DNA of 64,000 nt from Antedon mediterranea (taxonomy: Eukaryota > Echinodermata > Crinoidea > Comatulida > Antedonidae): NCBI RefSeq assembly GCF_964355755.1, contig NC_092673.1, forward strand, positions 1,369,001 to 1,433,000, given 5' to 3'. The notes beneath the pieces are model-generated. The model saw only the letters and a program-made list of their open reading frames with translations. It did not search any database and had not been told where the DNA came from. A program made the translations under genes and the position numbers. Below, in pieces: positions 1-64,000 of this stretch; within the stretch, counting starts at the first letter, position 1; every line of letters starts with the position of its first letter.

Positions 1-225
1 TGTACTGTGCTACTTTTGATGTACTGTGTGCCCAAACATCAAACTGTGTCAATTTTGGAGATTGTAGTTTTAACCAAAATACATATGAGGAGGAAGAGGA
101 GGATTTAGTTGATGGTGACATAATCAAATGTGTCTTGCATCAACTGGAGGTGATCTTGCGGTTTAAATAGCTTTGTTGCAAGTGACAACTGATAGTGAAT
201 AACCTTATTTTTTTTATTTTTTCAG
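1..225. other. upstream flank, no exon assigned
   Basis: This stretch precedes the first recognisable INPP5F exon, whose acceptor ends at 225 after a pyrimidine-rich tract. One plus-strand frame is open from 3 to 168 and is acidic around 90-115. It does not resemble the Sac2 segment expected here (the block before the GVDxNG region), and it offers no donor of matching phase, so I leave it as probable intron. Confidence 0.4.
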
Positions 226-3200
226 GTACGCGGTATAGAAGACGAGGTGTAGACACAAACGGGGCATGTGCAAATTATGTGGAAACTGAACAGATAGTGC
301 ATGTGGCAGAACATTGTATGTCGTTCATCCAGGTTCGGGGTTCGATTCCAATTTACTGGAGCCAGCCGGGTATTAAGTACAGGCCTCCACCAAGAATTGA
401 TAAAAGTAAATAAGATGATTATTACACTTGTGATATTGTTTTTTTTATTGTTATGATGAAGATGATCATCAATGTAACATTTTGTTCACCATTTTGTGTG
501 GCCTATGTACTACCAAATACGCTACATCAATGTTTAAAGCTCTCTCTACATTATCAAACTTCATGTGACAAAAAAAGGTGATGTGCCCATATATGCACAT
601 GATGATGTCATATCACTACTATATTTGGCCATATCACTACCATATTTGGCCATATCACTACTATATGTGGTCATATCACTACTATATTTGGCCATATCAC
701 TACTATATTTGACCATATCACTACCATATTTGGGTGCATCTAGTTTGATAGTGTAGACAAAGCTTTATGGTGATTGAAACATTCCTGTTTCAATTTATGA
801 CGGGATCTAAGTATGCCGTGTTAAATAATTATCTGCATGCTGAGGCATTGGGAAATGCTTTCTTGCTTGATTCCTCAACTAATCTAGGTTCAAGCAACTA
901 ATTACACAATATGTGTAATTTCAAGGTCTCCTCAAACCAAGAGCTCACTATCTTTCTGATTAAACTAATAAACAACAAATTCAAACTTTATTTATTACTT
1001 GATATATAATAAATTTAGTTTTTATTTCTGTAACTACTTACTCAAGATGAAAGTGAAACACAACATGCTTTTAGTAAACATTTTAAGGAGCAGCTTGAGA
1101 TATACAAGGAAGTTGTAGTCGTGAATCTTATAGATCAGTCTGGGAGAGAAGATATTGTAGGCTTACCATTCCTGAAACAAGCTATTTTACTTAATAATCC
1201 TGACCTCACTTATGTGACCTTTGACTTCCATGAACATTGGTGAGTAGTAGTATTTTAGTAATACTCTTTTCACATCTGTACAAAGTAACAAGTTGTAACC
1301 AGGTTTGCTAGTGGGAATAAAGACAACTTTGAATGAAAACGTGTAATAAATCGGGTTACAAAAATATGTGAAAAGTAAATAAATGTAATATAAGTGTACT
1401 TACTCTTTATAAAATAATGTTAAATTTATTCACTGTTGTTGATAAATAATACTATACTGAAATATAGTGCACTTGGATTTGTGTTTTCAGCCAAGGCTTG
1501 AAGTTTGAAAGAGTTGCAATCTTGACAGAGAATAGCAAAGACCTATTGGACAATATGAAGTTTACTTGGTAAGATTTAATCTGTTACTTGTTATTACCAA
1601 CTTCATGTTTTAAGACAATCTCAACGTTAGTACACAATGTATTTTATGAGTCAAAGACACTCTCCAGATGGAATAGTATTGTAAAGATGAGAGCACATAA
1701 TTTTTTTTTTTTTTAGTATTTAAGTTGATACATTTTTTTATATATATATTTTCTATGAACCAGAGATTCAGAAATTGAATTGAAAAAAATTAATGAATTT
1801 ATTCATTATTATTATTATAAATTAATAACCAGTGTTTATGTACGTAACTGATTTATGATTGGGATCAATGTAGTTGCATTAATTACCAAAAGACAGTACA
1901 GTGTTTTTTAGGGTAACGTTTTGCTTTTTCTGTAAGGGTTGACAAGAAAGGAATGATACTTGAACAGAACAGTGTGTTGCGTATCAACTGTATGGATTGC
2001 TTAGACAGGACTAACGTTGTTGAATCTGCATTCGCACGAATACTTCTACATAGACAGGTATACAAAGCATTTTGCAAAAAAAACAACATTTTGTGGCGTG
2101 GTCCATGTAAAAACATGACACTATACATTATCAATACCAAGGGCAGACAAGGCAATCGTCTTTGTTTCTAATTGTTATCGCCTTCTCCCCGGCACAGCTT
2201 GTATAATTTATATCAATAATTATATTTAAAACATCTTTTCCACTTCTATATTTAACCTCTCGCTACGACCCTTAACTAAATCTTTTTGATGTCATTCTTT
2301 CTAAAGCTGACAAAACTTGGACTATTATTACCAGATGAAAATCTTCCAGACATTTTAGGCAGCACATTCCGACAGTTATGGGCAAATAATGGTGATACAA
2401 TTAGCAGGCAGTATGCCGGCACAGTCGCCCTAAAGGGTGATTTCACCAGAACTGGAGAGAGAAAGTTTACAGGACTTATGAAAGATGGTTATCACTCGGC
2501 CAGTAGATACATACAGAAGACGTTTAAAGACGCTTATCGACAAATGACAATTGGTAATCATAAATTGCTTGTTTTGTGCCCCAATAATAATAAATAATAA
2601 TATAAAAATACAAAACATTAGTTGTTTTATATTCAATTAATCCGCTACTTTAATCAATGTATGTATCAACTAGTAACAATGGAGCATGAACTGATTCAGC
2701 CATTTTGTGTAATCATAATCAAATGAGAATTAATTTATCCAAAAAAAATTGTTTTTCAGACATCATGTTAGGTAATCCTGTAACGGGTGATCTGTTGCTG
2801 CTTAGCGAATCAACTGACAGTGGTGAAGCTGAGAGTGAGAACTCATGGCAATTGGACAAAGAAGAGAACATACAATACCTGATAGATGACTGTAAGAGAA
2901 TGCTGATACCAAGAACAGAGATCAAAGACGTGTTAGGAGGATGGGCTTTGATGGATTGTGATGACGAACCAAGGTAAAGATAGCGAACGAGGATTGCTCT
3001 GAGATTATACTCTACTTATATTTATGTAAACACTTTCCAAGAATAAAGCTCTGTCCACACTATCAAACTTTATGTTACAAAAAAAAATGTGATGTGCCCA
3101 TATATGGACATGATGTCATATCATTACCATATTTAAGCATCACTACCATATTTGGGCACATCACATCACACTTTTTTTGTCAACCTAGTGTAGACAGAGC

Positions 3201-5994
3201 TTAATACTATGCTATGTTTAAATCTTAATTCAATGTTTTTTTTTTCGTTTTTAGTGAATCAGAAGAATTAGATGAAGGGGAGGATGTGATTCTGTTACTT
3301 ACTACCAAGACATATTACTTTGCCAAGTAAGTACATTAAGTATATAAGATGTGTGCTCAGTAATTATGACTACACTGATCATATCGAACAATGTGATATA
3401 GGATTTAATTATTTAGTAGGCAGATAGTAAAAGATGTGTGCTCAGTTATTATGACTACACTGATCATATCCAGCTATGTGATATAGGATATTAATAATAA
3501 TGGTTGATGATGTAGATTTTAAAAGATGCGTGCTCAGTTATCAAATTATGCCTACACTGATCATTAAATATTTACTAGGCAGATTATGATAGTAAAAGAT
3601 GCGTGCTGAGTTATCAAAAGATGCATGCATCAAATTATGACTACACTGATCCGACATTGTGATATAAAATATTAATTAATAAAAATGATGCACATTCAGA
3701 AAATCTTCTTTTCTACATTTTTAGTCATCATGTATCATAATAAAATCTCTGTTGTTTTAGGTACAATGATGATGGAGAAAGAATCACAGAGTATGAAAGA
3801 ATACCAATTCAGGAAATGCAGGCCATAGAAATAGGTAAAAGCCACAGATAGAGTACACTCCAAAGCAATCAAAGTTGACCCTCTAGTAGTTTATAGTATC
3901 TCTATGGTATAGGCACATTTACATCATACTATTTTGTATTCTTGACTGAATTGCATATTCTTGGCTGCCACTTGGTCATAACCATGTAAGCTGAACATTG
4001 GCCAAGAATCAGCAGTGGCAGATTCAGGAACGACCATGGCAAATGGCCTACACATTGTGAAATGGAGGGTTTAACTTAACCTTAACCTAAAGATTATTTA
4101 TACAAGCTAGACAAGATAACCTTTCATTATATGAAGTATATTTGAAAACATATTTACTCCCACTGAAGCCTTCAATACATAAACTAAATTATTACTTGAC
4201 AAAATAATTGTTATTTTTATTTATTGTTATTTTCTAGGATCTGCTATAACCTTTTTTAGTGATTCTAAAGAAAAGTGTTTACGGATCTGGTATTCAGTAA
4301 ATGGTGAAGAAGGATTCTTTCGTACTTTGAGAGCACTTCCGAAATTCCAAATGCAAACTAACGAAGGTAAGACCCAGTGCTGCAAAGAGACTTACAAAAT
4401 TTATATTATTCATCGTGAACTGGTAAATTCAAGTTATGCCCTCAATGGACTTACATCATCCACAGCAGTGCCTATGACAGGGGCTGAGATGGACCAGTAC
4501 TGTACATAGGTGGATCCCTCCTACTCTTCTAAAAGATGCACAGGGTTCTTGTAAAGTGCACACTAAGCCAGATGTGTATTTGTTCTACCACCAGAACACT
4601 TGAACCTGTGCCGATTGTATGGCTCTGGTTTTCAGCGCCCCTGCCTTAACTGCTTCGCTACTCGACTCGTCATGACTTTTTGGCATCAATATTGATATGT
4701 GTGAGCCTAGTTATTGTATCTTATAAATCCACATTTTAATTAAGTCTTCCAAACTTGGCTGATTTTGACAAAGAACCATATAATATCTAAACCCATAAAA
4801 ACTGATTTTGTTTGAACAGATACATTGCAAGATGTAATTGCCAGGTTTGCTGAGGCCAGAGCAGCAAATAGTCTTGGACTGAAGGTGATGGAAGGCAAAA
4901 TGCTTGGGTAAGTCAGTTTTATGTTATGTACATATGTCTTTTGTAAACATTTTTTTGTGTGTGTATTAATCACAAGAAATTTTATTTAAAATTGTATGGA
5001 ATGTTTGTTGAGTGCAAAATAATTGTAATGGACAGTTTGATTTTTATCATATAATGGCCTACTACAGTACTGCACCTGTATAACTGGAAAAATAGATTAA
5101 ATATGTTTTAGTTCAGGTATTTACAGTATAGAAGCTTTTATTAATCTTGTTAGAAAACCGAGTAAATCGTCACCACGCATGCTGCGAATGACATCGCAGA
5201 AGAGATTTACCATGTGGCTACAAGATAAAGTTCTTCCAGATCAGATGAAGAATTCCGACAAAAAAAGAACTCAAAATCAAGGCAACAACTCAATGAGTAA
5301 AGCGTTCAAAAATGTTGGCGATCGCTTCCTAAAATTTAATCCTTTGCAGAAGATGAAGTTGAAAAAGATGGCGGATGAAAAGGATGATGAGCAGTCAGAG
5401 AAGGAGGGATCCAGTCAAGATATTCCTAATATATTTGTGAGTTCTGAACAGGAGCACAATAGCGCCGTTGACGGAGAGTTAATTATACCATCATGCGGTA
5501 TTCTAGCAACGGACCGCGACAGAAACACTAAAAGTCTGTCAAGTCGAGCAGTATTATTTACTAAAGGCAAAGACTTCCAGGTTGCAATTTGTACAAATAA
5601 TTTAGAACCAGAAGATGCAATTGATGGAGGTGGTGCCACAATTGATGGAGATGGTGCGACGGAGAAACCTGAAGATGTAAAACAATCGAGTTCTAAATTC
5701 TCATTAGGAATGGATATGTTTAAATTGCCAGTTAAATCTCACAGTGAAAACTCCTTGGTTAGCTTCTTCAGAAAAAATATGACAGACACTGCAACCGAGA
5801 GCCCGCTGGAAGGACTTGAAGAGGAAGATGCTAAGAAGGAGTCTCCGCTAGGAAGACTGGCGAATCCTCTTAAGAATATCACGGGGAACTTTAACCGTGG
5901 TGAGCTAAAACGCGAAGAGTTCGTTCGACGAAAAGAAGAGCTACTGAAAGATCTGCAATGTGAAAACTGCCAAACTAACTTTATACAACTTTGA
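226..5994 (+). CDS. INPP5F: phosphatidylinositol phosphatase SAC2 (INPP5F), 3' part, 11 exons
   Basis: SAC-domain phosphoinositide phosphatase. In the known family Sac2 removes the 4-phosphate of PI4P on early endosomes and endocytic vesicles. Exons: 226-405, 1047-1239, 1491-1568, 1937-2057, 2307-2553, 2760-2973, 3255-3326, 3761-3834, 4238-4366, 4820-4907, 5154-5994. They have GT/AG borders, and the phases join into one frame of 744 residues plus TGA. The catalytic CX5R(T) motif reads CMDCLDRT, with Cys codon 1989-1991 and Arg codon 2007-2009. Typical Sac blocks follow: FDFHEH, WANNGD, QYAGTVALKGDFTRTGERK. After the Sac domain come the GGWALMDCD block and the Sac2-type homology region. The Ser-rich tail ends in a Cys-Gln motif like vertebrate INPP5F. 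The N-terminal part of the Sac domain lies left of the window. SACM1L is excluded by the long C-terminal tail and the SCGI block. Confidence 0.93.
536..766. mobile_element. MITE family A, copy 1
   Basis: Inverted-repeat element in INPP5F intron 1. The left end reads AAGCTCTCTCTACATTATCA and the right end is its complement, closing with GTGTAGACAAAGCTT. The core holds about six degenerate 21-bp units built on ATATCACTACTATATTTGGC, which makes this the longest copy of the family. It probably inserted at TA or TTA. Confidence 0.8.
3045..3203. mobile_element. MITE family A, copy 2
   Basis: Element of about 160 bp in an INPP5F intron. The ends AAGCTCTGTCCACACTATCA and TAGTGTAGACAGAGCTT are complementary. 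The core carries the GTGATGTGCCCATATATGG / GGGCACATCAC inverted pair seen in the other copies. Confidence 0.85.
3345..3690. repeat. degenerate ~90-bp tandem repeat
   Basis: Four imperfect copies of a block containing AAGATGTGTGCTCAGT and ATGACTACACTGATCATAT lie in the INPP5F intron between exons ending at 3326 and starting at 3761. Later copies carry small deletions and a shortened unit. No coding role is seen. Confidence 0.75.
4430..4690 (-). mobile_element. tRNA-derived SINE with conserved central domain
   Basis: Read on the minus strand, this starts with a tRNA-Leu/Ser-like head. The A-box-like part is AGTAGCGAAGCAGTTAAGGC and the B-box-like part is GGTTCAAGTGT. A central block follows with GTGCACTTTACAAGAACC and AGAAGAGTAGGAGGG. 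The same block appears in the SINEs near 23.3 kb and 56.4 kb. It lies in an INPP5F intron. Confidence 0.65.
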
Positions 5995-6235
5995 TGTCAT
6001 TTTTCTTCCACTTAACCATTTCACTAAGTTTATATTTATGTACTCCCTTAGTGTAGATTAATATGGTTTTAAACTTAAAATTTAAAACATTGGTCATGTA
6101 TACATTAATATTTATATAATTGTTTGTTTTGTCGTGTATGCATGTTTTTATCAATTATACTTCGTGTATGAACAAAATGTTGGACTAATTCAAAATTTTA
6201 ATTTTAGAAATTATATTAAATGTTAAAAAATTTGA

Positions 6236-6261
6236 TTATATATATATATATATATATATAT
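6236..6261. repeat. (AT)n microsatellite in INPP5F 3' UTR
   Basis: An uninterrupted alternating A/T run about 245 bp after the INPP5F stop codon. Confidence 0.9.
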
Positions 6262-6306
6262 TTGTAATAACTGAAAATTTCAAATATATTGCTTAAAATT
6301 TCATTC

Positions 6307-6312
6307 AATAAA
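6307..6312 (+). terminator. probable INPP5F polyadenylation signal
   Basis: AATAAA hexamer 313 bp after the INPP5F stop codon, in AT-rich sequence. It is the first canonical hexamer downstream of the stop that I found. Actual cleavage was not observed. Confidence 0.5.
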
Positions 6313-6577
6313 ATATATAGTAAATTATAAAAAAATATAAAATTAATTGTTGTTTTAAAAAGTTTTTTTAAGTTAGTTTAAAACTGCCAAAGATAAAGTA
6401 GTTTTACATTTTAGAATTATACATTTTGAATGAAGGTGTACACATTAATGCAATTTATATGATTTATGCAGTATTCTAGTATTTGTAATTATAACGCATT
6501 TAAGTGCATTCATGGTTATCTAGTCATAGTGTATCCTTGTAATGTAATTCAAGATAGAAGCTGCGAATTAATTGAAT

Positions 6578-6898
6578 AAAGCGTGGTTCCCACTAGCAAC
6601 GCAACCTACGCAACATAAGAAAATGCCTTTGCAATAATTGTGTTTCCCCATCTGCGGGAAATCAAACCTGCTTGGTTACACTTCAACATAATTTCCTGTG
6701 CACTTTGACCTGGTTCACCTCGCATACCTGACTACATGCTGTACTCTTTCTCCTATGTTCTTTCCCAGCGATGTTGCGTAAAATCAAACTGGTTTGATTT
6801 CCCGAAGTGATGTTTGCAACACTGTTAAGTCATCAGTTCCCACTTTTGATTACGCAATACAGCATTCTATGTTGGGTCCTAGTGTGAACCACACTTAA
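6578..6898. mobile_element. MITE family B (GGTTCCCACTAG type), copy 1
   Basis: The left end AAAGCGTGGTTCCCACTAGC pairs with the right end CTAGTGTGAACCACACTTAA. The core has further inverted pieces (GATTTCCCGAAG and its complement). The family recurs at 11.3, 39.5, 43.9-44.4 and 44.9 kb. Confidence 0.75.
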
Positions 6899-8499
6899 AA
6901 GTTTCCTTCAAAACAGTACATAGGTGTGTTTCTATTTGTTTGAATATTTCCAATCGTTGGAAGCCTGACATGTTCACTTGCCAATGTCAGTTGTTATGTG
7001 TTAAATGTTGTATATATATGATTTATTATAACAAATTATATTTATATGAGCATGTTGTGCTATAATTGTATGCATTTTGTGTAAACTAAATATTTTTGTA
7101 TTTTGCAATTGTTTGTAAACATGTTGTTGTTGATACAGCATTTGTTGTCACTCTTGTTTTTTGGGCATGTTTGTAAAAGTGAATGACACTTCTGTTCGGT
7201 ACTAGCTTCTCTGAAAAAAAAAACCACTACCAACTGGTCATTTTGGTCAACTGGTCATTTTGGTTGGTATCCCAATTTAAATTCTTTGCTGACATTCATT
7301 GGCCATTTCAATATAGAAAATCGTTTTTGTTAATGTTTTCATGTGTGTAAAGTATCCTATTACAATCAACCTTGAGTACAAAGCTATATATATATTTACC
7401 TTATACCTTAACTGTATATATGAAAGTACCGATTTTGCCAGTATTGTAATAATTCTTATCATCTTTAGTTTTTGAGGAAAATCATCAGTGAATTGTATAA
7501 CAAGTGATCTCGTATAACCTAGCAAAACGCTGGAGTTTACACACACAGATAGGGAGTCAACCTGTGTTTTGTATATGGTATGCGCCCTGTGTGTCTAAGC
7601 AAAGAGCTTATACTGTAGCTCCATGGTCCTGGTGATGTGAAGAAGTAATATGTTTGTTGCCTTAGAGATAGAAACATGCATAAGATATAAAGTTATTGTG
7701 GTCCCTCTTCGTGTATATGATCTAGACTCTCACTACGTATAATTTAAAATAAAAACACCAGGTGCGGACAGACAGTCCACATTTTATTATGCATCTGAGT
7801 TTAAATGAGTGTTATATATTTTCTTTTCAGTTATTTTTGTTTATTTGTGGACATAGGCTTGCAGTTGTTTATAGATTAGTTTTTAGCTTATTACTTGCTA
7901 TTTGTAGGTTTCTGTATTCAGTTTTATCTAAAGTATTCATATTGAGGTATTAAAAGGGTTTTTCAGTATATTTATATATAGACATATAATGTATAGTAAG
8001 TTCTACCTAGTGCAATGGAAATTACCATGTTTTTTAAATATAAATAAGTTTAAATATGTATAACTGACATTAAAGACATTAAATGTTTGCAGCTAATTAA
8101 TTATATTAAATGATATATAATTAGCTTGATCTTCCGTATATAATTTAAATTATAGAAATCTATATGAATATTAATTATGAATTAATTATTATATTCTTCT
8201 TGTCTCATCATCATTAATTTTAATATTACTTTATGCTTAAGTATTTTATCCCACTTCGTTATTTAAGATAAATTAAAACACAAGACTCTGGTAAATACAT
8301 TGTTAATTCATTATTCTGAGATAAATCCCATCCTACTTTACTCTGAGTTCATATATGGTATGAAACGCCAAACAAATATTATTGCTACAATATAAAATGT
8401 GATGTTTTTCATTACTTGTGAGACCACATTAGGTGAATGTTGATTCTTTCACTTGTATACAAGAGTATTCAATTGGTCAGATGTTTTGCTCTAATTCAA
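6899..8499. other. intergenic spacer, no gene seen
   Basis: AT-rich sequence without a supported exon. Short open frames near 7277-7546 (-) and 7762-7953 (+) show no family resemblance and no splice partners. Confidence 0.6.
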
Positions 8500-9271
8500 G
8501 ATTCAAGATTCAAGAAATTTTATTTGTCCATAAAAATGGAAATTCACTTTGCTTGGTAGATTAAAACAACAATATTGCAACAATTTAAAAACGTGCAGTA
8601 TTATAACAGATTAAAAATACAAGATAAAAAGTTAAAAATACTGTTAAAAATGTAAAACTATTAAAAATTGCATTAACGTCTTACATTAAAATTAAAAATA
8701 TGAATGCTATTTACAACGAAGGATTTTCTAGTTCTACAAAGATTTGCTCTTGGAGGTCGTAGCCTAATGCCTGATCTATTTAAGTTATAACAGTAATGTA
8801 ACGGATGAGTGGGGTCTTTCATAATATTGTTTACTTTTTTTAGAATACTCTTTTCATAGATAAATGAACAAGGCGTAAGATCAGCTTTAATAATACGTTG
8901 TGCAATTTTACGTGGTCTCTCAATATTTTTCTTATCATTTTCAGTAAAGTTACCATAAAAACATCCAATGCTAAAAGATAAAATACTTTGAATAATACTT
9001 TGATAAAATAGAATTAAAATAGTGTTATCAACTCTAATTTGCTTGAGTTTTCTGAGAAAGTAGAGCCTTTGAGATGCCTTCTTGGAAATCATGAGAGAGT
9101 TTGACTCCCATTTTAATTTGTTGTCAATTATAGTACCTAAGTATTTGTATTGGGTTACTCTTTCAACCTCGGTTCCTTTAATAGTTATTACATTATGTTC
9201 AACTGCAGTATTTTTAACTTTTTATCTTGTATTTTTAATCTGTTATAATACTGCACGTTTTTAAATTGTTG
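8500..9271 (-). mobile_element. 5'-truncated non-LTR retrotransposon (LINE) with fold-back end
   Basis: The minus strand codes from about 9220 to 8673 for the C-terminal part of a non-LTR reverse transcriptase. The block YKYLGTIIDNKLKWE is typical, followed by QRLYFLRKL and the DPTHPLHYCYNLNRSG region. A TAA at about 9223 ends the open frame upstream, so only the ORF end survives. The 3' UTR runs to an (ATTCAAG)n-type tail near 8503. The 66 bp at 9206-9271 are an identical inverted copy of 8578-8643 in the element's own 3' UTR, fused to the truncation point. Confidence 0.85.
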
Positions 9272-9785
9272 AATGATGAATGACGTAATGTGTACTTCAT
9301 ACATACTAAGTACTAAGTACATACTGGCGAATACTCTCAAGTAATTCTCGGGTGTTCAAAGTATTAAGGTCATTAAAGCTTTCTCTATACAAACTAAACA
9401 TATACAATTACCTATTACTTTTGATACATACAATTGATTTTACCATCTAGATATATAATACTATTGTGTTGATTAAGTTGCTGTAGTTCTTAATTGGAAA
9501 AAATATTGGAAATTAATATTACAAACCTATAGTTACTCAATGTGGACAGACAGTAAGATGCTATTTAAAAGGAATTTAATTAATTTTTACTATTTAATTT
9601 ACTGATTATGCAAACAATTCTGAATCAAGATATATTATAAAGAAAGCATGTTAATATGATTGGAGGACATTATTATTATTTTTGTATTAATATGATAAAG
9701 ATGAAATAAATACCTTTGGTAATATTATAACTTGAATCTTCTTTTATTATCACTACATATTTCAATTATTATTAGAAATATAAAG
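9272..9785. other. AT-rich spacer, no gene seen
   Basis: No exon, repeat family or RNA gene could be supported here. Confidence 0.5.
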
Positions 9786-10204
9786 TGCTATAGTAACCAG
9801 TTTTATCGAAAAATAAAAAGGTCAAAAATTTGCCATTTTTTGAAAAATCACTGTGCTATAGTACATGGAAATTTTCGAAAAATGGTCAATTTTCGACCCT
9901 TTTATTTTTTGACATAAATGGTTACTATACCATAAAAACCATGCGCAGAGTCGAATAATGGGTTCTGCGCATGTCAATTGTGCTATAGTAACCACTTTTG
10001 ACATAAATGGTTACTATAGTATAGTAAACATGCGCAGATGCGAATAATGGGTTCTGCGCATGTCAATTGTGCTATAGTAACCAGTTTTATCGAAAAATAA
10101 AAAGGTCGAAAATTGGTCATTTTTTGAAAAATCCCTATGCTATAGTACATGGAAATTTTCGAAAAATGGCCGATTTTCAACCCTTTTATGTTTTGACATA
10201 TAAT
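9786..10204. repeat. duplicated stem-loop repeat
   Basis: Two copies, 284 bp apart, of a unit beginning TGCTATAGTAACCAGTTTTA. Within each, the first half is roughly complementary to the second half, which ends TTTTTTGACATAAATGGTTACTA. Between them a shorter block with CATGCGCAGA and TCTGCGCATG, itself a palindrome, is repeated twice. This looks like a small inverted-repeat transposon that duplicated in tandem. Confidence 0.75.
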
Positions 10205-10227
10205 TTAATTTAGTAACCAGTTATGTA

Positions 10228-10290
10228 AAAAAATAAAAAAAAAAAAAAAAAAAAAAAAAAAATAAAATAAAAAAATAAAAAAATCAATAC
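10228..10290. repeat. poly(A)-rich tract
   Basis: Nearly pure A with scattered T, about 60 bp. It could be a decayed retroposon tail, but no body is recognisable next to it. Confidence 0.7.
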
Positions 10291-10499
10291 TGTTTGTTTG
10301 GTTTTTGTTTATTTCACTTATTACACTATATACAAATAATTATGTACCAAAATGGTGTTTCTTTTCTACAAGTACAACCAAAGAGGTGGTGGTGAACAAC
10401 TCTTGAATTTCGGCCAAAAAAGTTCCTGTTTAACAATACCGTAATATAAATAGTAGATCAATAAAATATCTACTTTATGTAAGGAGAAGCAACCTCATT

Positions 10500-10779
10500 G
10501 CCATGGATCCAGTCTACTAGTGCTACACATTGTAAGAGGCCTATACTCCTCAGTCAGTAAATCGCTCCCTTTGCCATGGATCCAGTCTACTAGTGACACA
10601 TTGTAAGAGGCTTACTCCTTAGTCAGTAAATCGCTCCCTTTGCCATGGATCCAGTCTACTAGTGACATATTGTAAGAGGCCTACTCCTTAGTCAGTAAAT
10701 CGCTCCCTTTGCCATGGATCCAGTCTACTAGTGACACATTGTAAGAGGCCTACTCCTCAGTCAGTAAATTGCTCCCTTA
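10500..10779. repeat. 69-bp minisatellite, four units
   Basis: Units at 10500-10572 (73 bp), 10573-10641, 10642-10710 and 10711-10779 (69 bp each). Each begins GCCATGGATCCAGTCTACTA and ends near CAGTAAATCGCTCCCTT. Units differ by only a few bases, so the array is young. Confidence 0.95.
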
Positions 10780-10864
10780 GCAGAATAACTACTATAACTA
10801 TACTAAGTTATATTAAATATAAAAAAAAAGAAAAAGATAGACAATTAATATTTATAAATTATTA

Positions 10865-13250
10865 TTAGCTAGGTAGTTGAGCTACTGGCAAAGCTGGTAA
10901 AAGGATTTCTTTTAAAGTTTGTGATAATCTTGCAATTTCTGGGTCTTCTTGTTCATACCGTCTGACTTCATGTGTAAATTTAATAGCACCTTTAAACATC
11001 AAAAGAAAACAACACAAAAACAAATAAATGACTTATTAATATAATTATCATAAAACAGTGAAAAGTAGTCCATCTAGGCTGTTCTTTTTTTAGGACTCTT
11101 GGGTAGGCTTTCTTACATTCTTTAATAATCACTACAATAGATTCAGATTAGATTTATTAAGTCATTCATACATAGTATGATAATTGTTTTCTTGGCAGAA
11201 AAACACAAGCAAAACAATACACACATAATATTTACATTCGTGATCATGGAACTAACAACAATAACTGAACAAGCAATATAAAATACAACAGACCTAATGA
11301 AACTTTTAAAAACTCATTGTTGTGTAAGCTTGATTCCCACTAGAACGTAATGCAAGGACGTAACGCAACGTTAAGCTTGGTTTCCACTAGAACGTAACGC
11401 AAGGACGTAAACGCAACGCAAGCGTTTTAACCAATGACAAACGAAGTTATAGACAGTTAGCAATCACAAGCGAATAAGGCATCGCTTTTGATTGGTCAAT
11501 TCACTTGCGTTGCGTTACGTTCTTGTGTTGCGTCGCTTCTGGGAACCACGCTTAAGTCTAATAAAGTAATAGCGCTAGGTAAGAATAAAAATTCATGTCC
11601 CCTCCTTAGATCAATGTTTATGCCACACCCCTAAAGGAATACTTTTTCATGAAAAAAATATATGGCAATATTTGCAGTACCAATTAGTTTTTATATATTA
11701 ATAACTTCTGTCAAGTTAATTTGATTACCTTCTCCATCCCCTGTGAAGCCATAGTTTTGTAATACATCCTGCTGTATTTGTGTTGCCACGGGAAACACCA
11801 TTTGCATCATCTTCATCATGTCGTTACCAGCTGCCTCTCGCACCTCTCTCATCCGACTTTTATTGCTACGGCTTTCAAAAGCGTCCAAAATTGCTTTTAA
11901 AATAACTGGAAAAAAATATAGTAATTGTGAATTTGCCAGAACTATTTTTTTTTGTCTTATTTAGGCTATACATTGTTGCCTTGCATTCTTCTTGTTGACC
12001 TTGATTATGAAATTGATATATAAAAATTAAAAAAACACATTTCATTTGCTACAAGAAACAGATAAGAAAAAGAAAGAACGTCTATTTACAAACTTATATA
12101 TTTATAAATGCATCTAGGCCTAGGTAGGATATAAATTATAGAATAGTTATAGGCCTAGGCTAGTAAATATATCGCTGTGGCTAAAGATACGGTACCGTAT
12201 TCTAACTTCTGTTTACTAAAGGTACGGTAAAATTGCATTACGTCATGATCAGCCAATGGGGTGCTGGTACGTGTGTGACGTCATCGTATAAGGACTTTTG
12301 ATTTTTTTTCGCCAGGCTGCATGGGTGTGTGTGCGCTGATGAGGGTTTTATTCCAAATGGCCTTTAGGCCTATATTTTTTATTAAACTTTGTTTACAATG
12401 GTGACCATAAACAACAAGCAAATGCGGACAATAAAGGGGGCCCTCAAATACTATGATTTTTAGACAGTAGCCCCAGGTCTGAGTCACAGAAATCAGCGCA
12501 CACATGCAGCTGGCCCCAGCCTGGCATCGCTTTCCCTACACAAACAAACTCATATAATGAGGTTATAGTACGTAATAAGTAGGCCTAGGCCTCTTTTGAA
12601 ACGGTTTTTTGTATTCTAGAATTAAAATCAACATGTTTTGGCTTTTCAATAATAATAATAACAGACGTAGGCTACATTTAGTTTTTGTCACACACGACGG
12701 CGATAATAGCGATAAATGAAGCATAAAGAAAATGCGGTTGATCACTGTTTTCGCGATATGAAAAAATCCAAAGTCCTTATACGATGACGTCACACACGTA
12801 CCAGCACCCCATTGGCTGGTTATGACGTAATGCAATTTTACCGTACCTTTAGTAAACAGAAGTTAGAATACGGTACCGTATCTTTAGCCACGGCGTAAAT
12901 ATATGGGTCGAAACATCCCCCCTGGGTCCGGCCGAACCCTGCTACAGTTAGTATATCCACAGCAGAAGGCATATCTAGAAAGAATAACAATAAAAAAATT
13001 TTAAGAAGTACAACAACCACCAACCGCTCTCTCTTCCCTTTCACCTAGGCTAGTTAGCTAGTTAGTATAGTAGGCCTACTATAACTAGCTTCTCTCTACT
13101 ATACTAGCCCAGGCATATACTAGGCGCGGCCTAGCCTAGTATAGAGTAGTAGTAGGCTAGTAGGCTAAAATAATAATTTACTTAGGCCGCATCACCTTTC
13201 GCTTCCTCGTTGCTGAGGCTGGGCTGTTGAATCTGATGAGATCTACTCAT
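10865..13250 (-). CDS. small conserved-looking protein of unknown function, 4 exons
   Basis: I do not recognise this protein. Exons on the minus strand: 13196-13250, 12915-12974, 11729-11905, 10865-10989. Together they give 138 residues plus TAA with matching phases. Exons 3 and 4 look strongly coding: a charged helix with MREVREAAGNDMMKMMQMVF, then EVRRYEQEDPEIARLSQTLK and a short Leu/Pro tail. No signal peptide or membrane segment is visible, so a soluble helical protein is likely. Exon 2 uses a weak donor (GTTTCG), chosen because only it keeps the phase. Intron 2 contains a Mutator-like element that begins about 10 nt after that donor, plus a family B MITE in intron 3. Exon 1 and exon 2 are less certain than exons 3-4. 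Confidence 0.6.
11327..11556. mobile_element. MITE family B, copy 2 (nested or duplicated left end)
   Basis: Two successive left ends (AAGCTTGATTCCCACTAGAA and AAGCTTGGTTTCCACTAGAA) are followed by one right end (TGGGAACCACGCTTAAG). The core has the CAAGCGAATAAGGCATCGCTT hairpin region typical of the family. It lies in intron 3 of the small-protein gene. Confidence 0.8.
12173..12895. mobile_element. Mutator-like nonautonomous element with ~135-bp TIRs and 9-bp TSD
   Basis: Left TIR 12173 to about 12310 and right TIR about 12762-12895 are complementary with few mismatches. They start CGCTGTGGCTAAAGATACGG and CGCCGTGGCTAAAGATACGG. The flanks carry the 9-bp direct repeat TAAATATAT at 12164-12172 and 12896-12904. 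Very long TIRs with a 9-bp target duplication are hallmarks of Mutator-like elements. The interior (about 450 bp) has no transposase frame. Confidence 0.85.
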
Positions 13251-13657
13251 TTTGTAGATAAATAAACAATTCAGAGCTAACCAAAGAATGTTTTTATTTG
13301 TTTATTTGGCCTAGCCTAAACTAAGGTCCATGTATCATACCGGTACCAATTTGCGTCGCGACCGACTCTCGCGCTCCGGTAAAAGGACTAAAGAGGACAG
13401 CAGACACCAAAAATGTATGGTGCGCCAATTGGGTCTTATAAATGAGAGAATGATGCGTGCCGATAAGGCAATGCTAAACCATGGAGATAACCTCGATGGC
13501 TAAACTAAAGTTTACGAGTCACCTTAGTTAGCTATAATTTTGGTAAATGAAATGTTTAATATAAATTGTGACGATCTTTATAGAAACATTTGAAGAAAAA
13601 AATCCTAAAACAAGCCAAACTTTTATAACAATTTATTTACAAGAAAATATAAAACAG

Positions 13658-15164
13658 TCAATCATCTAAGTCCTTCATCTTTGCTTCAAAAATTTCCGTC
13701 TGTATTTTATGCTTAAGTGTTGCTTTAATTCTTTTATCTTTAATTGACTTAAGTTCAGTTTCAATATATTTTCCAAACACAAAATCTTCATCAGTTTGAT
13801 CTTGAATGTCTGGTGCAAGTTTCTTGTTTGAAGTCAGTTCGTCATTCTCAAGTTTTCGTTTATTTAGTTCTTCATTATCAAGTTCTCGATTATTGAGTTC
13901 TCCATTATCAAGTTCTCGTTTATTACTCATTCTTGATGTTTGCTGACTTGGCCTGGTCTCTGGTGTTTCAGATCTCATCTCTGTTCTCAATGTCTCGGTT
14001 CGTACTGGTTGTGTTTCAACTTTGTTGTGTAATTCGTTTTGTTGCATTGTGATCCTTGGCCCTTCTATACTTCTTGGCTTTTCTATTCTAATCAGTGGTC
14101 TGATAGATGTTCTAAAGCTGTCTGTTCTTGGTGTATCAACAACTGTCATCATCTCAAGTGATGCTGTTTCAGTAACGTGTTCATTTTTAAATGCTTCAGT
14201 TGTTGTTTCAAGTCTTGGTTCATGATACAAATTCGGTTGGATTTCTGATTTTATCATTGTTTCAAAATTGTAAGGAATTTCTTCTGATACATCATCAGTT
14301 GCTGCATAGGAAACCTGCAAAATCAATAAGCCTACTGTATATCAATGGTCAATTAAGAGGGCGTAATTTATTTAATGTCACATGGGTGGGAAATCCCCTT
14401 TTATTGACATATTTTTTTATGCGCGCGTTAAAAGGCCAGCACTACGCGTGCGCATACAAAGCATATTATCTGATCATACTGACTGCGCGTGTCAAATAAA
14501 TATGTCTATTGAGCACAAAAACCAAAACCATGGATGAACAAAACAAATACTGTACATTTAATATATTAAATTAATTTAAATATCCACTTACATCTGCCGC
14601 CGCCGACTGTGCTGGATTACTCATGTATGACGTAATCCAAGAAAATTGTTCCACAACCCATTGATGTCGTTCACTTCTCTTGCGAGACGCGCTGTCGTAT
14701 GGCACTCCATTAAAATTAACACATTGGGCCGAATCTGTAAATAAAAGACTGTATTTATTGTTTATTCCAAATTCCAATGTCAATGGAATGGTGGTACAGT
14801 ATTAATTATGGACAGTAGGCCTAGCTATCAAAATATGAACTTTATCCCGATTTGATTTAGATATATCAAATATATTACCTCTATTGTTAAGGTTGAATAA
14901 TTCTCGAACACATTTAATTTCTGCTCGTAAGTTTTTCAGTTTTGTAGCTACAGTACTTGATGTAATGTCCTTATATCCCATATCTCGCATTCTGGATGCT
15001 ATCTGTTCGTGTATGGCATGTTTAGCCCGAAACAGCTTATCCTCCAACTTCTTTGCTGTTTCAGGAACTTTCCACATGTCTATTAAATCACATTCTTCCC
15101 GCGGTGTCCAGCAATGTCGTTTTGTTCGATCAGGCTTTCTTTTCTCTCCGTAATTGTCGGCCAT
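13658..15164 (-). CDS. trihelix / Myb-SANT-like DNA-binding protein, 3 exons
   Basis: Exons on the minus strand: 14879-15164, 14592-14734, 13658-14314. Their phases match and give 361 residues plus stop. Residues about 15-90 form a trihelix Myb/SANT-type domain: HCWTPREECDLIDMW, then RAKHAIHEQIASRMRDMGY and a K-rich helix with KLKNLRAEIK. The middle is Ser/Thr- and Pro-rich, with a degenerate tandem of (R/K)ELDN(G/E)ELN units around residues 270-300. The C-terminus (DEDFVFGKYIETELKSIKD, then KHKIQTEIFEAKM) resembles the BESS-like oligomerisation helix often paired with this domain. The architecture is common in proteins of, or derived from, PIF/Harbinger transposons; no transposase lies next to it. 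I chose the Met at 15162-15164 because the domain follows directly; an upstream in-frame Met exists at 15194. Confidence 0.75.
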
Positions 15165-15652
15165 TTTCTTTATAAAGTAGATAATCTCGAACAAGAAAAC
15201 GGCAAGGCAAATGAAAAAGCATAGACGAGCTTGCCAAAGCTAATCATGCTTTATAGCCTCTTCCGGAAATCCAGTCGATTTACTGTAACCTGATTGGTTA
15301 ATGTATGACCTTAAACAGCACGCCGCTTGCCCTTTCTTATCAACATTATCCAGATGTACTTACTGCTGGCGCGAAGGTAATAATATATATTAATGCTACT
15401 TCCGTGTCTTTTGTCGATTCAATCTGATTAATGGTGTCATATTCGATGAGCCGAGCGTAGCAAAGCACTTATTAATATTAGAGGAGTAAGTGTGATTGTA
15501 AGCAGCCGACGTAATTTGTTATACTTATAGAGATTCACAAACCCGCATAATATTTTAAAAATAATAACTGAACCCACTGAACAATTTCTCTTGACTATTA
15601 AAAAAAGCGGCATAGCCCCCTCCATAGTTCATTTTTCTGTAGCAGCCTACTA
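15165..15652. other. spacer between divergent genes
   Basis: Holds the 5' flank of the minus-strand trihelix gene. No other gene is seen. Confidence 0.5.
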
Positions 15653-16537
15653 ATTTGTATGGAACGCCATATGTGCAACGACGTGTGTGTTTAAACGTAA
15701 ATAACAAATACAGTAAAATATGTACGTTTATATTTCGAATTATAAACGTCTATTTTTCATTGATAATTTGTGTCGTTATACAGCAGAATTTATATTAGTG
15801 TCTCAAAACGTATATTATGCCTATGTTACATAAAGTTGTATCACAAAATATTCTATCTAGGCCTACATACATCTGTATATACAGATATCTGTATAATGTA
15901 TTTTATTTATATGTGAGTGTATAGAACATGATAATTGTTATTACCTACTTTGATCCACTCGTTTTATCACATAATAATGTGAATTACGTAACGTAAACAT
16001 AGAGTAGACGTATTTTTTGCACTGCTAGATAAACTGAAGTAGGCCTATAGGCTGCACATGTATAGAGAATCCGTCGTCGTGTGTACAAGGTATAATATTG
16101 CGTTTACATCGTGTTTATGTTACTCAAAAGTAAGGAATTAATAGAGTTGTATCACAAAATATTACTAATATTTTAGTAACTGACTTTCAAGGTTGTAAAA
16201 CACGCACTTTTATGCGCCACCTACATTTCCATATAAAATAATAATGAGCCTGTTTGTATACAAAGAAAATGGGAATCCCGTCCGTGTAATATTGTTTATT
16301 CTACCGTGGTGATTAGAAAAGTCTTAATAATTAATGTTATAAACAATTATTTATTACAATATTTTAATATTTAATTATTTTTAATTAAAGATTACTAAAT
16401 TTGTAAATTTACCATAATATTCCGGGTATGTTGTCCACCAAAAACCCGACCAAATATAAATATGTATACAGTACAGTAGTATTACTTACCTTGCGCCGCA
16501 TGGTGGCGCTATATAATCTTTGGCGTTCCATACAAAT
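15653..16537. mobile_element. 885-bp MITE with 17-bp perfect TIRs, TA target
   Basis: The ends ATTTGTATGGAACGCCA (15653-15669) and its exact complement (16521-16537) are flanked on both sides by TA. This fits a Tc1/mariner-type TA duplication. No transposase frame lies inside. The right end is 118 bp before the RBBP4 start codon, so the element probably supplies part of that gene's 5' flank. Confidence 0.8.
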
Positions 16538-16592
16538 TATCGTTTCTCTGAATTGCGCGGGATATAGTAAACCAGGCCTAGCCTAACACTGA

Positions 16593-17939
<1,347 letters not shown>

Positions 17940-20760
17940 ACTATAAACTATTTTTTGTACCAACCCAATGCACAGGTGTAACCTACCTTTCAGTAAATGT
18001 CTCGGCAAGTCATGTATGCAGACCAAATTTACACTTTTGCTTGCAAAAATATTTAAATGTGGACAGTTGCAGAATATTAAAAGTATTATTAACATATTTT
18101 ATTTACTGCTATAGTAGTAATTAGAACTTGTCGAAGAAAAATTAGCGTATTTGCAGTTTTTCCCTTTAAAGCTTGTAAATCTCCACAAATCAATTTGTAG
18201 TATACTAAATACATCAAAAATTATCTCTACAATTAATGTGTTTAGTACTGTATGTTTAGAATACTGTAGTAATAAATATGACCATTGTATAGAGCTCAGT
18301 TTACTAGAACATCACTGTCAGATTTGTGTTCATTTCGTACCGACAAAACTTATTTCTGCTGAGATACAAACCATACAATTGTGGCATAATAAATATGATA
18401 CCTGTGTTTGTATTTAAAATACATGTATAGCCTTTGTTATTTTGGGAAAAACCTAAATTTAAAGCAATGATGTGTGGGAATACTATCTGAATACACCTAT
18501 AACACTACAAGATTACAACAAAATACAATTTACAAATAAATTGAAATATTTTACAGTATTTTAAAATAATAATTAGTTGTATTCAATATCACTCCTATCC
18601 GTCTTCATTATGTAATTAAAGGCAGATTCTAAAAATATTTTGTAGTTGTGTGGTGAATGAGTTGTGACAGTTCGTCATTTGCCTGTTTTAAAAATATGTC
18701 TGTTTAAAGTACGTCCTGTTTACCTTTTGATTTCTAGTACAGTGCACAGCATTAGGAAATCAAAATCGGATGCAATTTGTAAAACGAAAACATCTTGCGT
18801 TAAACCATTAATAAATATGTATGTGTGCAAAAACGAAAACAATAAAAAAACGAACATGGCCCGCTTCTCCTTAATATAGCACTTGGAAATTTGTTGGGCT
18901 AGGACTTTCTTTCACTGCACAGTTTTATTCCTTATACATTTTCAGCTCCATTTACAAATGAAAATCTGTTGATGACGTCATGTATAACAATATCTGATAG
19001 CCAGTTACTGTACTAGCAAACTGACGAGCATACCAACCAACGACTTCATTTTTAATAGTGGGGTACGTATAAAAATGAAATACTTTGCGAGCGAAACAAG
19101 CAACATTAGGTTGGTGGCCGCCAAGGGCCCCCAGACTTTGAGTAATTTATAGGTTGTTTCAATCGATTTCTGAGCACATAAAGAGAAGAATACAATTATT
19201 TTGAGTTAGGCACTGGTCCTGATGCACAACTAGTTATATTCACGCAAAATCTAGTCGTGTTTGAGTACAAGAAATGCATACATTAAATTATAATCAGAAC
19301 AATTTATTTGTTATACTACTAGACTACGGACTAATAGTACTTTCATTACAGTTCTATGTATGTTACATTATCAGATTATTACAATTGATACCGGGCTAAA
19401 ATACTGGTATAAAATGCGGCGGACAAATGTTAACATTTCTACTTTTGCAGGTAAACTACTGTCTATAATTAATAAAAATACTCTATAAATATCTATTTGT
19501 CTTATACTAGTGTACAGTACGTCAAACATGGAGGCTATATTAAAATAAACAAATGTTGACTGGTCAACAGTCACTGTGGTAGATCCAGGATGCTGAAAAA
19601 ATGCTGAACCTTCTACTGTTTCAGAAAATACATAACCGCTGATAATATACAAATAATGAATGTTTACAAGTGTGATGGTACAAATAATTTCAAGAGGTAT
19701 GAAAGGTGATATCTTTAGTCGCGTGCAACGCGACTCTACAGCTCACTTGGTCGGTCGGTAAACACTAACTTGAGCACGCGACTGCAGCCATGTATATGGC
19801 CTTGTTTATTCTGCTCATCATGTAATAACTTAATTTTATCGTCACTCAACCGAACAAAATTTTAACTGAAGATTGGCATTGTTAAGGAGATTGTGTAGTT
19901 CCATTCTTCCAATGACAAATTAGATAGAAATTCACTGCGCTCTCACAGGAGCATGCACAAGGCATTAATGCTGCTGCTGTTACGGGGTCTGCCACCAAAA
20001 GTAGGAATACACAGTGCTATGCGAGCGTAAAAATTGGCCACTTTTTTTTAATCATGTGACCCACAATCGTCCAATCTATTTAGGTGTTATATAATATAAA
20101 CTAGTACATTGATGGTGTGACCTACATATAAAGTATAATATCATATTATAAAATTAAAACCAAATTATCAAAATGTAAAAGTAAAGTCGGACTACATTAC
20201 TAGTATGTAGGTACCAGTGTGGGTCCAGGATTTTTGAAAAAAAGAATAAAGGTGGGTGGTTTGGAGGTAATTCTACCTTCTGTCAATTGCCATCTGTTTA
20301 TTAAAGAACTAATATTAATAAGTTATTAATATTATATTAATAGGTTCCTAAATATGCCCAACCACTTTGAATTAGTTATGGTGGAGGTTAGACTTCAAAT
20401 TTGTAACTTACCTAAGCCCCTATAGATCTTCAAAATAACTTTTATGTGAAATACAGTTTACACAGTATTAAAAATGCCCTAGAATAAAAATAAATACATT
20501 TACAATAATACATGTGAAAGCTACTTGGCATTACCCTATTAAAAATACATCAACTGACCTAACACTGTTAAAAATAACATTTACTTTATCATTACTATTC
20601 AACTTACTATTAATAATATTGCACCTAAAATAACATTGAAAATGGTAAAGATATTGCAAACTGACAAATTTTACTGTGTTCTTGCTGTGTGAGGACGCTT
20701 ATACCAATCAACACAATTTTTTCCCAACAGCGAAAAATCTTTGCGTCGTCCTGAGCTATT
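17940..20760. other. RBBP4 3' UTR and spacer
   Basis: Candidate polyadenylation signals AATAAA at 18271-18276 and 18388-18393 follow the RBBP4 stop. A repeat around 20035-20100 is complementary to one near 54.2-54.3 kb (shared piece GTGACCCACAATCGTCCAAT, with small differences), so it is a dispersed element. No other gene is supported. Confidence 0.5.
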
Positions 20761-23700
20761 TCAGATTTGTTGCGATGTTTTGATGCACGAAAATGGTAGA
20801 ACCCATTTTTTATTTTGACCATGTACACGTAGGTTCAACCATTCTTGGCTGTTGGGCACACTCATTTGAAGATGTTCCATTACGTCAGCTGCTTCTGTTC
20901 CTAACTGTACAGATTCTGAACTGCTGCCTAGACTCCTTCTACACGCCTCACTTTTAGATGTACTTTCACTGTATTGAGAATCTACCAAAGAAAAATCAAT
21001 TATCAATTATTTTTGATGTTCACATTCAAAAGGACCCGCTGACATCCAGGGTTTGTTAAAAATTAAATAATAAAATACAACTAAAACTTTAGTATTGAAA
21101 TGACTAAAACAAATTATGTACAATTAAGACTTAAATATGCGAAACATTTTACAAAAATTAAAAACATCCTTGGTGCAAAATAAACTTAACAGTATTAAGT
21201 AAGTTAGTAATAAGTAAGTACAGGCAAGTCAAGTAAGAAGTAAGTTAGTAATGTAAGGAATAAGTAATAAGTAAGCAAGCAAGTCAAGTACTGTAAGTAA
21301 GTAGTACTGTAAGTAACAATTAAGTAAGCAAGCAAGTGCATAAGTAATAACTAAGTTGGTAAGTAAGTTAGTAAGTATATAAGTAACATATTAATAAAGT
21401 GAGCAGGTAAATAAGAATTAAGTAAGTAGTATGAAGACTTTGTTCAAATTAATATCAAACTATTAAAGTCCAATAGAATGGCATGCATCTATCACCTCTT
21501 TAGTTTGTATCTACTTAACAACTAAACTTACTTATTTCATCAGCAGAGCCAGTTAAATGTTGAGTAACACCATTAATCTTGTATGGTTGTTGTTTTAGTA
21601 ATTGTATTGCACTTTCAAAATGACCAAACGCTTGAAGAGACAAGATTTTCTGAGTTGATTGTGAACATAGAACATCAGTCTTGGATTGGAACCAATGCTG
21701 TACATGACGCAGATCAACTTCCAATTGGCATGCTCCATGAATACTATATAATAATATAAAGTTCATTCTTATATAGCGCATATAAACAAGCTCTCAATGC
21801 ACTGTACATAAATAAAAATAGACGAGAGGTGGCAATAATTTATATAAATGAAAAATTTGAAAAAAAAAAGGATGACACACAATCATATTATTTATTTTAG
21901 GCACATCACAATTTTGTTGTCAAACTAGTTTGATAGTGCAGAAAGCGCTTAAGCCTCAATAACCAGCCCTGTACAATATATAATTTAGTAACAAACCTAA
22001 ACTTTGGTTTCTGCTTGAGGATATGCTGCATCCAGGTTTCAAACATGGTTGTCATAACAATTGTCACTATGGATACCTGAGCAGCTGGTTGTAGATAAGT
22101 AACAGCTTCTATGATTGGTTGAAGTATTGTCACTGTTGAATCTTTGGAATACTGGTTAGGTTCAGTTGGAAGAACTAGACAAAAAAAAACATCAATTTTA
22201 ATCAGAAAAAAAAGCAAAATTTGTTTGGAAAGTAAAGTAGTAAAAATAGAATTTACCAGAATGTGTAATATGTATTACCAGTGTAAATTATAGATTAGTT
22301 TTTTTCATAAGGTTTATTGCAAATAGCGTTCGCGACACATGGTGGGAAGGGTTTCAGAGCAAATATCACAACGTGTACGTACATGATTTGATCATACATT
22401 GTGCAATGCCGTTCTTCCCAAAAAATTAAACTATTTGCGTTAAACCTCATTACTGATATTGTTGTAAGAAAAGTAGGCATGTCCTTACCATTTGTAGTTT
22501 TCCTCCTCCAGACTTTTGCTGCAGGCATGGTCTTTTGCCAATAGTCACTACACAATTTACCACAATCTTCCAAAAACAGTTGAAGGGAAATTTTGGAGAC
22601 ATCCTACAAAATAAAATGATCATCAACATCTTAAAAACATTTTTATTGTGAATCAATTTCAATTTACATGTTTAAAGATGATGATAAAGTGCTTAAAGTA
22701 CTTCAATACATACTTTTAACTAACAATATGCACACTCATGATGATTTTGTTGAGAAGTAACGACAAACATGTTTAGCAATAAATTCAAAACTGTTGTAAT
22801 ATTTATAAATGTTTATACTTTTACGTCACAAGGGAGTTCCTAAAGTTATTTTCAACTGCTTGGAAACATGCGCAATAGTAATACGATTAGCAGATACTTA
22901 CCTGGAGACTCTTAAGTACTTGGCATAATTGTGATGAAGAAGTTGACAGCATTTTTAATGAAGTTGTTTCTTGTAAAATTACCTCAAACAGATTTTCTGC
23001 TTCAACACATAGATTTTGAATAATCTGTAATTAAAAAATAGTCAGGAGATAAATCTTTTTAATTCCTCATGAATAAAATCTATTTTGTCAACTCCGAAGA
23101 AAGGAGACAGGCAGTTGACGATGCCGAAGGAAAAATACAAATGGGTAGCAGTTGTGTAAAAGACTTTTTATCTTTATATCATATCATGATACAACTATAT
23201 TAATAAAAGCTATAACAAAAAACACAGCTCACCCATTTTACTGATTTTGATTTGACGCTTTTAAAAATATACATATATAATTTGTTGCGACACAGTACTA
23301 ATTCGTATGTCGACAGGGGCTGAGATGCACCAGTAGAGTAACCCTCTTCATTTTCGAAAAATCTACTGGGTTCTTTAAAGTGCACACATGCCCCTGTCAT
23401 AACCGCTAGACTCAACTAAATGAATTAATGAATATTCAATAGCCCACCTCATGATCACATTGCGTTACAAGTAGAAACTCTGAAATAGACCATGATGCCA
23501 GAAACTTCTGAGCTTTTGTCCAGCACCAGTAAGTTCCAACCTCAATCGTACTAACCAACTGGTGAGCTGCAAGAACGTCTAACAACTCTTGTTTGCACGA
23601 TTCCTTCTTTACCTTCGGCACTAAAAGAATAATTTAAGAACTTGAAAACTAATTCCAATAAAAAGTTAGTGAACTCTCCCGTTAGTGAACTCCCCCAATA

Positions 23701-26700
23701 CTGAACACCGTTGGGCTGGCCAAATATGGCTGGTTTTCCTGAAAGTCTGGTTTTTGGAATGTGTTTTTAATGGTAAAAAAAGATATTTGAGACCTTTTGG
23801 TAATCTGGTAATATTGGGTATTGGGAGAGTTTCTTGTTTATAGGGAGCCTGGTATTGGGAGAGTTTCTTGTTTATAGGGAGCCTGGTATTGGGAGAGTTT
23901 CTGACTGTATTATCTTCATCTACAGTTTTATATAAAACTGTAATGTCACTTAAGTTCTGTCTACACTATGTGATGTGCCTATATATGGAAATGATGATGT
24001 CATATCTCTACCATATTTGGGCATATCACCACCATGTATGGGCACATCACATTTTTTTGTCGAACTGATAGTATAGACAGAGCTTAAGATGTGCAAATCA
24101 AATCCAATGCTAATGCTTCTGTGTTAAATATAATTTTGTTTATGAAGAACAAAGAAAACACTAGAGTGACATGGGGTTAGCTTGTAATTTTCAAAATAAC
24201 CTAAGCTTAATTAGATGACGACATCCATTCCATAAGAAGGTTTGAATTTCTATTTTCTTAATTATCATGAATTAAGCAAAAAGATTGATAAATGTCAGCC
24301 ATGGTTTTTAGCAAGGTCTTATGATCAAGGCTTTAGCAATTTTATCTTTTACATCATCATCACTTAAGAGAATGATTTGTGTATGATAAATGCAAAATCA
24401 TATAAGCAAAGGTAAAATTGTGTAAAAGAACAAATTATATTAAAACAGTTTAAACCTCTCACTTTCATAGACCAATGTTGTACCTTGAATCTAATGCAGA
24501 CAAATTACACGATTAGAGGATTTAGTGGGACTTAACTTTGTAAAAATCAATTCCGATAAGTATGACATGTTAGGCTTATCTTCTCTTTTTACAATTTAAA
24601 CAGGCATTTAATTTAAAGAAAATTCTTAATTTATGTGGAAGCTTTAAAATCACTGAATTCAAAAGTTAAAATAAGGACACAAAGCATTACATACAGTTAT
24701 GAACACACAGCATTACATACAGTTATGAACACAAAGCATTACATACAGTTATGAACACAAAGCATTACATACAGTTATGAACACAAAGCATTACATACAG
24801 TTATGAACACACAGCATTACATACAGTTATGAACACAAAGCATTACATACAGTTATGAACACACAGCATTACATACAGTTATGAACACAAAGCATTACAT
24901 ACAGTTATGAACACAAAGCATTACATACAGTTATGAACACAAAGCATTACATACAGTCATGAACACTGAACACACAGCATTACATACAGTTATGAACACT
25001 GAACGCACAGTATTACATACAGTCATGAACACTGAACACACAGCATTACATACAGTTATGAACACTGAACGCACAGTATTACATACAGTCATGAACAATG
25101 AACACACAGCATTACATACAGTTATGAACACTGAACGCACAGTATTACATACAGTCATGAACAATGAACACACAGCATTACATACAGTTATGAACACTGA
25201 ACGCACAGTATTACATACAGTTATGAACACTGAACGCACAGTATTACATACAGTTATGAACAATGAACGCACAGTATTACATACAGTTATGAACACTGAA
25301 CGCACAGTATTACATACAGTCATGAACACAAAGCATTACATACAGTTATGAACAATGAACGCACAGTATTACATACAGTCATGAACAATGAACACACAGC
25401 ATTACAATACATACAGTTATGAACAATGAACACACAGCATTACAATACATACAGTTATGAACAATGAACGCACAGCATTACATACAGTTATGAACAATAA
25501 ACACACAGCATTACATACAGTTAGTTACACACACTGAACACACAGCATTTCACATACAGTTATGAACACTGAAACACACATTTCACATACATTACAGTTA
25601 GTATGCATACAAACACACATTTATGTAGACTGAACACAGCATTTAACTGTATGCACACGGCACATACAGTACAATATGTGCACTACATTTTGGAGTTTCA
25701 TTTAATGTATTTGACAAAGCCTTACACATTTGCTTTTTGTTGAACATAAAGGCATTTTGGTTGGCAGTTAAGCTAGTGACGAGTGGAACGATAGATGATT
25801 CCAAGTGCGAGCACGTCTTCGAAACACGTTGACCAGGCTGTAACGTAGCTGGCAAACACTTATCCGACAATGATGAACCCAATGCGTTACATAAACCTGT
25901 AAAATAAAAGTTTTTAACAAATTTAACAATCATTTTGTTATTTTCTGCTTGCCATTTCTTTCCGACTGATTTAGATCTCTCTTTTCTCATTTGAAATTCA
26001 ACCACTGTTATCCTTGCTGTTTTTTTTTCCTTCTTATAAATTGCCTTTGGATTTTATTTTGTCCACAAATTACAGACCCTGTCAAATGTTAATTCATATT
26101 ATTATTAAGAATTCTAATATGGCATTTTGATACCAACGCTAGAAGTTGATTGATACTGTAATAGGAAGGTTGTTACTTATGCACCGAACATTCTATTAAC
26201 TTACTAATTATATACCAAGTAACAAGATTACAAATGCTTTCTACGAATTAATGTTGTTTTTAATTAAGTTGAGTAGAAGGTCTTATTATTATTATATTAT
26301 ACTACCACTCAGCACAATTAAATTCTTGACTTTGTCAGAGGTTCTCCTCCGGAAGCTGGTTGTACCAACAAGATTTACTTGAATAAACCAGCATCCAACT
26401 GGTACTAAAAATGTTGAAAACATAAACACTTGTCTAATAGTAGGCTACAGTAAAGCCATTGAAAACATTAAAGATGTTTTGTCTTCAAAAACATAGAAAA
26501 TAAAGATGAATACTATGTAAAATGATGTACTGTAATCTTGCAGTTTTGACAAAATAAATGAATAAATAAATAAATTATAAAAAATAAACAGTTTCACAGG
26601 AGCAACAGGTTCAAAGAGCAATAATGCTATAGTTTTTATTAGATATCTTAAGCTCTATCTACACTATCAAACTAATTTGACCAAAAAGTGTCCAAATATG

Positions 26701-29700
26701 GTAGTGATATGCCCAATTATGGTATGATAGGACATCATCATGTCCATATATGTCAACATTATTGTTGTTCAAATGAAGTTTTATAGTGTAGACAAAGTAG
26801 TAAATGACATGAATCAAGGGAAAAATACAACATAAACATAAAGTTGATTCACAAGGCTGTATAATTTGTCTAGAATCATCAGCAAATTCTGTAAGGCAGT
26901 GTCACATATGCACAGTATCATGTCTGTATCACTGTATCATAACCTTAATGTAACACAGACATTACATTTTTGTTGTCAAACTAGTTTGATAGCAAGACAG
27001 AGCTTTACTGGAATTTATTTCTAAATTGGGAGAACACTGCTTACTACTTTCAGAAATTAATGTCATAATTAAAAACTATAAATGAATGCATATAACATCC
27101 TGGCCAAATGTGTGTGATTGGTTGAGAGGACAATCCATCTTAATGTAAACACACTGGCATCAAATACATATTACCGCTGAGCCATGACCTATTGTTAAGT
27201 TTTACTCAGACGTAAAATTCAGATTGATTTCCACATGACGCTACTAATGACTTTCACATTATGAAGCAATAATTTAAAATGAATAAAATTGTAATTTAAC
27301 ATGTATTATCATAAAAGTTATAGTGGACCTTCCGATTTTAACCATAAAATGAAAGAATTCGGAATTGCTTGCGTTATAAATATAATCATGTTAAAAATAT
27401 TGTCCCTCTGAAAAAAAAAATTTAATTTTGTTATTGAATATGCTATTTTTATGTCACATATGATATACTACATATCACATGTGATACAGTATACTACATA
27501 TCACATGTGATATACTACATATCACATGTGATATACTACATATCACATGTGATATACTACATATCACATGTGATATACTACACATCATATGTGATATACT
27601 ACATATCACATGTGATATACTACATATCATATTTACCAAAAATTGGATTGGGAAACAAATTATTTACCGTAAAAAACTGTAAGTGTAATTGAACGCAAAA
27701 AAAAAATAAAATTGTCTGTCAGCAGTTTTTGATTACATTTTTTTGGTTATTTTAGAAGTGAAATTATTATTTTTGCTTGTTTTTTTTCTACGGAAGTGAA
27801 AACCTTATTAAAATCTGCAAAATGGCTTTAAAGTGTGATTTTATTAATCTGCATTGTTCATGTTTTTGGGGGACAATACTTAAAAACACTAAAATCCTTT
27901 AAAACCAACAATAAAGAATAAGTAAAAAGGGGAAAATGGTTAAGAAAAAGACAGTTGATATATACTGTAGTAATACAGTACAAAATTATGAAAATGCATA
28001 TTTGGTTTTTATGCATGATTTGACTCAAATTATGCAAACAAACAAAAATACAAAACATATGGCTCTCAAGCCTTGAGAGAATAAAGCCTTGTTCGCACTG
28101 GACATAAAAAATGGTAAATTTAATCACAGTTAAATCATCAGAAGATTTTATCACTGTCCATACTACGATATTTTCACGCAATTAGTTTTACCAGAATTGT
28201 AGCCAGTGTTTGCATTGGACTTTTCTTGGTCACTTTAGCCGGTGACTCGGTTAATTTGACAAATTACGTCCAGTGCACTAAGCGAGGCTTTAGGCCACAA
28301 ATTTGAATAAAAAATGATTTCTATATAGAAATCTCCTAGATTCACAAAAATAATGTTTGTGACTATCAACTAGGCTACCAAAAATGAAACTAAATTAATC
28401 ATAAACTAATAATCTAAAAGGCTTTCCAAGGTAATAAAATTAGAAGCACTGTGTGGATCGGAGCTAGTACCAATTATACACAGCATCTGTAACTATGGTA
28501 ACAATTATTTCGTTCATAATTACAAATCTTTTACAATCTGGTTACCGCTATACAGTATGTGGTTTCACAAAATTGTGATCGAAAACTAGATTTTAAAAGA
28601 TGCTGTGAAGGAAACAAGTTAAGTGAATATATATACAATTATAATTCATAAGTGCATATGTGTACAACTTGAAAGTAGTTAATAACTAAAGCCCGTTTTC
28701 CTGTCGACGTAATTCGACGCTATCGTTAACAATAATCGGCGATCTTCTACGTAAACATTGAAATGTTAACGATTTACAGGAAAAGGTACTCGCTATCTTT
28801 ACCATTTTAACTTGATCGTTTTCAAACGATCGTCGTTGAACTGTTAACGATCAACGATATTGATTGTTTGAATCTATTTCACTTTAACTTAACCTTAAAC
28901 TAAAAGTCTAATAAAAAGCATATTAAAGCTGCTTTCCTGAGAAAATATCGTGAAATATGGGTTCACAAAATCGTAAAATTAGGATTCAATAAATATATTT
29001 CTCCAGAGTTAAGTTAGTGTTAATTCTGTAATCCTTTCAGAACATGTATTAATTGTTTGTGTTTTGAACTTGAAGTAAAGCATAATTTAAAAAGATTAGC
29101 TCATTAGTTCATGGATGAAATATGTAAATGGCAAGACCAAGGATGGAATTAATTAACATACATGTGCATTCACGTACAATGATTTATTCTACTCAATAAT
29201 GTATTAAAAAGAAATAAAAATTAATAAATTGTCATTACTCATATAATCTTTATATGATAGCATCTATAACTACCAAAGGCTAATTAAAATAAGATCAATT
29301 TGAACTTACTAATATCAGAAGCTGCCATGGCAACCAAGTTGTACAATTGTGAAATTAAAGATTGGAATGAGATGACTGCGCTGGATGGAAGTGATTCTGT
29401 CAAGAAAAATTAATTATATTAAAAAAATTAGCATTTAAAAGCATTCTCAGAAGAACACTACAATGCAACAATTTCAAAGGGTGAGTATATATAATTTATA
29501 TCGAATTTTTAAAATTTAAATAGTACAGAAAAAAGCTTTTAAAATAATCTAAAATTAGCCAAAATTACAGTTGTTATATGAATGCTCTTAAGGAGCTTTC
29601 TATTGGTTTACTTGAAGCAAGATGTAACAACATGCTAATTAGCTTTGCTAGAAAATAATTGAGTTCAGATAGATATACATATTCTCCCACCTGTTCAACT

Positions 29701-31894
29701 CAATGCTGGAAAACTTAGGTCATATCATTGCAAAACAGAAAGTGCTTGGCTATACCTACAGTACAATGGTTAAACTGTTAAAGATGTGTTGCCCCCAAGA
29801 ACATGAACATTTAATTTAAGACTTTGAATGTGTCACTGTCAGAAAAAAAATTTTTTTTTTCAGGGAGACAATACAACTTTAAATGACAACGTTTGTTTAA
29901 TCTTATCTGACCACAGACATTTAAATGCCTAATTTTAAAATGGATTTAAATTTTGTATGTTTCATGGTTTTTGTATAAATTTGCTATTGTGATATTTTAA
30001 TTAGATTTTTAAACAATTTTATGTAATTCAAAATTAATTTTTTACAATATACCGCAATAAATAAATGACTTAAGTAAAATGGTCAACCGCATGTGTATGT
30101 ATACCTCATCTCCTGCTCCTGATTTATAGTAAATTCAGTCACAAGATTTTACTGGAATCATGTGGTATTAGGGAACTCAAAGTTATTATACCATATTAGC
30201 TATTATACCATATCGTTCTCCAAGAAATCTATTGAATTGAATACAGTAAGTTAAAAATATATTTTATCATAAAATTGATTTATGAAATAAATTAAATGAT
30301 TGATTTACCCACCTTTGAGGCATAATATTTGTAACATATCAAGAATGATGATTAAATGTGTGATGCCACATTGGAAAACGTGTCCAATATGAAGATGGTA
30401 ATCTTCTTCCACTCTAACTCTTATTAAAGTCAACACATTATGTAACTCCTTTCCTACAAACTTCCATAGCTGATCCATATACCAGGTACACAACAGCTTC
30501 CTCGTTCCGAACGTTTCAGAATCTTCCCAGCTAACAGATTTTTGCCTTCCGATTCGTCGTTTTTGGTTCGATTGGGAATAGTTTTCTTTTGTACTGTGCC
30601 GTTTTGGATTTAACTGTCCACGTGAAACTCTTTGCTGCGAGTTGTGAAATTTTGGATGGAGGAAGGCAGTTGAAAATGATGCAATTGACAACAGTTGTGA
30701 CATGAATTCTTCCTCCTCTGCTTCAAGTTCTGAGAGAGGAGATGCCGCTCTTGACAACTTCAAAGATTGTGAATCACTTTTTGACAATGAAGTTTTTGAT
30801 TCAGCTTTTAGCTTATCAACCAATGAAGATTTTGTCTGATCCATTTCACCATTGGTGACGTACGAACGCCAATCTAAAGGCATCTGATGCTCTTTGAAGC
30901 TTTCCGAAAAGTTCTTATTCTCGCAAACAAATTTAATCGTTCTAAATGCAACTAATTTTGACCTTTCTGCAGCGACAAATGCAAGCAGACTATGCATGGA
31001 TAGAGACCTCACAAATCCAGAAGCATTGAAAGCATTCGTGGCACCAAACGAGAATTTCTCTTCAGAATTCTTTTGAGATGTGCTGTCTTTTCCAAAAACT
31101 TGTTTAAAGATGGCATTGTACTCTTCAACACCACGCGTTACACTCCATAAAAAATCTTGCTTAAGTTCATCGCCTTTGTAATAAGCAAACACGGATAAAC
31201 CGACTCGGATCAAGTCATACAACCACAATAACGCACTCTGTTGTAATCTTAACAACTTATCTTTCACAACTTGTAACTCCGATATTAAATCCGAATAAAA
31301 CGGATAGAGCCATTTTTCAGAGTGTACTGAATGCTGGATAGATGTCCAATAATTAAGAAAAACACGAAAGTCGTCGCAAAATCCTTCAAGATATTCAAGT
31401 TTTGTTTCAAGTTTTTCAAAAGACAAACGTTCCTCATGACGAAGGCGCTCTAACAAAATGTACTCATCGTGAACATTGGTTTTCAGATGCTGAACAAACG
31501 CTTCAAAACGTCGAATACGCACAATACATTGCCGGAGAATCAAAGCTTTTGCACGACCTGCCATAAGCACCTTTAACTGCTTATAACATGTTGAGATTCC
31601 TACACTATGTCTGTTGTGTACAAATGACATGGAATCTGAAGCTTTTAAGGAGATATGTTGACCAGGGTAGACCGGCCTAAAACACTTTTCTAATATCTCA
31701 ACACCATGATTTATATCGTCCAATGAAAGATTAGAAAACTTAGTTTTACTTTTTGAGTTTTTGGATTTGGACTTTGACTTTCGAGGTGGTGGAGGTGTGT
31801 CCAAATCTAGTGTTGGTTTTGTGTGAAAGTGATGCAAGTTTTGGTGGCGCTGCATCTGGGTAACTGGCGTACCAACCATGACTGATGGATCCAT
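20761..31894 (-). CDS. CCDC142: coiled-coil domain-containing protein 142, 9 exons
   Basis: Exons on the minus strand: 30313-31894, 29310-29396, 25726-25896, 23448-23620, 22902-23024, 22489-22603, 21997-22174, 21532-21743, 20761-20981. They sum to 953 residues plus TGA with every phase matching. The vertebrate protein is about 750 residues; its cellular role is poorly known. Diagnostic parts are the CNALGSSLSD block (exon 3), the METWMQHIL-like block FETWMQHILKQKPKF followed by SIHGACQLEVDLRHV (exons 7-8), and the terminal EWLNLRVHG...WVLPFSC motif (exon 9). Exon 1 alone codes 527 residues, starting with a basic, Pro-rich N-terminus and helical segments (RLRHEERLSFEKLETKLEYL). Long introns hold a 1-kb minisatellite and several MITEs. 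The start is the first Met of the long exon. Confidence 0.88.
21190..21430. repeat. degenerate (AAGT)n-type simple repeat
   Basis: Irregular runs of AAGTAAGTTAGTAAG and similar, in CCDC142 intron 8. Confidence 0.8.
21744..21812 (-). mobile_element. SINE 3' fragment abutting CCDC142 exon 8
   Basis: On the minus strand it reads CAGTGCATTGAGAGC, then GCGCTATATAAGAATG, a tail type common in marine-animal SINEs and related to the one at 35.3 kb. It runs right up to the exon 8 acceptor, so it provides that splice site's upstream sequence. Confidence 0.5.
21898..21952. mobile_element. MITE family A, right-end fragment
   Basis: Matches the right half of family A (GGCACATCACAATTTT, then CAAACTAGTTTGATAGTG) and ends GCTTAAG. 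The left half is missing. Confidence 0.7.
23283..23415 (-). mobile_element. SINE fragment with conserved central domain
   Basis: On the minus strand it reads GTGCACTTTAAAGAACCCAG, then TTTTTCGAAAATGAAGAGGG, and ends with the CTCAGCCCCTGTCGAC block also present at 4.46 kb. The tRNA-like head is largely lost. It lies in CCDC142 intron 4. Confidence 0.65.
23815..23905. repeat. short tandem repeat, ~34-bp unit
   Basis: About two and a half copies of a unit with GGTATTGGGAGAGTTTCTTG and TTTATAGGGAGCCT. Confidence 0.85.
23951..24087. mobile_element. MITE family A, copy 3
   Basis: The ends TTAAGTTCTGTCTACACTAT and GATAGTATAGACAGAGCTTAA are complementary and bounded by TTAA on both sides. It lies in CCDC142 intron 3. 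Confidence 0.85.
24680..25640. repeat. 1-kb minisatellite, 26-bp and 33-bp units
   Basis: The lower-coordinate part is a 26-bp unit (ATGAACACAAAGCATTACAT plus ACAGTT). The rest is a 33-bp variant with an inserted CTGAACGC block, alternating GCACAGTA and CACAGCA. The array decays toward 25640, next to CCDC142 exon 3. Because 33 is a multiple of three and the unit lacks stops, both strands are open for about 130 codons; this is not evidence of a protein. Confidence 0.95.
26649..26800. mobile_element. MITE family A, copy 4
   Basis: Begins TTAAGCTCTATCTACACTAT and ends TTTTATAGTGTAGACAAAGT. The core carries the GGTAGTGATATGCCCA piece in inverted order. It lies in CCDC142 intron 2. Confidence 0.8.
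26961..27007. mobile_element. MITE family A, right-end fragment
   Basis: Reads ACATTTTTGTTGTCAAACTA, then GTTTGATAGCAAGACAGAGCTTT. Only the right end is recognisable. Confidence 0.6.
27453..27630. repeat. 21-bp tandem repeat with palindromic core
   Basis: About eight copies of TCACATGTGATATACTACATA. Each contains the self-complementary ATCACATGTGAT, so either strand could form a series of small hairpins. It lies in CCDC142 intron 2. Confidence 0.95.
28083..28292. mobile_element. MITE family C (TTCGCACTGGAC type)
   Basis: The left end AAAGCCTTGTTCGCACTGGAC pairs with the right end GTCCAGTGCACTAAGCGAGGCTTT; about 210 bp. No second full copy was found. Confidence 0.65.
28688..28862. mobile_element. 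MITE family D, copy 1
   Basis: Starts AAAGCCCGTTTTCCTGTCGA. It shares ATTCGACGCTATCGTTAAC and the ACGATCGTCGTTGAACTGTT region with the copy at 42.0 kb. The right end is degraded. Confidence 0.65.
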
Positions 31895-33717
31895 TTATAG
31901 GCCTAAATTTACAACAATTCAATAATCTGCAACTGAAAACATTTTTTACAAGATTTACATTTTTTAGCACATCCTTTTTTGGTTAGAGTCTACGCTAGCA
32001 GAAATAAAACATTACATTATTAATTATACTATAAGCCTAGGCCCCTATTACTTTACATTAGTGTGCCAAATAAAATGTTATACTGTTGACATGAACCATA
32101 AAATAACCTAAGCGGATGACAATGATATTTAGGCTAGGCCTAGCTTCAAGCATCCGGTGATAGAGCCCACCCAGATGCGCTGCCTACCTGGTTCTAGATA
32201 AGGGAGAGAGGCATGCGAACCACACACCATCACCACCAGGCCTAGAAATTCCAATAAATGTCAGTCATTTAAACCAGTTTAATTATAAAATGTACAAACA
32301 AATCTAATTTCATAGTTAGCATACCTTATATTGAATCGATTGTTTGAATTACTTGTTGCACTACAACCTTGTTAATTTAGTAAACCGTGTTTTTAATTAT
32401 ACATTTTATCGACCTTATAGATAGACACACCACTGTTGTTGCTACCAAACAACTCTGTCAGAGTTTAGCAGACGATCTATAATAAGGCATGTCTATTGAG
32501 GGCAGCATAATGAAAAAGTAGGATCGGAGAGGATGCAATGTGCTTGAATTTTTATGTTGAGCAAGAACGTTCTCAATCAAATTATGGCAAATGTTTTTTT
32601 TTTCTATTTTTGTATAGTAAAGTAATGTACTGTTTGTAATTGTATGGACGCACCTTCTACGCATATGTGCCACTGTTAAAAAGGTTTTGATAATAATATT
32701 ATTACAAGGTATTAGGCCTAGTTAGTAACCACCTTTAAAATAAAGCATGCTTTAAAATCAAGTTCTGTATAGTTTTATCCCTTCTGCCATTAAAGCATCT
32801 TTTACTGTATTTTTTTGTGTTTTATTCGGTCTCATAGCAACACAATTTCTATATATAATATTTTTTTAATGCAAGTAATGTAATAAATGGAAATAAATGC
32901 ACGTAAAGTAAGTTGACCAATCACGACCGATCAGCCAAACCGTCGCTCGGATTGGTGGTCAACTCACTTGGGTTTTGGCCACGTCATTGAAAAGTGTTTA
33001 TGTTCGCAGGCTAGGCATCTAGCAAAAACACTACGTGATCTTCTCATCATAATGCTGAATTTATTAGGTGACGATGCATGAAATGAACGTAAAATGATTC
33101 GATTATCATTAGTTGCCAATTCACATCACACGTAATATTAATTATCTGCCTCATTACATGCCTGCCGCATACCTATATTATCTGTCGCATACGGTACTCA
33201 TTATCTGCAGCCTGCCTATATCTGCTGTAGGCCTCATTATCGTATACAGGGAGGAAATAATAATAGAACAAGCAATTCAACTGAAAGTCAACTTTATTTC
33301 TTTTCACAAATTCACTAATAAAAGCTTCACTAATTAATTTTCTTAGATTTAACTTCTTGCAACTAAAGAACGATTTTAAATACATTACGACATCACAATG
33401 AAACCAGACCAGGCAAAAATGGGAATAAAGCCCCTAAAAAGTTAAAAACAAATGCTTTTGACACAGATTAGCCGGTGTGTCTGTTGGTCCATTCAAAGCT
33501 TCGTTATATCACACTTTTTTATGTTTAAATTTCAACATACTAAACTAGATAATTCATTTACATAAATTATGTCTTATGCTTGCGTTTCTATTTAAATTGC
33601 GTCAGCTGAAAGATTGGTACAAAATTATCAAATTCAAGCATTTACTACACATGGCGAAAAATTTTAAATTATATTCCCTAATAATATTAATTAATATATT
33701 CTCTAGACGATGTTCGC
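31895..33717. other. spacer upstream of CCDC142
   Basis: Includes the CCDC142 5' flank and a spacer with AGGCCTA clusters. No exon supported. Confidence 0.5.
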
Positions 33718-33723
33718 TTTAAT
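33718..33723 (-). terminator. ATTAAA polyadenylation signal of the GPI-peptide gene
   Basis: Minus-strand ATTAAA, a common variant hexamer, 44 bp after the stop codon at 33767-33769. Confidence 0.4.
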
Positions 33724-33766
33724 GGCGGCGTTCCTCTTCTGTAGCCTTCCTGCTCTTACAACCCAA

Positions 33767-35373
33767 CTACAACTGGAGAGCAGATAATAAAGAAACTGCA
33801 AGTAAAGAGAAGCTGAACGTAACCAGACTACCAGATCCGGTTGGAGGATCCGTTCCCATGCTGGTATTGGATGTAGGCTCCGTTGTGGTATCCATACTCA
33901 TTGTTGTTGCCGCTGTCGCATCAATGGGACCTGACGTTTAACACTTTGACTGCCAGAGGTTTTTCCAGTTAGAAACTGCCACCGCCAGCGTTTTTAGCCC
34001 AATTCGATGTTTTTATTAAAGCTGATTGAAACCATGTATGTGATCTGATTTATATGTAATTTAGACTAAAATAATCATAAAGATTTTAGCTTTACAATGG
34101 TACCAAGAACGATTTTTAAATTGCAATATGTAAATCGTAATAGTAAAATGAAAGTAACCCACTTTTTGAATTTTTCGTAGTTTCGCGCAAGAAAGTCGAG
34201 ATAATCGCGATTTTGTGCAAGACATTACAATATGAAAATATCGCCCGGTGAGATCAACAAACAACGAAAAAGTTACTTACACGGCACTGATAGGCCTATA
34301 AAAACAAGTTATCACTATCGAAAAATGTATTACATTTTATGAATCATAAATCTTACATCAATGTTTCGCCAAAATCCACATAGTAAAGACACCAGGCCTA
34401 GTTAACCAGGCCTAAAGTTGGTCCGGAACCGTTTTACGACTAGGGCTAGGCTAGCCTAGTACTACTAGCCTAGGCCTAGGAGATAGTAAACTGATGATAA
34501 TAACCATACCATTTCAAAACAAGTTTGTTGCGTGAAACTCGGTCACTTTCAGTAAAACACCAAAACAATTAGGGTATACATACAATAATAAAATTAAAGA
34601 CTTCATATTGAAAATGACTCCATTATTTTTTATTCAGATAACAAACAAACATGTCAATCCACAAAAACCTTTGTAATGCTTCGGCGGCATAGCTAGCGCG
34701 CGACCGATACACAATGCGCCAAGCCATCGCTCTACGCGCTACTGTGATGCGCGGTGTTTGTTATTTCGACAGGTACCATTTTGACAGTCGTTCGTAACCA
34801 GATTAGTTACTTTCAAATTGTAAAATATTGACGGTCCAGACCGAATATAGTGTTCATATTTATAGTATATACCAATAATTAACCTATCTACCGGATTTCG
34901 TAAAAAAACGCGAAAAACGAAGATCTTCGTTTTTGGCAGTCAAGCGTTGTGTTTCCAAAAACGAAGATCTTCGTGTTTGGCAGTCAAAGTGTTAAAAAGA
35001 AAACAGCGAAAGATTACAATACAGCTAATTTACGTGCGATACATACACACATAGGCCTACATATGGGATCCTCCTCTTCAATTCTACGTCGTAGAACTGG
35101 AGTCGAGAACATATTCAGCACCAAATAGCCTACTAAGGTGTTCGTTAAGAATTGTCTTCGATTGTGTAATGGCTTTGGCTTGCCGGATTTCCATACTTAA
35201 AATACGAGAGATTTTAATCTACGGATGGATCACGATCATAGTACCGTCTTGTTGGTTGCTGGTCTTTTTCATTTACAATAGAATCCTTTGGGACACCCCA
35301 AGGCCATCCATCCCCTACCCTATTTTTAAATGCGCCTTGAGCACTCTGGAGTGGTATGTGCGCTATAAAAATC

Positions 35374-35434
<61 letters not shown>

Positions 35435-36106
35435 CAAGAGGATACTTTGGGACACCCCAAGGCCATCCATCCCCTACCCTATCAAGAAGATACTTTGGGA
35501 CACCCCAAGGCCATCCATCCCCTACCCTATCAAGAGGATACTTTCGTGTAAAACGAACAAGGACCCAGGAACACTAATATTTCACCAAATTTATGGAATA
35601 GCCCTTTGAGAGACACTTTCCCGTAAAACAAGGTTATAGATATTATTTAACAACCCTCCACCCCACCCCCATTCAGCAGCAGGGGGGACACGCGTTATAC
35701 TATTATTAGAGGGGATACGTTATTGGGTCCCGCGAAGGTGCCCCTCCCCCAATAGTTTTTTGTCTTCAGTAAACACAAAGTGAAAATGCAAAATTGTTCA
35801 CAATATAGTTAATTTTTAAAAAAGCAAAATACTCTGCAATTTTTAAATTATCTTAACTTATACAAATTATTTAGTTATATTTCGTTGGTTATTGGTTATT
35901 TGCAAGTACATTTTGATAAGCTTTTAATTAGCTAATTCTTAGCTATACCTCATCATTTGTCAATTTTCTATTTTTTTTTTATTTGACAGTTAAGAGAACA
36001 ATCAGATGGTATCAATCAAAGTGAATACAATACCTTGAAGCATGATTATCATCACGCTGAAAATGATAACAACGAGCGTAGTATGAAGAGCGTTCATCTT
36101 GAGCAT
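33767..36106 (-). CDS. candidate 78-residue GPI-anchored Thr/Ser-rich peptide, 2 exons
   Basis: Exon 1 (36034-36106) codes MLKMNALHTTLVVIIFSVMI plus a few residues, a clear signal peptide. Exon 2 (33767-33930) completes the split Gly codon. It then codes a short hydrophilic stretch rich in Thr and Ser, with one N-glycosylation sequon (NTS), two prolines before a small-residue GSGS segment, and a hydrophobic tail (LVTFSFSLLAVSLLSALQL) ending at TAG. That is the full layout of a GPI-anchored precursor. The processed peptide would be about 30 residues, a size and design like vertebrate CD52, though I see no sequence homology. An acceptor (TTTTTTGTCACAG) just before the Met suggests a 5' UTR exon further upstream. 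The 3' acceptor has almost no pyrimidine tract because a piggyBac-like element sits 8 nt away. The donor is weak (GTATTG). Function unknown. Confidence 0.5.
33942..34991. mobile_element. piggyBac-like nonautonomous element, TTAA target
   Basis: The ends CACTTTGACTGCCAGAGG and, as complement of the right end, CACTTTGACTGCCAAAC share a 14-bp perfect terminal repeat. TTAA flanks at 33938-33941 and 34992-34995. TTAA and a CNCTTTG(A/C)CTGCCA start are typical of piggyBac. The right part holds two copies of AACGAAGATCTTCGT next to TGGCAGTCAA. No transposase frame is present in its 1,050 bp. Confidence 0.85.
35280..35550. repeat. 46-bp tandem repeat interrupted by a SINE tail
   Basis: GGGACACCCCAAGGCCATCC followed by ATCCCCTACCCTAT occurs near 35290, 35449 and 35496, with a partial unit near 35530. 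The first copy is separated from the rest by a SINE-like tail and an ATT microsatellite. The open frame through it is only repeat peptide. Confidence 0.85.
35325..35434 (+). mobile_element. SINE 3' tail with (ATT)n
   Basis: GCGCCTTGAGCACTCTGGAG, then GTGCGCTATAAAAATCGT, then about 19 ATT units (35376-35434). This tail type is common in tRNA-derived SINEs of marine animals. The head is missing. Confidence 0.6.
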
Positions 36107-38208
36107 TGCAGAGCAAGACGATCTGTGACAAAAAAAGACATGAAAAATGAAGATTAATTAGTCAGACTTTGAATAGGTTATTTTTAATTTTAATAAAATT
36201 AATCACAAAAAACCCCGAAAATTTGAATATTTTTGGCTTTAAAATACAGTTGTTCAGGTAAGTAACTATTATGCGACATGGCATATTCAACAAAAAAATT
36301 GTTTTTTTCAGGAGGAATCTTTAACAAAATAAATAATTCAGTCCCATCACAGTTCAGTTTCAAATTTTTTTTTCTCCAAAAACTGACAAGCGGGAGGGAG
36401 AAGGCGCGCGGGCCACTCCCTATAAATTGCTAAAAATACAATGCAGACGATAGAAGATAATAATGTGTTGGCCCAGAAATAGGATATTCGTATCATTGAG
36501 CTATTATCGCCTTTACGTAATTTAGTAAATAACCGACAAAAATAAACAAAATATCGCAGCAAATATACCACTACAATAATGTAAACAAATAGTATTTTTA
36601 AACATTTAGTAAAAAGTAAAGTAACTAACAATAACAATTTACCTTTTTCAAATATAAGAAGATAGAAGATGTCTTATCTATTAGCAGTAAAGAACTGAAC
36701 TGGGTGTGCCTTATGTTGTAGTGAAAATTGATTACATGCTATGCTAATTTGAATAATAAAGACGAATATGAATACCACTTTTTTCTTTATCATTTAATAT
36801 TAACAATAGATATAGATTAGAATTCAGGAGAGTGAAAATCGAATTATATTGCATAGTATTTATTAATGCTCTTTGAATTTTCAGCATAATACTTAGCGTC
36901 GTATTTATTCAATTTATTGATTTTCTCTTTGTACTGGTTTTATTTATGTTTTTCATTTACATTGTCAAGTGCAGCGAGTTGCTATAGAAACGTACAATAT
37001 GCTAGAATGACTTTCTTAATCGAAATTATTTATATTCTATTATTATTCAGTCACTGAGTAGCGTCTTAATTTTTCCAGAAGGGAACCTCTTACCGAGTAA
37101 ATCTACGTTCACACTGAGCCCGGATTCAGGTCCGGTGGCCGGAGAAAAAATCTTGGAAAATGGGTTTAGTGTTAAAGAATAGAAGCGTTCACACCGGATT
37201 CGATCCGGTACACGGACTTGGAGAAACCTGTCAGTAGGCCTACAACAGGTCCAAAAGAGGATAAAGTGATACAAAATCGAATCTCGCGCTTAGAAAATAA
37301 TTTCATAATATTGTATTATAGAAATTATAATTAATAAATAAATCTATTCAAGAATAACAAGAAACTGGTTTTCCAGTCATTTTATTGGGAACTAGAGTTG
37401 TTATACACCAAAATGTGAGGGTCCAGTCGTAATGACCAACGAAAATAAATTTCGTTTCATTTCATTTGAAGGGGTTGCGCCGTACACCCCAAACAACATA
37501 CAGTACAATTAAAATTAACATAAATATTATAATAAAATAGATTCACTTAAATAAATTTGTAAACTTAAAGCCCAAAAAGTGTATCAAAAGAATGCTTGAA
37601 TTGTCTGGTTTGTTTGTTTGTTTCATTCGGTACTCAAGAAACACAACAAAAATACCAGGATAACCCCATAAAGCTGAAACAGCTTAATTCCAATGGGGTC
37701 CTTTAAACAAGCAAGTTAGATAATAATGTGTACATTATAAATGCATACTAATACAATAAACAGAAACATCCATATACAATATACTGGTAGTAAGCATTAA
37801 AATAGTTTTTATGTTGATATTCAAATTCTTCCTCATTACTTTCTTGCTGTACTCATTTCTTCTCTTTTTTTCTGCTGATGTTGCTTTCTGCAAATTATTC
37901 AATCAATCACTTAGTTCAGAAACTTAAATTTGCACATAAGTAAGAATAATAATATTGTTCTTTTTAAAATAAAGAGCAAACATCAGAAGTAGGACCTACT
38001 GTCTTTTGTAAGGAGATATTATTAGATCTTCGGATCCTTCATTACACAATGGCCATATTGCAAATTTAGGCTATTTTATACTATTTAAACTTCCCCACAC
38101 AAAACAAACCAACAAAAATCTGGTGTTCAATTTATAATATTTAAAGTAAGTTACTCTTAACCTGGTCTACACGTTCCTCATTGTCTTTGTTTCCATCTAT
38201 AACATCAG
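36107..38208. other. spacer between GPI-peptide gene and STAG
   Basis: A block at about 37080-37260 has CGTTCACACTGAGCCCGG and GCGTTCACACCGGATTCG, possibly another decayed inverted-repeat element. A hydrophobic minus-strand frame at 36347-36637 has no splice context or family resemblance. No gene supported. Confidence 0.45.
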
Positions 38209-41200
38209 CTATGATGAGGCTGGTCCTCTTTTGAAACCCATCGACTCTCGGTTAATACCATCATTCACTAAAAAGATAAACATAATATACACTAATAATA
38301 AAAATTCACAGAATTGGAAACACTGAAATATTTTTACACATTTAAAAGAGAGGTAGGTTGACTCGCTAATAGTAAATTAACAGTTGATAAAGCATTGCTA
38401 TAAAAATTACTTTTCATTTATTTAAAACATAAAAACATCTATGTTAAGGCTTACCACACCAGACAATTCGCGGTTTCTTTTGACGCCACGTTCTTGGCGA
38501 ATAAGAGCAGGGCTCAATGGTCGACTTGCATAAGAACTCAAATTGTTCCTATATGTTCTTACGGCTAATAATTGGTCACTACCAATGTTTTCATCTATTT
38601 TCCAGGAAAGGTAGATCAGTCTGCCGAAAAAAAATAAAATAAGTACACTTGAGATGAACTGTTTCCGTTGTGTTATCACATGACCTTTCACCAAATTAAA
38701 ACCAGATCTTGTTAATATACGTACATCGTCTTTTTATCCAGCCGCGTCAGTTTGTTGCTAAATTCACCGAGTATGTCAAGATAGTCAATATAGGGGTATG
38801 CTTGGTGTTCTTCTGGCGAAGTCGTCAAACTGAACATAATACCATCTCTATAAAAAACATTTTTAAACTTTATTTTAAACTATTATTTTTATTATTATTA
38901 ATAGTTCAGATATTAGGGAGCTTTCGATTTGCGCATATTTAAATGTTTGCACTCTCCATATCGACAGAGTATGGTTTTTAGGTTCTTAGTTGTTGCAAAT
39001 CTAAAGCACCTAAATGGTGGTGGATGAAATTGATTTTGAAGACTATCTTCAAACATACTAAAGCTCTTTCCACACACACAACAAAAATGTGATGTGCCCA
39101 AATATATATACTGTATGTCACATTTTTTGTCACATAAAGTTTGATAGTGTATACAGAGCTTTAGATTGTTGACAGCGACTAAATGATGTCATGCGTTTAC
39201 CGTTTACTTACTTGTGTAACGCTGTCAGAGCTTCTCGGCTTTTGACTTTTTCTTGTCCAAACGCGAGCGAGAATCTTCGTGCAAGTTTTTTAATGTCATT
39301 CATCTTCTCTGTAGATTTACTCTTCTCTATGTATCCCATTTCACTCTTCATTTGAAAGAATAACTAATAATTTAAAATTACAGTAATATTATAGTGATTA
39401 TAATTCTGAGCGTTACTATAACGACTACAAAAAATGCAATTTATAATCTGGAACCAGAGAAAATGTTGCACTTAAGCTTGGTTCCCACAAGGACGCAACG
39501 CAAGGATGCAACGTACGTACGGACGCAATGCGTGGCTCCCACAACACAAAGACGTACGCAACGTTAGTGAGTTTACCAATCTCAAGCAATGGATTATTCA
39601 AACAGTCACGTGTGATTTGTCAACTCGCTTGCGTTGCGTCTACGTCATTGCGTTTTGCGTCCAAGTGAGGAAAAATTACTTTGAAAAAAAAAATACATTA
39701 TATAATTCACATACACTTGGTTCTCTCTCGCAACCCAGACCCTATCATAATCGTTTTCCGCTTGCGTACGTTACCGTACTAGTTGCGGTAGCATATTTTT
39801 TTTCTAGTGGAAACCAAGCAAAAACACACACAAATAAATAACTAATAATAATTACCTGACTGAGAGCAAGTCCCAGTGTTTTTGCACAGCTTATCTTGTC
39901 GATATCCCTTGATTTGGCCAATGTTCTTTTGATGACAGCACCGTAATCATTATAATACTGCAATTACATACAATTTAATACACTCTATATTTGGTTGTTA
40001 ACATGTTTGTTTACTTTAAATAAAGAAATATATGAAGCTCCTATAAAAATATTAATATAAACCTAGCAACACTCGCCTGCAGCAATAGTTTTATAGATAC
40101 ATAGGCCTAAGTGTTACATACCTGTATATAGTGTTTAAACATGCAAGTAGCCATTCTCATATCAATGATACTGGAGATGATCAGTTTGGAGAATAAGGAC
40201 AAAAGGTTTTGACGTTTATGAAGAACCTCATCGTTATCTGTTATGAATATAATAATTATAATCATTCAAACCTCAATCCACAAATAAACTTACCGTGACA
40301 CAGTTGGTGACTTTAAAAAAATGTATATGGAAAATAAAACAGTGCTGAATATGTTATATGTATACTTACCATCATCGTCTTTTCCAACAAACACCTCATC
40401 TTCAATGAAATCGCTCATTAGTAGTTCAAGTGCGCTACTGGGCGCATAGATCAATGAGCTACAAGTTAGATCAGAACTTAGCTCATGCCTACTAAACACA
40501 ACCAGAAGGTCAGAAATGGTAATGAAAGCTTGATGTTTGATGCTCGACGTACTATCAATAAGAAGGACCGTACACAACTGAACCAGGTCAGTTACATGCT
40601 TCTTGACTCGGTTGATCTCATCCTGAAACAAAAAAAATACATTACGTATAGGTTTATACAAAATGTGTTACCCAATTATGATCTATCATATGTTTAGAAC
40701 AATTCACATAATAATCGTGGAGTTGTGATTTAGTGGTTATGATGCTTGGCTACCAATTCAAGGGTCTGGGTTCAAGTCCTGTCAGGATTTTTTTCTAATA
40801 GGTCAAATGACAAATAACAACTCCACTCCAAGGGACTTGTAATAAGATGTAGAGCATCTTGTTTGTAATGTTTTTCCCCTTTAAGAATGATAGTGAATGA
40901 ATTCGCGTATGGTTTCCTTGGCAATTTGCCTAAATATATAAAAACAAAACAAAACATATCTTTCATATTATGAAGTGTCTTCTTGCATTGAAGCTATTAG
41001 TTATACAGTTATACATTTGTCAAAGCATCCTTTAGATATATTGTAAATTATTACCGTAAGTACATACTAAATATATTGACTTACTTGGTCGGTGTTTTTG
41101 TCTTTTAGATTTTTAAAAGACCACATTACTTCATGATACGCACATACAATGGATGAGGCGTATATGTCCTGTGGTACGTCACCACGCTTGGGAGCTTGCT

Positions 41201-44200
41201 GGATCAATGACACTAGAATATCATACAGATTCCAACTGGTTAGATCATGGCAGCTAGACAACGAAAACATAAAAACGAGAAACTATTAAACAATTGCAGA
41301 AAAATGGAATTTAGATTCTATATTGTTACACTTATTATTTGATTTATTTTCTTGTACTCGTACAAATGCGAAAAAAGGCAAATAGTGGAAAGGGCATATG
41401 TTGTAAGAGGGGATGGGCCTATGATGATGTTTTGACACTTGCCATTTATTAGCAACAATACAATACAATTTTACCTATAAAATACTGTAATTTTTTTTAG
41501 GCTTGATGATAAATCGTAGACAACATTTTCATCCGGTCCACAGGTCTAAAAAATACATAGATATAACAAGATAATGTGTTGTTATTGGAATCAATAATTT
41601 AGGCCTACTAAAGTATTTACAATCAACTCATCCACTCGAGTTTCAATCCTCTATATACAATTGCAGCATACAACATTTGATTTATAATTAAAAAGAAAAC
41701 TTACATTAGGAATATGATTTTTGTGCACATTTTGTTTCGAAATTTGAATACACTTACTGCGTCAAAACTCCTATAGCTTCTTCGGACTCCTTCTGCAAGA
41801 CTATCAAACAACGTTGTTGTAGCGACCTCGACGGTATGTGTGATGTTGAGCTGATCACATAGCAGACTCTTGTATGTTTTAGAACATGCTTCAAGAACCT
41901 GCAATAAGTTGGTGAAGCAGATTTTCCATAAGGCGAAATTGTTCGCGCGAATCTAAAGCGTCAGTAGTACGCATGCGTATTCATGTTTCCATCTTCTAAA
42001 TCCCTCTCTACGCATAAAGCCTGTTTTTACTGTTGACGTTATTCGACGCTATCGTCGTTGATCGTTAACAGACAACGACGATCGTTTGAAAATGATTAAT
42101 TTGAAATAATAACGGCAGCAACTAGCTGTAAATCGTTAACATTTCGATGTTTACGTAGAAGATTGTCGATTACGAATAACGTCGACAGGAAAACATGCTT
42201 TCGATTCGCGCGAGCAAATTTACCTTGTGGAAAATAAGCTTAATAACATAATCTAATTTTTGTAATTGTATTGAAAATTGAATAGGCCTACGTGCTACAC
42301 TGTATTTTACTGGTTAATGGATACACAGGATGCTAACTGAAAACGGTTTAGGCCTACTTCGGTTTCTGTGTGGTTCTTTACTATATATTTCATCTGTCGT
42401 AGAAGTGAATTCAAGTACACCTCTAGTCCACTCGTTGTATAGATCTCGAGATCAAAATGTTGTGGAATCTCGAGTAGGTCTGCCACTTGCTCAGAATTTA
42501 TACCGTACTGCAAGAGAGTTAATACCTTTAATGGATAAAGTGGGCTATGAAGAATTCTGTACTCTGTATTCTTTTTTTCCCAAATAAAAGATGAAATGAA
42601 ATTAGTACTAACAATTGTGAACTGTTGATGAAATCTAGTATCAGATTTTATATCAACATATTTTTTGAAAAAAAAGCGCCAGATTACAAGAGAGAGAGAG
42701 ATTGAGGGACAATGGCTGGAAGGTAAAAGAAAAATGTAGACATTTTTAAATGTTGCGTCGTTGATGAAATTCTAGTATCAGATTTTAGATCAACATGTTT
42801 TTTAAAAAAGAGGTCAGATCACAAGAGATAGATTGAGGACAAATGTGAAAGAATAATGTAGATAACACACTATTGAAAGAAGATCTGGCAATTTGACCAT
42901 GAAATGCTGCGATAACTTCATCTTGTCGTCTAGCACAATTTTCTTCTTTTTTGCAGACATCTTCTTAGACGACTTTCGACCTACGGGTGGACGACCCTGG
43001 ACCGCTTGTCGTACAACGCAAACCATGATTTTAATCAGTGCTGTTTCTTGTTGATCATTAAGTGCTGCAACGATATTAATCCGTTTTAGTACTCATAATT
43101 CTCAAGCGCCAATTCTCCAATTATCCAACTTGTCTCGCATAACAAAGCCAAATAAAAATTGAGCATTGTTAGTGGTGATATAAGCCTACCTTGCCCAGGA
43201 CCAATACGGCCAAGTACAAAACTTTACAATAGGAAAATCAAGATGTTTGTGTTGGATGAGCTATCCTTTACCAGGCCTATATACTTACGTTTTTCTCCTC
43301 GATCTGGTCCATCAATAAGTAACTCGGTCATACATTCCCAATCTTTCACCATCTCATTCACTTCCCATAATGCATCTACTAGATATGCAGCATGTTTATT
43401 AGGCTAGGGAGAATGAATTGATTTTTATATCGACACTTATTTAAGTTATGTAGTGACAGGCAAAGAAACAAATTTGAAGCATCAGTAATGACAATTCCTC
43501 TCTTCCTTCTTCTCTATTAGTAATGTACACCATACCTGACTCTCTATAAAGAACAGGACCAGATCCTTGATAAGTGAAGCATTGGCACTACGTCTTTTAT
43601 CGACACTATATCTTTTGCTGGCAATACGTCTTTTACTGGCATCAGCTCTTTTTAATTTGAGTAATATTTCATTAAGAAACTCTGCTGCAGCCTGTGCCAC
43701 GGCTCTACTTGCTGTGTAAACAAGTTGACAAACATCATCACAATCTTCCACTAAGATGTCCTCATCACACCTACAAACATATAATTGAATTAACAGCATT
43801 ACGAAAACGTTTATGCAACACATCACATTAATGACAAAATAATAGTGTTTACAATGTGATATAGGAATAAGTTTAGGAAACTATATGAATGAGATCCCAG
43901 TTATCTTAAGCTTGGTTCCCACTAGCGACGCAACGCAAGGACGTAACGCAACGTAAAGCTTGGTTCCCACTAGAACGTAACGCAAGGACGTAAACGCAAC
44001 GCAAGCGTTTTAACCAATGACAAGCAAAGTTATAGACAGTTAGCAATCACAAGCGAATAAGCCATCGCTTGTGATTGGTCAATTCACTTGCGTTGCGTTA
44101 CGTCCTTGTGTTGCGTCGCTAGTAAGAACCACGCTTAAGTGATTTGACAAGCGATGGATTATTCGAACAGGTGGCTTGTCATTAAAGCGTGGTTCCCACT

Positions 44201-47200
44201 AGCGACGCAGCGCAAGGACGTAACGCAACGCAAGTGAATTGACCAATCACAAGCGATGGCTTATTCGCTTGTGATTGCTAATTGTCTATAACTTCGCTTG
44301 TCATTGGTTAAAACGCTTGCGTTGCGTTTACGTCCTTGCGTTACGTTCTAGTGAGAACCAAGCTTAATTGGTCAACACGCTTACATTGCGCGTACGTCCT
44401 TGCGTTGTGGACGTGCGTATCTAGTGGGAACCACGCTTTAAAAACATTTCTTTATACTATGAAATATAAAAGAATAAAAAATAACTTGAATAAAAAAGGT
44501 AACCCACTACTATAAAAGCTTTGCTTACTTTAAGATGAACGTGACAACTCTGATGGCCAGTACAGAAACATCAGTTTTCTTATCACGTGTCATCGCTACA
44601 ATTCTGTCTTTGAATCGATTTGTGAAGTTTTCAAGTTTCAAAGCAAAGTAATGCACACGGTATAGATTGTGAAGACCGATTAAACATGCTAATCTCACAT
44701 CTGCAACCTATAAAATCAATACAACAATATTTAATAACTAATAAACACATTAACGTTGTCTATTTCTATAAAGACAAACAAAAACGGCCTGTTTCTTTGT
44801 CTTTTGCGATCAAACGTTTTAATTCTTGACTGCAGAAACTGGGGAAATGTTAAATTAAGGCGTGGTTCCCACTAGCGACGCAAAGTAAGGACGTAACGCA
44901 ACGTAAGTGATTTGACCAATCACAAGCGATGGATTATTCGAACAGTGGCTTGTCATTGGTCAACTCGCTTGTGCTGCGCGTACGTTCTCGCGTTACGTTT
45001 CTAGTACCACGCTTAGTGCAACACAAAATAACAGTTTTATTGACCTCTGTTGAAAAAACAGTTTTTTAAAGACAAATGTTTCAAATAATGATTAAAAAAG
45101 AATGAAATAATTACGTTATCATCAAGTTTCCAACCAACATATTTCAGGTAACGATCATTCAGGAACACGCGACTGTAATTCTGCATACATACACACATCT
45201 CTTCCATACATATTGCTCTTATCTCTGGCTGCGCGTCCCTACATAAAAACAAATTGAAATTTGTAAAACCAGATGAGTGGTCTATCAGGCATATACAAGC
45301 ATTTGAATTTGAACTACGGCATGCACTTTTCTAACAAATTTGTAAAGTCTTCATGTTTTTGGGATGACCAATATTATATAACAATTACCTGTATCTTTTA
45401 ACAAAAATTCTTTTAAATATGTGATCAATCATTCGTAAACTTTCCTCCAAGTTACGTTTATCAATTTCAACCTTAGGCCTACTTGAAATATGCCTTTGAC
45501 GCTTTTGACGTCGAGCATCACGCTCTCGTTGGGCGTTTTCAAGGCTGAGTGCAGCCACGTTTCCATAAGCTATCATTAACTTCATAGCTGAAAAAACAGT
45601 ATTTGTTAATGTTTCAATGAGTAATGTTACTATATTCACCACTGAAAATAACACAAAGACACTCACTGCTTTCGAAGTATTATATCGAATACAAATTTAC
45701 GGTAGTAGCAATATTCATAGAATGAAGGGCTACTATATAATTAAACTAAAAAAAATACATACAAAACACGAATCAAAGATGGCTTCAACGACAGTGACAG
45801 AACTCAAACAAATATTCTTACCAACTATATCAGACCCTGTACAACTGAGGTAGAATTAACTAATCAATTAATGAAAGCACTCAGAAACTGAGTGAAGTAC
45901 TTGGCACAATATTGCCATTGAAGGAGCATTAATAAATAAACGTGTATCTCACCTGCTAAGGTACTGGTGTGTCGAAAAGCACAGACCCGAGAGCCACTAA
46001 GACCAGTCAAAAATAAAATTATGTCTTCCATCACGTGCTGGTCATATAGTATATCGTTATCTTGACATTGCTTAACCAACACTTGAATGAAGTCACTAAA
46101 GTGTGTCTTAAACTTCTTATACATTACCAGTGGATATTCTCTACTGTCCTGTTTAAAAACGCAGATACCTTACATTAAGCAGGAGGGTCATTATTAGTCC
46201 TGCTTGCATACTCATCAAAAACTGACATTCACTGAATGATAATTTTAAGTTTATATAATAATAATTTATTTGGAAGCTACACTTTTGAACCAGTGGCACA
46301 CTTCTTGAATGAAGGTGCGTACAGAGTAAGTAAAATAAAAGTTAGAAAAAAATGCCCGTTTGGTGAAATCTTTACAAAATATATCGAATGCATCTTCAAT
46401 ATTTTTAGAAAGATCAAGTACAGGTGAACCAAGAACATACATTGTCCCACTATTAAATTGGTTCAAAATATCAATTGCATTCGATAGACTTTGCTCGAGC
46501 ATTGCCAATTCCTGGCGCAGATCTTCAGTGGATTTAGATTTAAAACAAATATTATGTACCTCATCGATTTCATCAGTCATACGTGTAATAATATCACTAT
46601 GTTGTAGAGTTGCGTACATATCAGTCGTAACAACACCGTCGTTACATCCTGAACTCTGTATGATAAAGTTGATCAATTCCACCAAAGCGGTTTCACGATT
46701 TGCCTTGTAAGTTTCAATCCATTCATCTACAATTACCTGGAAATGTAAATACACACCATCAAGTTTTCTATTATTGTGTTTTCATGGAAACCATGATTAA
46801 GCTCTGTCTACACTTTCAAACATTATGTGAAAAACAAAAATGTGATGTGGCCATATATGGATGTTATATCACTACCATATTTGGGCACATCACTACCATG
46901 TTTGGGCACATCACACTTTTTTTGTCGAATTAGTTTGTGTAGACAGAGCTTTAGCTATGAAATGTTTTAATATAAATAACTTGGATGTATTAATAGAATA
47001 GTGATGTTTATCTTGAGAATGTGTACAATATTTTGTGTGCATTATTACCAAAGAAATCATTAATTATTTAACCTATTTTTTATGGTATATTTAATGCATA
47101 CTATACACTACGTATTTAAAATAAATTCTCTAGCCCAAGTGTCTAGCGAAGAAAACAAAATTCAATCTTATTATATTGATTGATCGATTGATGTATTATT

Positions 47201-47398
47201 TCAGTTATCTGCTAAGTTAATAGCCTATAGATAACCAGCATATATATGTATGTATGTTATACTTGTTCATACCGTAAACAATTACGAAATAATATATGCT
47301 CGAGGCGTTTAGTTGAATTTGTCTAATTAACTATAGGCATTAATCATACTCACGTGTGTTCCTCCTTGAAGTACAATCTCATACAAAGTGACAGCCAT
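38209..47398 (-). CDS. STAG: cohesin subunit SA / stromalin (STAG, Scc3), 20 exons
   Basis: HEAT-repeat subunit of cohesin that binds the RAD21 kleisin. Exons on the minus strand: 47354-47398, 46560-46736, 45953-46148, 45389-45587, 45115-45238, 44529-44707, 43536-43770, 43289-43403, 42871-43064, 42358-42507, 41758-41898, 41475-41545, 41085-41253, 40370-40622, 40122-40237, 39856-39957, 39212-39345, 38725-38847, 38460-38620, 38209-38267. They sum to 980 residues with all phases matching. Diagnostic blocks are [24 protein letters not shown], the stromalin conservative domain ([10 protein letters not shown]...[16 protein letters not shown]), [22 protein letters not shown] and YYNDYG. Vertebrate STAGs have about 1,250 residues; this one lacks much of the N-terminal tail and the last ~200 residues. 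An acceptor at 47413 shows the first listed exon may continue upstream, so the start is tentative. The last donor is ambiguous (38460 or 38455); both give a stop soon after. Confidence 0.9.
39059..39163. mobile_element. MITE family A, short copy
   Basis: Starts AAAGCTCTTTCCACACACAC and ends GTTTGATAGTGTATACAGAGC. It has an internal deletion relative to other copies. It lies in a STAG intron. Confidence 0.7.
39474..39826. mobile_element. MITE family B, copy 3
   Basis: The left end TTAAGCTTGGTTCCCACAAGG and the right end TTCTAGTGGAAACCAAGC are complementary. The interior repeats GACGCAACGCAAGGATGCAA-type pieces on both strands. It lies in a STAG intron. Confidence 0.75.
40715..40945 (+). mobile_element. 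tRNA-derived SINE
   Basis: A-box-like TGATTTAGTGG and B-box-like GGTTCAAGTCC are spaced as in a tRNA. A body of about 150 bp follows, with TCCACTCCAAGGGACTTGTA and a weak A-rich end. It lies in a STAG intron. It is not an intact tRNA gene: the acceptor stem does not pair. Confidence 0.65.
42018..42202. mobile_element. MITE family D, copy 2
   Basis: Left AAAGCCTGTTTTTACTGTTG and right AACGTCGACAGGAAAACATGC are imperfect complements. The core has ATTCGACGCTATCGTCGTTG and the GTTTACGTAGAAGATTGTCG block. Same family as 28.7 kb. Confidence 0.75.
43910..44441. mobile_element. cluster of family B MITEs, copies 4-6
   Basis: Two full fold-back units (43911-44137 and 44183-44366) lie in opposite arrangement, with a third partial unit to 44441. 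All are built from GGTTCCCACTAGCGACGCAA-type ends and the CACAAGCGAATAAGCCATCG core. The block could itself fold into a large hairpin. It lies in a STAG intron. Confidence 0.8.
44857..45015. mobile_element. MITE family B, copy 7
   Basis: Left AAGGCGTGGTTCCCACTAGC and right GTTTCTAGTACCACGCTTAG. The core has CAATCACAAGCGATGGATTA. It lies in a STAG intron. Confidence 0.8.
46263..46559 (-). other. open in-frame extension of STAG exon 2 (possible alternative last exon)
   Basis: Beyond the donor at 46559/46558 (GAG|GTACAT) the STAG frame stays open for 97 more codons to a TAA. The TAA lies within AAATAAAT, which contains an AATAAA hexamer. The extension looks protein-like: [19 protein letters not shown] could form a coiled coil, followed by acidic and hydrophobic stretches. 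It has no counterpart in known STAG proteins. It may be an intronic-polyadenylation isoform or a chance open intron. Confidence 0.35.
46798..46952. mobile_element. MITE family A, copy 7
   Basis: The ends TTAAGCTCTGTCTACACTTT and TTTGTGTAGACAGAGCTTTA. The core has two tandem CACTACCATATTTGGGCACA-type units. It lies in STAG intron 1. Confidence 0.85.
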
Positions 47399-47413
47399 CT
47401 TAGTAATTAATGA

Positions 47414-49178
47414 CTGGAGAGGAAGGTAACTAAACAATACAAACACAGGCTATACATTACAATAACAAAGACAATAGAAAAAAAAGAAAAATCTACTTGG
47501 GTTATTTGGATGACTGGTTGAATTGAATGCTGAACTACAAACAAAAACAAAACAGCCGACATGGATAAAACTGGTTATTGGTTGGTGCCTAAAAGGGCCT
47601 TACAGAAAGAAAGAAAAAGCTGGAGAGAACATAAACCTTATGGTGGTAGGCTTACTGATGACAGTGGCAGCGCAAAGGAACCTGTGCAAGAAAGTCTTAC
47701 CTCGGTGGTAATTTGGTAATGACTATGAACTGTACTTCAGCTATGATAGCATTTGAATATTGGTGTTACTGAGTTATGAGCTAATTTGCATATTAGTTTA
47801 CATGTGTATTGGTATAAATAAACGGTTTTAAGCAAGCAGTTATGCGTAATCTTACGAACGCTACTTACATGTGATAAAATTAAAGACTTGACTTACGAAG
47901 AAAATGAATAAATACCGAAACCGAAACGTAAAGTTAAAATTGCAGCTTTGCCTTATCTAGGATTTAGAACAAACAGTCAAAACCTCTTCATGCGCGAATA
48001 TAATCGGCAATAGAAAACAGGCCTAATATTGACGAGTTTTGATGCAAATTGCTTATTTTTTCTTCTTTTGACCTAAATTCTGAATAAGAAAGTTACTAAC
48101 TTAAACAAAAAAATATAATATGTTATGTATAAATCAAAATGTTGCATATTTATAGGCGAGCGTTTAGATGAGTTGTATGTATGAGCGCTGTATTGACACA
48201 ATACATAGGTAACACAACTAGCAAATGGACATTTCATTTTGTTTTACTTTTATTTCATTTATTACTCATATGGATTTTTGAAATACAAAAAGAACATTTA
48301 CTTCAAATTATTTCATACAAAAAAAACATTCATTTTACTTAGATAGGGTTAATAATTCCCATTGTTGTCTATTAGAACTCCGTTCACACGATGGTGTCGT
48401 GTTGTTAAATAATGGAAAATCATTATACAAACGGAACAAGTCTGAACGTTATGAATGTTGTATAGTCATAATGTTCAGGAAATACTTAACTTAAATCTGC
48501 TTAAATATTCTATAATGTAGATAACATCAAGGACTGAACCATGGGTAGAACCGCCATTCCAAATTTGAGGGAAACCAAAACCCATTGGATGGCAGTCAAC
48601 TTGACTATTTTTTGCTTTAAATTAATACAGGTAAATAATTTTCATTTTCGATCCAATTTTTGAGTGAATAACAATTATGTGACATTAAAATGGCATACTA
48701 AAAAAAAACTATTATATTATTATTAAAAATATTTATTTATTATATTTGGGATTTACCCTCAGATCTAACATCTAAACAAAAACTAAATATTGTTTGTTAC
48801 TGAAGGGAATCTAGGCTTAAAGTTTATTTGTTTGTAACAAAAAACTTATCTAGGCTTCCTTCTACAGATGCTTTTTACTATGTAACATCTTGTATTTTTT
48901 GTACGTGTAGAGAATTGTTTAATAAACGAAACGAAATATTGGCATAATAGCTAACCTACAAAACCTTTTGAATTCTGTATGCACCAATCAATAATCAATA
49001 TCAATAATTATGTACATCTAATAATCTAAAGAATAGCCTACATCGTCAACGAATGTTAGGCAGTCGTGCTACCATACAGGGTTTTTACACAAGAATTTGA
49101 CGTTGGACAACTGTGGAATCATCTTATACGCCGGACCGGAACCGTGCCTTAACATTTGTGAAAAAACCTTTAGTCACT
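47414..49178. other. STAG 5' flank and spacer
   Basis: A possible minus-strand 5' UTR exon of STAG ends at a donor near 47702 (CCGAG|GTAAGA), matching the acceptor at 47413. Otherwise AT-rich, with no gene seen. Confidence 0.4.
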
Positions 49179-52100
49179 TCACGAATCACAATTAGTATGA
49201 ATTTGCAGAATTCCTTGTTTATGCATTTGCAGTAGAGCGTAAAACTCGTCACCGAAACCATGAGTTTTGGATGACCCAGTCGTTGGCCATTCGTTTGCGT
49301 AGTAATGGTAGCGTACTGGTTGATCAGCCCAGTTTAATGCAAATGGCCAAAATCCATACAAATGAACTTCACTGCAAAATGACAACGCGTTTGTCACCCA
49401 ATAAATACCTACAAATTGACAAAATGAAAATCATTACATAAATTAAAAATGATCTTAATTGTTATAGGCCTAAAGATTGTGCAAAAGCAGGAGTAACAAA
49501 TATTGCAAGGATTTTGAAATAGGTGAAAGTTGTAGGGCTAATGTTTCACCCGATTCCCAGTATTTACTATTATAGGAATATTTGGTAATACAGCATCTCA
49601 TTTATATCACATGTGGTGCCTGTATCATGTAAGGTTAATTCTAGATACATGTGAAACACATGATATGTTGTATTACCAAATATTCCTATGGTACTTTGGA
49701 AATAAACACAGTAACTAGAATCAGCTGAATGTGTAGGCCTAATATGTTGCATTTTGCTGGGCAGAGAGGTGCAGCTCGGATAAATCCGCCTATAGTATTA
49801 CTGAAACATCATAACATGTAAACAAAATGTACTGTAAACATTACATCACTATTGTTTAGTGTCAAACGACGTAACAACTTACCGCTAGAAAGGTGTTTTT
49901 TAACGTTCACGCCTCTTGTGTGCCAAAAGGTACTCATCGATCGCCAATGATTGGGATTTCCAAACAGAATTTTCAAATGTTTTAGTCTTGATCGAGTTGT
50001 TATGAGAAGGCGTCTGCAAGTTTCCATGGTATTTGGATGGGCAAATGCCGACGCCCAAATATAATGATTATACTGCTGTACGTGTTTAAGAAACCTCTGA
50101 CGATCTTTAAAAAAAACAAATCCACCAAATCTGTACAAAATATAAATAAAACAATATACAGTATGCTTATTTCATTTCAAGTCGCAATTTACAGACTGAG
50201 TATTTGTATAGGCCAATATACAAAAGAGCAATACACAAAATGTTGGCAATATAAAGACACTCAAGACACAGTAAACAATGTACAAAGTGTACAAAGCTAT
50301 CTAGTGTCATTACATTTAATTTTAAAGTAACTAGTTTGATAAATCTGAGAGAGGTCTGTTAAAACTCATTATTTTAGGTTTTTCATGAGCAGTAATCTGG
50401 AGCTTCAAACGACCAAACAACCACCATCTACAAGATGTAGATGCCACATGACCTATCTCAGGTGGTAAAGATTCAATGGTTGGATTAGCATCTTACCTAA
50501 ATTTATGAATGTTTATGTGCAAAACCTACTGTTTTCCGATTTGTGATGGATTTAAAGTTGTGATGTCAGATCTAGAACCAACATCTTTCCTATGTCCATT
50601 AAGGGGAGGCAAGTTAAATCTGAAAAAAAATAAATTACAGTACTGTGTTGAAATACTGGTTCTTATCAAATCACTGAAGTTAAGCAATGTTGGGCCTTCA
50701 TTTTGCTTTCAGATATAAAAGAAGCCTAACCTATTTTTATTTCACAGTTTACCTAATTACAAAGTCAGCATTATCAATCTGTCTTCCACAACTGCTATTG
50801 TTTAAGATACCACTACTTCCTACAACACTACATACAGTAGGTCGACCAAAAGATAAGTGTTGCTCCTGTAAAAAAAAGAAACATTTTCAATCATTTCTAT
50901 ACTGTACTTTTTTAAATAAAAAAAAAAAAAAATACATTAGAAATTTGTTTAAATTACCATTTTTAACCTCTGTCTATACATGTGACAAAAAATTGTAATG
51001 TGGCCATATATAGACACGATGACGTCATATCACTACCATATTTGGGCACATCACACTAGTTTGATAGTGTAAACAGAGCTTTAGCTGATGATGATGATAT
51101 TCTTACGTGAGGCAGAAAGTTGAACATGTCGGAGGGTATTTTTCTTATTGGTACTTCTTCCAATGCAAACTTGATTCTTTTAGCATTTGCCATGTTACCT
51201 CTTGAAGCAAATAACATCGAAGGATTTGAAACTTTTGAAATTTGACTTCTGCAAACAAAACAATAAAGTTAAAGATAAGTTATTGTTCACCAAAAAAAAA
51301 AAATTAAGATTAATAAGAAAAACTTTGAATAGGCAATTTCGTTTCTTTCTTTCTTTTATATATATATTTCATTTCATTTTGTAGTTTTGTAGTTAAATTT
51401 TATATTTCCATAGAAAAAAAAATTTAAAAAAATAATTTTTTCACTCAAAAAAAGACAAAATAGTGTTGAAATTCAACCAAAAACACATTGACTTCCAGTT
51501 AATTCGAAATATTTTTTTGCGTTAAATTACAGTATTTTTCAGGTAAATAAATTTGTTTTCGATCCAATTGTTTGGTCAAAGTGGATTACTATTATGTGAC
51601 ATTAAAACAGCATATTCAACAAAAAAACATTTTTTTTCAGGTGACAATATATGGTCTAAATATCCTGTATATACACATAAAAAATAAATATTGGTTGGTT
51701 GTCATCATTATTAAATAGTTGAAATTTAGAAAACAAGATTAATTCATATAATAATAACTCACTTTATATCATTTATTTTAGTTGTATTAAAATGAAAATC
51801 TCCATTTAAAAGCTTGTGAATTTGCTGCAGATCAAAGCGTTCAGCTTCTTTCTTTGTCATCAAAAACAGATCATAGTCGTCATATCCAGTTTCCTCTTTT
51901 ACCACATTACATTTCCTAAAATTATATACAGTAGTACATCTTTTAATACAAATATTTAGTTTAAGCCCTATCTACACTATCAAACTTTATGCGACAAAAT
52001 GCAATGTGCCCATATGGGCACGATGATGTCATAGCACTACCATATTTAAGCATATCACTACCATTGAACACATCACACTTTTTTGTCAAACTAGTTTGAT

Positions 52101-52507
52101 AGTGTAGACAAAGCTTTAGTCAATGTTGGCCAGATACATCAATGTATGTTGTGTTTTACCATCATGTTAATGTTGTTGTCTGTATACCTGGAAATTGAAT
52201 AAATAAAAATAAATAAATAAATAATTAACATTATTCAAACGTAATATTCTTTTACTTTCTTTTACATATTGATATTTCTAACGGATCAACGAGTTTATTA
52301 AGACGCCTGACCTACAACCTTGGTTCTTTGGCCTCAGAATTAATTAATCAAATAAACAAACATAAAAGGAGTTACACAAATGATTGATTACCTTCCCATT
52401 ATCCTACAGAGTGGTTCAACCAGCACCAAGCTCACTTTCATCAACAAAAGAAATAAACAGGCCGACAAAAGTAAACGGAATATCGTAGATCTGCGTCGTA
52501 TTTCCAT
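49179..52507 (-). CDS. alpha-2,8-sialyltransferase-like type II Golgi enzyme (ST8Sia family)
   Basis: Family enzymes transfer sialic acid from CMP-sialic acid onto sialylated glycans in the Golgi. Exons on the minus strand: 52392-52507, 51763-51915, 51107-51248, 50753-50865, 50530-50619, a tentative 14-nt micro-exon 50414-50427, 49883-50104, 49179-49408. This gives 359 residues plus TGA, the usual family length. Residues about 9-30 are a signal anchor (STIFRLLLSACLFLLLMKVS). Sialylmotif L reads CSVVGSSGILNNSSCGRQID, then FNLPPLNGHRKDVG and TTLNPS. Motif S includes FWHTRGVNVKKHLSSG and EVHLYGFWPF, motif III is YHYY, and motif VS is HGFGDE. Which ST8Sia subtype it is cannot be told. The join between the NPS exon and the next is unresolved: direct splicing shifts the frame, and reading on meets a TAG. 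Confidence 0.85.
49572..49687. mobile_element. 116-bp MITE with 21-bp perfect TIRs
   Basis: ATAGGAATATTTGGTAATAC plus A at 49572-49592 is exactly complementary to 49667-49687. The core has TCACATGTGG and ACACATGATA in loosely inverted order. It lies in the last intron of the sialyltransferase gene. Confidence 0.85.
50650..50705 (+). mobile_element. 5S rRNA-derived fragment
   Basis: ACTGGTTCTTATCAAATCAC, then TGAAGTTAAGCAATGTTGGGC, matches the 5S rRNA region around its A box with several changes. Truncated, with no downstream 5S part. Probably a decayed 5S-headed SINE related to 56.2 kb. Confidence 0.6.
50963..51082. mobile_element. MITE family A, copy 8
   Basis: Starts TTAACCTCTGTCTATACATG and ends AGTTTGATAGTGTAAACAGAGC. 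The core is shortened. It lies in a sialyltransferase intron. Confidence 0.8.
51961..52118. mobile_element. MITE family A, copy 9
   Basis: Starts TTAAGCCCTATCTACACTAT and ends GTTTGATAGTGTAGACAAAGC. Nearly full length. It lies in the first intron of the sialyltransferase gene. Confidence 0.85.
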
Positions 52508-53630
52508 AGGAAGATTTTCACTGCTGTATAATTTAAATATTCTGTATAAACAAAACAAAAACAATTAAATGCAAAAAAAAAAAAATGTCTATGTATTTAT
52601 AAGTTCAATGTTGGATTTATATGACATTATATGATAACTTTTTAATAATTCAACTTTATACAATACATAACTTTTTGATAATTTAACTTTATACATTATG
52701 ATAACTTTTTAATTCCATCCTGATACAATCACATATGACTTTTGTAGGATAGCAGTTTTTTGTTATTAATTATTCCAAAACACTGCACCCTTGCATGTAT
52801 ATATTACTAACACTAAGTATTACTATTAAAAATCAAAAAATGCAACCAAAACATTAATTTGGGAATTTCCTTACAAACTCACAATTCAACTTATGATACA
52901 TTATTACATTATAAAGAAGCTTAATAATATTATGTAGAGAGAAAAATAAAAATACATTCTACTCACCTTCACAGTGTGCATAACTGGTCTTGTTTGAAAT
53001 GAATTTGGAGTTTTATAGAAATATTGAAATTTAACCATGGGCTTTCAGCTATGTCGATCAACTACGTCATTCACCCATTTTCTTATATTCGTATTCACTT
53101 CAATTGATAATCAATAATTAATACAAAACAATCATTATGTTATTGTGTTACTGGAGGTAAAATATATCGACTTGATTTTCTAATTTTTTGCCATGAATTC
53201 ATATTTATGTCATAACCACAAGATCAGCTAAAATAAATATTCCACGGACCACGGACCAACGCTGTTTTTCAATTATGCTAAGCAATTAATTGTATTTTTA
53301 GGTTAACTCATGATAAGAAAAAGACAATGCAGTGTTGTATGTGGATATAATGATGATTTATTACTCTCTCATGATTCTGAACCTGATATCTAGAATTCAT
53401 TTCATTATTCGGTCTATTTTAATATATACATAAGAAGAGAAAAAGAAATTTGGGAGACCAGGGTCAACCTAAGTGAACTTAATCACTGTAGCGGAGGCGG
53501 TTGACCACAGTTTACACATAAAAGACACAGAAGACAGTAATATCGAATCAAAATGAATGTGAACTTTTCTAATGACTTTTCTAGGACTGCAGTATTACTT
53601 TCTATACAAATCTCCACTTATACAAATAAA
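52508..53630. other. spacer upstream of the sialyltransferase gene
   Basis: AT-rich, with many short A/T runs. No exon or repeat family recognised. Confidence 0.5.
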
Positions 53631-53636
53631 TTTATT
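53631..53636 (-). terminator. COX15 polyadenylation signal
   Basis: Minus-strand AATAAA lies 9 bp after the COX15 stop codon, implying a very short 3' UTR if used. Confidence 0.5.
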
Positions 53637-53645
53637 GTTTAATTC

Positions 53646-56600
53646 TTATTTCGGTATCCTTCTAAGTTCGTGAGAAAACCACAAAGCAATTGTTAACAAA
53701 CTCAAAGATCCAAATTGATGAGACGCTGCCAGGCTAGTTGGTACATAGTACAGTAATGTACATATCCCTAATGTAACCTTAAGTATTAAAAGAAAAGAAA
53801 ATATGTATAAGTGAATCCAATTAGTACCTAGTACAGTAATGTACATATCCCTAATGTAACCTATTAAGTATAAAAGAAAACAAAAATATGTATATGCAAA
53901 ATCTATCCAATGCTAAATTATTGAAGTTGCCATGGAGAATGGCATATTTCATATATATTCATAATTTTCAAAAGATAACCGACCAAAATCACCGATCAAT
54001 AATAAAATAATAAACAAATGCCATAAATTCTCGGTTGGGGAACTTTTTTTACTCAGCTACTATTTTCATCTAAATTACCATTTTAAAAATGAATATTAAT
54101 TAGAGCTATATATTAAGATTGTTTTTGGTAAAATAAGTTTATGTGATGAAAACAGTAGATTGTGGTTAAGATGCTTGCTTATAAATTTCAGGTAAACTGA
54201 TTCCTGTCATTTGATTGGATGATTGTGGGTCACATGGCCGTATAATAGCATGTATTATATAACACCCAAATAGATTCCTGTTATTTGATTGGACAATCGC
54301 TGCACCTAGCACGGTGTATACTAATTTTTATTGGATGTTTTCAAATCTCTTATCAACATCTAGATTAACTAGTAGAAATGATAAGTTTATACATATCGGG
54401 AGAATCTTTTGGTTTATCCAAAATATCGGGAGAAATTGGATTTTAGTGGGACTATATAACTATATATTGGGTTCAATGTCTTTATTAATAATTGTGGTAA
54501 ATTATACTGACCTGTAATGCGACCATTCCCAGCATGCAGTTGGCCGCAAGGTTTGCTCGTTTTGGGAGAGGAATTCGACGTGTGAGCGCCCACAATGACA
54601 CAACAGCCAGTGCTGATGTAATTCCCTAAGATTAAACAAAAATACCAGCTTATATTAAAGGTTATAAAATATAGATTATGATTATATATACTAATATAAA
54701 AAAATTATTCCAATACACCGATTTTGTAATGCCATTCCTCACATTCTGTTTATTTAACACATTTGTTTTATACTTACCAACAACCTGTGGTCAAACTGCA
54801 CTGTAGTAGAGTTTTCAAAAAAGTTTTTCCACTTAGGGTCAAAGGTCAGGATATCTTGTGGTATCCACCTGTTGGCCATTTTAGGAAAAGAATTGTAAAC
54901 AAGTCCAGCATCTAAGCCTGCTACAAAAGCTCCTGCCAAAATAAATAAATCAATACCTTATTTATCAAAACTTGGGTGGGCAATTTATTCATTTCAAATG
55001 CACTTTTGTATATACCAAATAAGGCGACATAAGGTATATATCTTCCTTAATTCATTTCACAGGAAAGCATCCTCTGAATAGATGTGACCCAAAGGAGGGG
55101 TTACTGTAAACCGTATCTATGGCAATAAAAATCCTGCGTTTTATGTTAAATTTTGGTTATATTATTGACATTTTTTAGTTTTAATATGAAATATGCGGAG
55201 TATATTATTTAATATTTCTTGATATTCGAAAATACTCAGTTGATAATTTCATATAAGATTGTACCTGATAAAGCTGTAGCAAAAACAAGGCCCACTGTAC
55301 CATGTGCAAATCGTCGTACAACAGGCAGAAGCTTGCTTTCAGTAATCTGTATAAAAACAATATTTGAAAAATATTCAAGAAATTGGGAGAAAAGCAGTCT
55401 GAACTCGTGTTTAATCGCCGTTCAAAAAGTCAGTGACCATGGAGAGTCCCCATAGCTTTAAGCATTATGGGAAATTCCGGGCACTATGAGAAATTCTGGA
55501 CACTATGGACAATTTCGGGACACTATGGGCAATTCCAGGCACTAAGGACAATTCCGGACGCTATGGGAAATTATTGGTATTATGGAAAATTCCAGGCACG
55601 ACAACTGAAAACTACAATTACTTACTTGTATAGGTTTAAGAACATGAGATAAACCCTGCCAAAACATTAGAGCATAGAGAAGAAATGCTGATCCTAGATG
55701 TGAGGCTAGTCTGTATTGGCTTACACGAGGCATGTCTGTTTTTGCTGGTTCATCTAAACCACTCTTCACCATATACCAACCAAGAAGCCCCTTTAAAAGT
55801 TTAAAATACAAAACAAAAATCAGCTACAAAGAATAACAAATTAAATGTTGAAATGTTTTAATATTTTCACAAAAACTGATGAAGTCTAGCTGACGAAACT
55901 GTCCTGAAGCGCAAATTTACTGGTTTACTATCAATGAACTACATACCAATATGTTTTAATATTCATTTTTATTCAGCGTACTTTTGATTGAAGTTTTTAA
56001 AACACAGTAGAACCGCTCCTTTGGCACATCCAAATTGAAATGAACATGGGTACTTTTTTAAAAAATCCTCTATTAAGGGGACAGTCTTCATCTTTATCAT
56101 TATGAGTTCCCACAATCATCATGTTGATTATAACGGAACTAGTCGGTGTGGTTACAGTATTAACAGCTGGTTCTGCGTTGAAACCCCGGTTCTCGTCAGA
56201 TCACCGAAGTTAAGCAACGTTGGGCCTGGTTGCGTTCTGGATGGGAGACCGTCTAGAAATCGCGGCGGGTGCTGTATATACTGGAGAGTGATGGTGTAAT
56301 GGTAATATCGGACTAGCATGTGATAGGCATGGGTTCGAGGTTATCTGTACCATACTAATTGCATCCTTAGGCAAGGTGCTTTACTCTCATTGCCTCGTCC
56401 TTCGGATGGGATGTAAAGCCGTTGGTCCCGTGTACTTAACAGTGCACGTTAAAGAACTTGGTACACTATTCGAAAAGAGTAGGGGATCGTCTTCCGGTGT
56501 GCTGATCTGGTAGGCGCTGCACTGCTGGCTGCCGTGGGTCCGTGGAGGGCCTAATCCGAATTTCCTGAGTTTCCAGTTCAGCTTGAGGACAAATATGAAT

Positions 56601-58654
56601 ACCTTTACCTTACCTTTACTGTATTTCTTATATTATTATTTTTTTTTTTTATATATTTTTATTATTATTTTTCTTTTTTTTTATATTTATTTTTACAGTT
56701 TGTTGAGTCTTAATAGGACGTTCTACTGACCAATGAAAAAGAAGGAAATAGGAATAAAAAAGCAATAAATTACCTGAAAAACTAATAACGAACCAAATAA
56801 CAAAATCTTTGGCTTCAAAGCTTTACTAATCCAGCCTTTCCTCCAGAAATAAATGGCAGGTAAAATATACGCAATACCAATTGTACGACCCCACATACGA
56901 TGACCCCACTCCATCAAAAAGATAAATTTAAATTCTTTCAATGTTATTTCACGATGAACACTACAAAAGGAAACAATCAATGCATCAAGATATTTGAATG
57001 ATAAAATCACAAACATTAATCACAACAAAATTGACATATTGCAGGGCTACAAATGAACAATGTTCATTCCTACATTTCTAATATTTTTTCCTCAGATGAT
57101 TTTGATTTTCTTTCAACCAATCGGCTAATTTGTTCAATAAAAAAAAGAAGATGCTATAGAAAAATTAAATTTATAAGAGAGGTAATATAATTAATAGCCA
57201 TAACTCTGATTGATCTTCTTAAAAATCGAAATTATGATAAATAAATGTTCTCACTACTTATATTCTGGAAATTGTTTATATCGTTCAAATTCTTGTTGCC
57301 ATTCCTCTTCACTTCTTGGTGGTTTCATGCCTTTAATCAAATGCCAATTGGTCATAGATAACCCTGATTCTGTCAGTCTGAAAGTAAGCAAGCACTATAA
57401 TGAATGAGTAAAACTCACCAATGAGAATTTAAATAAAGATGAACTCACACAAGACAACAAAAAAAATGAATGAGTAAAACACATATAATGAGAGTTCATC
57501 CCTTTTCTATGACACCATTAATCATAACTATTGCGACATTCAAGTTATATCCTGAGTTATATCTATTCTTTTTTATTTCTCATTGTACTATGATTATTTA
57601 TGTATGTTTATGAAGGTGTATGATGAATGGAAATAAAGAAAGAATCACTCTCCTGGTGCGAAAAATGTACCACTGCACCTGCTACCAACAAGACCTTAAG
57701 AACCATCACCACCATACACACCTGGTTATATCTATACTACAACTGTACTGACAACCATAAAAACATGAGCCCAACAACCACCCTCCTGTATTTACCTGGT
57801 TATACCGCCAAGTACCAAGCACGTTTTATCTTACCACAAGAGCATAGCAACAACCATCCTGCTTACTTGATTACACCACCAAATACCACTGCACCGGCTA
57901 CCATACCAAGGAGCCTAGCAACAACTTAACCATCCTATTACCTGGTTACACCACCTAGTACCACTGCACCTTCTATCTTACCACAAGAGCCTAGCAACAA
58001 CCATCCTGCTTACCTGGTTACACCACCAAGTACCACTGCACCGGCTACCATACCGCAGGAGCCCAACAACCACCATCCTACAATCTTCTCAACTCGTGCT
58101 GGAACAGCTTTCTTTGTGGTTGTGTGACGTATGAAACTTACAAAAGTATTCAGCCTTGATTTCCTCTACAAAAAATAAATTGGTGTTAAATACAAAAATG
58201 AATTTATTTTTGTTTACTTAATCATAATTCATTACAAAATTAACGGATTTTTGAATAAGCAGTATTTTAACTAAAAATATGATCTATTTTTTATTTATTT
58301 TCAATTAATAGTCTTTATACAAATTTGAGATTTAGTAGTGATATAAAAGTAAATAATAACCAGTAATGCAAGTAAATAATGACAAATGTAAAATGTAGAA
58401 AATGTTAAATCACCTGAAACACTGCATGTTTTACACAAGGGAAACCCGTTGAATATGAAAGTACTGTCCTGGGCGGCTGTGAAAATACAAAATGTGTATG
58501 TAAATTTGTAGTCTGCCGAGATAAAAAGTGCAATCAGACTAATAATTATGACGAAGGTTCCTCCTCCCATGCGATGGGCAAATGTACTGTATCTAGGTAG
58601 CCTAGGTGCTACTGCACTTTTGCACTCTCTTGAGCTTACCCCAAAAAAAAACAT
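53646..58654 (-). CDS. COX15: heme A synthase COX15, 10 exons
   Basis: Inner mitochondrial membrane enzyme that oxidises the C8 methyl of heme O to the formyl of heme A for cytochrome c oxidase. Exons on the minus strand: 58640-58654, 58414-58476, 58014-58165, 57258-57377, 56774-56960, 55626-55790, 55265-55346, 54778-54932, 54512-54625, 53646-53777. They sum to 394 residues plus stop with matching phases; the human protein has about 410. Conserved blocks are [84 protein letters not shown] and [11 protein letters not shown]. They include the heme-associated histidines. The basic, Ser-rich N-terminus (MFFFG, then [11 protein letters not shown]) suits a mitochondrial presequence. The 15-nt first exon rests on phase and a good donor only. 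Confidence 0.93.
53740..53900. repeat. ~83-bp tandem duplication across the COX15 last-exon acceptor
   Basis: ACAGTAATGTACATATCCCT with its flanks occurs at about 53749 and again at about 53832. The copy carries the polypyrimidine tract, an AG acceptor and the first codons of the last exon. On the minus strand the copied exon start meets TAG after ten codons. Confidence 0.85.
55455..55600. repeat. ~18-bp minisatellite
   Basis: About eight degenerate units of GGACACTATGGGAAATTCCG. It lies in the COX15 intron between exons starting at 55265 and 55626. Confidence 0.9.
56143..56625 (+). mobile_element. composite SINE: 5S rRNA head, tRNA-like part, conserved central domain
   Basis: The first part is 5S rRNA-like: GGTTCTCGTCAGATCACCGA, AAGTTAAGCAACGTTGGGC and GATGGGAGACC are the A-box and intermediate-element regions. 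A tRNA-like stretch follows with ATGGTGTAATGGTAATATCG and GGGTTCGAGGT. Then comes a central block with CCTTCGGATGGGATGTAAAG, GTGCACGTTAAAGAAC and TTCGAAAAGAGTAGGGG. The tail is (ACCTTT)n-like near 56605. Total about 480 bp, in a COX15 intron. The central block resembles the deeply conserved domains of invertebrate SINE superfamilies. Confidence 0.85.
57650..58013. repeat. tandem array of degenerate copies of a COX15 exon end
   Basis: Five or so units of roughly 65-90 bp run on from the end of exon 58014-58165 into the intron. Each contains versions of ACCTGGTTACACCACCAAGT, ACCACTGCACCGGCTACCAT and GAGCCCAACAACCACCATCC. The unit equals the coding end of that exon plus its 5' splice site. The nearest copy still reads in frame as a version of the first membrane helix. 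Confidence 0.85.
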
Positions 58655-58770
58655 TCAGAGTTAATGGTGAGTGACCATGCCCAGTTTGGTACGAAAGTAC
58701 AGTAGCTTCAGAGGAGGACAGACAGAGGTGAGAGGAGTTGCCTACCGACCGTACCTATCCTAGCTGGTAA

Positions 58771-59278
58771 GACGAGAGACGATCGGCCCGGTATGATTCG
58801 GCCCTGGGACTATTTGGCCCTGAGATGATTCGGCCCACTCAAATTTATTGACTTCGACAAGAAATTAAATTAATGTTTAAATAATGTATGTTTTTTTTTC
58901 TTTAGGCCTATTCATTTATATATAAGCAAACAAAACACCAAATTCCCTGGAAAAAACTTGACTAAACTTACACAAAACGATGTGACACCGTTTGTAAACA
59001 CGACTGTATCAGAAAAATTAGGCCTAGGCCTATTTACATTAAGTACATAGGGGCCTAATTGTTTACTTCAAAGACCTTCTTGAAAACTTGATAAAAACCG
59101 AACAAAAACTGTATTAACATATAATTAACAATCATTGGTTTTGTCTAAATGTGAGACGACTCGGCCCGCAAAGTGGGACGTTTCGGCCCACACTTTTTAG
59201 TTGAGCCAAAACGTCCCACTAAAAGTGGCCTAAATAGTAGTCCCGGGCCGAATCGTCTCAGCGCCGAATCGTCCTGCT
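58771..59278. mobile_element. fold-back element with GATTCGGCCC repeats
   Basis: The left arm has GATGATTCGGCCC-type units several times (58779-58840). The right arm has the complement (GGGCCGAATCGTCTCAGC, 59245-59275) plus inner GACGACTCGGCCC and ACGTTTCGGCCCAC units. The centre is unrelated AT-rich sequence. No transposase. Confidence 0.75.
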
Positions 59279-59704
59279 CCTGGAACCTAGGCTAGCCTAG
59301 GGCCAGGCCTAGCCTAACATTCTATACCTTGTTTCTTAAAACTTGGCACTTAATTTGATTATATAAAAGATTGGATAGTTGACGACAGAACATAATTGAA
59401 ATGTAAATAGGCCTAGGCCTATCCTCTTCTTAATCTTGATCTTTTTGGCCTTTCGAAATCGAAAACGTTTTTAATTAATTGCAGGTATATAAACTATACC
59501 AAACTGGCGAGTAAATCATGTTTTACTTTTTAAACCTCGCAACGTCTGGTTGAAAAGGCTACTCGGACCAATAATTTCTATTAGCCTAGGGGTTATTGCG
59601 ATTTGGACGTTTCTGATTGGCTGTAGCCATGGACTATATTGATTAACACTGTTCTGATTGGTTGTAGCTTTGAATACATCTTCTCGGAACTCGTCCTTAA
59701 TACA

Positions 59705-60715
59705 ATAGCAATTTAGCACAGTGTTTTACTATAATTGAATAGCAATTTAGGTAAATGTCTTTTGAAATGAAATTAAATAAATTATAACCAATTTGATTAG
59801 AGTAAAACACAACGATAAAGAATAGGAAACATTTAATAACATGATAAATTACATTTACATAGCAATTTATCACTGTGTTTTACTATAACCAATTTGGTTA
59901 GAGTAAAACACAATGATAAAAAATAGGAAACATTTAATAATATGATAAATTACATTTACATAGCAATTTATCACTGTGTTTTACTATAACCAATTTGGTT
60001 AGAGTAAAACACAATGATAAAGAATAAGAAACATTTAATAACATGATAAATGACATTTACATAGCAATTTAGCACTGTGTTTTACTATAACCAATCAGAT
60101 TAGAGTAAAACACAATGATAAAGAATAGGAAACATTTAATAATATGATATATAACATTTACATAGCAATTTAGCACTGTGTTTTACTATAACCAATTTGA
60201 TTAGAGTAAAACTCAACGATAAAGAATAGGAAACATTTAATAACATGATAAATTACATTTACATAGCAATTTATCACTGTGTTTTACTATAACCAATTTG
60301 GTTAGAGTAAAACACAATGATAAAGAATAGGAAACATTTAATAATATGATAAATTACATTTACATAGCAATTTATCACTGTGTTTTACTATAACCAATTT
60401 GGTTAGAGTAAAACACAATGATAAAGAATAGGAATTTAATAATATGATATATAACATTTACATAGCAATTTAGCACTGTGTTTTACTATAACCAATTTGG
60501 TTATGGTAAAGCACAATGATAAAGAATAGGAAACATTTAAAAATATGATAAATGACATTCACATAGCAATTTAGCACTGTGTTTTACTATACCAATTTGA
60601 TTAGAGTAAAACACAATGATAAAGAATATGAAACATTTAATAATATGATAAATTGCTAGCACTGTGTTTTACTATACCAATTTAGTTTTGGATAAAGAAT
60701 ATGAATTTAAAGAAT
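59705..60715. repeat. 101-bp satellite array, ~9 units
   Basis: CATAGCAATTT recurs at 59858, 59959, 60060, 60161, 60262, 60363, 60461 and 60562, giving a 101-bp period with one 3-bp shortening. Each unit has the hairpin GTGTTTTACT...AGTAAAACAC around ATAACCAATTTGGTTAG. Units near the ends are diverged. Confidence 0.95.
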
Positions 60716-61078
60716 GGATATAATATGATATGATACAATATGATTTTCTCCCAATTAGTAAGACATTTTGGAATACTGCGTGCGTAGTGCACCTAACAAG
60801 ATCATGTTCGCTATTTAAAACTCACATTTTAAAACCGTAAACGCATAAATTTGCGGACATACTCGTAAAACACACTTCCAGAGATTTAATAATTTTAACA
60901 GTACTACAAAATCCATAATATAAAGTAGTATAGATTTGTACAAAAAGAGCAGAACAATTAAATTAACTGTCATTACATCTACTGAACTGTCTCATTACAT
61001 CTACTGAAAAATTCATCGCGATGAATTTATTTATAATACACCAATCAGATCACACGCAATTAGTATGGAATGCCAGTT

Positions 61079-61976
61079 TAGGCGATGATAAAATCGCGTC
61101 GATGATGCAATGAAAATTGCGTCGATGTGATGAAAATTGCGTCGATGAATATAGTATTGATGTAATGATGTGATGAACATTGCGTCGATGAAAATTGCGT
61201 CGATGTAATGAAAATTGCGTTAATGTGATGAAAATTGCGTCGATGAAAATTGCGTCGATGAAAACTGCATCGATGAAAACTGCATCGATGAAAAAAAAAA
61301 TAATTTTCATCGATGCTGTTTTCATCGATGAAAATTGCGATCTCCCTGCCGGTATGATTTGAATATGATGTCATGGATGCTGGACATCTGGATTTTATGT
61401 ACTGAACTGGTGGATTAACGGAAGCAATTAGCTAGAAGATATAATGTGTCCGAAAGGACAATAATGGATCCATTGCTAAAATGTGTTGACAATAAATCAC
61501 TAAAATGTTAATCAGTGCATATATTTCAACATTGTTTTAGTGCGTGATCACTGTGCGCTTGTCTATAACGCGCGCTAGCGCAAGCGGTAAACATGTTTAT
61601 CATATCAAAATATTCAGAAACCGTCAATTTTTAGCAACATAATAACATTATTAACATCATTATTAACATCATCATTTACTTTACTAGTAGTCATTTTCAT
61701 CATTGATTGAATTAAAACCATTTGGAATTTTCATAATCAATTAAATTCATCACATCAATTTTCATCAATGCAGTTTTCATCGACGCAATTTTCATCGATG
61801 CAGTTTTCATCGACGCAATTTTCATCGACGCAATTTTCATCGATGCAATTTTCATCGACGCAATGTAAATTGCGTCGACGCAATCTACATTGCATCGACG
61901 CAATCTACATTGCGTCGATGCAATTTTCATCGACGCAATTTCATCATCGACGCAATTTTTATCATCGCCAAAAACT
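61079..61976. mobile_element. fold-back element with arms of 15-bp repeats
   Basis: The left arm (61079-61345) is an array of GCGTCGATGAAAATT-type 15-mers; the right arm (61755-61976) is the complementary array AATTTTCATCGACGC. The outer ends GGCGATGATAAAA and TTTTATCATCGCC match. About 400 bp of unrelated sequence separates the arms. Arms made of short tandem repeats recall Drosophila FB elements. The 178-codon minus-strand frame through the right arm is repeat peptide. Confidence 0.85.
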
Positions 61977-62242
61977 TGTGTAAAACGGCGTTCCATAAGT
62001 GACGAATCGCATATTCGCCGTTTATTGTTGAGGCGCGTAAACAGTGTGCGCAATGCACGTTTTCTTCCCATGACGAGACGAATCGATATTCGACTCTTCG
62101 TGTGACGAATAATCGCCAAATTATAATTAATATAATTAATTAATGAAATAAGATACGCAGTTGATGTTTGCATCAATTGTTCTTTAGAATAAATACTTTC
62201 GAAATACAAAACAAAAAATGTGTGGTGAGTGACGATATGTTC

Positions 62243-62283
62243 AATCATGGACCTATAAATTACTAATTTATAGGTCCATGATT
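62243..62283. repeat. perfect 19-bp hairpin
   Basis: AATCATGGACCTATAAATT at 62243-62261 and its exact complement at 62265-62283, with a 3-nt loop (ACT). Confidence 0.95.
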
Positions 62284-62619
62284 CAATATCTGTAGCTTCA
62301 ATTCAAACATAATGTAACAGAAAATTCGAAGCGTAAAAAACGTTCGTTTACACAACACTTTTTTTTATACTTTATTATTGATTATTATATTATACAGGAA
62401 TACTATTTATTTCCTCATTTCTACCCAAGAATAAACAATTTTTGGATACAAAACTTTATGTGAATTACATTACCAAAATATTAAAATGAGGATAAAAAAA
62501 CATCGCGTAAAATACTCGTACTCAAAAGCTTCTGAAATTTGTAGATATATGTCATGAAAAAGAAATTTGACATTCCCAATAATTTTTTTTGGCAAAAATG
62601 TAATATATGAAACATACAA

Positions 62620-64000
62620 TTTACATAGTTTATCATTGTTTTTTATTAGAACCAATATGGTTACACAGTTAAACATAGTGATAAAGAATAGATACTTGTT
62701 AGGTTACTACCCTACCCTCTAGTTTGAAGCGACATTATAAATTCATCGAGAAAAAAAACGTATCGTATTCAGAAACGTTTGACATTTTGTATAGATATGT
62801 TCAATAAGACAAAACAAATTATAAATTTCAAGACAAATCGATGATTTCCATTATTTGCATTTCAAAAAATTCACACTTATGAAAGACCATACATTTTCAA
62901 CATTTCCTTTTTTCTGTGTACCGAGTTTAGAAACTTTTTGAATACCAGACGTATTTTTTTGTGATGCTTTTTCATTTGAATTGTAGTATAAAATGTCATT
63001 GAAACGAGATAAAAATCATACAAGACATGTTATAATAGGTTGCTCTATATACATAACAAAATTAGTTCTTTTTTTTGGTAAGAATCGCCAATGAAGTAGA
63101 AAGTTATTTCAGATGTAGTGTGCATTTATACGTCATTAATAGTAGGCCTAAAATATAATATTAAATATTATAAAGAATATCAAACATTTTATGTTATGAA
63201 AAATAAAATTGACATATAAGTTTATCATTGTGTTTTACTATAACCATTTTGGTTAAAAGTTAAACACAGTGAGTGATAAAGAATAGAACTGTTTTAGTTT
63301 ATTTAACCCTAACCCTAGTTTGAAGCGATCACATATTTAATATTCATCGCTAAAAATACGTATCGTCTTGAAAAACGTTTGATATTTGGTAGATATGTTC
63401 AATATAGGTTCTTACATCTATAATGCAAAAGAAATATCCTAATAGTTTTATTTTGATTTCTGAGAATCATCAATGAAGTAAAAATGTGTTGGAAATGTAT
63501 TGTCTTTCATAAGTGTAAATGTTTAGAAATGCAAATTATTAAAATCACGAATTTGTCTTGAAACTTTTATTTTTTGTTTGTTTTATAGACGTAAGAACCT
63601 ATTGAACATATTTACCAAATTTCAAATGTTTCTGAATACGATACGTATTTTTTCGCGATGAATTAAGTATGTGATCGCTTCAAACTAGGGTTAGAGTTAT
63701 ATAACCTAAAACAGTGTCTATTCTTTATCATTGTGTTTAACTGTGTAACCAAATTGGTTCTGTAAAACAAGATGATAAACTATGTAACTTGTATTTATTA
63801 TTATTACATTATATGTATCCTGTAATGTAATATGAAAAATAAAATGTATATAGTTTATCATTGTGTTGTACTAAAACCAATTTGGTTAAAAGTTAAACAC
63901 AGTGTTAAAGAATGAACTGTTAGGTTATTTAACCCTAACCCTAGTTTGAAGCGATCACATACTTAATTCATCGATAAAAATACGTATCGTCTTAAAAAAC
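62620..64000. repeat. long palindromic repeat units with CCCTAACCCTAG motif
   Basis: Units carry TTATCATTGTGTTTTACTAT, AAACACAGTGATAAAGAATAG, then CCCTAACCCTAGTTTGAAGC and ACGTATCGT. Left arm 63225-63410 and right arm 63592-63785 form an imperfect palindrome. Further partial units start at about 62630 and 63850 and run off the window. The first motif is shared with the 101-bp satellite. No gene seen. Confidence 0.8.

Follow-up and report, generated by a model that had tools for sequence, protein, structure and literature searches.

A young transposable element lies at the splice acceptor of a candidate small gene on the minus strand of a 64-kb stretch of Antedon mediterranea DNA (the window, meaning the whole stretch that was analysed). 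Among the results of our analysis, this fresh insertion is the most tangible and the easiest to test; the gene itself is unproven, isolated and of known design. We put at roughly even the chance that the candidate is a real, lineage-restricted, single-copy small gene, lying between the gene for a cohesin subunit (STAG) and a 529-codon open reading frame (ORF). As sequence, the observation that drew attention to this place is confirmed, and its interpretation as a two-exon gene for a GPI-anchored glycopeptide is partly supported.

Proposed exons and reading frame

The first-pass annotation had claimed that two exons join in phase to give 78 residues, which was borne out by conceptual translation. 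Minus-strand segments 36106-36034 and 33930-33767 join into a 78-aa frame ending in TAG (MLKMNALHTTLVVIIFSVMIIMLQGPIDATAATTMSMDTTTEPTSNTSMGTDPPTGSGSLVTFSFSLLAVSLLSALQL), with GT at 36033-36032 and AG at 33932-33931 as the splice dinucleotides. The parts of the proposed gene are as follows.

36034..36106, minus strand: proposed first coding exon, signal-peptide-like (MLKMNALHTTLVVIIFSVMIIMLQ), phase 1 (translation)
33931..36033, minus strand: proposed intron, 2,103 bp, or 1,049 bp minus the transposable element and one TTAA
33767..33930, minus strand: proposed last coding exon, Thr/Ser-rich, with the sequon NTS, a GPI-like tail and the stop TAG (translation)
33718..33723, minus strand: ATTAAA, a variant poly(A) signal (read from the sequence)

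The 78-aa product opens with a signal-peptide-like segment, continues with a Thr/Ser-rich middle that contains a single sequon (NTS), and ends in a GPI-like tail. In these three parts the design claimed for it fits; its first exon is insecure. The N terminus conforms to a simple rule for n-, h- and c-regions and for positions -3 and -1, and the Gly/Ser stretch (GSGS) before LVTFSFSLLAVSLLSALQL conforms to a simple GPI-tail rule. About 25 to 30 residues separate the likely cleavage site from the omega site, and Ser or Thr makes up 13 of the 27 residues of the middle part, a size and Ser/Thr content that fit the CD24 type. A variant poly(A) signal had been placed 44 bp past the stop, and ATTAAA is indeed found there, at 33723-33718; an AATAAA is also present downstream of it, at 33298-33293.

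We then looked at base composition and codon use. In exon 2, the proposed sense frame is open over the whole exon and the other two are closed. We rejected the reading in which a neighbouring gene uses exon 2 as an internal coding exon, since those other sense frames are closed. The G+C content of exon 2 was 47.6%, which places it within the top 1.5% when set against noncoding windows; the figure for noncoding DNA nearby is 31%. Its synonymous codon use scored highest when read in the proposed sense frame, where it was like that of local genes. With G+C-matched genomic DNA as the reference, the codon score ranked in the top 2.7% when frames of any kind were counted and in the top 10% when only stop-free ones were. 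These statistics give weak support to exon 2 as coding sequence, and it is probably a real exon. Exon 1 is a plausible one; its codon statistics were uninformative and give it no backing. In addition, the donor of exon 1 (AAG|GTATTG) is weak, with a score of 0.3 (top 8% of GTs) on the generic metazoan consensus, not trained on Antedon mediterranea, that we used for all splice scores. Three features bear on this end of the gene.

36034..36122, minus strand: possible full extent of exon 1, with an acceptor-like AG ending at 36123 (score 6.3, top 0.3% of AGs)
36123..36324, minus strand: old, diverged member of a family of dispersed short terminal-repeat elements (consensus TTAAAGATGTATTGTCCCC...GGGGACAATACATCTTTAA), its 3' end decayed beside exon 1
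36736..36793, minus strand: rival first exon, in phase with exon 2, MIKKKVVFIFVFIIQISIA, with the poor donor GCAT|GTAATC (first-exon enumeration)

Because the acceptor-like site at 36123 is strong, exon 1 may be internal, with a 5'UTR exon farther upstream. That AG lies at the end of the old repeat copy, which belongs to a family with candidate copies in the hundreds across the genome (796 and 943 in an initial look); the aligned part of the copy, 36206-36134, was mostly 91 to 94% identical, about 92%. Of the two signal-peptide exons, one may be spurious, or both may serve as alternative first exons. We rejected a coding sequence that runs continuously from the rival exon through 36122-36034, as it meets a stop. 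With its weak donor and an in-phase rival upstream, the proposed first exon is not secure.

A young transposable element at the proposed splice acceptor

The intron holds a transposable element on the exon 2 side, and the sequences next to it include the parts of a splice acceptor. The first-pass annotation had overlooked this element, as it had the repeat adjoining exon 1, the weakness of the donor and the rival first exon.

34992..35011, minus strand: polypyrimidine tract (TTTCGCTGTTTTCTTT) and left TTAA; the element is now between tract and acceptor (empty-site comparison)
33942..34991, minus strand: young non-autonomous piggyBac-type element in the intron, 1,050 bp, ends CACTTTGACTGCCA and TGGCAGTCAAAGTG, TTAA on both sides
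33931..33941, minus strand: right TTAA target-site copy and acceptor ACGTCAG (acceptor scoring)

The element sits 11 nt upstream of exon 2, and its end is the reverse complement of its start (CACTTTGACTGCCA). It is very young, since it is identical over 1050 of 1050 bases to another genomic copy (L012). Forty long copies were scored, this one and 39 further full or long ones, and they were 96 to 100% identical; a TTAA target-site duplication flanks the window copy and 10 of the 11 other copies checked. The longest stop-free stretch is 71 codons, so the element is without a transposase and non-autonomous. It resembles non-autonomous elements of the piggyBac type, a superfamily assigned here from the TTAA and the ends alone, in its TTAA target-site copies, short inverted ends and many near-identical copies.

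We rebuilt the empty site by removing the element and one TTAA, which gave TTTCGCTGTTTTCTTTTTAAACGTCAG|GTCCC at the junction (with longer flanks, ATCTTTCGCTGTTTTCTTTTTAAACGTCAG|GTCCC). The acceptor score at the proposed junction was -2.14 in the present sequence (top 29% of AGs) versus 4.95 in the empty site (top 0.85%). Among the 621 TTAA sites in the window that are closely trailed by an AG, three reach 4.95, and this site is one of those three. Because the empty site restores a strong acceptor exactly at the junction, and so few TTAA sites match it, the insertion appears to have struck a genuine acceptor. The rebuilt site thus supports the proposed junction. Of the claimed join 36034^33930, the acceptor side is backed in this way; the donor side is left with a weak score and a rival in-phase exon at 36793-36736.

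In the assembled allele, the polypyrimidine tract is now more than 1 kb from the AG, and this points to damaged or altered splicing on the assembled haplotype. With its acceptor lacking the tract, the assembled allele may not make the 78-aa protein. An alternative in-frame AG before 33912 scores -0.41 and would drop six residues, and the AGs inside the element (the best scoring 3.0, at 34469) would yield truncated peptides without a GPI tail.

Chance expectation, relatives and rival readings

To judge how often such a design arises by chance, we combined a signal-peptide rule (positive n-region, 12-residue hydrophobic core, small residues at -3 and -1), a GPI-tail rule (hydrophobic, uncharged end with small residues before it), a hydrophilic-middle rule and lenient splice-site cut-offs. 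When both strands of the window were scanned, this pair of exons was the sole locus that passed. The mean in simulated third-order Markov windows (n = 400) was 0.08 loci per 64 kb and fell to 0.005 once an acceptor score like that of the empty site was required; these chance figures are optimistic, as the search rules were composed after the candidate was known. One weak case passed in 150 kb of random genomic DNA. In random genomic DNA, a GPI-like tail was encoded in the exon behind 3 of 784 reasonable acceptors, and an exon that had both such a tail and at least 25% Ser/Thr stood behind 1 of 784, one with at least 35% behind none of the 784; the figure for this exon is 42%. A phase-compatible signal-peptide exon occurs upstream by chance in 3 to 5% of 2.4-kb segments. 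Scaled genome-wide, the lenient rule leads one to expect some hundreds of chance loci. The two-exon design thus exceeds what chance would easily yield, yet it is unproven.

We also searched for relatives. Protein and DNA searches of the 354-Mb genome found no second copy of either exon, and the 78-aa protein had no relevant match in Pfam, NCBIfam or PDB sequences, nor was there a relevant match in Rfam. The CD52 profile PF15116 gave no match to the 78-aa protein at E<=10 and none in the genome, and the CD24 profile PF14984 matched neither the protein nor the genome, both being short models and hence weak tests. A literature search for comparable invertebrate proteins found none.

All near neighbours of the candidate are on the minus strand too, and the candidate occupies the gap between two of them. 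Upstream lies the cohesin subunit SA (STAG) gene, whose exons match human SA-1/SA-2 (best E 2.8e-69). These exons occupy the stretch between about 46.8 kb and about 38.5 kb; beyond it, candidates for the last exons lie near 37.7 kb, and an AATAAA occurs near 37.39 kb. Downstream, the 529-codon ORF (31894-30305, minus strand) has no Pfam match; its start codon is directly past a stop, and a possible acceptor is just upstream. Elsewhere in the window are a single-exon 448-codon ORF on the plus strand (16593-17939) that matches RBBP4/CAF1 subunit C and is possibly an intronless (retroposed) copy, a plus-strand 5S rRNA match (56159-56280, 49.4 bits, over the Rfam gathering score), and tandem arrays of a 101-bp unit (x 8.7) and of 26- to 99-bp units with a ACAGCATTACATACAGTTATGA core, at 59783-60654 and 24677-25600.

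Among the other readings, the one that we hold most seriously, while still tentatively, is that of a former gene that has turned into a pseudogene or a segregating loss-of-function allele, in which the young element took the acceptor's polypyrimidine tract; as a statement about the allele, it overlaps our preferred one. The drop in acceptor score from 4.95 to -2.14 speaks for it, as does the very recent arrival of an element identical to another copy over its 1050 bases, but the frame is intact, insertions in introns can be tolerated, and the in-frame AG at 33912 scores somewhat better than the present acceptor. It is rather unlikely that there is no gene at all and that AT-rich intergenic DNA produced the entire construct by chance. 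The empty site is independent evidence for an acceptor, and the G+C, codon bias and Thr/Ser content of exon 2 also argue against chance; on the other hand, the searches made found no relatives, the donor is weak, and about 0.08 such constructs are expected per 64 kb, where a first-pass reader scans for many kinds of pattern.

It is unlikely, and a little more so than chance, that exon 2 is a real GPI-tail exon whose signal peptide is supplied by a different first exon, such as 36793-36736 (MIKKKVVFIFVFIIQISIA|C) or a more distant one, exon 1 being a chance hydrophobic frame beside a repeat. Although 36793-36736 is in phase and has a textbook n-h-c layout, and although the proposed exon 1 has a weak donor, no codon backing and an old repeat copy adjoining it, the rival donor GCAT|GTAATC scores even lower (-0.56) and a Cys would fall at the junction; moreover, the strong acceptor-like site just upstream of the proposed exon 1 is what a short-5'UTR exon would have. 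Far less probable is that a same-strand neighbour, either STAG upstream or the 529-codon ORF downstream, uses these exons as untranslated or alternative end exons. The shared strand would allow this, and the ORF, starting just past a possible acceptor, may have 5'UTR exons upstream; however, the coding exons of STAG reach about 38.5 kb, the gene may end near 37.7 kb, an AATAAA lies near 37.39 kb, and two of the three sense frames of exon 2 are closed.

Predicted product and known glycan carriers

If the candidate is a real gene, its last exon (33930-33767) would encode about 25 to 30 residues rich in Thr and Ser, with a single site for an N-glycan, and a tail for GPI attachment; the signal peptide would come from upstream, probably from exon 36106-36034. 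After entry into the ER and removal of both its ends, the product would be N- and O-glycosylated and GPI-anchored, and would act at the cell surface as a minimal carrier of glycans, as CD24 or CD52 present glycans on a GPI anchor. The frame, the element, the youth of the element and the loss of the tract are shown by the sequence, whereas transcription, splicing, anchor, glycans and function are all what we infer from it. In the assembled haplotype, the very recent TTAA-specific element has split the acceptor from its polypyrimidine tract, and this allele is probably spliced poorly or via an alternative AG, either the in-frame one at 33912 or cryptic ones in the element, the latter leading to truncated secreted peptides.

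The CD24 precursor has about 80 residues, namely a signal peptide, a Ser/Thr-rich mature part of about 30 residues and a GPI anchor, and human CD24 carries two sequons. The candidate would be like CD24 (heat-stable antigen, PF14984) in its precursor of about 80 residues, putative signal peptide, Ser/Thr-rich mature part and putative GPI anchor, and differs in having one sequon rather than the two of human CD24, in belonging to an invertebrate genome and in being without a sequence match. Plant arabinogalactan peptides also have a signal peptide, a very short glycosylated core and a GPI tail; the likeness is in layout, as their cores are Hyp/Pro-Ala-rich with O-arabinogalactans, whereas the core of the candidate is Thr-rich with an N-glycan site. 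CD24 is heavily glycosylated and GPI-anchored (PMC9990587), and the mature part of human CD52 is a 12-residue glycopeptide (PMC11982460). With CD52 (CAMPATH-1, PF15116), the candidate would have the three-part design in common, but where the mature glycopeptide of CD52 has about 12 residues and one N-glycan, that of the candidate would have about 25 to 30 residues, about twice as many, and one NTS, and it is without a family-model match. Of the CD52-like design first proposed, the three-part layout fits, while the size is nearer to CD24 (about 30) than to CD52 (12), so that CD24 is the closer design match in size. The candidate is probably not a CD52 homolog; the first-pass annotation had itself disclaimed such homology. 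By the tests made, it is not a member of either the CD24 or the CD52 family.

The fullest reading, in which a lineage-specific invertebrate gene reached the CD24/CD52 design independently and a very young transposon allele disables its acceptor as a natural knock-out, is an unlikely one in our judgement. For annotation, deleting a young insertion in silico can expose a splice acceptor that is invisible when a single genome is annotated. If the gene is real, it would be an unannotated invertebrate example of the smallest cell-surface glycan carriers, a class often overlooked by gene finders, and would suggest that this carrier design arises repeatedly without homology.
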